Shown: piece after piece, positions 1 through 35,095 of the stretch
Layout of the letters: the number at the start of each line of letters is the position of its first letter
Numbering within the stretch: position 1 is the stretch's first letter
Origin: Actinomycetes bacterium
GTDB taxonomy: Bacteria > Actinomycetota > Thermoleophilia > Solirubrobacterales > Solirubrobacteraceae
DNA: 35,095 nt
NCBI GenBank assembly: GCA_021846845.1
Contig: JAJZWB010000027.1
Span: 1 to 35,095, forward strand
Reading direction: 5' to 3'
Notes under the pieces: generated by a model
The model's input: the letters and a program-made list of their open reading frames with translations, nothing else
What the model was told of the DNA's origin: nothing
Database searches by the model: none
Position numbers and translations under genes: made by a program

Positions 1-1982
1 CGTGCTCTCGAACGCACGCCGATCAGCATCGTGCCTGCGCCGGCTCCGCTGCCGGTCCAGTTCCGCGCGCCCGCCGCGGCGCGGTTTCGTGTGACGGCAC
101 GCAGGCGCCCGGCGGGCTGCGTGCCGCCGGGGGTGGCCGCGGTGCTGCCGGCGGGCCGCGTGCCGCCGGTGCCGACGCGGGCCCCGGTGCTGCCGGCGGG
201 CTGCGTGCCGCCGGTGGTGGCCGCGGTGCTGCCGGCGGGCTGCGTGCCGCCGAAGCTGGCCGCGGTGCTGCCGACAGCTGGTGTGCCGGCGCCGCCGACA
301 GCCGGTGTGCCGGCGCCGCCGACAGCCGGTGTGCCGGCGCCGCCGACAGCCGGTGTGCCGGCGCCGCCGACCGTCAGGGTGGTGCACGTCGGGGCCGATC
401 CGCCCCCGCTGGGCGTGATCTGGGCGGCGTCGCCGGAGCCTCCGGGCACGGTGCCCGCCTGGCTCGGCGGGCCCGCCTGCGCACCGGCCGGGGGAAGGAG
501 CTGCGCGGTTGAGATCGTCTGCCCTCCGGCCGGCGCCGGTGAGGGGGCGCTGCCGGCGGCCTGGCCTCCGATCGCCGACTGCGCGCCGGCGATGGTGGCA
601 GCGGCGCAGCTGGTCGTCCGGCTCGCCGCTCCCGTCTGGGTGGATGTCTGCGCGTTGCCGCCCAGCAGGTAGAGGTTGTCCGGGTTTGCGATCTCGGTGA
701 GATTCGGGGTGCGGACCGGGTCGGCGGGCCGCTGGGCGGACTGCGCGCGAACGAGGCCGGGAGCAACGGGCGGCTGGATCGCGGCAGCGGGGCCAGCGCT
801 CTGCGGCATCGGCCGCACGCTGAGAGCGACCGACCGCGCCGCGTGCCGGTGCTGTTGCGACCGTGCGGCATCGAAGGCCCGAACGTGGTGCGCGCGGTGG
901 GGGGGCGGGGGGGCGATGTGCTGCAGCTCCAGGGCGCCGCCCGCGGTGACCGCCGCGGCCGCGATGATCGTCACCACATGGCCGGCGGTGGCGATCGCCC
1001 CCGCGCTCGCCGCGGCGCCACCTCCGGTCAGCCCGCTCGCTGCCACGGCTCCACCGCCCAGCGCGGTGCCGCCACCCAGCACGGTGCCGCCGCTCAGCGC
1101 CGTGCCGCTGCCGGCCGACACCCCGGAGGCGCCGCTGCCGGCCGCCGCGCCTGTGCCGGACGCGCCCCCGACGCCCAGCAGCTTGGCGGCGACGCCGATC
1201 GGCCCGAGCGTCGGCACGAGGCCGGTCAGCCCCCGGCTCACACCGCGGACCTCGGACCGGAACTCCCGACACCCGGGGCAATCCCGCAGGTGGCGTCGGC
1301 TCAGGCCGCTCATCCTGACTCCACGGTCGTGGGCGACGACCAGGTCCTCGCGGATGGCCGCGCAGGCGGTCTCACGCGCCTCGCTGGCACGCGCCAAACC
1401 GATCCGTGCCCGGACCAGCAGCGACTTGACCGCCGGTACCGAAACCGACAGCGCCCCGGCCACGTCGGCGTACGTCATCCCGGAAAGCTCGCGCATCAGC
1501 AGCGCCGAGCGCTGCTGATGCGGCAGCCGGCGCACGTCGTCGACCAGCCGCTGCAGCGCGTCACGCTGCTCCAGCCGCGTCACCGGGTCGTCGCCGCCGG
1601 GTCCGGCCGCCAGTGTCGCCGTCTCGTCGCAGGCCACCGCCTGAGGGCGGCGCAGCTCGTCGATGCAGCGGTTGTGCGCGATCCGGTAGAGCCATGCTCG
1701 GAGCGCGAGCTCGCGGTCCGATGCGCGCAGGCTCCGGTACGCACGGACGAAGACGTCCTGAACGGCGTCCTCGGCGTCCGCGGGCGAACCGGCCAGCATC
1801 TGGCGCGAGTAGGCGAGCATCCGCGGGCGGTAGCGGTCGTGAATCGCGCGGAACGCCTCCTCGTTCCCGGATCGGAACAGCGAGACGAGCTGCTCGTCGG
1901 AGCGGAGGCGCAAGAGTGGCGCCCCGAGCGAGACGCGCGCGCGGGAGAGCCCTGCCGATGCTGGGAGAGCGGAGGCTTCCAC
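1..1982 (-). CDS. ECF-type sigma-70 factor with zinc-finger, membrane segment and long repeat tail (3' end outside window)
   Basis: A GTG start at 1982 opens a frame with no stop to base 1, so about 660 residues are visible and the C-terminus is missing. Sigma region 2 lies at residues 41-112 (DAEDAVQDVF near 69-78, RAWLYRIAHNRCIDELRR at 95-112). Region 4 lies at about 143-196 (LSGMTYADVAGAL, then VPAVKSLLVRAR). It is followed by C207-H231-C235-C238, the spacing of an anti-sigma zf-HC2/ZAS finger, and a hydrophobic segment at about 328-350. The rest is Gly/Ala/Thr/Pro-rich, with TPAVGGAG-type repeats at about 537-570 and GGTQPAGS-type repeats at about 571-626. Known: ECF factors carry regions 2 and 4, and ZAS fingers usually sit in a separate anti-sigma protein. 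Inference: a membrane-tethered, self-inhibited sigma factor with an outside tail. The start is the first GTG after a TAGCAT box; nothing better lies downstream before region 2. Confidence 0.85.
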   Translation of the reverse strand, partial: MEASALPASAGLSRARVSLGAPLLRLRSDEQLVSLFRSGNEEAFRAIHDRYRPRMLAYSRQMLAGSPADAEDAVQDVFVRAYRSLRASDRELALRAWLYRIAHNRCIDELRRPQAVACDETATLAAGPGGDDPVTRLEQRDALQRLVDDVRRLPHQQRSALLMRELSGMTYADVAGALSVSVPAVKSLLVRARIGLARASEARETACAAIREDLVVAHDRGVRMSGLSRRHLRDCPGCREFRSEVRGVSRGLTGLVPTLGPIGVAAKLLGVGGASGTGAAAGSGASGVSAGSGTALSGGTVLGGGTALGGGAVAASGLTGGGAAASAGAIATAGHVVTIIAAAAVTAGGALELQHIAPPPPHRAHHVRAFDAARSQQHRHAARSVALSVRPMPQSAGPAAAIQPPVAPGLVRAQSAQRPADPVRTPNLTEIANPDNLYLLGGNAQTSTQTGAASRTTSCAAATIAGAQSAIGGQAAGSAPSPAPAGGQTISTAQLLPPAGAQAGPPSQAGTVPGGSGDAAQITPSGGGSAPTCTTLTVGGAGTPAVGGAGTPAVGGAGTPAVGGAGTPAVGSTAASFGGTQPAGSTAATTGGTQPAGSTGARVGTGGTRPAGSTAATPGGTQPAGRLRAVTRNRAAAGARNWTGSGAGAGTMLIGVRSRA
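105..270. repeat. 39-nt coding tandem repeat in sigma-factor tail
   Basis: About four imperfect copies with period near 39 nt share the core cggcgggctgcgtgccgcc. On the minus strand each encodes about 13 residues of the form GGTQPAGSTAAT. One copy (about 144-182) is longer and more diverged. The reading frame stays open throughout. Confidence 0.8.
271..370. repeat. 24-nt coding tandem repeat in sigma-factor tail
   Basis: Four copies with exact 24-nt period, core gacagccggtgtgccggc, differ at one base in the first copy. Each encodes the octapeptide GAGTPAVG on the minus strand. Near-identity at DNA level suggests recent expansion. Confidence 0.9.
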
Positions 1983-1996
1983 CTTGACCCAGGCCC

Positions 1997-2002
1997 ATGC
2001 TA
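1997..2002 (-). promoter_or_regulatory. putative -10 box of the sigma-factor gene
   Basis: TAGCAT on the minus strand ends 14 bases before the GTG at 1982, predicting a leader of only a few bases. The wider 1983-2219 region also holds a GCCCGG-ATAG-CCGGGC hairpin at 2163-2178 and no convincing gene. Confidence 0.3.
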
Positions 2003-2204
2003 ACGGCTGAGGCGGCGCCCGAGTGAGGATCGGGCCGGCCAGCGCGGCCAGGACATCGCCCGTGCGGCCCTGATCCGAGCGCCCGCGCGGCGCGTGCTGG
2101 GGGCACCCGCGCGATCGGCCCGTCAGGGGCCATTCCAAGGCTCAGGTTGAGGTTGAGAGTATGCCCGGATAGCCGGGCTTCGGCGCATTGCGCGGCCTGG
2201 CCTG

Positions 2205-2210
2205 TAGCCT
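2205..2210 (+). promoter_or_regulatory. putative -10 box of ccdA (leaderless arrangement)
   Basis: TAGCCT ends 9 bases before the ATG at 2220, so transcription would begin at or next to the start codon. No Shine-Dalgarno sequence is present. Confidence 0.5.
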
Positions 2211-2219
2211 GCGGCTCCG

Positions 2220-2951
2220 ATGGATGCGGCGTCGGGAATCGGTCTGCCAGTGGCCTTTGGCGCGGGGCTGATCTCCTTCCTCTCTCCGTGCGTTCTGCCG
2301 CTGGTGCCCGGCTACATCTCCGCCGTGGCCGGCGGCCCACCGGGCGAGGTCCGCACCCGCAGGGTGGTGGGTCCGAGCCTGCTGTTCGTGGGCAGCTTCT
2401 CGTTCATCTTCATGGCGCTCGGGCTGCTGGGCCAGCGCGCGCTGCGGACGGCCCTCACCGGCCCTGCGGCGCTGAAGGTCTCGGGCGCCCTGATCGTGGC
2501 GATGGGCCTGCTGTTCGTGCTCGCTCCCCTGGTTCCGTCGCTCTCCCGCGAGTGGCACGTGGACCGGCTGATGGAGCGTGCCGGACGCGGAGGTCCAGTG
2601 CTGGCCGGCGCGGCGTTCGCGCTTGCGTGGACACCCTGCACCGGACCGACGCTCGGCGCGATCATCACCGCCGCCGGCACCTCGAGCTCCGCGGCTCACG
2701 GCGCGATCCTGCTCGCGGCCTACTGCGCCGGCCTGGGCGTCCCGTTCCTGATCACGGGCCTGGCGTTCGGCACCGCGACCTCGGCGTTCGGGGTGATCAA
2801 GCGTCACTACCCGGCCGTGATCGGGACCGGCGGGGTCGTGCTGGTGGCGATGGGGGTGATGATCTGGACCGGCGAGTTCACCCAGCTGAACATCACCGTC
2901 AGCCACTGGCTGCAGACGCTCGGGTTGCCGAACCTCTCCAGCGACACATGA
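2220..2951 (+). CDS. ccdA: CcdA-type thiol-disulfide membrane transporter (cytochrome c biogenesis)
   Basis: This 243-residue, strongly hydrophobic protein matches the CcdA/DsbD transmembrane family in length. The two signature cysteines are visible: SPCVLPLVPGY with C24 in the first membrane helix and WTPCTGPTLG with C140 in the fourth, a pseudo-symmetric pair. About six membrane helices can be traced. CcdA passes electrons from cytoplasmic thioredoxin to extracytoplasmic thiol proteins, which in Gram-positive bacteria serves haem attachment to cytochrome c and other oxidoreductases. No resB/resC or thioredoxin-like partner is adjacent in the window, so the substrate cannot be named. The start is the first of two nearby ATGs and sits 9 bases after a TAGCCT box. 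Confidence 0.9.
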   Translation: MDAASGIGLPVAFGAGLISFLSPCVLPLVPGYISAVAGGPPGEVRTRRVVGPSLLFVGSFSFIFMALGLLGQRALRTALTGPAALKVSGALIVAMGLLFVLAPLVPSLSREWHVDRLMERAGRGGPVLAGAAFALAWTPCTGPTLGAIITAAGTSSSAAHGAILLAAYCAGLGVPFLITGLAFGTATSAFGVIKRHYPAVIGTGGVVLVAMGVMIWTGEFTQLNITVSHWLQTLGLPNLSSDT

Positions 2952-2976
2952 GCCCGGTGGCTGGGGCGATCAGCGC

Positions 2977-3097
2977 CGCCCGGCGGCACGATCCGGGCGG
3001 TCTCGACCGTGCCGACGACCTGTGTCGGCGGCTCGATCAGTCGTAGCCCGGCTCGCCCGGCAGCACGATCCGGGCGGTCTCGCCCGTGCCGACGACC
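2977..3097. repeat. 44-bp direct duplication of the Nudix gene 3' end
   Basis: Bases 3054-3097, inside the last codons of the Nudix gene, recur at 2977-3020 just beyond its stop with two mismatches in 44 (offset 77). The copied part encodes [14 protein letters not shown] in the gene. Confidence 0.85.
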
Positions 3098-3663
3098 CGT
3101 GGCTGAACGGGCTTCACCGTCCGACCGCGCGCGTAGTCGAGCAGCTGCGCCGCCGAGCCGAAGCGGTCCAGCTGTTGCAGGTGCTTGATCGTGGGAAACA
3201 CGAGCAGGATCTCGCCCCGGCGGGCGGCGGCCAGCGCCCCTGACGGCGTGAACCAGCGCACGTCGATCATCTCCGAGCCGTCGATCCGCGGCTCGGCGTC
3301 GGGCGGAGCACACGCGAGGAAGAACCAGGTGTCGAAGCGGATCCTGACGGCCGCCGGCGTGATCCAGTGGGAGAAGGCGACGATCTCGCCCGGATCTGGG
3401 AGCAGGACCCCGGCCTCCTCGTCAAGCTCCCGCACCGCGGCTGCGCGCAGGCCGTGCTCGCCTTCCCCGTCGCCCTCGCTGACGGCCCCTCCCGGGAACA
3501 CCCACGCGCCGCCCATGAAGCGGGCCGCGGGGTTGCGCTGCGCAAGCAGCACCTCGAGTCCGCCGTCGCCGTCACGCAGGAGGATCACGGTCGCCGCCGG
3601 CCGGGGGACCGTCTCAGGGCCGTCGTGGAGGTGCTCGCCGGGCCCTGGCCGTACGCCATCCAT
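3037..3663 (-). CDS. Nudix hydrolase
   Basis: This 208-residue cytoplasmic protein has a Nudix signature: GGAWVFPGG at 51-59, then RELDEEAGV at 78-86 carrying the metal-binding glutamates E79, E82 and E83. The loop between the glycines and the RE motif is expanded relative to the standard GX5EX7RE spacing, as in NUDT19-like CoA/nucleotide hydrolases. A WITP segment (about 113-116) and a C-terminal helical region (FPTIKHL at 163-169) also fit that subgroup. The substrate (nucleoside diphosphate derivative or acyl-CoA) cannot be decided from sequence; the nearby acyl-CoA genes make CoA derivatives plausible. It diverges from rubredoxin over 63 bp. The ATG at 3663 lies 6 bases after a TAGGGT box, supporting this start. 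Confidence 0.85.
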
Positions 3664-3669
3664 GCTCTG

Positions 3670-3675
3670 ACCCTA
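3670..3675 (-). promoter_or_regulatory. putative -10 box of the Nudix gene (leaderless arrangement)
   Basis: TAGGGT on the minus strand ends 6 bases before the ATG at 3663, placing the expected transcription start at the start codon. Confidence 0.5.
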
Positions 3676-3711
3676 CAACCCGGCGAGGTCATCGGCGGCG
3701 CGCGGGACCGC

Positions 3712-3717
3712 TACCCT
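3712..3717 (+). promoter_or_regulatory. putative -10 box of the rubredoxin gene (leaderless arrangement)
   Basis: TACCCT ends 9 bases before the ATG at 3727; there is no ribosome-binding sequence between them. Confidence 0.5.
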
Positions 3718-3726
3718 AGTCGCCCG

Positions 3727-3888
3727 ATGAGATACGTGTGCGAATCGTGCGGGTTCATCTACGACCCTGAGATCGGCGATCCCGACGGCGGCATCCCGCC
3801 CGGAACGGCGTTCGAGGACATCCCGGACACCTGGTTCTGTCCGGTGTGCGGCGCGCGCAAGCGGGATTTCGTCCCGTACGACGCCTAG
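3727..3888 (+). CDS. rubredoxin
   Basis: This 53-residue protein is the normal length of a single-domain rubredoxin. Two CxxC knuckles bind one iron: [12 protein letters not shown] (C5, C8) and [13 protein letters not shown] (C38, C41). The conserved [15 protein letters not shown] stretch lies between them. Rubredoxins are one-electron carriers for alkane hydroxylases, rubrerythrins and related oxidases. No such partner is adjacent, so its electron acceptor is unknown. The gene is divergent from the Nudix hydrolase and convergent with the pseudo-aminotransferase, from which it is separated by 195 bp (3889-4083) in which I see no gene or clear terminator. Confidence 0.95.
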
Positions 3889-4083
3889 GCGTCCGGACAC
3901 ACCTGGCGCCTGACTTCCGGGCCGCGGCGCGTACCCGTGATGGATGCGATGTCAACCACGGTCATGGGTGAGCGTCGCCTCGCGCCAGGTCGCCGCGGCA
4001 GCGCGGCCTTTCCCCGGTCGCGCGATCACCCCGCCGAGACCGTGCGACCTCGGAGACGGTCACCGCGAGCCGGAACGGGCGGC

Positions 4084-5379
4084 TCACGCTGCGCGCCGGG
4101 TCCGTTTGGGCGCCTCGTGGTCGAAGACGCCCGCGGCTGCCTTCGCCCGCGATGCGCCGTGCTGCTGTTCGGCGCCTGCGCGATGCCAGTCCGCCGGCGC
4201 GTCGGCAGCGGCCTGCGGCTGGTGGCCGAGTGCGCGCGCCACGCTCCCGAGCCGGCGCGCGGCGTCGTCCAGTTCCCCCGGATGATGGGTCGCCATCGCA
4301 GTGAGTCGCAGCCGCGCGACCGGGTTCGCGACCAGCGGCGGCAGCAGCGAGTCGATGAACAACCCGTGCCGGAGGGCCTGCTCGCAGATCGCGGCGGCGA
4401 GCCTGGGATCATGGACCGGCGGCGCCATGATGTGGGAGCGCGACGCGCCGGTGTCGAACCCCTCCCGCTCGAGCCCGCTGCGGAGGGCAGACGCGTTGAC
4501 CGCGAGCCTGCGAACCCGCTCCGGCCGCTCGCGCAGGAGCTCGAGGGCCGCCAGAGCGCCGGCCACCGCGGGCGGCGGGAGGGCGGTGGATGCGGCGAAC
4601 GCCCGTGCGGCGGAGACCAGGTAGCGACCCATGTCGCGATCGCACGCGACGAATGCGCCGTAGGCGCCGAGCGCCGAGCCGAGCGTTCCCGTGATCACGT
4701 CCACGTGGTCCTCGAGACCGCCGGCGGCGAGCGCCCCTCTCCCGTCGGGCCCGATCGCACCGAAGGCGCTGGACTCGTCGACCACGGTTCGGATCCCGAC
4801 GCGCTGAGCCAGCGTCGCGATCTCACGCAGCGGCGCGAGATCGCCGTCGAGGGAGAACACGGACTCGGTCACGATCAGCGCGGCCCGACCCTCGGCCTGC
4901 TCTATGCCCCACGTGAGGTGCTCGACGTCGTGGTGGTCGTACACGAACACGTCGGCTCGCGACAGTCGGCAGCCGTCGACCAGCGCCGGGTGGTTGAGCT
5001 CGTCGGAGAAGATCGTGTCCCCGGGTCTCGCCAGGGCAGCGATCACGCCCGCGGTGGCGGCCTCGCGTGAGCCGAGCAGGAGCGCGGTCTCGCGTCCGAC
5101 GAACTCGGCCAGGCTCTCCTCGGCACGGCGATGGATCGTCATCGTGCCCGACGCCAGGCGTGGTGCGCCGGCTCCCACGCCCCAGCGCACAGCCGCGTCG
5201 GCGGCGGCCTCCCGGACACGCGGGTGATCGGCCAGGCCGAGGCAGTTGTCCGAGCACAGAAGCAGGACGGGCTTGCCGTCCAGCACCACGTGGGGTCCCT
5301 GCGGGCCGCTCACCAGACGGGTGCGACGCTGAAGGCCGAGGGCCTTCAGTTCGTCCAGCCGCGCTTGGATCTGGATCAT
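4084..5379 (-). CDS. BioF/KBL-family (alpha-oxoamine synthase fold) protein lacking the PLP lysine
   Basis: This 431-residue protein aligns across its length with 8-amino-7-oxononanoate synthase/glycine C-acetyltransferase proteins. Retained landmarks are LADHPRVREAA (49-59), SDELNHPALVDGCRLSRA (125-142, including ring-stacking H130), VTESVFSLDGDLAPL (170-184) and GPDGRG (210-215). Several cofactor-site motifs are changed. The lysine of the usual TLGKALG is serine (TLGSALG, S235; codon TCG). DEAHxTG is DESSAFG (D201 kept, His to S204). The SGYxAN loop is SREAAT (104-109). NNYLGL is DNCLGL. The frame is intact with no stop or shift. Known: the lysine forms the Schiff base with PLP and is needed for catalysis. 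Inference: a catalytically altered or dead paralogue, possibly regulatory or scaffolding. The ATG at 5379 follows a TATGGT box by 9 bases; the frame is open further upstream but lacks support there. Confidence 0.85.
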   Translation of the reverse strand: MIQIQARLDELKALGLQRRTRLVSGPQGPHVVLDGKPVLLLCSDNCLGLADHPRVREAAADAAVRWGVGAGAPRLASGTMTIHRRAEESLAEFVGRETALLLGSREAATAGVIAALARPGDTIFSDELNHPALVDGCRLSRADVFVYDHHDVEHLTWGIEQAEGRAALIVTESVFSLDGDLAPLREIATLAQRVGIRTVVDESSAFGAIGPDGRGALAAGGLEDHVDVITGTLGSALGAYGAFVACDRDMGRYLVSAARAFAASTALPPPAVAGALAALELLRERPERVRRLAVNASALRSGLEREGFDTGASRSHIMAPPVHDPRLAAAICEQALRHGLFIDSLLPPLVANPVARLRLTAMATHHPGELDDAARRLGSVARALGHQPQAAADAPADWHRAGAEQQHGASRAKAAAGVFDHEAPKRTRRAA

Positions 5380-5388
5380 GGCGGACCC

Positions 5389-5394
5389 ACCATA
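5389..5394 (-). promoter_or_regulatory. putative -10 box of the pseudo-aminotransferase gene (leaderless arrangement)
   Basis: TATGGT on the minus strand ends 9 bases before the ATG at 5379. It indicates that this degenerate enzyme gene still has an expression signal. Confidence 0.5.
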
Positions 5395-5430
5395 GGGACG
5401 GCGTCGGACAGATCGTGCGCATGGTGACCA

Positions 5431-5538
5431 GGATGCTGTCCGACAGCTGGCCCGGCGTCCGACCCGGGCGGCCGGTCGCCGCGCCGGATGCTGTCCGACA
5501 GCTGGCCCGGCGTCCGACCCGGGCGGCCGGTCGCCGCG
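5431..5538. repeat. two identical 53-bp direct repeats upstream of the HhH-GPD gene
   Basis: Bases 5431-5483 and 5486-5538 are identical over 53 bp, separated by 2 bp. Each contains the small inverted repeat CTGTC-C-GACAG. They lie in the 186-bp divergent region between 5379 and 5566, immediately upstream of the likely promoter of the next gene. They could be doubled operator sites or a slippage product. Confidence 0.95.
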
Positions 5539-5553
5539 GAGCCGGATCCGATC

Positions 5554-5559
5554 TATGAT
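5554..5559 (+). promoter_or_regulatory. putative -10 box of the HhH-GPD gene (leaderless arrangement)
   Basis: TATGAT, five of six matching TATAAT, ends 6 bases before the GTG at 5566. This favours the GTG over the in-frame ATG at 5488, which lies inside the direct repeat. Confidence 0.55.
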
Positions 5560-5565
5560 CGGCCG

Positions 5566-6129
5566 GTGGCCCCCGATCGCCTGCACTTCACGGACTCCGA
5601 CGAGGCCAACGCGCTGATCGCCGAGGATCCGATGGCCCTGCTGATCGGGTTCGCACTCGACCAGCAGGTCTCGGTGCAGAAGGCGTTCGCCGGCCCGCTC
5701 GCCATCCGCGAGCGGCTCGGCACGATCGATCCGGAGGCCCTTGCGGGGGCCGAACTGGAGCCCGTGTTCGCCGCCAGGCCCGCAATCCACCGATTCCCCG
5801 GCGCGATGGCCAGGCGCGTGCGGGATCTCGCCGCGCACATCTGTGACCGCTACGGCGGCGACGCGGCCCGCGTGTGGAACGACGCGTCCGACGGTGCCGA
5901 GCTGCGCGCCAACCTAGCCGCGCTTCCCGGTTTCGGCGAGATGAAGGTCAAGTCGCTGGGCGCCGTGCTGGCGAAGCGGTTCGGCGTTGCGGCGGCGCAG
6001 GATCTGGTGCCGTCGCACCCGACGCTCGGCGACGTAGACTCCGCGGAGGCTCTGGCCCAGTACCAGTCCGCCAAGCGCGCTCACAAGGCCCAGTGGATGG
6101 CGGAGGCACCGGGCGGACCCGGGCGCTAG
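5566..6129 (+). CDS. HhH-GPD family protein (TIGR03252-like)
   Basis: This 187-residue protein resembles the uncharacterised actinobacterial HhH-GPD family (TIGR03252). Visible landmarks are LLIGFALDQQVSVQKAF near the N-terminus, where base-excision glycosylases have VGQQ, and a helix-hairpin-helix-like LAALPGFGEMKVKSLGAVL in the C-terminal half. The catalytic aspartate expected some 15-20 residues after the HhH is not in the usual VD context; PSHPTLGDVDSAE occupies that place. Known: relatives include DNA N-glycosylases of the EndoIII/AlkA superfamily. Inference: a DNA-binding or repair role; activity is unproven. It is the second HhH-GPD gene in the window besides the AlkA-like one at 31078. 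Confidence 0.8.
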   Translation: MAPDRLHFTDSDEANALIAEDPMALLIGFALDQQVSVQKAFAGPLAIRERLGTIDPEALAGAELEPVFAARPAIHRFPGAMARRVRDLAAHICDRYGGDAARVWNDASDGAELRANLAALPGFGEMKVKSLGAVLAKRFGVAAAQDLVPSHPTLGDVDSAEALAQYQSAKRAHKAQWMAEAPGGPGR

Positions 6130-6151
6130 CGCGGGTCTCGGGGCGCGACGC

Positions 6152-6943
6152 TCAGCGTCCCGTCCACTGCGGAGGTCGCTTCTCCGCGAAGGCCCGGAGC
6201 CCCTCACGGAAGTCGTCAGAGCTCAGGCTGTCGACGCGCAGCGCCAGCAGCTCCCGCTCGATGGCGTCCGTCACCGTCGCACGGCCGTCAAGCAGCGCCC
6301 CGATGACGCGCTTGTTGCCGCGCTGCGCGAGCGGCGCGCGGGCCGCGATCTCCGTTGCGAGCGCGATGGCCGCCTGGGAGAGCTGATCCGTGCCGGCGAC
6401 CCGGTTCACCAGGCCCCACGCAAGCGCCGTGGCGGAGTCGATCCGGGTGGCGGTGAGGAACAGCTCACGCGTGCGCGGCCCTCCGATCGCGTCTACGAAC
6501 CTCCGGAGCCCGGTGTGCGAGTAGACCAGGCCGAGCCTGCCGGGCGGCATCCCGAAAGTCGCCGGTTCGGCGGCCACGCGCAGATCGCAGGCCAGCGCCA
6601 GCTCGAGCCCTCCGCCGATCGTGTGGCCGTTGAGCGCCGCAACGACCGGCCACGGGTGCTCGTCCAGCGCCTGAAGCGCGGTCTCGAACGGGTTCGCCAC
6701 CAGGGCTCCCGCCCGCTCGGCGACGGTTCCGTCGCCCAGGTCGCCGACGTCGTAGCCGGCGGAGAAAACGGTCCCCTCGCCGGTGAGCACAACGCACCGG
6801 GCCGTCAGCTGCGGCAGCGTGCCGGCCAGCGCGTCCAGGATCGGCCGGTCGAGCGCGCCCCGCTTCTCGGGATTGGAGATCGTCAGCCGCGCCACTCCGG
6901 GCGCGGGCTCGTCGACCAGCAGCCGTCCGCTACTCGATGACAA
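6152..6943 (-). CDS. crotonase-fold enoyl-CoA hydratase/isomerase-like protein, methylmalonyl-CoA decarboxylase-like
   Basis: This 263-residue crotonase has the oxyanion-hole segments FSAGYD (60-65) and GHTIGGGLELALACD (106-120; E114 matches crotonase E144). The second catalytic glutamate of hydratases, in FGxPE, is absent: FGMPPGRLGLVYSHTG (130-144) resembles instead the corresponding FAMTPxNLGVPYNLVG stretch of E. coli methylmalonyl-CoA decarboxylase (YgfG/ScpB), including Y141. The C-terminal LRAFAEKRPPQWTGR also fits that group. Known: YgfG decarboxylates methylmalonyl-CoA without biotin. Inference: a decarboxylase or atypical hydratase. Translation likely starts at a TTG (6943) that overlaps the end of the biotin-carrier gene by 14 bp, so the two are co-transcribed. 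Confidence 0.85.
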   Translation of the reverse strand: MSSSSGRLLVDEPAPGVARLTISNPEKRGALDRPILDALAGTLPQLTARCVVLTGEGTVFSAGYDVGDLGDGTVAERAGALVANPFETALQALDEHPWPVVAALNGHTIGGGLELALACDLRVAAEPATFGMPPGRLGLVYSHTGLRRFVDAIGGPRTRELFLTATRIDSATALAWGLVNRVAGTDQLSQAAIALATEIAARAPLAQRGNKRVIGALLDGRATVTDAIERELLALRVDSLSSDDFREGLRAFAEKRPPQWTGR

Positions 6944-7142
6944 CGAGCGGATCGCCCTCGGACACCGACTGGCCCTCGCTGCAGAGGACCTGGGTCACCA
7001 CCCCGGAGTCCTCGGCCTCGACCGGCATCTCCATCTTCATCGACTCGAGGATCACGACCGGGTCGCCCTCCTCGACGGTGTCGCCGACCTCGACCTCGAT
7101 CTTCCAAACGGTGCCCGTGATGTGGGCCTCGACCTCCGGCAA
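6930..7142 (-). CDS. small free-standing biotin/lipoyl-attachment carrier protein
   Basis: This 70-residue protein is a single biotinyl domain: EAHITGTVWKIEVEVGD at the start, the biotinylation site ESMKMEMPVEAE in the middle (second lysine-containing MKM), and GQSVSEGDPLVVIE at the end. The length and layout match free actinobacterial carriers such as M. tuberculosis TB7.3. The start is a TTG at 7142, chosen because a full AGGAGG lies 8 bases upstream; a longer frame reaches 7337 but its extra residues are not domain-like. Known: the biotin carries carboxyl groups between carboxylase or transcarboxylase active sites. The gene overlaps the decarboxylase-like crotonase, and an acyl-CoA carboxylase beta subunit lies at 19193; no biotin carboxylase gene is in the window. 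Confidence 0.9.
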   Translation of the reverse strand: MPEVEAHITGTVWKIEVEVGDTVEEGDPVVILESMKMEMPVEAEDSGVVTQVLCSEGQSVSEGDPLVVIE

Positions 7143-7314
7143 CGCACCCGCCTCCTGTGCTCGCGGCTTGAGGCCGCAACGATAACGGGCCGCGTCGACG
7201 TGCAGCGCGCCGCCGCTCTGCACGAAAAGCACGGTCGTTGCGTGGTCCGCCCCCCGGGTGTCATTGACTGGCGGAGATGGTGGAGGTTCGATCCATACGG
7301 CACAAGCCCCAGCG

Positions 7315-7479
7315 ATGCCCGACTCCGACCTGTTCATGAGCTCGCTCAGCCGCCGCCAGCTCGCGCGGCGTCGGCCGGGACGGCTCAGGCGCTCGCCGGT
7401 GGCCGCGATCGCGCTTGCGGCGTTGATCGTCGCGGTTGCCTGCGGGCTGGCGCTCGTGCTCGCGAGCGGCGCGGCCTGA
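7315..7479 (+). CDS. possible small membrane protein
   Basis: This 54-residue frame has a basic stretch (SRRQLARRRPGRLRR, about 11-25) followed by one hydrophobic helix (SPVAAIALAALIVAVACGLA, 26-45). That is a credible single-pass membrane protein with its N-terminus inside. I do not recognise the family. No TAnnnT box or ribosome-binding sequence precedes the ATG, and the stop codon lies inside a 20-bp tandem repeat, so the gene call is weak. It is divergent from the biotin carrier. Confidence 0.35.
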   Translation: MPDSDLFMSSLSRRQLARRRPGRLRRSPVAAIALAALIVAVACGLALVLASGAA

Positions 7480-7550
7480 CGGGCGGGGGAGCGGCCTGAC
7501 CGGCGAAGGAGCGGCCTGACCGGCGGGGGAGCGGCCTGACCGGCGGCGAC
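7471..7550. repeat. 20-bp tandem repeat, four copies, containing the stop of the small ORF
   Basis: Four consecutive 20-bp units begin with gcggcctgac; the second half varies between gggcggggga, cggcgaagga, cggcggggga and cggcggcgac. The first unit contains the TGA that ends the small frame at 7479. Confidence 0.95.
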
Positions 7551-7597
7551 GGCCGCGGCCCCCTGCCGCCGAGGCTCGCCCGCGGGCCGCGACGGCG

Positions 7598-7603
7598 TAG
7601 CCT
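7598..7603 (+). promoter_or_regulatory. putative -10 box of the hypothetical gene at 7617
   Basis: TAGCCT ends 13 bases before the ATG at 7617, predicting a leader of about six bases. Confidence 0.4.
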
Positions 7604-7616
7604 GATTGCAGACGCC

Positions 7617-8012
7617 ATGCCCGCCGAAGACCAGACCGCACTCGACATCGACCTGCTGGCGGCGTCGCTGCGGGCGGACGCCGGAGACCTCGGGACCTTC
7701 GTCGAAGCCCTCGCCGTCAAGCTTGAGCAGGCGGTCCCGGGGGCCGTCTCCGTGGAGCGCCGACGGAACGGGATGCTCGGGCCCAAGCGCGTCCGGCGGA
7801 TCGCGCTCGACGCGGGCGGCCTGCGCCTGGAGCTGGTGGCCGGCGGCGCGGCCGTGCAGACGTTCTGCTCGCGGACGTCCGGCGGGATCGTGCTCAAGCG
7901 CGAGCAGCTGAGCACCGACGCATGGCTGCAGGCTCTCGGCGAGGCGCTCGCCGCGGCCGCGCGCAGCTCAACGCAAACTCGGCAGGCGCTGGAGCGGCTG
8001 CTGCACGAATAG
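7617..8012 (+). CDS. hypothetical protein paired with the YbjQ/DUF74 gene
   Basis: This 131-residue soluble protein has no signal peptide or membrane segment. I do not recognise a named domain. It reads as an alpha/beta protein: an N-terminal helix (DQTALDIDLLAASLRADA), a strand region around RVRRIALDAGGLRLELV, and a long C-terminal helix (WLQALGEALAAAARSS). Its stop codon overlaps the AGGAGG ribosome-binding site of the next gene, so the two are co-transcribed and probably translationally coupled. A role with the YbjQ-type protein is inferred from this coupling only. Confidence 0.75.
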   Translation: MPAEDQTALDIDLLAASLRADAGDLGTFVEALAVKLEQAVPGAVSVERRRNGMLGPKRVRRIALDAGGLRLELVAGGAAVQTFCSRTSGGIVLKREQLSTDAWLQALGEALAAAARSSTQTRQALERLLHE

Positions 8013-8020
8013 GAGGCGGA

Positions 8021-8929
8021 ATGGGATTTCTCAGGCGCGACGACGACGCGAGAGCGGCCGAGCCAACGGCGCCCGCTTGGGAGCCCCAGGCCGAGGCGGC
8101 GCCGCACGCCGCCGCCTACGAGGCGGGCTCGCTCGCCGGGATCCCCGAGTCCGGCCTGGAGCGGATCGCGCGGATGAAGCGGGACGCCCAGCGCGGCTTC
8201 TTCACGTCCGACCTGTCGGTGAACGAGTTCCTGCTCGTGAAGGAGGCCGGCTTCGAGCCGCTCGGGCTCGTCCTCGGCAGCTCGATCTACCACATCGGCT
8301 ACCAGCAGGCGATGTGGAACCAGAACCAGGAGATGGGCGTCCTGACGCAGGCGATGTACCACGCGCGCGAGCTGGCGATGACCCGCATGGAGGAGGAGGC
8401 CGACCAGCTCGGCGCCGACGGGGTCGTCGGCGTGCGGCTCGACATCGGGCGCTACGAATGGGGCCCCGACCTGGCCGAGTTCATCGCGGTTGGGACCGCC
8501 GTCAAGCACCGTGGCGGCGAGCTGCACCGTGCGCCCAACGGACGGCCGTTCACCTCGGACATGAGCGGCCAGGACTTCGCGACCCTGCTGCGGGCCGGCT
8601 ACCGTCCGGCGGGCCTGGTGATGGGCAACTGCGTCTACCACGTTGCCCGCCAGGGGATGATGGCCGCCTTCCGCCAGGTCGGGCGCAATCTCGAGATGCC
8701 CAACTTCACCCAGGCGCTGTACGAGGCGCGCGAGCTGGCGATGGAGCGGATGCAGGTCGAGGCCGACGAGCTGGCGTCGGAGGGGATCGTCGGCGCGCGT
8801 ATCGTGGAGCGCAGCCATGGCTGGGGCAGCCACGTGATCGAGTTCTTCGCGATCGGCACGGCCGTGGTCTCCGTGAGTCCCGACCACCAGATCGAGCGCC
8901 CGGCGCTGGTGCTTCCGCTCCAGGGCTAG
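8021..8929 (+). CDS. tandem YbjQ/DUF74-like ("heavy-metal-binding") protein
   Basis: This 302-residue protein carries two copies of a domain of about 105 residues, at 60-163 and 176-283. Both copies contain FTSDLS/FTSDMS, then GLVLGSSIYHIGYQ versus GLVMGNCVYHVARQ, then YHARELAMTRMEEEADQLGA versus YEARELAMERMQVEADELAS, and end in EFIAVGTAV versus EFFAIGTAV. This is the YbjQ/DUF74 pattern (small GxxHxR-like proteins forming pentamers), here duplicated and fused. An acidic, alanine-rich leader (1-50) precedes the first copy. Ribosome binding site AGGAGG at 8011-8016. The biochemical function of the family is not settled; metal binding is an annotation tradition rather than something visible here. 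Confidence 0.85.
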   Translation: MGFLRRDDDARAAEPTAPAWEPQAEAAPHAAAYEAGSLAGIPESGLERIARMKRDAQRGFFTSDLSVNEFLLVKEAGFEPLGLVLGSSIYHIGYQQAMWNQNQEMGVLTQAMYHARELAMTRMEEEADQLGADGVVGVRLDIGRYEWGPDLAEFIAVGTAVKHRGGELHRAPNGRPFTSDMSGQDFATLLRAGYRPAGLVMGNCVYHVARQGMMAAFRQVGRNLEMPNFTQALYEARELAMERMQVEADELASEGIVGARIVERSHGWGSHVIEFFAIGTAVVSVSPDHQIERPALVLPLQG

Positions 8930-9066
8930 ACGTGCTCGGATCGCCGCACCCCGGTTCGGGTCGGGGCCGTGGCGCCGGTCGTGGTCGCGTCGGCGCCGCG
9001 CCATCTCGGTCGGTCGCGCTCTCGTCGCGGGCCCTGGGCTCTGGGCGCGCGCCCGCCATGGTGACC

Positions 9067-9100
9067 GGGCGCGCCCGCCCCGGAGGGCGGTCGCGCGCCC
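9067..9100. terminator. GC-rich hairpin downstream of the YbjQ-like gene
   Basis: Outer arms GGGCGCG (9067-9073) and CGCGCCC (9094-9100) enclose inner arms CCGCCC and GGGCGG. No T-tract follows. It lies 138 bp after the stop at 8929 and before plsC, consistent with an actinobacterial-type terminator but not decisive. Confidence 0.4.
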
Positions 9101-9146
9101 CTACCGGCCGCCGCTGCGAGGAGACGGCGCCGTTCGGCCGCTGAAG

Positions 9147-9152
9147 TATCGT
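9147..9152 (+). promoter_or_regulatory. putative -10 box of plsC (leaderless arrangement)
   Basis: TATCGT ends 10 bases before the ATG at 9163. Confidence 0.45.
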
Positions 9153-9162
9153 CGGGGCCGCG

Positions 9163-9918
9163 ATGCCGGACGTCGAGATCAGGCCCCAGCGATACCGCGA
9201 CGAGCGGCCGGCGGAGTTCTTCCAGCGGTTCCATGAGCGCGTGCGCTCCAGCGAGCCCGACGCGCACGTCTACGAGGTGGTGCGGATCGTGACCGTCAGC
9301 TACGCGCTGCTCGCGTTTCGCGCGCGCGGCCTCGGGTCTGAGAACGTGCCCGCCGGCCCGGTGATCCTGGCTCCCAACCACGCCTCGTTCATGGACCACT
9401 TCTTCACCGGCGCCTTCGTGCGCCGGCGGATCCAGTTCATGGCCAAGTCGCAGCTGTTCACCGGCGCGGTGCCGCAGTACATCTTCAGCCACGGCGGGGT
9501 CTTCCCCGTGCGTCGGGGTGCGCAGGACGAGGAGGCGTTCATCAGCGCCTACAGGATCCTGGAGCGTGGCGGGGCGGTCGGCATGTACTGCGAGGGGGGG
9601 CGCAGCCGGACCGGTCGGATGGCCGATCAGGCCCGGCCCGGGATCGGCCGGCTCGCCCTGCAGTCCGGTGCGCCGGTGGTTCCGGTCGCGATCCTCGGGT
9701 CCCACCAGGTCCGCAACTGGAAGCGGGGGCGATTCCCGCGCGTCACGGTCCGCTACGGCAGCCCGTTCCGCTTCGAGCGCGTGCCGGATCCGGGGCGCGA
9801 CCAGCAGCAGCAGGCTGCGGATGTGATCCTCCGTCGGATCAGGGGGATGCATGACGAGCTCGAGCGTCTGGGCCATCGCGGAGCGCTGCGAGCCGCGCGC
9901 CGCGGCGAGCTGCGGTGA
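9163..9918 (+). CDS. plsC: 1-acyl-sn-glycerol-3-phosphate acyltransferase (PlsC family)
   Basis: This 251-residue protein has the acyltransferase HX4D motif NHASFMD (H73, D78) and the glycerophosphate-binding EGGRSRTG motif around residue 144, followed by VVPVAILGSH. These are motifs I, III and IV of the PlsC/LPLAT family, which transfers an acyl chain to lysophosphatidic acid at the inner membrane face. There is a moderately hydrophobic stretch near residues 39-52 but no clear signal peptide. The N-terminal 35 residues are polar and charged. The precise acceptor is not provable from sequence; LPLAT proteins also acylate glycolipids, relevant to the PimA-like gene at the right edge. Confidence 0.85.
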   Translation: MPDVEIRPQRYRDERPAEFFQRFHERVRSSEPDAHVYEVVRIVTVSYALLAFRARGLGSENVPAGPVILAPNHASFMDHFFTGAFVRRRIQFMAKSQLFTGAVPQYIFSHGGVFPVRRGAQDEEAFISAYRILERGGAVGMYCEGGRSRTGRMADQARPGIGRLALQSGAPVVPVAILGSHQVRNWKRGRFPRVTVRYGSPFRFERVPDPGRDQQQQAADVILRRIRGMHDELERLGHRGALRAARRGELR

Positions 9919-9940
9919 CCCATCACCTGGAGCCCACGCC

Positions 9941-10047
9941 GCGATGAACGAGCCGAGACCGCAGCCCGCGATGAACGAGCCGAGACCGCAGCCCGCGATG
10001 ATCGAGCCGGAACCGCTGGTGCGATGACCGAATCGGAGCCCGAGCTG
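9941..10047. repeat. 27-bp tandem repeat that reproduces the start of the following gene
   Basis: Units starting gcgatgaacgagccgagacc at 9941 and 9968 are identical. A diverged third unit starts at 9995, and a fourth related unit starts at 10021 and contains the start codon and first codons of the SDR-like gene. The first three form a 27-codon frame (9944-10027, MNEPRPQPA repeated) whose TGA overlaps the next ATG as ATGA. Confidence 0.9.
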
Positions 10048-10602
10048 CTTCGGCCCGGACTTCTGGCCGATCGCCGGATCGCTCTCTGCGGGGTCGCCGG
10101 TGGCGGGATCGCGGGTCGGCTGGGAGAGCTCGGGGCGCGGTTGGAGACGCTCGGCGAGGACACGCTCGCCGACGAGGATCAGTCCGCGGCATGGGCGCGC
10201 GAGCGCGCTCCGCTGGACGCTCTGCTGGTGGATGCGAGAGCTCGGTTCTCCGACGGTGGGCCCGACGGGCTCGAACGCTCGCTGGATCTGGCCTGGCGCG
10301 CGGCCAGGGCGGTGGCGACCGGCGCGCTGATCGAGTCAGAACGGCCGGGGAGGCTGCTTCTGATCGCCCCGCCGGCGAACGCCGGCGAGCATGCGCAGGC
10401 GGCCCGCGCGGCGCTTGAGAACCTCGCCCGGACGCTCTCGGTCGAATGGGCGCGGTTCGGGATCACGGCGGTGGCGCTCGCGCCCGGCGACGACACCGGC
10501 GAGCCCGAGCTGGCTTCGGTCGCGTCATACCTGATCTCGCCGGCGGGCGCCTACTTCAGCGGCTGCGTCATGAGGCTCGGCTCGCTCCGGCCCGCCTCAT
10601 AG
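10024..10602 (+). CDS. degenerate short-chain dehydrogenase/reductase-like protein
   Basis: This 192-residue protein has an SDR-like C-terminal half: RAALENLARTLSVEWARFGITAVALAPGD (about 129-157) and YLISPAGAYFSGCVMRLG (about 169-186) correspond to the helix after the catalytic lysine and to the family's C-terminal motif. However, the YxxxK pair is absent: the position of K is arginine and of Y is alanine within HAQAARAAL. The N-terminal nucleotide-binding loop is only loosely preserved (CGVAGGGIAG, 22-31). The protein is about 60 residues shorter than a normal SDR. Inference: a non-catalytic SDR relative, perhaps structural. The start is ATG at 10024, embedded in a repeat, so start assignment is less certain. 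Confidence 0.7.
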   Translation: MTESEPELLRPGLLADRRIALCGVAGGGIAGRLGELGARLETLGEDTLADEDQSAAWARERAPLDALLVDARARFSDGGPDGLERSLDLAWRAARAVATGALIESERPGRLLLIAPPANAGEHAQAARAALENLARTLSVEWARFGITAVALAPGDDTGEPELASVASYLISPAGAYFSGCVMRLGSLRPAS

Positions 10603-10729
10603 GAGGTTCTTACACCGCTCTCACGCGGCCGCTACGCCGGTGCTCGACCGTCCGCTCCATGACGGTGGAGGACAGGGCTTCCGGACCCGGAAGGAGCGAA
10701 GGCGCCGCCGCGCCGGCTGGGGCTCGTGG

Positions 10730-11824
10730 ATGACCGGAGCCCGTGAGCACATCCACTCGTTCCCCTGCTTCGGCGGGGAGTGCACGGTGATCGTTGCCGA
10801 CGCGGAGCATGACGCTCAGGCCGCCACGGCCGCGCTCGAGGCGCGAGCCGCGCTGCTCACCTGGCACCGGCGCTTCTCCCGGTTCCGCGCCGATAGCGAG
10901 ATCTCGTTCCTGAACCGCGCGCCGTACCGGGTCGTCAGGGTCAGCCCGCTCATGGCGAGGATCGTGCGGGCCGGGCTCGACGCCGCGCGCGAGACGGGCG
11001 GCCTGGTCGATGTGACGCTCGCCGCTGAGGTCGTGCGCGCCGGCTACTCGGACCACCTTGAGCCGGGCTGCCGGCAGACCACCGGCGAGGCGCTGGACGG
11101 CGCCCCAGCCCGCCGTCCGGCCGCCCCGCGCAGTCGCTCATGCCTCGATCAGGTCACCGTCGACGTCGACGCCGCCACGATCACCCGACCGCCGGGGCTG
11201 GCGATCGACGTCGGCGGCATCGCGAAGGGCGTGTTCGCCGACGAGCTCGCCCGGATGCTCGACGGGTTCGACGCCTACGCGGTCGACTGCGCCGGCGACC
11301 TGAGGGTCGGCGGTCGGGCCCGGCTGCCGCGCGTCGTCCAGGTGGCGGCGCCGGACGGCGGCGTGCCGCTGCACGCGTTCACGCTGCGGGCCGGGGCGGC
11401 CGCGACCAGCGGCATCCTCCGCCGCGCCTGGCGGCTGCCCGACGGGCGTCCCGCGCACCACCTGCTCGATCCCGGCAGCGGCCTGCCGGCGTTCACCGGG
11501 CTCATCCAGGCGACCGCGCTCGCGCCGACCGCGGCCCGTGCGGAGGCGATCGCCAAGGCGGCGCTGCTGAGCGGCCCGAAGCGCGCCGCGTCCTGGCTGG
11601 CGCACGGCGGCGTGCTCGTGCGTGAGGACGGCCGGAGCGTGCTCGTGCGTGAGGACGGCCGGAGCGAGCCCGTCTGCCGGGACGGCCGGAGCGAGCCCGT
11701 GTGCCAGGACGGCCTCTACGCCTCCGCGCGCGCCGGGATCCGGGCCGAGATCCAGCCGAGCAGGTCCTCCAGCACCAGTTCGCGCTCCGGCTCGTTCAGG
11801 ATCTCGTGGAACAGCCCCTCGTAG
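10730..11824 (+). CDS. apbE: FAD:protein FMN transferase (ApbE family) with repeat-extended C-terminus
   Basis: This 364-residue protein carries ApbE landmarks: ATG-side CFGGECTV (13-20), RFSRFRADSEIS (49-59), DVGGIAKG (160-167), AVDCAGDLRVGG (184-195) and HHLLDPGSGLPA (243-254), the last two lining the FAD/Mg site. ApbE attaches FMN through a phosphoester to threonine in flavoproteins such as NQR/RNF subunits. No signal peptide is evident, so it may act in the cytoplasm. A 27-nt repeat at 11612-11719 adds VLVREDGRS/EPVCRDGRS units after the normal end near residue 294, and the frame then runs 109 bp into the convergent hydrolase gene. The ATG at 10730 is chosen because upstream codons look non-coding; the SDR-like gene ends 127 bp before. 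Confidence 0.8.
   Translation: MTGAREHIHSFPCFGGECTVIVADAEHDAQAATAALEARAALLTWHRRFSRFRADSEISFLNRAPYRVVRVSPLMARIVRAGLDAARETGGLVDVTLAAEVVRAGYSDHLEPGCRQTTGEALDGAPARRPAAPRSRSCLDQVTVDVDAATITRPPGLAIDVGGIAKGVFADELARMLDGFDAYAVDCAGDLRVGGRARLPRVVQVAAPDGGVPLHAFTLRAGAAATSGILRRAWRLPDGRPAHHLLDPGSGLPAFTGLIQATALAPTAARAEAIAKAALLSGPKRAASWLAHGGVLVREDGRSVLVREDGRSEPVCRDGRSEPVCQDGLYASARAGIRAEIQPSRSSSTSSRSGSFRISWNSPS
11612..11719. repeat. 27-bp tandem repeat, four copies, at the apbE 3' end
   Basis: Units start at 11612, 11639, 11666 and 11693. The first two are identical; the last two begin gagcccgt and are more diverged. All stay in frame with apbE, and the last unit reaches the stop codon of the convergent alpha/beta hydrolase (11716-11718). 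Confidence 0.95.
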
Positions 11825-12582
11825 GCGCGCACGGTCACGTCGGCCGACGCGATCCGCTCGGCGACCATCACGCTTCCGGACGGCGGGCACAGGTCGTCGG
11901 CGGTGCCGTACATGATCAGCGCCGGAGTCTCGATCGCCCCGACCGTCTGCGGCAGCCGCCGGACCGTGTCTTCGATCTCCGCGGCGGTCCGCGCCGGCAG
12001 CCGGCCGTGATGCACCAGGGGGTCGCTGCGATAGGCGGCCACCACGGCCGGATCGCGGCTGACCAGCTCGGGATCGATCGCGATCAGCGGTGCGGTCGGG
12101 GCCAGCGCCGACAGGGCGCGGCCGATCAACGCCAGCGGCGCCGGCACGTCCGGAAGCTCCGCCAGCGCGCCCGACAGCACCAGCCCCGCAGCTCGCTCTC
12201 CGTGCGATGCAGCCCAGCCGAGCGTGAGCATCGCGCCCATCGAATGCCCGAGCACGAACAGCGGCGCCGCGGCGTGCTCCTCACGCGTGAGCGAAACCAG
12301 CCGCTCCAGGTCGGCGATCGCGTGCGCGGCCCGGTCGATCAGCGCACGTGGCCCGTCCGAGCGCCCGTGGCCGCGGTGGTCCAGAGCATGCACCACGAGG
12401 CCGGCACGGGTCAGCGTCTCGGCCACGTGCTCGTAGCGCCCGCTGTGCTCGCCCGCGCCGTGCACGAGCACGACGATCGCGCGCGGCTCGGGCTCGGGAG
12501 CGTCGAAGTGCTCCGGCGTCCACGCGCGCCGGAAGATCTGCACGCCTCCGACGCCCTCGAAGGAGCTCTCCAGGACCCTCAC
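11716..12582 (-). CDS. alpha/beta hydrolase, monoacylglycerol lipase-like
   Basis: This 288-residue protein has the serine-hydrolase triad in order: nucleophile in GHSMG (S114), acid in YGTADD (D229), and histidine in EGLFHEILNE (H259). The oxyanion region VLVHGAGEHSGRY (38-50) and DHRGHGRSDGPRA (68-80) match the monoglyceride lipase/lysophospholipase (PldB/Hydrolase_4) group. EGLFHEILNEPER is especially typical. No signal peptide is seen. The GTG at 12582 is preferred because it overlaps the cupin stop as GTGA; an in-frame ATG at 12597 would overlap by 19 bp. It forms an operon with the cupin and converges on apbE with overlap. Confidence 0.88.
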   Translation of the reverse strand: MRVLESSFEGVGGVQIFRRAWTPEHFDAPEPEPRAIVVLVHGAGEHSGRYEHVAETLTRAGLVVHALDHRGHGRSDGPRALIDRAAHAIADLERLVSLTREEHAAAPLFVLGHSMGAMLTLGWAASHGERAAGLVLSGALAELPDVPAPLALIGRALSALAPTAPLIAIDPELVSRDPAVVAAYRSDPLVHHGRLPARTAAEIEDTVRRLPQTVGAIETPALIMYGTADDLCPPSGSVMVAERIASADVTVRAYEGLFHEILNEPERELVLEDLLGWISARIPARAEA

Positions 12583-12956
12583 CGCTCGCCGGCCCATGGC
12601 ACCACGACCGCGTCCTCATGTGGCGAGTCGCGCGCGACGACGTACTCGGCCGGCTCGGTGTCGGACACGTTCTCGACCACGTGGGTGACGCGAGGGGGGA
12701 CGTACAGCATGTCGCCTGGCTCGACCTCCAGCTGCTGCTCCAGGTGGTCTCCCCACCGGATCCGCACCCCTCCGGAGAGCATGTAGAGGGCGCTCTCGCA
12801 ACCGTCGTGATAGTGCGGTCGCGACGTGGCGCCCGGCGGAACGCGAAAGCGTCCCATGTAGATGTTGTGGGCGCCGGCCGTGGCCTGCGAGATCTCGGCG
12901 CCGCCGACGATCCCGCGCGGGACCTCGCGGTCCGGGCCGGGCTTGACGAGCCTCAT
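12579..12956 (-). CDS. small single-domain cupin
   Basis: This 125-residue protein has both cupin motifs: RPHYHDGCESALYMLSGG (46-63, metal ligands H48, H50, E54) and PGDMLYVPPRVTHVVEN (80-96, H92). All four metal ligands are present. The fold is shared by isomerases, dioxygenases and sensor proteins, so function is undetermined. Its -10 box sits inside the end of the upstream metal transporter, and it is coupled by a GTGA overlap to the hydrolase. Confidence 0.85.
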   Translation of the reverse strand: MRLVKPGPDREVPRGIVGGAEISQATAGAHNIYMGRFRVPPGATSRPHYHDGCESALYMLSGGVRIRWGDHLEQQLEVEPGDMLYVPPRVTHVVENVSDTEPAEYVVARDSPHEDAVVVPWAGER

Positions 12957-12964
12957 CGGAGGCG

Positions 12965-12970
12965 AGTCTA
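12965..12970 (-). promoter_or_regulatory. putative -10 box of the cupin-hydrolase operon (leaderless arrangement)
   Basis: TAGACT on the minus strand ends 8 bases before the ATG at 12956 and overlaps the stop codon region of the CDF gene. Confidence 0.5.
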
Positions 12971-14068
12971 CCCCTCTCGGGACAGCCCCCCGCCGCGTCG
13001 TCCGGTCGCCTTCGGCAGCTCGATCTGAATCGGAGGCTGCGGCGCCGCCTCGTGATCCACCTGGAGCGTCGTGTGATCGATTCCGAAGCGCTCGCCCACC
13101 AGCTGCTGAAGCTCCCTGCGAAGCTCGTGGCAGTCACGACCGGATCCGACCACGACGTGCGCCGACAGAGCCGGGAAACCGGAGGTGACCTCCCACACGT
13201 GCAGGTCGTGAACCTCCACCACCCCGGGTTGCGATGCCATCTCGCGTCCGATCGCGGTGGGATCCAGGCCCGCCGGCGCGGCTTCCATGAACACTCGCCC
13301 GGATTCCCTCAGGAGCGCGTAGGCGGCGTGCAGCAGCAGCGCGGCGATCGCCAGCGAGGCGATCGCGTCGGCGCGGTCGAAGCCGGTCGTGAGGATCACG
13401 CCGGCGGCGACCGCGGTCGCGATGAAGCCGAACAGGTCCGTGACCACGTGTCGGTAGGCGCCCTCCAGGTTGAGGCTTCGATCGGGTCCCGAGCCCCGTG
13501 CCAGGATGCCGGCCGCGGTGAGGTTGACCGCCGACCCGACGACCGCCACGATCAGCACCGGCAGCGCGGCGACCCTTGGCGGCGAGACCAGCCGCGTGAT
13601 CGCGTCGACCACGATCGCGACCGACAGGACGAGCAGCGTCAGTCCGTTCGCCTGCGCCGAGAGGATCTCGGCGCGTCCGAAGCCGTAGGTGAGCACGCCG
13701 CTTGCCGGGCGAGCCGCGAGCCTTGCGGCGGCGAGCGCCATCCCTAGCGCGACCGCGTCGGTGAGCATGTGGGCGGCGTCGGAGAGCAGCGCCAGCGACG
13801 ACGCGAGCACGCCCGCGATCACCTCGGCGAGCATGAAGGCGAGGATCAGCCAGAGCGCGAGCTTCAGCGCGCCGCGGTCGGTGTCTCGCGAGGGCCCGTG
13901 CGCGTGGCCGTGCGCGTGGCCGTGCGCGTGGGGGCCCTGGCCTTGCCCGCAATGCGCCCTGGCGTGGTCGTGCGCGCCAGGCGCATGGCGGTGCTCGGCG
14001 TGAACGCCCTGCCAGTCGCCGGGTTCTGCGCCCGCGGGGCTGCGGGGATCGGGGTGTTCGGGACCCAC
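12968..14068 (-). CDS. CDF-family divalent cation exporter (CzcD/ZnT-like)
   Basis: This 366-residue protein has a His-rich cytoplasmic N-terminus (HAHGHAHGHAHG at 47-58 within a longer His cluster from 23), six predicted membrane helices between about 66 and 255, and a C-terminal cytoplasmic domain. The transport-site HxxxD pairs are SDAAHMLTD (H100, D104) and YRHVVTD (H207, D211), as in Zn/Cd/Co exporters. The C-terminal LHVWEVTSG and DHTTLQVDHE segments are typical of CzcD. The His repeat is encoded by a DNA-level tandem repeat near 13895-13930. A GTG start at 14068 is supported by a TACGAT box 6 bases upstream. Confidence 0.9.
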   Translation of the reverse strand: MGPEHPDPRSPAGAEPGDWQGVHAEHRHAPGAHDHARAHCGQGQGPHAHGHAHGHAHGPSRDTDRGALKLALWLILAFMLAEVIAGVLASSLALLSDAAHMLTDAVALGMALAAARLAARPASGVLTYGFGRAEILSAQANGLTLLVLSVAIVVDAITRLVSPPRVAALPVLIVAVVGSAVNLTAAGILARGSGPDRSLNLEGAYRHVVTDLFGFIATAVAAGVILTTGFDRADAIASLAIAALLLHAAYALLRESGRVFMEAAPAGLDPTAIGREMASQPGVVEVHDLHVWEVTSGFPALSAHVVVGSGRDCHELRRELQQLVGERFGIDHTTLQVDHEAAPQPPIQIELPKATGRRGGGLSREG

Positions 14069-14074
14069 CCCGGC

Positions 14075-14080
14075 ATCGTA
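14075..14080 (-). promoter_or_regulatory. putative -10 box of the CDF exporter gene (leaderless arrangement)
   Basis: TACGAT on the minus strand ends 6 bases before the GTG at 14068; this supports GTG as the true start. Confidence 0.5.
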
Positions 14081-14116
14081 GGCCCGCGGCCCCGACGTGT
14101 CAGGCGGCTGCGCCGC

Positions 14117-14653
14117 TCAGTTGACCGAGGGGTCGGCCGGCATCCGCGCCACGAGCGCGTAGCTGCCCCCCTTGCGGGTCAGGACCGATTGCCACAGCGA
14201 CAGCGCCCGGCTGGTGAACGCGTCCTCGTGGCGGGCGGGCTCCAGGATCCAGTCGCCGCGCTCCAGCTCCGAGTCCAGCTGCCCGGGTCCCCAGCCGGCG
14301 TGGCCCGCGAACGCTCGCCCGCGGGAGATGGTGACCGTGTCGTCCTCGACGGATGGCATCACGCCGACGTCCTCGAACGCGATCAGGGCCGCGTCCCCGG
14401 GGCTGTCGAACTGGGCCAGCACGATCAGCGCCGAGGGCTGTACCGGGCCGCCGACGTAGAGCTGATCATCGAGCTCGGGGAGCCGCTCGGGGTCGGCGAC
14501 CGCCTCGGCCACGGTCGTCTCCGACGGCCGGTTCAGCACCAGACCCAGCGCGCCGTCGGCGGAGTGCTCGACGACCAGCACGACCGTGCGCCAGAAGTTC
14601 GGGTCCAGCACTCCAGGACCGGCGATCAGCAGCTGGCCTCGCGTGGAGTCCAT
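14117..14653 (-). CDS. yqgE: YqgE/AlgH (UPF0301) family protein
   Basis: This 178-residue protein shows the family's typical order: MDSTRGQLLIAGPGVLDPNFWRTVVLVVEH is the N-terminal signature (1-30), followed by GALGLVLNRP (34-43), LYVGGPV (67-73), and AFAGHAGWGPGQLDSELERGDW (118-139). The biochemical role is unknown; AlgH has been linked to alginate regulation in Pseudomonas. The frame opens earlier at 14710, but the ATG at 14653 coincides with the conserved N-terminus and follows a TACGCT box by 9 bases. Confidence 0.9.
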   Translation of the reverse strand: MDSTRGQLLIAGPGVLDPNFWRTVVLVVEHSADGALGLVLNRPSETTVAEAVADPERLPELDDQLYVGGPVQPSALIVLAQFDSPGDAALIAFEDVGVMPSVEDDTVTISRGRAFAGHAGWGPGQLDSELERGDWILEPARHEDAFTSRALSLWQSVLTRKGGSYALVARMPADPSVN

Positions 14654-14662
14654 CCCATGCGG

Positions 14663-14668
14663 AGCGTA
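14663..14668 (-). promoter_or_regulatory. putative -10 box of yqgE (leaderless arrangement)
   Basis: TACGCT on the minus strand ends 9 bases before the ATG at 14653. It lies inside the longer alternative frame, arguing against that longer start. Confidence 0.5.
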
Positions 14669-14789
14669 GACGATGCTCCGGTGGCCTCGTGCGGCGGCCG
14701 CGGCGCCCACGAGCGCGGTGCCTCGCGGGTCTCACGGACCGTACCGGGGCAGGCCCGGTCTCGCAGGAGGCGCCGGGGGACCGGCCGGG

Positions 14790-15974
14790 TCATAGCCCGT
14801 AGGAGCGTCCGATCACGTCGAGCATGATCTCGTCGGTCCCGGCGCCGATCCGGTTCAGGCGCAGGTCCCGCCACGCGCGCTCGATCCCGTACTCCCGCAT
14901 GTAGCCGGCGCCTCCGTGGATCTGGATGCACTCGTCGGCGACCTCCACCGCGATCCGGGCCGCGTACAGCTTCGCGATCGTGATCTCACGCACCGGGTAC
15001 TCGCCGTTGGCGAAGCGCCAGGCGGTCGTGTAGACCATCTGCCGGGCGGTCTCGATCTTGGTCGCCATCTCGGCGAACTTGTGGCGTATCACCTGGAAGT
15101 GGCCGATCGCGCGCCCGAAGGCCCTGCGCTCGAGCGCGTACCGCAGCGTTCGGTCGAACACGTCCTGTGCGCCGGCGACCGCGCCGGCGGCGCCGATCAG
15201 CCGCTCGCCCTGCAGTTCCCACATGATGTGGTAGAAGCCCTTGCCTACCTCTCCGAGCACCGCGGAGCCGGGCACGCGCACGCCCTGGAAGGCGAGCAGG
15301 GCGGTGTCCGAGGCGTGCATCCCCAGCTTGCGCAGGCGCTTCTCGCGGACCACGCCCGGGGTGTCCATCGGCACCAGCAGAAGCGTGAAGCCGTCATAGC
15401 CGGCCTCGGGATCGGTCTTGGTCACGAGCACGATCGCGTGCGCGCGGTGGCCGTTGGTGATGTAGGTCTTGGAGCCGTTGATCACCCAGTCGTCGCCGTC
15501 GCGCACCGCGCGGGTCTTGATCCCCGACACGTCGGACCCGGCGTCGGGCTCGGTGATGCCAAGGCAGAGAATCGCCCGGCCGGCGATCCCCGGCACCGCC
15601 CAGCGCTGCTTCTGCTCCTCGGTGCCGAACTTCAGGATCGGCGGCAGGGTCATGTCCGTCTGGACCGCCACCCCCATCGAGAGCCCGCCGCACTGTGCGC
15701 GCGCGAGCTCCTCGGCGAGCACTAGGCTGCAGTAGTAGTCGCCGCCCTGGCCTCCGTACTCGGTCGGCTTGTCGAGTCCCAGGAACCCGAGCTCCCCCAT
15801 GCGCGCGAACACCGAATCGGGGAACGTCTTCTCCTCCCACTCCTCGACATGCGGCGCGAGCTCACGGGTCACGAACCGGCTGATGGACTCGCGCAGCTGC
15901 TCGTGCTCGTCGGTGAAGATGAAGTGCCTGCGCGGGGCGGCGAAGTCCGGCTTGAGAACGTCGGCGGTGGCCAT
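14790..15974 (-). CDS. acyl-CoA dehydrogenase (isovaleryl/long-chain-like active site)
   Basis: This 394-residue flavoenzyme has ACAD signatures ITEPDAGSDVSGIKTRA (140-156), KTYITNGHRAH (169-179) and ECIQIHGGAGYMREYGIERAWRD towards the end. The usual MCAD catalytic glutamate, in YEGTxxI, is replaced by glycine (IGAGTDEIM), whereas GERL provides E257. This is the arrangement of isovaleryl-CoA and long-chain dehydrogenases, whose base is E254/E261. It oxidises acyl-CoA to 2-enoyl-CoA, reducing electron-transfer flavoprotein. Substrate length or branching is not provable. The ATG at 15974 has a GAGAGGA ribosome site. It diverges from a crotonase over 339 bp. Confidence 0.92.
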   Translation of the reverse strand: MATADVLKPDFAAPRRHFIFTDEHEQLRESISRFVTRELAPHVEEWEEKTFPDSVFARMGELGFLGLDKPTEYGGQGGDYYCSLVLAEELARAQCGGLSMGVAVQTDMTLPPILKFGTEEQKQRWAVPGIAGRAILCLGITEPDAGSDVSGIKTRAVRDGDDWVINGSKTYITNGHRAHAIVLVTKTDPEAGYDGFTLLLVPMDTPGVVREKRLRKLGMHASDTALLAFQGVRVPGSAVLGEVGKGFYHIMWELQGERLIGAAGAVAGAQDVFDRTLRYALERRAFGRAIGHFQVIRHKFAEMATKIETARQMVYTTAWRFANGEYPVREITIAKLYAARIAVEVADECIQIHGGAGYMREYGIERAWRDLRLNRIGAGTDEIMLDVIGRSYGL

Positions 15975-16313
15975 GCGGCTGATCCTCTCGGTCTTGGTAG
16001 ACGCCCGGCACGGTACCGAAGCTCCTGCGCCACCTCGCTGTGACGTATCTGCGACGCCCTGCTGACAGGCTGCTGCATGTCTCCAGGCGCGCCACCGCCG
16101 CCGGCTGTGTCAGGACGGGACCTCGCAGCTGAGGGCGAGGGTCGCCGGGCCCGGGTCCCTGAGCTGAGTCCGGCGCGTCGCCGGGGCCCTGCCCGCCGCC
16201 GCGACCGCCATTGCGGTCACGCGGACGACTCCAGGTGCGACCGGCTGTCGGCGGGGCTGAACGCCTGCTGGTTCGCGTCGCCGATCCGGCCCGTGGGTTA
16301 GCTTTGTCGGGCG
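15975..16313. other. 339-bp divergent intergenic region
   Basis: I see no convincing gene here; short frames in this stretch look random. It holds the ribosome site of the acyl-CoA dehydrogenase on one side (AGAGGA on the minus strand, 15983-15988) and the TAGCTT box of the crotonase on the other. No palindromic operator stands out. Confidence 0.6.
16299..16304 (+). promoter_or_regulatory. putative -10 box of the crotonase gene (leaderless arrangement)
   Basis: TAGCTT ends 9 bases before the ATG at 16314. Confidence 0.4.
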
Positions 16314-17099
16314 ATGGCCTACGAGAAGATCATCTATGAGGTCGCGTCGACCGGGGTCGCCACGATCGCGCTCAATGAGCCCGAGACGCGCAACGCACTG
16401 TCCGACAGGCTGCTGGGAGAGCTGATCGACGCTCTCCAGGGAGCCCGCGACGACCCGGCGGTGCGCTGCGTGGTGATCAGCTCCACGCATCACAGCGTGT
16501 TCTCCAGCGGCGGCAACCTGGGCGGATTCGCGGCCGACGTGCCACTCGTCCACAAGCACTTCCAGACCGACCTGTTCCCGCGCGCCTTCGCGCTGCTGGG
16601 AGAGCTCGGCAAGCCGTCGATCTGCGCGGCCAACGGGCACGTGCTCGCCGGGGCGCTCGGCCTGGCGCTCGCGTGCGATCTGATCATCGCCTCCGAGCAG
16701 GCGCGGTTCGGCACCCCTGAGATCAACATCGGCCTGTTCCCGTTCATGATCATGGCGCTGATCTATCGCAACGTGGGACGCAAGAAGACAGCCGAGCTGA
16801 TGCTGCTCGGCGAGCAGATCTCCGCCGTGGAGGCAGAGCGGATCGGGATCGTCAACCGGGTTGTGCCGGCCGATCGGTTCCAGGCGACCGTCGACGAGTG
16901 GGCCGGCAAGCTGGCTCGCAAGTCGCCGGTGCTGATGAAGCTGGGCAAGGACGCGATGCACCGCCAGCAGGACATGGCCTACGGAGACGCGATCGACTTC
17001 CTGCGCTCGCAGTTGACTATCGCGTTCTCGACCGAGGACATCCAGGAGGGCGTGCGGGCGTTCTTCGAGAAGCGTGATCCGGAGTGGCGGGGTCGCTGA
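16314..17099 (+). CDS. enoyl-CoA hydratase/isomerase family protein
   Basis: This 261-residue crotonase has an oxyanion-hole segment VFSSGGNLGGF (62-72) and NGHVLAGALGLALACDL (107-123). At the place of the first catalytic glutamate (GGGxE) it has glycine (AGALG). The second glutamate is kept in FGTPEINIGLFPFM (about 131-144). Such one-glutamate crotonases include isomerases and dienoyl-CoA isomerases rather than standard hydratases. The C-terminal GVRAFFEKRDPEWRGR is typical of the superfamily. It lies opposite the acyl-CoA dehydrogenase and probably acts on related acyl-CoAs. Confidence 0.88.
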   Translation: MAYEKIIYEVASTGVATIALNEPETRNALSDRLLGELIDALQGARDDPAVRCVVISSTHHSVFSSGGNLGGFAADVPLVHKHFQTDLFPRAFALLGELGKPSICAANGHVLAGALGLALACDLIIASEQARFGTPEINIGLFPFMIMALIYRNVGRKKTAELMLLGEQISAVEAERIGIVNRVVPADRFQATVDEWAGKLARKSPVLMKLGKDAMHRQQDMAYGDAIDFLRSQLTIAFSTEDIQEGVRAFFEKRDPEWRGR

Positions 17100-17182
17100 G
17101 GCGTCCGCGCGCGGTGCCTCGGCCGGTCTGGGCTTCCCTGCGCGGGTGAGCCGCGGCTGAGTCGCATGCACCCGGAGTGGGT

Positions 17183-17219
17183 GGGGGCGCCGCAGACCGC
17201 GTGCGGTCGCGACGCCCCC
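17183..17219. terminator. bidirectional hairpin between convergent genes
   Basis: Arms GGGGGCG (17183-17189) and CGCCCCC (17213-17219) enclose a perfect inner pair GACCGC-GT-GCGGTC. It sits between the crotonase stop (17099) and the collagen-like gene's stop (17227). No T-run is present, so function depends on GC-rich hairpin termination. Confidence 0.55.
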
Positions 17220-17226
17220 GTGTGGC

Positions 17227-19113
17227 TCAGCGGATGCGGATCGTGAGGTGCATCAGTCCGCGTCGGCCGAGATTGAGCACGAGCGTGTAGCGCCCGGCTC
17301 TGATCGAGTGCCGGTTGCGCAGCGACAGCCGCCAGGCTCCGTCGTGCCCGCGGGTGGCGTGGCCTCTGGCCAGGGTGACGTGGCCGTGCATGAGCGTGGC
17401 CGTGGCCTCGTCGCCGTCCAGGTGCAGCGTCAGCCTGCCGGTGATCGTCCGCGCGTGGCAGGACTGATCGCTCGACGGGCCGGTGCACACGACCAGCTCC
17501 ACGCTCCCCGCGCGGCCGTTGCGCCCGCGCGGTCCACGCCGCCCTCGCGGTCCGCGGGGACCGGCCGCTCCTGTGGCTCCGGTCGCCCCGGTGGCTCCGG
17601 TCGCCCCGGTGGTGCCGGCGGGACCGGCGGGGCCGGTTGGGCCGGCTATGCCGACGGCGCCGGAGGCGCCGGCCTTGCCTGCGGCTCCGGTCGCTCCGGT
17701 TGGGCCTGCCGGTCCCTGCGGTCCGGTGGCTCCGGTTGGGCCTGTCGGTCCCTGCGGGCCAGCCGGGCCCGTGGCACCTGTAGTTCCTGCCGGTCCCTGC
17801 GCCCCAGGCGTTCCCTGCGTTCCCGGCGTTCCCGCCGGCCCCTGCGGGCCTGTCGGCCCCTGCGGGCCTGTCGGCCCCTGCGGGCCTGTCGGCCCCTGCG
17901 GGCCCTGGGGCAGCTGTCCGCCGGTGCCCGACAGGGCTATCGGGGGGGAACCCGCCGGCGCGTTGCTGAGCACCGTCAGCGTCGCTGAGCTGGCGACACC
18001 CGTGGACGACCCCTGCTGCGGGTCAAACCGCACGCTGATCGTGCACCCCTTGCCCACGCCGACCGGCTGGCTGCACTGGTCATTGACCAGGTAGTCGGCC
18101 GGATCGCTGCCCGACAGGGCGTACCCGGACACGATCAGCGGCGCGGAGCCGTTGTTGGTGACGACGATCATCAGCGCAGGGCTCGCCGAGCCCTGCGGCT
18201 CGGTGCCAAACGGCAGGGCGTCGTTGGCAAGGGCGGTGCCCACGTCCGCGGTCGGCGCGGCGTAGGTGATCGTCACCGACGCGGGCAAAGCGGTCACCGT
18301 CGGGCCGGACGGACTGGAGACCGAGCTTGAGACGAAGCTCGACCCGCCGCCACCACCGCCGCCATTGGGGGAGCCGGTGTTGTCGCCACCGCCCCCGCCG
18401 CCGCCGTAGTAGCCACCGCCGCCGCCGCCGCCGCCATCGTACCCGTCACCGCCGTTGCCTCCGAGTCCGAACTGACCGGGCGCACCCGCGGAGCCGCCGT
18501 TGGCGCCCGTTCCACCTGTCCCGGGCGCCGACGTCGTCGCGCCGCCGCCACCGTTGCCCGCGAACCCGCCGTCCGGGCCTGCAGAGCCTGCGTTCCCGCC
18601 GTCGGTACCCCCGGCGCCGCCGCCGCCGCCGCCGCCGGCCACGAGCAACAGCGACTGGAAGCCCGCGAACGGGGAGCCGGTCCCGACGACGGAAGCCCCG
18701 CCGCCGCTGGCTCCGGCGACGAATGTCGTCGAGACGCCGGAACCGCCACCGCCGACCGTGGCGGCGTTCGTGCCCGTGCACGCGCCTCCGCTGCCGGCCT
18801 GACCGACGCCGACGAACAGCTGCTCACCCGGCGTGACCGCGAGCGTGCCGCCGATCGAAGCGCCCTCGCCGCCGCTCTGGCTGGCGCCGCACGTACCTCC
18901 ACCGCCCGCCCCCCCGATCGCGGTGGCGGTGATGCTGGTCACGCCCGCGGGCACCGTGAACGCGTAGGTGCCGGGCTGCGAGTACGTCGTGGTCGCTGTG
19001 GTCTGGGCCATCGCGGGCGACGCGAGCGCCAGCGACGCGAGCACCCCGACGCCGGCCGCGGCCGCCCGTCGCCTATGAGCCCAGCCCAGGATGAATCCGT
19101 TCTCCAAAGCCAT
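17227..19113 (-). CDS. secreted multi-domain protein: glycine-rich region, choice-of-anchor-D-like domain, collagen-like repeats
   Basis: This 628-residue protein starts with a signal peptide (three arginines at 14-16, hydrophobic core 17-32, cleavage likely after ASPAMA at 36). Residues 37 to about 275 are extremely glycine-rich. Residues 285-398 ([30 protein letters not shown]) form an ASH/choice-of-anchor-D immunoglobulin-like domain. Residues 404-536 are about 44 unbroken G-X-Y triplets rich in GPQGPTG, GATGAT and finally GPRGRRG. A C-terminal domain (537-628) contains two cysteines and beta-rich sequence. No sortase motif or membrane anchor is seen. Inference: a fibrous surface or matrix protein. 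The ATG at 19113 has a GAGGGG ribosome site; an in-frame start at 19179 would put 22 polar residues before the signal peptide. Confidence 0.85.
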
Positions 19114-19192
19114 ATCGCCCCTCTGAGATGAATGCGCCGGCCCAGGCCCCCTCGCGTGCGGGCGGGCGCTCTTTGCCAAGACAGGCGATCAT

Positions 19193-20755
19193 ATGGCAAT
19201 GACGAGCCTGCTCCGCCCGCTTGCCGAAGATCTGCGAGCGCGCCGCGGGCAGATCATGCTCGGCGGAGGTGCCGAGAGGATCGAGACCCAACACGGCGCC
19301 GGGAAGCTGACCGCGCGCGAGCGGATCTCGCTGCTTGTCGACGAGGGGACGTTCGTGGAGCTGGGGATCCATGGCCGCCCGCACTTCTCCCAGCGAGCGA
19401 TGGAGGGGCGCGACGCTCCCGCTGATGGGGTCGTCACCGGCCACGGCAAGGTCGACGGCCGGCCGGTCGCGGTGGCCGCCTACGACTTCACGGTGATGGC
19501 GGGCTCGATGGGGATGACCGGCGAGCTGAAGGTCACGCGCATGCGTGAGCTGGCGCTGACCCAGCGGATCCCGATGATCTGGCTGCTGGACTCGGCCGGG
19601 GCGCGGATCCAGGAGGCGGTCGGCTCGCTGTTCGCGGGCAGCGGCCACCTGTTTCAGGAGGAGGTGGTGATGAGCGGTGTCGTCCCCCAGGTGGCGGCGC
19701 TGATGGGGCCGTGCGCCGCTGGGACGGCCTACATCCCCGGCCTGGCCGACTTCGTCCCGATGGTCAGGGGCCGCGGCTCGATGGCGCTCGCGGGCCCCCA
19801 CCTGGTGCGCGCCGCGGTCGGCGAGGACGTGACGCAGGAGCAGCTCGGCGGCAGCCGGGTGCACTGCCGCAAATCCGGGGTCGGTGACCTGGAGGTGGCA
19901 GACGACCCCGAGTGCATCGCGCAGATCAAGCGCTATCTCGGCTTCTTCCCCTCGCACTGCGAGCAGGAGCCGCCGATCAAAGCCAGCGCCGACCCGGTCG
20001 ACCGGGCCGACGAGGAGCTGCTCGATGTGCTCCCGGAATCCAATCGCAAGCCCTATGACATGTACGAGGTCATCCGGCGGATCGTGGACGACGGCGAGTT
20101 CTTCGATCTCAAGCCCCAGTTCGCCAGGACGATCATCACCTGCCTGGCGCGCTTCGGCGGCCGGCCGGCCGGGATCGTCGCCAACCAGCCCAGGCAGCTG
20201 GGGGGGATCCTGGACAACGACTCCGCCGACAAGGCGGCGCGTTTCATCAACCTCTGCAACGCGTTCGGGATACCTCTTGTGTACCTGGTGGACGTGCCGG
20301 GGTTCATGGTCGGCACCAGGGTCGAGGAGGCGGGGATCATCCGCCACGGCGCCAAGATGCTCTACGCCACCGCCAACGCCACCGTGCCCAAGATCACCGT
20401 CGTGCTGCGCAAGGCGTATGGCGCCGGCTACTACGTGATGTGCGGCCGCGCGTACGAGCCGGACCTGATCGTCGCCTGGCCGAGCGCTGAGATCTCGGTG
20501 ATGGGGGCGGAGGGCGCCGTCGAGATCGTGTTCCGCAAGCAGGTGCAGGAGGCCGAGGACCCGGACGCGATGCGCGCCCAGCTGATCGACAACTACCGCA
20601 AGATCATCGACGTCTACATCGCGGCCGGCAATGCGATGATCGACGACGTGATCGACCCACGTGAGACCAGGGCGACGATCTGCCGAGCGCTGGAGCTGGC
20701 CCGGGGCAAGCGGGTGTCGCGGCCGTGGAAGCGCAACGGCGTGGTGCCGGTCTGA
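19193..20755 (+). CDS. acyl-CoA carboxylase, carboxyltransferase (beta) subunit
   Basis: This 520-residue protein has both crotonase-like halves of carboxyltransferases. N-terminal half: KLTARERISLLVDEGTFVELG (38-58), a DSAGARIQEAVGSL segment and LGGSRVHCRKSGVGD. C-terminal half: RPAGIVANQPRQLGGILD, VDVPGFMVGTRVEEAGIIRHGAKML and AYGAGYYVMCG, typical of propionyl/acetyl/methylcrotonyl-CoA carboxylases. HCRKSGV is most like methylcrotonyl-CoA carboxylase, the C-terminal half more like PccB, so the substrate stays open. No biotin carboxylase gene is adjacent. It heads a run with the BKACE gene 19 bp downstream, and is divergent from the collagen-like gene over 79 bp. The start is ATG 19193; an alternative ATG lies two codons on. 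Confidence 0.92.
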   Translation: MAMTSLLRPLAEDLRARRGQIMLGGGAERIETQHGAGKLTARERISLLVDEGTFVELGIHGRPHFSQRAMEGRDAPADGVVTGHGKVDGRPVAVAAYDFTVMAGSMGMTGELKVTRMRELALTQRIPMIWLLDSAGARIQEAVGSLFAGSGHLFQEEVVMSGVVPQVAALMGPCAAGTAYIPGLADFVPMVRGRGSMALAGPHLVRAAVGEDVTQEQLGGSRVHCRKSGVGDLEVADDPECIAQIKRYLGFFPSHCEQEPPIKASADPVDRADEELLDVLPESNRKPYDMYEVIRRIVDDGEFFDLKPQFARTIITCLARFGGRPAGIVANQPRQLGGILDNDSADKAARFINLCNAFGIPLVYLVDVPGFMVGTRVEEAGIIRHGAKMLYATANATVPKITVVLRKAYGAGYYVMCGRAYEPDLIVAWPSAEISVMGAEGAVEIVFRKQVQEAEDPDAMRAQLIDNYRKIIDVYIAAGNAMIDDVIDPRETRATICRALELARGKRVSRPWKRNGVVPV

Positions 20756-20774
20756 ACGGCTTCACGCACGCCCC

Positions 20775-21677
20775 ATGATGAGCCTCGAGGATCCAGCGAT
20801 CATCACCTGTGCCATCTCCGGAGCGCTGGCCAACCGGGACCAGTGCCCGGCGATCCCCTACACGCCGGCCGAGTACGCGGCCGAGGCCCGGCGGATCGTC
20901 GACGAGGGCGGCGTTCACATCCACATCCACGCGCGCACCCCCGACGGCTCCCCGAGCGTCGAGGTGGAGGACTTCCGCAACATCCGGGACGCGATCGTCG
21001 CGGAGATCGGCGACGCGGCGATCATCAACTTCTCCACCGGCACGATCGGCGTGCCGGTTGCCAAGCGGGTCGCGTACCTGAGGGAGTGCAGGCCCGAGGT
21101 CGCAGCGCTGAACATGGGCTCGCTCAACTACGCCAAGTACTCGCGCTCCCGCCGGAGCTTCGTGTTCGAGTTCGTGTTCGCCAATCCGTTCGGCGAGATC
21201 GTCGAGCTGCTGACCGCGATGCGCGAGCTTGGCATCAAGCCCGAGCACGAGTGCTTCGATCTCGGCCACGTCGGCTCGCTGCAGCCGCTGGTCGACATGG
21301 GCCTCCTGGAGGCGCCGCTGCACGCCGACTTCGTGATGGGGGTCGTCGGCGGGGTGCCGCCCACCGCGCGCAACCTGGCCGTGATGGCCGAGAACCTGCA
21401 GCTGGCGTGGCCCGAGCGCAGGCATCACTGGGGGGTGATCGGGATCGGCCGGGGCCAGTGGCCGCTGGTCGCCGCCGCGCTCACGCTGGGCGGCTCCGTC
21501 CGGGTCGGCCTGGAGGACAACTTCTACCTGCCGGACGGGACGATGGCCCGCTCCAACGGCGACCTGATAGCCAGGGCACGGCGTATGACCGAGGACTGCG
21601 GCCGGCGACCGGCGACGGTTCACGAGGCGCGCGCGCTGCTCGGCGTGGCCGGCCCGGGGGAGGCGCCGGCAGGGTGA
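20775..21677 (+). CDS. beta-keto acid cleavage enzyme (BKACE/DUF849 family)
   Basis: This 300-residue TIM-barrel protein has the BKACE metal site HIHAR (H50, H52) in GGVHIHIHART, the INFSTGT segment (84-90), ALNMGSLNY (111-119) and GGSVRVGLEDNFYL (239-252; acidic residue E247). Known: the family (type member Kce, 3-keto-5-aminohexanoate cleavage enzyme) condenses a beta-keto acid with acetyl-CoA and splits it to acetoacetate and a new CoA ester. The substrate side chain is not deducible here. The gene follows the carboxylase by 19 bp and overlaps the next gene by GTGA, so it belongs to the same operon. Of the paired ATGs at 20775/20778, the first is given. Confidence 0.9.
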   Translation: MMSLEDPAIITCAISGALANRDQCPAIPYTPAEYAAEARRIVDEGGVHIHIHARTPDGSPSVEVEDFRNIRDAIVAEIGDAAIINFSTGTIGVPVAKRVAYLRECRPEVAALNMGSLNYAKYSRSRRSFVFEFVFANPFGEIVELLTAMRELGIKPEHECFDLGHVGSLQPLVDMGLLEAPLHADFVMGVVGGVPPTARNLAVMAENLQLAWPERRHHWGVIGIGRGQWPLVAAALTLGGSVRVGLEDNFYLPDGTMARSNGDLIARARRMTEDCGRRPATVHEARALLGVAGPGEAPAG

Positions 21678-22912
21678 GCGCCCTGCCGCTAGAGGGTCTT
21701 AGGGTCCTCGACCTCTCGCGGCTGCTCCCGGGCGGGTTCTGCTCGCTGCTGCTGTCGGACTTCGGCGCCGACGTGGTCAAGGTGGAGGACACGGGCGCCG
21801 GGGACTACATCCGCTGGGCGCCGCCGCATCACCCGGGCGCGGCTCCGAGCGCGGGCGGAGCGCTGTTCCTGGCGCTCAACCGCGGCAAGCGCTCGATCCG
21901 CGTGGACCTCAAGACAGATGCCGGACGAGAGGTGCTGCTGCGCCTCGCCCGCGATGCCGACGTGCTGCTGGAGTCCTTCCGTCCGGGCGTGATGGATCGG
22001 CTCGGCGTCGGCTACGAGACCCTGCGAGCCGAGAACCGGCGACTCGTCTACTGCGCCATCAGCGGCTACGGACAGGACGGGCCTGGCCGCGATCGCTCGG
22101 GCCACGACCTCAACTATCTCGGGCTCAACGGCGTCCTCTCGCTCGCGGGCGACGCCGGCGGACCGCCCATCCAGCCGGGGGTGCAGGTGGCGGACCTCGG
22201 CGGCGGAGCGCTGATGGCCGCGGTCGGGATCCTCGTCGCACTGCGCGAGCGGGAGCGGTCGGGAGAGGGCCAGCTGGTCGACTGCTCGATGTTCGACGGC
22301 TCGCTGGCGTGGCTTTCGATGCTCGCGGGGGAGGTGCTTGCCGGGGGCCGTGCCCCGCGTCGCGGCGAGCTGGGCCTCGCGGGGCGCTACTGCTGCTACC
22401 GGCCCTATGAGTGCGCTGACGGCTGGGTCACTCTCGCGGCGCTGGAGCCGAAGTTCTGGCGCGCGTTCTGCGACGGCGTCGGCCGGCCAGACCTCTCGCA
22501 GGGTGCGTTCGAGCCGCCCGGCTCCGAGACCCACCGGCAGGTTTCGGAGATCGTCCGCGCTCGCACGCGTGAGCAGTGGCGCGCGTTCGCGGCCGAGCAC
22601 GACTGCTGCCTGGAGCCGGTTCTGGAGCTGGACGAGGCCCTCGGCTCCGAGCTGGTTGCCGCTCGGGAGATGGTCGTCGGGCTGACGCAGCCGGGGGTGC
22701 CGGAGCAGGTGCGGCTGCTCGGGCTCCCGATCAAGCTCGGTCGCACGCCCGGCGACCCGGCTCGCGGCCCCGGCCCCGAGCTCGGCGAGCACACCGATGA
22801 GGTGCTCGCGGCGGCTGGGTTCTCGGCGGCGGAGATCGCGACCCTGCATGCCCAGGGTGCGGTCGCGGGGGTCGCGCAGGGCTCGACGGCGGAGGCGTTC
22901 CTAAGCTCGTGA
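21674..22912 (+). CDS. alpha-methylacyl-CoA racemase/CaiB family protein
   Basis: This 412-residue protein belongs to CoA-transferase family III. GLRVLDLSRLLPG (8-20), DFGADVVKVED (29-39), NRGKRSIRVDLK (69-80) and ESFRPGVMDRLG (100-111) are diagnostic. SGHDLNYLGLNGVL (142-155) gives H144, and VADLGGGA (172-179) gives D174. This is the His/Asp pair of alpha-methylacyl-CoA racemase, with the same 30-residue spacing as H126/D156 in the mycobacterial enzyme. Racemisation of 2-methylacyl-CoA thioesters is therefore more likely than CoA transfer, but not proven. The GTG start overlaps the previous stop (GTGA) and has GGGGAGG upstream. The stop lies at the beginning of a 22-bp tandem repeat array. 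Confidence 0.88.
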   Translation: MSALPLEGLRVLDLSRLLPGGFCSLLLSDFGADVVKVEDTGAGDYIRWAPPHHPGAAPSAGGALFLALNRGKRSIRVDLKTDAGREVLLRLARDADVLLESFRPGVMDRLGVGYETLRAENRRLVYCAISGYGQDGPGRDRSGHDLNYLGLNGVLSLAGDAGGPPIQPGVQVADLGGGALMAAVGILVALRERERSGEGQLVDCSMFDGSLAWLSMLAGEVLAGGRAPRRGELGLAGRYCCYRPYECADGWVTLAALEPKFWRAFCDGVGRPDLSQGAFEPPGSETHRQVSEIVRARTREQWRAFAAEHDCCLEPVLELDEALGSELVAAREMVVGLTQPGVPEQVRLLGLPIKLGRTPGDPARGPGPELGEHTDEVLAAAGFSAAEIATLHAQGAVAGVAQGSTAEAFLSS

Positions 22913-23030
22913 GGCAGCGATCCAGCGCTCGGGAGGCAGCGATCCAGCGCTCGGGAGGCAGCGATCCAGCGCTCGGGAGGCAGCGATCCAGCGCTCGGGA
23001 GGCAGCGATCCAGCGCTCGGGAGGCAGCGG
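22905..23030. repeat. 22-bp tandem array seeded on the 3' end of the racemase gene
   Basis: Five complete 22-bp units (starting 22905, 22927, 22949, 22971, 22993) and a partial sixth share gaggcagcgatccagc. The first unit carries the gene's TGA stop (gctcgtgagg); later units read gctcgggagg at the same place. There are no spacers, so it is not CRISPR. Confidence 0.95.
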
Positions 23031-23089
23031 CGATCAGACCGGTGAGGGGTCGCCTGCCGGGCCGAGAGGGTGGCGTTATCGTTAGAGGC

Positions 23090-23103
23090 TGACTGACCAG
23101 TCA
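23090..23103. promoter_or_regulatory. perfect palindrome, probable TetR-family operator
   Basis: TGACTG-AC-CAGTCA is a perfect inverted repeat 15 bp before the start of the amidase gene, whose operon includes a TetR regulator. Its form resembles operators of TetR regulators of acyl-CoA catabolism. It stands out as AT-richer than its surroundings. Confidence 0.6.
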
Positions 23104-23118
23104 ATCGGGAGGGTTTCA

Positions 23119-23955
23119 GTGCGCGCAGCCGCGATTCAGCTCAACGCAACCGACGACTTCGACCGCAACCTAGCGACGGCGGACAGGCTCGTCCGGGACG
23201 CCGCCGCCCGGGGAGCTGAGCTCGTCGCGTTGCCGGAGAAGTGGACCGTGCTCGGGGGGCGCGAGCAGATGACAGCCGGCGCCCAGACGCTTGACGGGCC
23301 GGCGATCTCCTGGGCTAGGTCGGTCGCGGCCGAGCTCGGGATCGACCTGCTGGCCGGCTCGCTGTTCGAGCGCGAGCCCGGCGCGGAGAAGGGCTCCAAC
23401 ACGAGCGTGCACGTGGGTCCCGATGGCCAGCTGCGCGCCGTCTACCGCAAGATCCATCTCTTCGACGTCGAGGTCGACGGCGCCGTCTACGCCGAGTCGG
23501 CGACCGAGGACCCGGGCGACGAGAGCGTGGTGACCGAGCTGGCGGGCGGCGCGAGGCTCGGCCTGTCTGTGTGCTTCGACCTGCGGTTCCCCGAGCTGTA
23601 CCGGATCCTCGCGCTGCGCGGCGCGCAGCTGCTCGCGGTCCCGGCCGCGTTCACGCTGCCGACCACGCGCGATCACTGGGAGATCCTGATCCGTGCGCGC
23701 GCGATCGAGAACCAGTGCTTCGTGATCGCGCCCAACCAGGTCGGCGAGCACCCTGGTGGCCTTCGGTCCGGAGGGCGATCGATGATCGTCGATCCGTGGG
23801 GGCTGATCCTGGCGACCGCGCCCGATGCAGAGGTCGCGATCCTCGCCGACCTTGATCTGCGCCAGCAGGAGCAGATCCGCAGGCGCCTGCCCACGCTCGC
23901 CCGGCGGCGTCCATCCGCCTATGCGTGGGACGAGGTAGTCGCGGGGGCGGCGTGA
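23119..23955 (+). CDS. carbon-nitrogen hydrolase (nitrilase/Nit family amidase)
   Basis: This 278-residue protein carries the nitrilase catalytic triad: E40 in VALPEKW, K111 in YRKIHLFD, and C152 in GLSVCFDLRFPELYR. The DLRFPELYR continuation and the sequence around RSMIVDPWG are typical of Nit1/Nit2-like amidases, which hydrolyse deaminated glutathione or alpha-ketoglutaramate-type amides. The exact substrate is open. The GTG start has GGGAGGG upstream and sits 15 bp after the TGACTGACCAGTCA palindrome. Its stop overlaps the TetR start as GTGA, so amidase and regulator are co-expressed. Confidence 0.9.
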   Translation: MRAAAIQLNATDDFDRNLATADRLVRDAAARGAELVALPEKWTVLGGREQMTAGAQTLDGPAISWARSVAAELGIDLLAGSLFEREPGAEKGSNTSVHVGPDGQLRAVYRKIHLFDVEVDGAVYAESATEDPGDESVVTELAGGARLGLSVCFDLRFPELYRILALRGAQLLAVPAAFTLPTTRDHWEILIRARAIENQCFVIAPNQVGEHPGGLRSGGRSMIVDPWGLILATAPDAEVAILADLDLRQQEQIRRRLPTLARRRPSAYAWDEVVAGAA

Positions 23956-24614
23956 ACGCGGCCCCGACCGACAAGCGGCGCCTGATCCTGGACGCCGCGG
24001 TGCGCGTGTTCGCCCGCCAGGGGTTCCACACCTGCCGAGTGTCGGACATCGCGGACGAGGCTGGCGTCGCCTACGGCCTCGTGTACCACTACTTCTCCTC
24101 CAAGGAGCAGATCCTCGACACGCTGTTCCTCGAGCGCTGGGAGGTGATGCTCGAAGCGATCGCCCAGGCCGACGCGTCGCCCCGCTCGCCGGAGGAGAAG
24201 CTGGGCGCGATCGCCTCGTTCATCGTCGACTCCTACCGCCACGACCCGGACCTGATGAAGGTGATCGTCGTCGAGGTCACCCGAGCCGCCAATACGTTCG
24301 GGCTGACCCATGTAGACCGGATCCGGGAGGCCTACTCGCGGATCGCGTCGATCGTCGCCGACGGTCAGCGTGACGGGCTGTTCAGGGCCGAGATCACGCC
24401 CGCGTTCGCCGCGCAGGCGTTCTACGGATGCGTCGAGCAGGTGCTGACCGGATGGATCTTCGACTCCGAGCCGGTCGGGACGGCCGAGCTCGAGCGCGCG
24501 AAGTGGATGATCGTCGACACGATCTGCCATGGGCTTTCGTCCGCGCGGGCGCCGGAGGCGACCGGGCCCGGGCCAGGGGCGGCTGCAGGCTCCGCGTCGT
24601 CCAAGTCTGCTTGA
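23952..24614 (+). CDS. TetR/AcrR family transcriptional regulator
   Basis: This 220-residue regulator has a TetR N-terminal domain: RRLILDAAVRVFARQGFHTCRVSDIADEAGVAYG begins at residue 9, and VYHYFSSKEQIL (44-55) is the recognition helix and following helix. The C-terminal ligand domain (60-200) is helical, and the last 20 residues are a flexible Gly/Ala/Ser tail. It resembles FadR-type TetR proteins that respond to acyl-CoAs, but the ligand is unknown. It starts at GTG 23952, overlapping the amidase stop, and probably binds the palindrome at 23090-23103 to control its own operon. Confidence 0.9.
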   Translation: MNAAPTDKRRLILDAAVRVFARQGFHTCRVSDIADEAGVAYGLVYHYFSSKEQILDTLFLERWEVMLEAIAQADASPRSPEEKLGAIASFIVDSYRHDPDLMKVIVVEVTRAANTFGLTHVDRIREAYSRIASIVADGQRDGLFRAEITPAFAAQAFYGCVEQVLTGWIFDSEPVGTAELERAKWMIVDTICHGLSSARAPEATGPGPGAAAGSASSKSA

Positions 24615-24764
24615 ATGCCGCGCGAGATGATGGAGAGTCCGTTGGTGAAGCGGCTAATGTGGTCGGGCCTGATGGCCGGCGTCAGCGCGCTCGCGACGCT
24701 CGTGTCGACCCGCGTGGCCGCCATGATCTGGATGCGCGTGTTCGGCGAAGAGCCTCCAGAGTGA
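24615..24764 (+). CDS. small membrane protein, DUF4235-like
   Basis: This 49-residue frame starts directly after the TetR stop (TGAATG). It has one amphipathic-to-hydrophobic helix (WSGLMAGVSALATLVSTRVAAMIW, about 16-39) and ends in FGEEPPE, reminiscent of the short actinobacterial DUF4235 proteins. Its TGA overlaps the next GTG as GTGA. The tight coupling on both sides supports a real gene despite its size. Confidence 0.65.
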   Translation: MPREMMESPLVKRLMWSGLMAGVSALATLVSTRVAAMIWMRVFGEEPPE

Positions 24765-25021
24765 GCACCGAGCAGACCAGTTCGCCGACGCCCGTCGAGG
24801 CCGAGGGTGTGCCGACGTCCGAGCCGGCCGCGATCACCGGCGATCCCGGCGTGTCCGGGACGGTCGGGACCGAGTCCTTCGGGCCGGGTTCTTCGTCGTC
24901 CACCGACGCTCTGGTGGCCGGCTGGAATCAGCTGCGCGCGCAACGCCCCGAGCTGGCCGCCGGCGTCACGTTCACCGGCGGCATGGTGCTCGCCCTGATC
25001 CTCAAGCGCCTTGCCCGCTGA
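24761..25021 (+). CDS. hypothetical protein with short C-terminal membrane segment
   Basis: This 86-residue protein has a disordered Ser/Thr/Pro/Gly-rich N-terminal half (1-48), a short helix (ALVAGWNQLRAQRPELA, 50-66) and a C-terminal hydrophobic stretch (VTFTGGMVLALIL, 69-81) closed by KRLAR. I do not recognise a family. It overlaps the genes on both sides (GTGA upstream, 11 bp downstream), so it is a member of the holin/DUF3618 operon. Confidence 0.65.
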   Translation: MSTEQTSSPTPVEAEGVPTSEPAAITGDPGVSGTVGTESFGPGSSSSTDALVAGWNQLRAQRPELAAGVTFTGGMVLALILKRLAR

Positions 25022-25415
25022 GACGCCTGAGCGCGCCGACAGCCTCGCGGCTGCGGTCACCGCGGTCTCCGACCGGCTCTCGCTCCTGGTGCGGGAGGAG
25101 ATCGAGCTCGCAAAGGCCGAGATGGCTCAGACGGCCTCGAGCCTGGCTCGGGGGGCGGCGGCGGTCGCGGTCGGCGCGGTGTTCGGCATCTTCGCGCTCG
25201 TGATGGTGCTGCTGACGATCGCCTGGGGGATCAACTCCGCCGTCAGCAGCGTCTGGGTGGGGTTCGCCGCGGTGATGGTCGCGCTGCTGGTGCTGACCGG
25301 CGTCGCGTTCATGCTCGCCTGGCGCAAGCTCCGCGTCGGAGCCCCGGTGCCGAAGATGGCGATCGACGAGGCCCGCAAGATCGGCGCCACGGTGAAGCCG
25401 GGGTCGGGTTCCTGA
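25011..25415 (+). CDS. phage holin family/Actinobacterial holin-X-like membrane protein
   Basis: This 134-residue protein has an amphipathic N-terminal helix (SLLVREEIELAKAEMAQTAS, 24-43) and two membrane helices (about 48-72 and 80-104), the pattern of the PF07332 putative holin superfamily. In chromosomes this family almost always sits beside DUF3618 proteins and is not a phage remnant. The start is TTG at 25011. Its TGA overlaps the ATG of the DUF3618 gene (TGATG). A role in envelope organisation is inferred only from family distribution. Confidence 0.8.
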   Translation: MPAETPERADSLAAAVTAVSDRLSLLVREEIELAKAEMAQTASSLARGAAAVAVGAVFGIFALVMVLLTIAWGINSAVSSVWVGFAAVMVALLVLTGVAFMLAWRKLRVGAPVPKMAIDEARKIGATVKPGSGS

Positions 25416-25660
25416 TGGCGTCGCGCACCCCGGAGCAGATCCGCGAATCGATCGAGGCCAACCGGCAGGAGCTCGGCACCGCCGTCGAACAGCTGCGCGT
25501 CGAGGTCGTGAAGCTGACCGACTGGCGTGAGCAGCTTCGCCGTTACGAGCCACAGGTGCTGGTCGGCGCCGGGGTGGCGGGGTTTGTGCTCGGCGGCGGG
25601 ATCGCGGCGCTTGGTGCGCTGGCGTTCGGGCGTCGCCGCCGCCGGTCCGGTCGTCGCTGA
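25415..25660 (+). CDS. DUF3618 family membrane protein
   Basis: This 81-residue protein has the DUF3618 signature RTPEQIRESIEANRQELGTA (4-23) followed by a helix (VEQLRVEVVKLTDWREQL), then one membrane segment (QVLVGAGVAGFVLGGGIAALGALAF, 47-71) and a basic C-terminus. The function is unknown. It is translationally coupled to the holin-like gene. Its final codons and stop recur as a diverged copy 69 bp downstream. Confidence 0.9.
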   Translation: MASRTPEQIRESIEANRQELGTAVEQLRVEVVKLTDWREQLRRYEPQVLVGAGVAGFVLGGGIAALGALAFGRRRRRSGRR

Positions 25661-25753
25661 CCGCCGCCCGGTTCGTCTCCCGCCGCCCGGTTCGTCTCCC
25701 GCCCGCCCGGTTGGTCGCGTCGTCGCTGCGCGCCGCCCGGTTCGCCTCCCGCC
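25650..25753. repeat. duplication of the DUF3618 gene end plus internal short repeats
   Basis: Bases 25650-25684, which include the TGA stop (gtcgtcgctgacc), recur at 25719-25753 with three mismatches in 35; the stop is destroyed in the copy. A further ccgcccggttcgtctcccg unit recurs inside. The region fills the gap to the convergent degV gene. Confidence 0.85.
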
Positions 25754-25774
25754 AGGGGCGGCCGTCGCCACGTC

Positions 25775-26629
25775 TCAGGCCAGGAAGGAGCTCGGCAAGC
25801 CGCCGACCGCGAGCATGCCGGGACCCACGTGCGTGCCGATCACCGGGCCGATCTCGGACACCGAGATCGGCGGCGCCCCGAACAGCTCGGTGCCCCGCTT
25901 TACCAGGGCGTCCGCCGTCTCGGCGGCGCGGATGTGCTGGACCATCCAGGCGTCGGCGCCCTCGTGCGCCCGCTCCTCAAGCAGCTGCATCAGCCGCTCC
26001 AGCGCGCGACGCGCGGTGCGAACCCGCTCGACGGGCGTGATCTCCCTCTCCAGCGTGAGGATCGGCTTGATCTTCAGCGCCGATCCCAGCCACGCCTGCG
26101 CGCCGCCGATCCGGCCGCCGCGGCGCAGGTACTCCAGCGTGTCGACGGCGAACCATGTCTTGAGCCCCGCACGAGCTCGCCGTGCGTGCTCGGCGACGGC
26201 GGTCGCGTCGGCGCCGCGCCGCGCGGCGGCCGCCGCGGCGACCGCCACCAGCCCCTCGCCTCCGCAGGCCGTCTCGGAGTCGACGATCACGACCCGTGAG
26301 GCACGCTCGCCGAGCTGGTCGCGCGCCTGCTCGGCCGCGTGCACCGTCCCGGAGATGCCCCCTGAGAGATGGATCGAGACGATCTCATGGCCATCCTCGA
26401 GCAGCGGCTCGTAAACGGCGAGGAAGTCGCCGATCGAGGGCTGCGAGGTGGTCGGCAGCACGGGGTCGGACCCGAGCCTCCGGTAGTACGCGCCGTAGTC
26501 GGAGATGTCTCCCTCGCGCTGGGCGCCCTCCGGCCAGTGGACGTAGAGGCTGACCTCGTGCAGGCCCGCGCGGGCCACGACCTCGGCGGGCAGGTAGTGG
26601 CATGTGTCCGTGACGATCGCTACCGGCAT
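25775..26629 (-). CDS. DegV family fatty-acid-binding protein
   Basis: This 284-residue protein has the DegV layout: AIVTDTCHYLP at the N-terminus (4-14), TTSQPSIGDFL (60-70) and HLSGGISGTVHAA (87-99), which hold the carboxylate of a bound fatty acid, then EYLRRGGRIGGAQAWLGSALKIKPIL (about 165-190). Known: DegV/FakB proteins present fatty acids to the kinase FakA for phosphorylation. No fakA-like gene is in the window, so whether this one works in that pathway is open. The ATG at 26629 follows a TAGGGT box by 9 bases. Confidence 0.9.
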   Translation of the reverse strand: MPVAIVTDTCHYLPAEVVARAGLHEVSLYVHWPEGAQREGDISDYGAYYRRLGSDPVLPTTSQPSIGDFLAVYEPLLEDGHEIVSIHLSGGISGTVHAAEQARDQLGERASRVVIVDSETACGGEGLVAVAAAAAARRGADATAVAEHARRARAGLKTWFAVDTLEYLRRGGRIGGAQAWLGSALKIKPILTLEREITPVERVRTARRALERLMQLLEERAHEGADAWMVQHIRAAETADALVKRGTELFGAPPISVSEIGPVIGTHVGPGMLAVGGLPSSFLA

Positions 26630-26638
26630 GCGCGCGGC

Positions 26639-26644
26639 ACCCTA
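26639..26644 (-). promoter_or_regulatory. putative -10 box of degV (leaderless arrangement)
   Basis: TAGGGT on the minus strand ends 9 bases before the ATG at 26629. Confidence 0.5.
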
Positions 26645-26725
26645 GCAAGGGGCCGTGCCACGGTCCCTGCGCACCGACGCCGGGGTCGCCGTCCCTGGGG
26701 TCGCGTGGTAGCCCTCGGGGATCGG

Positions 26726-26755
26726 TTGCGCCGGCACACCGGCAAGTGGTATAAG
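26726..26755 (+). promoter_or_regulatory. promoter of the CHAP gene with inverted repeat in its spacer
   Basis: TTGCGC (26726-26731) and TATAAG (26750-26755; five of six to TATAAT) are 18 bp apart. The spacer contains a GCCGG-CACA-CCGGC inverted repeat (26730-26743), which could be an operator. Unlike most genes here, a leader of about 40 bases with GGAGG follows. Confidence 0.5.
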
Positions 26756-26803
26756 ACCCGCGATGTCCTGAGGGGCAGCTCCGTCCATCCTGGAGGTGGC
26801 CAG

Positions 26804-28243
26804 ATGCGCGTGCGCAAGGTGCTCTCGTTCCCGGCAGCTGTCTGCGTGGGTGTGGCCGGCGCCGCGCTGGTGGCCGGCGAGCTGCCGGGGGCGGCGGTCG
26901 CCGGTACGAAGCTGCGCGGGCCCGCCAAGCCCGTGGTTGAGTTCGTCACGCCGACGGTCCGTGCGGGCGCGGTCGGACGACTGGACGTCGACGCGATCGA
27001 TGCCCGGGTGTGCGAGCTGGTGTTCGCGGGCCCGGGCGGACGGCGTCAGGGTCCGTTCGTCGTCGTGGTTCGCCGCCAGCACGTCCGGTGGCGCTGGCGG
27101 GTGCCCGCAGGCGCCGGTTCGGGCCGCTGGCGGGCGACCGTGTCGTGCGCCAGGTCTAGCGCGGCGCTGCATCAGGCCCGCCACCGGGGCGAGGTGGTCT
27201 CACGGTTCGCGGTCGCGGGCGGCAGGCGACGCGCGCCGGCTGAGATCGTCGCGCCGCGCTCGTTGCGAGTGGGCACCTTCAGCCGGGCGCCGGCCGGGCG
27301 AGCCGCTTCCACCGGCGGCGCCGTCGTCGGGCTCGGGGCAGGTCACAACCCGTTCCCGTTCGGGCAGTGCACCTACCACGCCTACGAGACCAGGCCGGAT
27401 ATCTACGACTACGCGGTGGCGCACGGCATCCCGCGCGGAGGCGTCGCGAGCAGCGCCAGGTTCGGAGGCATCCCCGATTACTGGTGGAACGCCTGGCGCT
27501 GGCTGTCCAACGCGCAGCGGGTGGGGATCCCGACGGGCACGACTCCGGTGGCGGGCGCGATCGTGGTCTTCCCGCGCGGGTACGGCGGGAGCCCGGTCGG
27601 CCACGTCGCCTACGTGGTGTCGGTCTACCCGAACGGGACCTATCTGGTCTCCGAGCGCAACTGGGACTACAACCCGAACATCACGTACAGGCTCGTCTAT
27701 CCGGGGTATCCGGGCGTGGGCTTCATCTACGGGGGACCGGCCGGGAACGGCCCGGCGCCGCCGGCGACCACCAGCGCGCCGACGACCACCAGCGCGCCGC
27801 CGGCGACCACCAGCGCGCCGACGACCACCAGCCCACCGCCGGCGACCACCAGCGCGCCGACGACCACCAGCCCACCGCCGACGACCACCAGCGCGCCGAC
27901 GACCACCAGCCCACCGCCGACGACCACCACCACCCAGAGCACCACCCCTCCGCCCCCGCTGGCGTACTGGACCTACAACGTCTACGGCGTCGGCACGTGC
28001 GCGACCTGCGTCCTGTACGAGCGCAGCGGGCCCGGATACAGCAGCTACGCGATCGTCGGAAGCCTGCGAGAGGGGGCCGCGGTCGAGATCGTCTGCCAGA
28101 CTCCCGGCCAGACGGTCACGCCCAACCCCGGCACGCCCTCGGACGTCTGGGACAGGCTGACCAACGGCGCGTACGTCACCGACGTCTACGTAGACACCCC
28201 CGGGGTCGGGGGAGGCTTCTCCTCGCCGATCCCGAGGTGCTGA
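26804..28243 (+). CDS. secreted CHAP-domain peptidoglycan hydrolase with Pro/Thr linker and SH3-like C-terminus
   Basis: This 479-residue protein has a signal peptide (RVRK, hydrophobic core to about 26, cleavage near AVA at 31-33), a basic beta-rich region (34 to about 170), and a CHAP amidase/endopeptidase domain (about 180-310). Its catalytic cysteine is in FGQCTYHAYETRPD (C189) and its histidine in VGHVAYVVS (H267). DYWWNAWRWLSNAQ and RNWDYNPNITYR are internal hallmarks. A Pro/Thr/Ser linker of about 65 residues (TTSAPTTTSPPP repeats, about 318-383) leads to an SH3-like wall-binding domain (386-479) with cysteine pair CATC. Inference: cell-wall remodelling. The ATG at 26804 has GGAGG upstream. 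Confidence 0.88.
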   Translation: MRVRKVLSFPAAVCVGVAGAALVAGELPGAAVAGTKLRGPAKPVVEFVTPTVRAGAVGRLDVDAIDARVCELVFAGPGGRRQGPFVVVVRRQHVRWRWRVPAGAGSGRWRATVSCARSSAALHQARHRGEVVSRFAVAGGRRRAPAEIVAPRSLRVGTFSRAPAGRAASTGGAVVGLGAGHNPFPFGQCTYHAYETRPDIYDYAVAHGIPRGGVASSARFGGIPDYWWNAWRWLSNAQRVGIPTGTTPVAGAIVVFPRGYGGSPVGHVAYVVSVYPNGTYLVSERNWDYNPNITYRLVYPGYPGVGFIYGGPAGNGPAPPATTSAPTTTSAPPATTSAPTTTSPPPATTSAPTTTSPPPTTTSAPTTTSPPPTTTTTQSTTPPPPLAYWTYNVYGVGTCATCVLYERSGPGYSSYAIVGSLREGAAVEIVCQTPGQTVTPNPGTPSDVWDRLTNGAYVTDVYVDTPGVGGGFSSPIPRC

Positions 28244-28352
28244 GCAAACCGGCCGTCCGCGTGCCGGAGGGCCGGCGGACGAGGGGCGGCTTCCGGGCCA
28301 CGCGCCGCGCGAGCCCCCGGTCCGGGCCCAGGGCGACGGGGTTGAGCGCGAC

Positions 28353-28384
28353 CGAGCCGGGGGAGGGCGGGGGCGCCCGGCTCG
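28353..28384. terminator. bidirectional hairpin between convergent genes
   Basis: CGAGCCGGG (28353-28361) pairs perfectly with CCCGGCTCG (28376-28384) around a G-rich loop. It lies between the CHAP gene stop (28243) and the AhpD-like gene stop (28432). No T-tract. Confidence 0.5.
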
Positions 28385-28431
28385 CGGTCACGCTCCCCCG
28401 CGCCCCGCCGCGCGGCGACCTCAGGCGTCTC

Positions 28432-28773
28432 TCAGTCCGCGGCGTACTCGCGGAAGGCGGCCAGCGCGCGCGGGCCCCAGACGGTGCCGGGCCCGCCGTT
28501 CATCATCACGACCACGCCCATCGCCTCGGCGACCTCGGCCTCGGTCGCGCCCGCCCGCGCGAGGCCGCGGCCGTGCGACGAGATGCAGCCGTCGCACTCA
28601 CGCGTGGCCGCGATGGCCATCGCGATCAGCTCCTTGACCTTCACCGACAGCGCACCTTCGACCATCACCGCGCGATGCATGGCGGAGTAGCCCGCGATCA
28701 CGTCGGGGATCTCGGCTCGCAGCCGCCGCGCCGGCTCGGCCAGCTCGCGCGCCACCTCGTGGAAAGTGTCCAT
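28432..28773 (-). CDS. carboxymuconolactone decarboxylase/AhpD-like protein
   Basis: This 113-residue protein is a single CMD domain. The AhpD-type redox site ECDGCISSH gives C60, C63 and H67, preceded by VKELIAMAIAATR (45-58) and followed by the helix GATEAEVAEAMGVVVMMNG. The CxxC plus histidine argues for a peroxidase-like or thiol redox role rather than true decarboxylation. The ATG at 28773 is chosen because GGAGG lies 6-7 bases upstream; the frame is open to 28809 but lacks a second site. It follows the bolA-grxD-mtnA run in the same direction, separated by a hairpin. Confidence 0.88.
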   Translation of the reverse strand: MDTFHEVARELAEPARRLRAEIPDVIAGYSAMHRAVMVEGALSVKVKELIAMAIAATRECDGCISSHGRGLARAGATEAEVAEAMGVVVMMNGGPGTVWGPRALAAFREYAAD

Positions 28774-28823
28774 CACGACCTCCGTTCTCTGACTGGATTT
28801 GCCTGTCACGGCTGAGCGGACCG

Positions 28824-28846
28824 CGGCCCGTGGTCAGGACGGGCCG
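28824..28846 (-). terminator. hairpin downstream of mtnA
   Basis: CGGCCCGT (28824-28831) and ACGGGCCG (28839-28846) form a perfect 8-bp stem with a 7-base loop just after the mtnA stop. It may end the bolA-grxD-mtnA transcript before the AhpD-like gene. Confidence 0.45.
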
Positions 28847-28867
28847 GCCGGTGCCCATGACAGCACG

Positions 28868-29875
28868 CTATCGGCCGTTCAGCAGCGCGAGAACCGACTC
28901 TCCGCGGGCCGGCGATGCGACGCCGCGGTCGGTGACCAGCGCCGTCACCAGTGCCGCGGGAGTCACGTCGAACGCAGGGTTCAGGCAGCGCGTGCCGATG
29001 GGCGCGATGCCCACCGGCCCCGTCTCGGCGCGCGCCGTCCGAACCTCTTCCCCGTCGCGCTGCTCGATCGCGATCTGCGAGCCCGACGCGCACCGCGGGT
29101 CGATCGTCGTCGTCGGGCCGGCGACGACGAACGGGATCGAGGCCGCCGACGCCGCCAGCGCGTGCGCGTAGGTGCCCACCTTGTTGGCGACGTCGCCGTT
29201 GGCCGCGACCCGGTCGCAGCCGACGACGACCGCGTCGATCTCGCCCGTCGCGATCAGTCCCGCGGCCGCGCCGTCGACGACCAGTGCGTGCTCGATCCCC
29301 AGCCGGTCCAGCTCGTATGCGGTCAGGCGCGCGCCCTGAAGCAGCGGCCGGGTCTCGCAGGCCAGCACCAGCTCCAGCTCGCCCCGCAGGGCCAGCTCGG
29401 CGATCACCGCCAGTGCGGTGCCGCGGCCCGGAGCCGCCAGAGCGCCCGTGTTGCAGTGGGTCAGGATCCGCCGCCGGCCGGCGAGCAGGTCCGCGCCGTG
29501 GCGGGCGATCGCGTCACTCGCGCTCCGCTCCTCGGCGTCCAGCCCTCGGGCCTGCGCGAGTGCCGCCGCCGCCCGCTCCGCCGACGGCACCGCCGCGGCC
29601 GCCGCCGCGACGCGCTCGACGGCATGCCTGAGGTTGACCGCCGTCGGGCGGGCGGCTGTGACCGCCTCGCAGACGGACTCCAGGCAATCCGGGTCCCGAG
29701 TGAGATCGAGTGCGACCGCGTACGCGGCCGCGACGCCGATCAGCGGCGCGCCACGGATGCTCAACCGCCGGATCGCGTCGACGACCTCGGCGGCGGTTCG
29801 CAGCTCGAGCTCGGTCTCGTCCCACGGCAGCCGCGTCTGGTCGAGCGCCCAGAGCGCGCCGCGCTCGAAGCGCAG
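28868..29875 (-). CDS. mtnA: S-methyl-5-thioribose-1-phosphate isomerase (start codon uncertain)
   Basis: This protein, 335 residues from the proposed start, has MtnA hallmarks: LDQTRLPWDE (11-20), RRLSIRGAPLIGVAAAY (36-52), HCNTGALAAPGRGTAL (140-155, catalytic C141), ACETRPLLQGARLTAYEL (172-189) and GCDRVAANGDVANKVGTY (219-236, catalytic D221). It isomerises 5-methylthioribose-1-phosphate in methionine salvage. Oddly, no ATG, GTG or TTG lies in frame between the grxD stop (29923) and LDQTRLP; the nearest canonical start is at 30223, deep inside grxD in another frame. I give CTG 29875 as the most plausible; ATC 29884 is an alternative. The frame itself is intact. No other methionine-salvage gene is nearby. 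Confidence 0.8.
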   Translation of the reverse strand: MRFERGALWALDQTRLPWDETELELRTAAEVVDAIRRLSIRGAPLIGVAAAYAVALDLTRDPDCLESVCEAVTAARPTAVNLRHAVERVAAAAAAVPSAERAAAALAQARGLDAEERSASDAIARHGADLLAGRRRILTHCNTGALAAPGRGTALAVIAELALRGELELVLACETRPLLQGARLTAYELDRLGIEHALVVDGAAAGLIATGEIDAVVVGCDRVAANGDVANKVGTYAHALAASAASIPFVVAGPTTTIDPRCASGSQIAIEQRDGEEVRTARAETGPVGIAPIGTRCLNPAFDVTPAALVTALVTDRGVASPARGESVLALLNGR

Positions 29876-29922
29876 CGCGACGATGGGCCCGCGACGGGCG
29901 GCGTCGATGCCGGTGGAGAGTG

Positions 29923-30315
29923 CTACAGCCGGTTCTCGATCGTCAGCGGCGCGTCGGATGCGCCATCCGCGGTGCCGTCCGAGCCGGCTGACGGACCGCC
30001 TTCGAGCCCCAGCGCCCGCGTGAGCTCTCCGGACTCGTACATCTCGGTCACGATGTCGCAGCCGCCCACCAGTTCGCCCTCGACGAACAGCTGCGGGATC
30101 GTCGGCCAGCTGGAGATGGACGACAGCTCCTGTCGGATGCGGGGATCTGGCAGCACGTCCACGGCGGCGAAGCTCGCGCCCACCGAGTTGAGCATCGCCA
30201 CGGTCCTCGCCGAGAAGCCGCACATCGGGGACTCCGGTGTCCCCTTCATGAACAGGATCACCGGGTTGGAGTCGATCGCCTCCTGGATCGCATCGCGCAT
30301 CTGATTCTCGCTCAT
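29923..30315 (-). CDS. grxD: monothiol glutaredoxin (CGFS type, Grx4/GrxD family)
   Basis: This 130-residue protein is a monothiol glutaredoxin: VILFMKGTPESPMCGFSARTV spans residues 19-39 with active-site C32 in CGFS, and WPTIPQLFVEGELVGGCDIV gives the cis-proline and GG motifs. CGFS glutaredoxins bind a 2Fe-2S cluster with glutathione and partner BolA proteins; bolA is directly upstream with an ATGA overlap. A 25-residue acidic, Gly/Ser-rich tail (about 105-130) is extra relative to E. coli GrxD. Use of this family implies a glutathione-like thiol in the organism, which is an inference. Confidence 0.93.
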   Translation of the reverse strand: MSENQMRDAIQEAIDSNPVILFMKGTPESPMCGFSARTVAMLNSVGASFAAVDVLPDPRIRQELSSISSWPTIPQLFVEGELVGGCDIVTEMYESGELTRALGLEGGPSAGSDGTADGASDAPLTIENRL

Positions 30316-30566
30316 CGGGTCTCCTCTGCTTCGCTGGCCCGGGTCTGGATCGACAGCGCGTGGATCCGGCCGCCGATCTCGTCTCCGAACACGTCGTAGA
30401 CGAGGCGATGCTGGGCGATGCGGCCCAGCCCGGCGAACGCGGGGGCGCTGATGACCGCGTTGAAGTGATGACCGTCCCCGGTTACGCTGGCGACCGCGCC
30501 GGGGATGCCGGCCTCGATCCTGATCTTCAGCTCCTCGGGGGTGGCCGACTCGGATGTGTCTGACAT
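30312..30566 (-). CDS. bolA: BolA family protein
   Basis: This 84-residue protein shows the BolA core: VTGDGHHFNAVISAPAFAGL (28-47) and RIAQHRLVYDVFGDEIGGRIHALSIQT (49-75), including the conserved histidines of the BolA-Grx cluster interface (H33/H34 and H69). It precedes and overlaps grxD by 4 bp, the classic functional pair in Fe-S trafficking. A TAAGCT box ends 7 bases before its ATG. It is divergent from an A-type Fe-S carrier over 50 bp, so three Fe-S genes meet at this point. Confidence 0.92.
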   Translation of the reverse strand: MSDTSESATPEELKIRIEAGIPGAVASVTGDGHHFNAVISAPAFAGLGRIAQHRLVYDVFGDEIGGRIHALSIQTRASEAEETR

Positions 30567-30573
30567 CGCCCCT

Positions 30574-30579
30574 AGCTTA
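30574..30579 (-). promoter_or_regulatory. putative -10 box of bolA-grxD-mtnA (leaderless arrangement)
   Basis: TAAGCT on the minus strand ends 7 bases before the ATG at 30566. It overlaps the likely -35 region of the divergent Fe-S carrier gene, so the two promoters may compete. Confidence 0.45.
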
Positions 30580-30600
30580 TCGAGCCGCCACGGCCATGGC

Positions 30601-30606
30601 TATACT
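30601..30606 (+). promoter_or_regulatory. putative -10 box of the Fe-S carrier gene (leaderless arrangement)
   Basis: TATACT, five of six to TATAAT, ends 10 bases before the ATG at 30617. It lies downstream of the in-frame ATG at 30596, which would therefore be outside the transcript. Confidence 0.55.
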
Positions 30607-30616
30607 GAATGAAGCA

Positions 30617-30970
30617 ATGATCACGCTGACTGACAAGGGCGCCGAGAAGGTTCGCGAGTTCCTTTCGACCCAGGAGACGGTCGCGGAGACCGCCGGACTT
30701 CGGGTCGGGGTTCGCGGAGGCGGCTGCTCGGGCTTCCAGTACGCGCTCGCGTTCGACGAGCAGCGCGAGGGCGACTCCGTATTCGAGGACAAGGGCATTC
30801 GGCTGCTGGTCGACCGCCCGAGCCTCCCATACGTGAGAGGCTCGACGATCGACTTCGTGGACGGCCTTCAGGGCGCGGGTTTCAAGGTCGACAATCCGAA
30901 CGTGACCGCGGCCTGCGGCTGCGGCTCGTCGTTCCGGGTCGCCGAAGAGGAAGAGGTCTCCGCCGTCTGA
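30617..30970 (+). CDS. erpA: A-type iron-sulfur carrier (HesB/IscA/ErpA family)
   Basis: This 117-residue protein has the three cluster-binding cysteines of A-type carriers: C37 in GGGCSGFQY and C100/C102 in ACGCGSSF. MITLTDKGAEKVREFL (1-16) is the usual N-terminus, and STIDFVDGLQGAGFKVDNPN (76-95) is typical of ErpA. It inserts Fe-S clusters into apoproteins in the cytoplasm. The start at 30617 matches the family N-terminus and the TATACT box; ATG 30596 would add seven unusual residues. It is divergent from bolA-grxD and ends at a strong hairpin. Confidence 0.93.
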   Translation: MITLTDKGAEKVREFLSTQETVAETAGLRVGVRGGGCSGFQYALAFDEQREGDSVFEDKGIRLLVDRPSLPYVRGSTIDFVDGLQGAGFKVDNPNVTAACGCGSSFRVAEEEEVSAV

Positions 30971-30972
30971 GG

Positions 30973-30990
30973 CCGGGCCGTTCGGCCCGG
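30973..30990 (+). terminator. hairpin after the Fe-S carrier gene
   Basis: CCGGGCC-GTTC-GGCCCGG begins 2 bases after the TGA at 30968-30970. It is a perfect 7-bp stem with a tetraloop. There is no T-run, but position and strength fit a terminator. Confidence 0.6.
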
Positions 30991-31077
30991 ACGTCAGTGG
31001 CGGAACAGCCGTCCCGCGCCGGGCCGGGCAGCCCTGCCCCGACGTGCAGGCGGGTCGCTCCGGCGTCCGGATCTCGG

Positions 31078-31767
31078 TCACCCGGGCCTGTTGTCAAGCG
31101 AGTCCCAAAGGAACAGGCAGGCAAGCGTCCTGTTCGGCCGCCACGGCTCCGCGATGTCGCAGAGCAGCGGCGGCGCGGGCAGCTCCGGGAGGCCATAGGC
31201 GATCTGGACGGCGCGCCGGATCCCGAGGTCGCCGACGGGGAGCACGTCGTCGCGGTGCAGGTGGAACATCAGGAACATGTGCGCGCTCCACTGGCCCAGG
31301 CCCCTGACGGCGACCAGCTCCTCGATCACGCGCTCGTCGGGCAGGCGCCCGAGGGTGTGGAGCTGCAGAGAGCCGTCGAGCACGTGCTCGGCCAGCGAGC
31401 GCAGGAACCCGACCTTGGCTCGGGACAGGCCCGCCGCGGCGCGCAGCTCGTCGGGGTCGTCGGCGAGGATCTCCTCAGGCGTGGGCGCACGGCCGCCGAA
31501 GCGCGCCGCGAGGCGCTCGTAGATCGCGCCCGCCGCCCTTGTCGACAGCTGCTGGCCGACGATCGTGCGCACGAGCGCTCCGTAGTGGTCGCCCGGGCGA
31601 CCTCGTCCCCGGTCGGCAGCCCGCGGGCCCGCGCGGTCGATCACGTCGCGCAGCACCGGATCGCAGGCCCGCAGGGCGGCGATCGCCTCCGCCTCTTGCA
31701 GCCGTCGCGCCCGGGCCTTGAGGCCGGCCGAGGAGCGTTCGTCCGCGGCCCCGCTTCGGGCGGACAC
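31078..31767 (-). CDS. AlkA-like DNA-3-methyladenine glycosylase (HhH-GPD)
   Basis: This 229-residue protein has IVGQQLSTRAAGAIYERL (69-86), the helix-hairpin-helix LVAVRGLGQWSAHMFLMF (151-168) and the catalytic aspartate in VLPVGDLGIRRAV (D180). This is the AlkA/MagIII-type DNA N-glycosylase arrangement, removing alkylated purines. No Fe-S cluster cysteines of EndoIII are present. It follows the chlorite-dismutase-family gene with a 4-bp gap and a GTG start, suggesting co-transcription, although the two functions are not obviously linked. The first 25 residues are weakly conserved, so a slightly later start is possible. Confidence 0.88.
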   Translation of the reverse strand: MSARSGAADERSSAGLKARARRLQEAEAIAALRACDPVLRDVIDRAGPRAADRGRGRPGDHYGALVRTIVGQQLSTRAAGAIYERLAARFGGRAPTPEEILADDPDELRAAAGLSRAKVGFLRSLAEHVLDGSLQLHTLGRLPDERVIEELVAVRGLGQWSAHMFLMFHLHRDDVLPVGDLGIRRAVQIAYGLPELPAPPLLCDIAEPWRPNRTLACLFLWDSLDNRPG

Positions 31768-31771
31768 GCGT

Positions 31772-32464
31772 CTAGCCGGTGCTCGTCAGAGACAGCGCGA
31801 CGCCGTCCAGAGCCCCGAGCGCACGCTCGACAGAGCAGGCGACGCAGGTGAACGTGGGGGTGTCCCGCAGCGTGTAGGCGCTGGACTCGGTCATGCGCAG
31901 GCGCTGCACGAGGTCCAGGAAGTCGGCCGGATTGTCGGCCTCGAAGGCGACCACGAACTCCTGGTCGTCGAGCCCGAACGAATAGCTGGTGTTGAGGTCC
32001 ACCGATGGGAACTCGCGCCCCACGCGGATGTGCTCCTGCATGATCCGCCAGCGCTCGTCGGGCGGCAGCGTGTACCAGGACCGCGTCTTGATGAACGGGT
32101 ACACGAACAGGTACTTCGAGTGCCCCGGCCTCACCTCCAGGCGAGACTCGTCCGAGTACTCCGACGGCTTGGTCATCGCCAGGTACGAGTACGGGATCGT
32201 GCACCACTTCATCAGGCCGCTCTGAGCGAGCACCACGTGGAACTCGTGGATGCGCTCTAGGTTCTGCGCCTGGCTCAGAAGCATCAGATCGGCGTCGCCG
32301 CGCGTGCCCACCAGTGAGAACGAGCGCAGCAGGTGACCGTCTGCGAAGTCCTCGCACGCGGCGGCGAACTCCCGCTTGTCGGCGGCGCGCTGCTCGTCGT
32401 CGAGCCGGCGCCAGGCAGGATCGACCTTCAGGAAGGTGTACTTCACGAAGTGGCGGACCGGCAT
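31772..32464 (-). CDS. chlorite dismutase family protein (HemQ/ChdC-like)
   Basis: This 230-residue protein opens with MPVRHFVKYTFLKVDPAWR and contains LFVYPFIKTRSWYTLPPDERWRIMQEHIRVGREFP (119-153). In HemQ proteins the corresponding stretch holds the catalytic tyrosine (Y122 here, in YPF) and the haem-ligating histidine (H145, in MQEH). LNTSYSFGLDDQEFVVAFE (157-175) is the next conserved block. The arginine-based chlorite-degrading motif is not evident, so coproheme decarboxylase or an unassigned haem protein is more likely than chlorite dismutase. No other haem gene is nearby. The ATG at 32464 is supported by a TATGAT box; the open frame to 32689 runs through tandem repeats. Confidence 0.85.
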   Translation of the reverse strand: MPVRHFVKYTFLKVDPAWRRLDDEQRAADKREFAAACEDFADGHLLRSFSLVGTRGDADLMLLSQAQNLERIHEFHVVLAQSGLMKWCTIPYSYLAMTKPSEYSDESRLEVRPGHSKYLFVYPFIKTRSWYTLPPDERWRIMQEHIRVGREFPSVDLNTSYSFGLDDQEFVVAFEADNPADFLDLVQRLRMTESSAYTLRDTPTFTCVACSVERALGALDGVALSLTSTG

Positions 32465-32473
32465 CGCCCTTCG

Positions 32474-32479
32474 ATCATA
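32474..32479 (-). promoter_or_regulatory. putative -10 box of the chlorite-dismutase-family gene (leaderless arrangement)
   Basis: TATGAT on the minus strand ends 9 bases before the ATG at 32464. Confidence 0.5.
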
Positions 32480-32489
32480 GCCGCGCCGC

Positions 32490-32561
32490 GCCCCGCCGCA
32501 TGCCGGCCGAGTGGCCCCGCCGCATGCCGGCCGAGCGGCCCCGCCGCATGCCGGCCGAGTG
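32490..32561. repeat. 24-bp tandem repeat, three copies, between divergent genes
   Basis: Units at 32490, 32514 and 32538 share gccccgccgcatgccggccg; one base differs in the second copy. The array lies just upstream of the chlorite-dismutase-family promoter, in the 232-bp divergent gap to the glycosyltransferase. Confidence 0.95.
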
Positions 32562-32682
32562 GTCTCGCCGGGCCCGCCGGCCGCCTCGGGCCGCCCTCGC
32601 GACGCCTTTCCCGGCACCAGGTGTGCGCGTTTTCCGAGCGATCCCGGGGGGTCTCCCCGACCGGCTTCCGAGGGAGGAGCGG

Positions 32683-32688
32683 ATAACA
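32683..32688 (+). promoter_or_regulatory. putative -10 box of the glycosyltransferase gene (leaderless arrangement)
   Basis: TAACAT ends 8 bases before the ATG at 32697. A GGAGG lies 19 bases upstream of the ATG, too far for normal ribosome binding. Confidence 0.45.
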
Positions 32689-32696
32689 TCTATCCG

Positions 32697-35021
32697 ATGC
32701 GGATCGCGCTGGTTTCGCCCTACTCCTGGACATATCCGGGGGGCGTGACGAGGCACATCCAGGCCCTCGCCGAGCATTACCTGGCCGCGGGCCACGAGGT
32801 GCGCGTGCTCGCGCCTTACGATCCCGTGGACCTCCGCGCCCGGGTCCTGCACCGGGGCGCCTCGCCACAGTCGCTGGCCGCGCCGGACTATCTGATCTCG
32901 CTCGGCCGGACCGTCGGCTTCAGGGCCAATGGGTCGGTCTCCAACCTGACCGTCGCCCCGCAGGGGGCCGCCGCGCTGAGACGGGAGCTGCGCACCGGCG
33001 GCTTCGACGTCGCCCACATCCACGAGCCGATCGCTCCGCTCGCGGGCTGGGTGGCGGCCGAGATGTCGGGACTGCCGCTGGTCGGGACCTTCCACTCCTA
33101 CTCGGAGAACAGGCTTTCCAACGGGATCGGCAACGTGTTCGGCGCGCGACTGATGCTCAACCGTCTGCACGTGCGGATCGCCGTCTCGGAGGCCGCCGCG
33201 TGGACAGGGCGGAGGTTCTTCGGCGGCCACTATCGCGTGATCCCCAACGGCGTGCACGTCGATCCTCAGGGCCCGCCCGCCAAGCAGCCGGACGACCGCC
33301 TTCGGCTCGTGTTCGTCGGCCAGGCCGTCGAGCGCAAGGGGCTGCCGATGCTGCTGCGCGCGTTCGAGGCGCTGCGCGAGCACATCCCGACCGAGCTGAC
33401 CGTGATCGGCCCTGAGGCCGAGGAGCTGGCGCCGCTGATGCTCGACGACCGGGGAGTGCGGGTGCTCGGCAAGGTCGACGACGAGCGCAAGCGCCTGGAG
33501 CTCGCGTCCGCGGACCTCCTGTGCGCCCCCTCGCTGCGGGGTGAGAGCTTCGGGATGGTGCTCACCGAGGCTTTCGCGGCCGGGACCCCGGTCGTGGCCT
33601 CGGACATCTCCGGCTACCGCGACGTCGTCCGGGACGGCGTCGACGGCGTGCTTGTCGCGCCCGGGGATCCGCAGGCGCTCGCCGAGGCGCTGCGCGATCT
33701 GTGGGAGGAGCCGGAGCGCCGCGCGGCGCTCTCGCGGGCGGCCGCCGAGGACGTGCAGCGGTTCGCCTGGCCGCGGGTCGCGGAGCAGGTGATGCAGGCG
33801 TATGAGGACGCGATCGCGGTGCCGGCGCCCGAGGGCGGTCGCCATCGTGCCGCCGTCGCGGTGGGGCTCCGCTCCGCTGACCTGAAGCCGCATCTGCCCG
33901 CGCGCCGGCTTCCGAGCCTGGAGACGCGGCCCCGGCGGGGACCGCGCCCGGCCGTTCGCGTCGCGCGCCGAGCCGCCGTCGCGGCGGTCTCGGTCGGCGC
34001 GATCGTGCTCGCGGTCAAGGCGCTCGACGACATCGGCCTTGGCAACATCGCGTCGGCGCTGCTGGCCTCCAGCCCTTCGTTCGTGCTGCTCGGCCTGGCG
34101 ATCATGTGCGCGGCGATGGCGCTGCGCGCGGTCTCCTGGCACGCGATCCTGCGCGCGGCGCTGCCGACTGTGCGCGTGCGTATGGCGGACGCGATGCAGG
34201 GCACGTTCATCGGGGTTCTGATGTCCTCAACGCTGCCCGCGCGGCTGGGAGAGCCGTCGCGCGCGCTGGTCGTCGCGCGGCGCACCGGCCGCCCGCGGGA
34301 GCACCTGCCGATAGTGCTCGGCACGATCGTCTCGCAGACGCTGCTCAACATCGTGGCGCTGGTGGTGCTCGGGTCGGTCATGTTCTCATCGGTCGGGCTG
34401 TTCGACGGCCACCAGGACGCGCTCGTTATCGCCGCGGTCGCGCCCGTCGTGCTGCTGGCCCTGGTGCTCCTGGCGCCGCTGCTGCTGCGGGAGCGGGGCC
34501 TCGGCGTGCGCTTCCGCCGCCTGCAGAGCCTGGTTGCACAGGCCCGGCGGGGGATGACCCGGGTCCGCGCCGGGCTGGTCGTGTTCCGCCGGCCGCGGCT
34601 GGGCGTGATCGCGGCCGCGGCCCAGTTCGGCGCCTGGGCGCTGCAGATGCTCTCCTGCTACGTGCTGCTGGTCGCCCTCGGGCTCAGCCACAGCGCCGGT
34701 CTGGGCGCGGCCGCGGCGGTTCTGTTCGCGGTCAACATCACTGCGGTCCTGCCGGCCACGCCGGCCAACCTGGGGGTCTTCCAGGCGGCATGCGCCGCGG
34801 TGCTCCACACCGGCTGGCATGTCGGCTTCGGGACCGGCGTCGCGTACGGGGTCATCCTGCAGGCGGTGGAGATCTCGACGGCGATCCTGATGGGGGCCCC
34901 GGCGCTGCTGAAGGAGGGCATGTCCTGGCGGGAGGTGCGCCTGAGGGCCCTGCACGCAGCGCCCGTGAAGCTCCCCGCCCGTCCGCGTCGAACCCCGGCC
35001 GGCGCGCTTGAGAACGGCTGA
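32697..35021 (+). CDS. fusion of a PimA-like GT4 glycosyltransferase and a flippase-like (LPG synthase TM-type) membrane domain
   Basis: This 774-residue protein has two parts. Residues 1 to about 375 are a GT-B glycosyltransferase resembling phosphatidylinositol mannosyltransferase PimA: YPGGVTRHIQALAEHYLAAG (14-33), HIHEPIAPLAGW (about 107-118), TFHSYSENRLS, IPNGVHVD, FVGQAVERKGLP, and the donor-site GESFGMVLTEAFAAGTPVVA. After a basic linker (about 376-420), residues 420-745 form about seven membrane helices of the PF03706/UPF0104 type, including SSTLPARLGEPSRALVVARR and LPATPANLGVFQAAC. Inference: one chain glycosylates a membrane lipid and helps move it across the membrane. No MprF aminoacyl-transfer domain is present. 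The ATG at 32697 fits the GT N-terminus and a TAACAT box; the frame is open earlier through repeats. Its final codons and stop are duplicated downstream. Confidence 0.9.
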   Translation: MRIALVSPYSWTYPGGVTRHIQALAEHYLAAGHEVRVLAPYDPVDLRARVLHRGASPQSLAAPDYLISLGRTVGFRANGSVSNLTVAPQGAAALRRELRTGGFDVAHIHEPIAPLAGWVAAEMSGLPLVGTFHSYSENRLSNGIGNVFGARLMLNRLHVRIAVSEAAAWTGRRFFGGHYRVIPNGVHVDPQGPPAKQPDDRLRLVFVGQAVERKGLPMLLRAFEALREHIPTELTVIGPEAEELAPLMLDDRGVRVLGKVDDERKRLELASADLLCAPSLRGESFGMVLTEAFAAGTPVVASDISGYRDVVRDGVDGVLVAPGDPQALAEALRDLWEEPERRAALSRAAAEDVQRFAWPRVAEQVMQAYEDAIAVPAPEGGRHRAAVAVGLRSADLKPHLPARRLPSLETRPRRGPRPAVRVARRAAVAAVSVGAIVLAVKALDDIGLGNIASALLASSPSFVLLGLAIMCAAMALRAVSWHAILRAALPTVRVRMADAMQGTFIGVLMSSTLPARLGEPSRALVVARRTGRPREHLPIVLGTIVSQTLLNIVALVVLGSVMFSSVGLFDGHQDALVIAAVAPVVLLALVLLAPLLLRERGLGVRFRRLQSLVAQARRGMTRVRAGLVVFRRPRLGVIAAAAQFGAWALQMLSCYVLLVALGLSHSAGLGAAAAVLFAVNITAVLPATPANLGVFQAACAAVLHTGWHVGFGTGVAYGVILQAVEISTAILMGAPALLKEGMSWREVRLRALHAAPVKLPARPRRTPAGALENG

Positions 35022-35095
35022 CGCCGGATTCCGCCCGCCAGCCCGTCCGCGTCGAACCCCGGCCGGCGCGCCTGGGAACGGCTGACGCCGGATTC
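34977..35095. repeat. 55-bp direct duplication of the last gene's 3' end including its stop
   Basis: Bases 34977-35031, holding the last 14 codons and TGA of the glycosyltransferase fusion, recur at 35041-35095 with two mismatches in 55 (offset 64). The second copy runs to the window edge, so the array may continue. Confidence 0.95.

What the first reader, a model, noticed from the sequence alone, without database searches (positions are those of the whole stretch)
1..1982. Sigma factor carrying its own zinc-finger anti-sigma-like module, membrane helix and repeat tail
Sigma regions 2 and 4 are followed in one chain by C207-H231-C235-C238, a hydrophobic segment at about 328-350 and more than 300 residues of low-complexity sequence. 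ZAS fingers and membrane anchors normally belong to a separate anti-sigma protein. This could be a membrane-tethered, signal-gated sigma factor released by proteolysis.
Basis: partly seen in the sequence, partly recalled or inferred. Interest (0 to 1): 0.55.

Follow-up and report, generated by a model that had tools for sequence, protein, structure and literature searches.

The report
Sigma factor fused to its anti-sigma
A soil actinobacterium has a gene switch whose own inhibitor, a probable membrane anchor and a long floppy tail seem to be built into one protein; the design is known from Streptomyces, and here it belongs to a multi-copy set for which I found no description.

Summary
Window 1-1982 (-) encodes an ECF sigma factor followed in the same chain by C207-H231-C235-C238, a charge-free Gly/Ala linker, a hydrophobic segment (327-352) and a repeat-rich tail. 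Contig C79 overlaps the window end (157 nt, 1 mismatch) and carries the frame to a stop, about 754 aa. The four ligands are present in 32 of 32 rows screened and invariant in two alignments (24 and 25 rows). The module looks like a class I/ZAS anti-sigma domain: four predicted helices, profile match to stand-alone zf-HC2 proteins (hhalign 94.7; controls 0.1, 0.3), best structural match RslA. The hydrophobic segment is conserved after a basic residue (25 of 25) but marginal, so membrane insertion is probable, not shown. The sigma domain lies outside an ECF52-like branch and no NPCBM domain was found. New here, as far as my searches reach: this orthologous group in Solirubrobacterales, within a larger set of such fusions (4 of 12, 4 of 13, 11 of 29 sigma genes found by the model in three genomes). 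Real; new member of a known kind; inhibition, insertion and proteolysis untested.

The parts
1..1982 (-). ECF sigma factor with C-terminal anti-sigma-like module, hydrophobic segment and tail (3' end lies on another contig)
1647..1838 (-). sigma region 2 (residues 49-112)
   Evidence: Pfam PF04542, E 1.3e-16
1404..1535 (-). sigma region 4 (residues 150-193)
   Evidence: Pfam PF08281, E 6.1e-12
1179..1364 (-). ZAS-type anti-sigma-like domain, predicted helices 207-220, 226-234, 236-255, 261-268; ligands C207, H231, C235, C238
981..1175 (-). Gly/Ala-rich linker (residues 270-334) without a charged residue
   Evidence: 25 of 25 rows of A2 without D/E/K/R, 59-95% G+A, 20-64 residues
927..1004 (-). 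candidate transmembrane helix (residues 327-352), basic residue H335 (K in 16 of 25 rows, H in 9)
1..926 (-). low-complexity repeat tail, presumed extracytoplasmic (residues 353-660, goes on over contig C79 to about 754)
263..371 (-). 24-nt tandem repeat, 4.5 copies, 96% matches, in the tail
109..273 (-). 39-nt tandem repeat, 4.1 copies, 83% matches, in the tail

Best explanation
The gene makes a membrane-tethered ECF sigma factor that carries its anti-sigma factor in cis. The N-terminal sigma2-sigma4 is the promoter-recognition part. Directly behind sigma4 a four-helix zinc-type class I anti-sigma domain folds back on sigma and keeps it from RNA polymerase (inferred). A charge-free Gly/Ala tether joins it to one transmembrane helix; the long, fast-changing tail lies outside and probes the cell envelope (inferred). 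Trimming of the tail followed by intramembrane cleavage, and then removal or opening of the anti-sigma domain, would free the sigma factor (inferred from IutY and ECF52). Shown here: fusion, ligand conservation, predicted fold and profile kinship of the module, a conserved hydrophobic segment, paralogous spread. Inferred: zinc binding, inhibition, topology, protease, signal.
For: Sigma domains. C-x23-H-x3-C-x2-C invariant. AF2: residues 201-250 at block-mean pLDDT 95-97 with helices in the order described for class I anti-sigmas; lone weak helix 333-352. hhalign to 8 stand-alone zf-HC2 proteins: 94.7, E 5.6e-8, ligands in register (no sigma domain in those frames); controls CcdA and sigma4 against the same profile 0.1 and 0.3. 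hhalign to 3 fused relatives over Pfam's zf-HC2 cut-off: 95.8. RslA (3hug_B) Z 4.7, rmsd 3.1, 60 residues, next row 2.2, among 15 chains compared. K or H before the hydrophobic segment in 25 of 25 rows of A2, and in 25 of 27 of the rows by a pattern that missed the paralogues L002 and L003. Same order of parts in ECF52-like proteins, which end in an NPCBM domain. In four other phylum members a sigma-hydrophobic segment-Pro-rich chain ends in a folded-looking domain. No separate anti-sigma gene among the neighbours identified. M50 protease in 6 of 6 genomes. Release shown for IutY (PMC5411451) and suggested for SCO4117 (PMC5826349).
Against: Hydrophobic segment is marginal: estimated dG +1.0 for the window with recalled parameters, against -1.5 to +1.6 for six CcdA segments and 1.7-3.7 for the best segment of the sigma parts; local shuffle test weak (8 of 24). 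A second segment at helix 4 is the better one in several rows. Pfam zf-HC2 does not hit the window module; 4 of 25 rows hit it weakly, best E 0.043, and as many hit an unrelated histone family. Profile search of PDB sequences found no anti-sigma and Foldseek with the module alone none. M50 is in 14 of 14 controls, so it says little. No signal or target gene is known.
Confidence: 0.6

Rival explanations
1. Soluble sigma factor with a C-terminal metal or thiol switch: the CHCC module changes shape on zinc loss or oxidation (as in soluble ZAS proteins or CorE-type extensions); the hydrophobic segment is not inserted and the tail is cytoplasmic filler.
For: Ligands invariant; hydrophobicity marginal; AF2 helix 333-352 only at pLDDT about 52-54; tail without Pfam domain. 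A soluble sigma-zinc fusion without room for a helix exists in the same genus (L218).
Against: The hydrophobic block keeps its place and its preceding K/H (25 of 25); the same layout in ECF52-like proteins ends in a carbohydrate-binding domain, which is expected outside. PMC7406223 (passages) says that zinc in membrane-bound class I domains could be structural rather than sensory.
Confidence: 0.2
2. Tethered sigma factor that works at the membrane without cleavage: the cis anti-sigma opens on an outside signal and RNA polymerase is engaged while the protein stays anchored.
For: Anti-sigma domain and sigma stay covalently joined after any intramembrane cut, so that cut alone cannot separate them; flexible charge-free tether (25 of 25).
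Against: Print evidence on IutY and ECF52 favours proteolytic release; no precedent for a tethered active sigma factor is known to me (recall).
Confidence: 0.1
3. The module is structural or vestigial: a fused former anti-sigma that only stabilises the protein, with activity set by transcription of the gene.
For: Relatives exist with the hydrophobic segment but without the zinc motif (L229, L231, L239, L245).
Against: The four ligands are never lost among 24 and 25 aligned rows at 52-70% identity to the window.
Confidence: 0.1

Closest known systems
ECF52 sigma factors (SCO4117 of Streptomyces coelicolor)
   Same: Order of parts: sigma2-sigma4, CHCC zinc domain, Gly/Ala linker, basic residue plus hydrophobic helix, low-complexity stretch; module profiles align (hhalign 95.2). 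Compared with ECF52-like proteins that I picked by architecture, not with SCO4117 itself.
   Different: Sigma domain far away (3.2 changes per column from L251 to the nearest member of the window's group; the ECF52-like rows form their own branch of four, SH-aLRT 97); no NPCBM domain found; tail rich in S, T, G and A as well as P.
ECF48 and ECF53 (Actinobacteria)
   Same: Described as C-terminal fusion with a zinc finger and one or two helices (PMC8999054).
   Different: No labelled reference sequence was at hand, so kinship was not tested.
IutY of Pseudomonas putida (ECF243)
   Same: Sigma and anti-sigma in one polypeptide with a membrane segment; release by Prc and RseP shown (PMC5411451, passages).
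   Different: Its anti-sigma domain is periplasmic, not a cytosolic zinc domain; the signal is the siderophore aerobactin through an outer-membrane receptor.
RslA (Mycobacterium tuberculosis) and other zinc class I anti-sigma factors
   Same: Predicted fold; RslA is the best structural match; Hx3Cx2C motif as described in PMC7406223.
   Different: Separate proteins acting in trans.

Membership tests
ECF (group IV) sigma factors | Sigma regions 2 and 4 without regions 1 and 3 | tested here: met
   NCBIfam sigma70-ECF superfamily 80 bits, cut-off 42.9
Class I / ZAS anti-sigma domain | Hx3Cx2C motif with an upstream Cys/His ligand, conserved in orthologues | tested here: met
   motif as in PMC7406223, the upstream ligand spacing is recalled
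Class I / ZAS anti-sigma domain | Three-helix bundle plus fourth helix | tested here: inconclusive
   four helices predicted, the fourth at pLDDT about 57 and below; best match RslA Z 4.7, under the level the tool calls safe; Foldseek none
Class I / ZAS anti-sigma domain | Sequence kinship to zf-HC2 (PF13490) | tested here: inconclusive
   Pfam not significant (4 of 25, best 0.043); profile-profile 94.7 and 95.8 with controls 0.1 and 0.3
Class I / ZAS anti-sigma domain | Binds zinc and inhibits the sigma factor | not testable with these tools
   needs biochemistry
ECF52 | Sigma domain in the ECF52 clade | tested here: not met
   outside the branch of four ECF52-like and allied rows (SH-aLRT 97, quick tree); those rows were identified by architecture, not by the published group model
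ECF52 | Zinc domain, membrane region, low-complexity region in this order | tested here: met
   membrane region predicted only
ECF52 | C-terminal carbohydrate-binding (NPCBM) domain | tested here: not met
   no Pfam hit in the 665 residues, the C79 end or 5 orthologues
ECF48 / ECF53 | Sigma domain in these clades | not tested
   no labelled reference sequence was obtained; classification paper not held
Sigma factors activated by proteolysis (IutY type) | Stepwise cleavage releases active sigma | not testable with these tools
   only the presence of an M50 family protease was checked

The most novel reading that the evidence does not exclude
Because inhibitor and sigma are one chain, intramembrane cleavage alone cannot release an active sigma factor. 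The conserved charge-free Gly/Ala tether (25 of 25 rows; a similar one in ECF52-like proteins) may act on the protease that follows: a Clp-type protease would start at the new C-terminus and remove the anti-sigma domain but stop before sigma4, so that limited degradation matures the sigma factor, as in NF-kappaB p105 (recalled). Solirubrobacterales would then run a multi-copy set of one-protein envelope sensors on this principle.
Probability: 0.08. Interest if true: 0.75.

Novelty: new member of a known kind. Interest (0 to 1): 0.4.

Why it matters
One-protein sigma/anti-sigma sensors are known from a few ECF groups, with one worked-out case in the review read (IutY). Here soil bacteria of one order use the layout repeatedly within a genome, with tails that differ from copy to copy. 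That gives natural variants to learn which part senses, how a cis inhibitor is removed without destroying the sigma factor, and whether a disordered tail alone can sense the envelope.

Tried and rejected
Pfam zf-HC2 on the module: not significant; the claim rests on profile-profile comparison and fused relatives instead. A first comparison used nine 'stand-alone' zf-HC2 proteins (A4, prob 95.3); on checking, one of the nine (L218) proved to be a sigma fusion itself, so I repeated it with eight (94.7) and added two controls (0.1 and 0.3). Profile search against PDB sequences: two chance hits, E 1.7 and 2.1. Foldseek with the whole model: the rows shown are sigma factors or parts and complexes of them and a few other proteins, no anti-sigma chain picked out; with the module alone: 3 hits at E 6.8-8.8. 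VIA-align looked at only 15 chains.

Considered and dropped: redox link to the neighbouring CcdA gene; CcdA was found near the sigma gene in only 10 of 33 loci, several cut short by contig ends. Idea that all zinc-motif fusions are one clade: disfavoured, p-AU 0.038 on a quick tree, 8 changes of the label. Idea that a sensor domain hides at the end of the tail: none found by Pfam in the window protein, the C79 end or 5 orthologues.

A first extraction script missed nearly all orthologues because of a wrong regular expression and was replaced; a first census misplaced the sigma end in some rows and was replaced, which still counts one G005 gene twice (L163/L168), so 11 of 29, not of 30; the same double is in the first tree and was taken out of the second. 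Rows left out: A1 used 24 of 30 loci of the orthologous group; A2 and A3 used the window and 24 of the 32 loci (L042-L073) that match over most of the query; the shuffle test used 24 of 32 rows (tails of at least 110 residues). One search crashed and was rerun.

Literature: searches. Among the papers listed I saw none on such fusions in Solirubrobacterales or Thermoleophilia; one search listed 8 of 8 papers, only 15 of 2,477. The library holds open-licence papers only, and two key surveys (Casas-Pastor 2021; Huang 2015) are not held. PMC8103513 (passages) does not mention ECF48, ECF52 or ECF53.

Full report
What is there. The window is one whole contig (C67) of a 3.68 Mb, 219-contig genome. 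The named relatives with the highest identity are Solirubrobacterales: Conexibacter, Solirubrobacter and MAGs. On the - strand a frame opens at GTG 1982 and runs off the window end. Pfam finds sigma regions 2 and 4_2. The stated residues C207, H231, C235 and C238 are exact. Contig C79 overlaps the window end by 157 nt with one mismatch and continues the frame to a stop at C79:438-440, about 754 residues in all. In relatives the gene that follows on C79 (metallo-beta-lactamase-fold by my reading of its sequence) lies convergent downstream of the sigma gene in 17 of 33 loci, several of them cut short, which supports that C79 is the neighbour. The last ~95 residues have atypical codon-position GC, so the exact end is unsure.

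Conservation. A search of 151 genomes of the order with the first 252 residues gave a match in all 151; many of these cover the sigma part of other sigma factors. I took the 30 best loci, window included. With two paralogues of the same genome, 32 of 32 rows carry the C-x-H-x3-C-x2-C motif behind sigma4. In alignment A1 (24 of the 30) and A2 (window plus 24 of the 32 genome-contig loci that match over most of the query) all four ligands are invariant. The two sets overlap in part, since some genomes are in both.

The module. AlphaFold2 on A2 gives confident sigma2 (block means 93-97), moderate sigma4 (73-87), and 95-97 for residues 201-250, with helices 207-220, 226-234, 236-255 and, much weaker (about 57), 261-268. 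Three helices plus a fourth is the layout of class I anti-sigma domains as described in PMC7406223 (passages). Profile-profile comparison with eight zf-HC2 proteins in frames of 78-134 residues without a sigma domain, from three genomes of the family, gives probability 94.7 with the ligands in register. The neighbouring CcdA family and the sigma4 part of the same proteins score 0.1 and 0.3 against that profile. Three fused relatives in which Pfam's zf-HC2 model scores over its cut-off behind a sigma match (the sigma match of L226 is weak) give 95.8, and ECF52-like modules 95.2. Among 15 chains realigned by VIA the best is RslA, an anti-sigma of M. tuberculosis: Z 4.7, rmsd 3.1, 60 residues; the next row is 2.2. 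Against: the direct Pfam, PDB-sequence and Foldseek searches are negative or weak.

Linker and hydrophobic segment. Between module and hydrophobic segment lies a stretch of 20-64 residues, 59-95% Gly+Ala, without any D, E, K or R in 25 of 25 rows. The segment follows a K or H in 25 of 25; in the other row set a pattern for it fits 25 of 27, the misses being the paralogues L002 and L003. Its peak exceeds shuffles of the same tail in 21 of 24 rows at p<=0.05 but a stricter local shuffle only in 8 of 24. A dG estimate with parameters recalled from memory gives +1.0 for the window, against -1.5 to +1.6 for six segments of CcdA, 2.4 and 2.7 for two soluble neighbours, and 1.7 to 3.7 for the sigma parts; in several rows the helix-4 segment is the better candidate. 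I read this as a marginal but probable single membrane helix.

Tail. It is rich in G, A, T, P and S with tandem repeats, differs widely between relatives, and shows no Pfam domain in the window protein, the C79 end and four of five orthologues; L067 has a collagen-like stretch below the cut-off (E 0.0037). In four more distant members of the phylum without the zinc motif (L229, L231, L239, L245), a Pro-rich stretch after the hydrophobic segment ends in a folded-looking domain, as expected if this side is outside; the two that I tested have no Pfam match.

How common. In three genomes I read each sigma gene that the A1 model finds at E<=1e-5 (other ECF genes may be missed): the zinc motif follows sigma4 in 4 of 12 (own), 4 of 13 (G066) and 11 of 29 (G005, after removing one double); with a hydrophobic peak of at least 1.6 in 3, 4 and 8. 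On a quick tree of 75 sigma domains, 19 of the 32 zinc-motif fusions fall in one weakly supported group of 21 (SH-aLRT 81), the window inside a group of six (96); one clade for all 32 is disfavoured (p-AU 0.038).

What is known. The review PMC8999054 (abstract, part 1 of 2 of section 3.5, and passages) says that ECF48, ECF52 and ECF53 of Actinobacteria have a C-terminal zinc domain and one or two helices and are expected to be activated by proteolysis. PMC5826349 (abstract, one result section and discussion) describes SCO4117: sigma, zinc finger, membrane region, Pro-rich region, carbohydrate-binding domain; a truncated form with the sigma domain alone has a lesser effect than deletion. IutY shows release by Prc and RseP (PMC5411451, passages). 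They match the window protein part for part, but their sigma domains lie far away and the window family shows no NPCBM domain. So it looks built like an ECF52 protein without being one.

Verdict. New, as far as my searches reach, are the orthologous group, its repeated use within genomes, and the conserved charge-free Gly/Ala tether, which the passages I read do not discuss. What it senses, and how the inhibitor is removed from a sigma factor to which it is joined, stay open.

Noticed in passing
window 2220-2951 (+): CcdA-type membrane protein (by my reading), divergent from the sigma gene; in L048 relatives of it and of the neighbours at 3037-3663 (NUDIX-like) and 4084-5838 (aminotransferase-like) lie together upstream of the sigma gene.
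   Followed up: partly
L229, L231, L239, L245: Sigma factors of other actinobacterial families with a hydrophobic segment and Pro-rich stretch but no zinc motif, ending in a folded-looking C-terminal domain; no Pfam match in the two tested.
   Followed up: partly
L218 (G051): Sigma domain followed by a zf-HC2 domain with no room for a membrane helix: a soluble sigma/zinc fusion in the same genus. L201 (G000:C125) may be another (weak sigma match).
   Followed up: partly
L049 7611-8684: An amino-acid dehydrogenase-like gene starts in a 4-base overlap with the sigma stop codon; gaps of 1.0-1.4 kb before the next gene in 11 loci suggest the same gene there, for which the window/C79 and L048 leave no room.
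   Followed up: partly
L067, L071, L072, L073: Tails with collagen-like repeats (G-x-y) in place of the S/T/P-rich tail (Pfam collagen below cut-off for L067).
   Followed up: no
window 1-672 (+) and other frames: Long antisense open frames over the sigma gene and its repeats, as expected at high G+C; not taken as genes.
   Followed up: no

What the first reader, a model, noticed from the sequence alone, without database searches (positions are those of the whole stretch)
4084..5379. BioF/KBL-like protein with a dismantled PLP site but intact gene
The alpha-oxoamine synthase fold is recognisable from end to end, yet the Schiff-base lysine is serine (S235 in TLGSALG), the DEAH motif is DESS, and the SGYxAN loop is SREAAT. 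The changes cluster at the cofactor pocket, while surface motifs such as SDELNHPALVDGCRLSRA and the frame are kept, and a promoter-like box is present. That is the pattern of a repurposed pseudoenzyme rather than a decaying gene. It may pair with an active paralogue elsewhere in the genome, bind another ligand, or act as a regulator.
Basis: partly seen in the sequence, partly recalled or inferred. Interest (0 to 1): 0.7.

Follow-up and report, generated by a model that had tools for sequence, protein, structure and literature searches.

The report
Dead biotin enzyme kept under selection
A soil bacterium that has stopped making biotin keeps one biotin-synthesis gene, bioF, in its old place with its active site taken apart, and relatives show that such dead copies arose several times and are still protected by selection, so the protein probably has a second, non-enzymatic job.

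Summary
Window 4084-5379 (minus strand) encodes a 431-aa BioF-type alpha-oxoamine synthase with Lys235 replaced by Ser, DEAH by DESS and SGYLAN by SREAAT. Two more site residues are also lost: N44D and R346L.

It is the native bioF left in situ after bioB, bioD and bioA disappeared. No bioB, bioD or equivalog-level bioA was found in this genome, which has a BioY biotin transporter instead.

Seven species of the genus have such an orphan copy. Lys235 became Ser, Thr, Met, Gly and Gly; two keep Lys but lost other pocket residues. Across 89 family members, bioB-linked copies have 0-1 lesions at 13 pocket positions and orphans have 4-11. The best tree needs five transitions; well-supported branches force only two.

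Simple decay is disfavoured. Two species that share Gly235 show dN/dS 0.067 against 0.060 for active copies. The core has almost no indels, no stops, and a conserved C-terminal tail.

Best reading: a pseudoenzyme kept for a non-catalytic, probably dimeric scaffold or regulatory role. That role is inferred. Precedents are the Lys-less SPT subunit LCB1 and the orphan BioF_1 of Chlamydia. For the window gene alone, very recent decay cannot be excluded.

The parts
4084..5379 (-). orphan bioF-derived pseudoenzyme, 431 aa, alpha-oxoamine synthase fold (residues 1-390) plus disordered C-terminal tail
   Evidence: GC by codon position 0.79/0.54/0.87
4675..4677 (-). codon 235, TCG (Ser) in place of the Schiff-base Lys codon AAG
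4768..4779 (-). residues 201-204 DESS in place of DEAH (Asp201 kept, His204 lost)
5053..5070 (-). residues 104-109 SREAAT in place of SGYLAN (PLP phosphate/stacking loop)
5248..5250 (-). residue 44, Asp in place of Asn that is invariant in 68 of 68 bioB-linked BioFs
4342..4344 (-). residue 346, Leu in place of the Arg of the IRPPT loop (equivalent by position to the substrate-carboxylate Arg378 of SPT; mapping inferred)
4087..4131 (-). C-terminal tail motif GVFDHEAPKRTRRAA, shared by native solirubrobacterial BioFs, kept in all seven orphan copies of the genus
3889..4083 (.). place where bioD and bioA lie in relatives; nothing of them is left here
5380..6151 (.). place where bioB lies in relatives; occupied here by an antisense HhH-GPD gene
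5488..6129 (+). HhH-GPD base-excision repair protein (TIGR03252), also found between the crotonase gene and orphan bioF in the sister genome G011
6152..6895 (-). crotonase-family protein (enoyl-CoA hydratase / methylmalonyl-CoA decarboxylase-like), conserved upstream neighbour
6930..7142 (-). 70-aa biotin/lipoyl carrier protein (over the NCBIfam cut-off for NF004547; ESMKM biotinylation motif read from its homologue in L128); suggests that the cell uses biotin
3727..3888 (+). rubredoxin, conserved downstream neighbour
3037..3663 (-). NUDIX hydrolase, conserved downstream neighbour

Best explanation
This is the native bioF (8-amino-7-oxononanoate synthase) of a dissolved biotin operon, turned into a pseudoenzyme. 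Shown here: bioB, bioD and bioA are gone from the locus and no equivalog of them was found in the genome; a BioY transporter is present; the pocket has lost Lys235, His204, the glycine loop, Asn44 and Arg346; relatives in the same state evolve under purifying selection with fold, N-terminal region and C-terminal tail kept. Inferred: once biotin was imported, the AON-synthase activity was no longer needed, but the protein was kept because native BioF of this family also does something that needs no PLP chemistry. The most likely form is a BioF-like dimer acting as scaffold, binding partner or regulator, working through its conserved N-terminal/dimer region and the C-terminal FDxE...RAA tail. 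Different residues replace Lys235 in different species (S, T, M, G), so no common new catalytic residue is visible.
For: In-situ synteny carrier-crotonase-[bioB]-bioF-[bioD-bioA]-rubredoxin-NUDIX. No bioB, bioD or equivalog bioA in this genome, BioY present. Lys235 lost as S/T/M/G/G only in orphan copies; 68 of 68 linked copies keep K. Linked copies 0-1 and orphans 4-11 lesions at 13 pocket positions; five transitions on the best tree. dN/dS 0.067 on the Gly235 sister pair after Lys loss against 0.060 background; window branch 0.16, rejecting 1 by 2dlnL 47.9. The sister G011 also lacks Lys (ACC), so Lys was probably lost before their split. Pocket segments are up to 2-5 times more variable than in active copies while residues 1-40 are more conserved. 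The tail motif is kept in all seven and is found only in BioF among 312 neighbourhood proteins. Neutral simulations over the same distances almost always give a stop.
Against: Other species of the genus have no match to native bioF at the threshold used, so the gene is dispensable in principle (some of these genomes are incomplete). The window branch has a higher dN/dS than active copies, so constraint is weaker. dS is partly saturated and F3x4 branch models on 385 codons are rough. Sixteen of 21 orphan copies in the family keep Lys235, so some orphans may still bind PLP or catalyse. No partner, ligand or expression has been shown. Orphans in different genera may serve different functions. The pocket list of 13 positions was refined after looking at the alignment; the list used was set from the literature by homology and gives a weaker but consistent result.
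Confidence: 0.58

Rival explanations
1. A relic that is decaying: after biotin synthesis was replaced by uptake, bioF is under relaxed selection and will be deleted, as it seems to have been in other species of the genus.
For: Native bioF not found in about half of the 28 genomes of the genus at the threshold used; operon partners already gone; elevated dN/dS on the window branch, 0.16 against 0.06; if decay began in only the last tenth of the branch, a stop-free frame is not unlikely.
Against: dN/dS on the post-loss pair G022/G023 is that of an active gene; 385 of 386 core columns free of gaps in 17 sequences; lesions cluster in the pocket instead of being spread; C-terminal tail kept to the last codon in all seven.
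Confidence: 0.2
2. A non-catalytic subunit that pairs with an active alpha-oxoamine synthase, as LCB1/SPT1 does with LCB2 in eukaryotic serine palmitoyltransferase; the candidate partner here is the SPT-like enzyme on contig C19.
For: LCB1 lacks the lysine and other catalytic residues and forms a heterodimer with LCB2 (PMC6148460); only one other alpha-oxoamine synthase was found in the genome; the N-terminal region, part of the dimer interface in SPT, is conserved.
Against: Matches of the C19 type occur in nearly all genomes of the genus whether or not they have an orphan bioF; identity only 34%; no gene linkage; other members of the family are homodimers.
Confidence: 0.12
3. A changed enzyme: it still binds PLP non-covalently, or another ligand such as an acyl-CoA, and catalyses a different reaction without the lysine.
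For: His130, Asp201 and Arg358 are retained here; in most other orphans Lys, Asp and His are all kept and substrate-side residues such as Asn44 changed.
Against: Across the seven orphans of the genus His130, His204, Lys235, Arg346 and Arg358 are each lost in at least one, and no replacement residue is shared at 235 by all.
Confidence: 0.1

Closest known systems
BioF, 8-amino-7-oxononanoate synthase (TIGR00858)
   Same: Direct orthologue by sequence, fold and ancestral operon position
   Different: Lys235, His204, SGY loop, Asn44 and Arg346 lost; below the family cut-off (339 against 426 bits, while an active sister scores 465); no bioB, bioD or equivalog bioA found in the genome
LCB1/SPT1, lysine-less subunit of eukaryotic serine palmitoyltransferase
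   Same: Alpha-oxoamine synthase fold without the Schiff-base lysine, retained by selection (PMC6148460; fold Z 44 to 7k0i_A)
   Different: LCB1 has a defined active partner and membrane context; the window protein is a BioF orthologue and no partner is known
Chlamydia BioF_1
   Same: Orphan bioF-like gene kept and expressed in biotin-synthesis-deficient species (PMC3459881)
   Different: BioF_1 keeps the catalytic lysine according to the paper's alignment legend, is a second copy beside BioF_2, and was proposed to act in another aminotransferase reaction; the window copy is the native operon gene and has lost the lysine

Membership tests
BioF (8-amino-7-oxononanoate synthase) | Score over the curated NCBIfam TIGR00858 cut-off | tested here: not met
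   339 bits against 426; active sister 465
BioF (8-amino-7-oxononanoate synthase) | Schiff-base lysine and DEAH histidine | tested here: not met
   S235 and S204
BioF (8-amino-7-oxononanoate synthase) | Genomic link to bioB, bioD, bioA | tested here: not met
   Absent locally, no equivalog found in the genome; the place is that of the ancestral operon
BioF (8-amino-7-oxononanoate synthase) | AON synthase activity | not testable with these tools
   needs enzyme assay or complementation
Alpha-oxoamine synthase fold (fold-type I) | End-to-end fold match to solved members | tested here: met
   Foldseek E 4.5e-36, TM 0.92; Z about 50 over 388 residues
Pseudoenzyme | Catalytic residues lost while the gene stays under purifying selection | tested here: met
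   for the window branch itself the test averages over the whole branch
Pseudoenzyme | A demonstrated non-catalytic function | not testable with these tools
   no expression, partner or phenotype data
LCB1-type heterodimer subunit | Dimer with an active alpha-oxoamine synthase | not testable with these tools
   only a candidate partner, C19, could be named

The most novel reading that the evidence does not exclude
Native BioF of Solirubrobacteraceae carries a second, non-catalytic function that outlives biotin synthesis. When the pathway is lost or replaced by a foreign bioF, the native gene stays in place, its pocket is dismantled in parallel in several lineages, and a lysine-less BioF pseudoenzyme results. 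This would be a bacterial counterpart to LCB1, with repeated origins available as natural replicates.
Probability: 0.42. Interest if true: 0.75.

Novelty: new variant of a known kind. Interest (0 to 1): 0.6.

Why it matters
Lysine-less members of this enzyme family are known mainly from the eukaryotic SPT complex. Here a bacterial BioF has lost its chemistry in several lineages while selection on the protein continues, with active, orphan and lysine-less copies side by side in one genus. That makes it possible to ask directly what a metabolic enzyme does besides catalysis, and it warns that 'bioF' in a genome annotation is not evidence of biotin synthesis. It also bears on the open role of orphan BioF_1 in Chlamydia.

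Tried and rejected
Read or assembly error: rejected, codon TCG differs from AAG at all three positions, five pocket sites changed, and sister genomes show states of their own. Long-term pseudogene: disfavoured by dN/dS, gap-free core and simulations. Single origin of the seven orphan copies of the genus: not rejected formally (AU p 0.34 on the protein, 0.085 on flanking genes), but flanking genes group G019 with an active species and G019 still has bioD beside the orphan. Promoter claim: no sigma-70-like site in 3600-6000. Remnants of bioB, bioD, bioA in the window: none; short 'bioA' hits lie on the antisense strand of the rubredoxin gene. An independent-pairs test of orphan state against pocket lesions has too few supported pairs to reach significance, so that association rests on five transitions on the best tree, two of them forced by supported branches. 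The literature searches turned up no report of a lysine-less BioF; the library covers open-licence papers only.

Full report
OBSERVATION. Window 4084-5379, minus strand, is an open frame of 431 codons with coding-type base composition (GC 0.79/0.54/0.87 at codon positions 1-3). It belongs to the alpha-oxoamine synthases: best NCBIfam model is bioF with 339 bits, under its cut-off of 426; best solved relatives are the ThAOS, KBL, SPT and BioF structures. A predicted model (mean pLDDT 88.7, residues 399-431 of low confidence) matches them over residues 1-390 with Z about 50 and rmsd 1.6-2.0. The gene also has N44D and R346L. No promoter-like site was found in 3600-6000.

WHAT IT IS. The window is contig C67 of a 3.68-Mb, 95%-complete genome in 219 contigs. 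Close named relatives are Solirubrobacterales MAGs. In species of the same genus that keep an active copy, the order is biotin-carrier gene (70 aa), crotonase-family gene, bioB, bioF, bioD, bioA, rubredoxin, NUDIX, with small variations. In the window the same flanks enclose bioF alone. No bioB, bioD or equivalog bioA was found in the genome; a BioY transporter is present. In the genus BioY occurs only in genomes without an over-cut-off bioB. The cell probably still uses biotin, since a biotin carrier gene lies at 6930-7142. The gene is therefore the native bioF of a dissolved operon.

THE SAME EVENT IN RELATIVES. Seven species of the genus have native bioF detached from bioB. At position 235 they have S (window), T (G011), M (G019), G (G022, G023), and K (G018, G007); the last two have other lesions, including H130G and H204D in G007. 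G019 is a biotin producer by gene content: a foreign bioF (51% identity) lies with bioA on C138, bioB on C127, and the native Lys-less copy still has bioD beside it. Outside the genus, native bioF is also detached in groups g20, g21 (three species) and g34, again between the same flanking genes. Over 68 linked and 21 orphan copies, linked ones have 0-1 and orphans 4-11 changes at 13 pocket positions; Asn44 is kept in 68 of 68 linked and 2 of 21 orphan copies, replaced by D, S or G according to lineage. The best tree needs five transitions; well-supported branches force only two. Flanking genes put the genus's orphans in three groups, but a single group is not formally rejected (AU p 0.085).

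SELECTION. G022 and G023 share Gly235, so Lys was most simply lost before they split; their branches have omega 0.067 against 0.060 for active copies, and omega 1 is rejected (2dlnL 158; pairwise dN/dS 0.135 against 0.140 for an active control pair). The window branch has omega 0.16 (2dlnL 48 against 1). Its sister G011 has Thr (ACC) and the window has Ser (TCG), which fits a T-to-S path, so Lys was probably lost in their common ancestor. The core alignment has 385 of 386 columns without gaps in 17 sequences. Neutral simulations over these distances keep an open frame in 0-7% of runs, but in 27-53% if decay began only in the last tenth of the window branch. Among sites invariant in the genus's active copies, changes are 4.5 times more likely in the pocket (odds ratio, pooled cells that are not fully independent); pocket segments are about 1.5-5 times more variable than in active copies while residues 1-40 are more conserved. 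The C-terminal tail (GVFDHEAPKRTRRAA here) is kept in all seven and its motif occurs only in BioF among 312 neighbourhood proteins.

HOW IT MOST LIKELY WORKS. Shown: loss of the pocket after loss of the pathway, and continued constraint on the rest of the protein in relatives. Inferred: the protein folds as a BioF-like dimer and serves a role that does not need PLP, through its N-terminal/dimer region and tail. Partner and phenotype are unknown. Rivals are slow decay (most plausible for the window copy taken alone), a subunit of the SPT-like C19 enzyme in the manner of LCB1, or a different ligand-binding or catalytic role.

COMPARISON. It is an orthologue of BioF by descent but fails the tested defining features (cut-off, lysine, operon). 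It resembles LCB1 in lacking the lysine (PMC6148460) and Chlamydia BioF_1 in being kept without biotin synthesis (PMC3459881), but matches neither fully. Rating: new variant of a known kind.

Noticed in passing
window 4087-4131 and homologues: Native solirubrobacterial BioFs end in a low-confidence, probably disordered tail with a conserved last motif, roughly [FY]D.E....[RHE]AA; foreign BioFs lack it. Role unknown.
   Followed up: partly
L230, L231, L232, L234, L239, L240 (G065, G153, G150, G066, G068, G152): Two other genera (g20, g34) keep an orphan native BioF with Lys but with Asn44, Tyr46, Tyr106 or Asn129 changed; perhaps an altered or second function there too.
   Followed up: partly
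L170 / L233 (G073): Orphan BioF in group g21 with the pyridine-nitrogen Asp201 changed to Gly while Lys is kept.
   Followed up: no
L242 (G065:C1:5665001-5685000): A complete, apparently foreign bioA-bioD-bioB-bioF cluster coexists with the orphan native bioF in the same genome.
   Followed up: partly
window 5431-5538: Perfect 55-bp tandem duplication between the pseudo-bioF and the HhH-GPD gene; the listed ORF start of the latter falls inside it.
   Followed up: no
genus-wide: BioY and over-cut-off bioB never occur together in the genus, as if species switch between biotin synthesis and uptake.
   Followed up: partly
L241 9858-11120 (G000:C19): An SPT-like alpha-oxoamine synthase of unassigned substrate, with matches in nearly all genomes of the genus, not far from what looks like an ABC transporter with a substrate-binding protein.
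   Followed up: no
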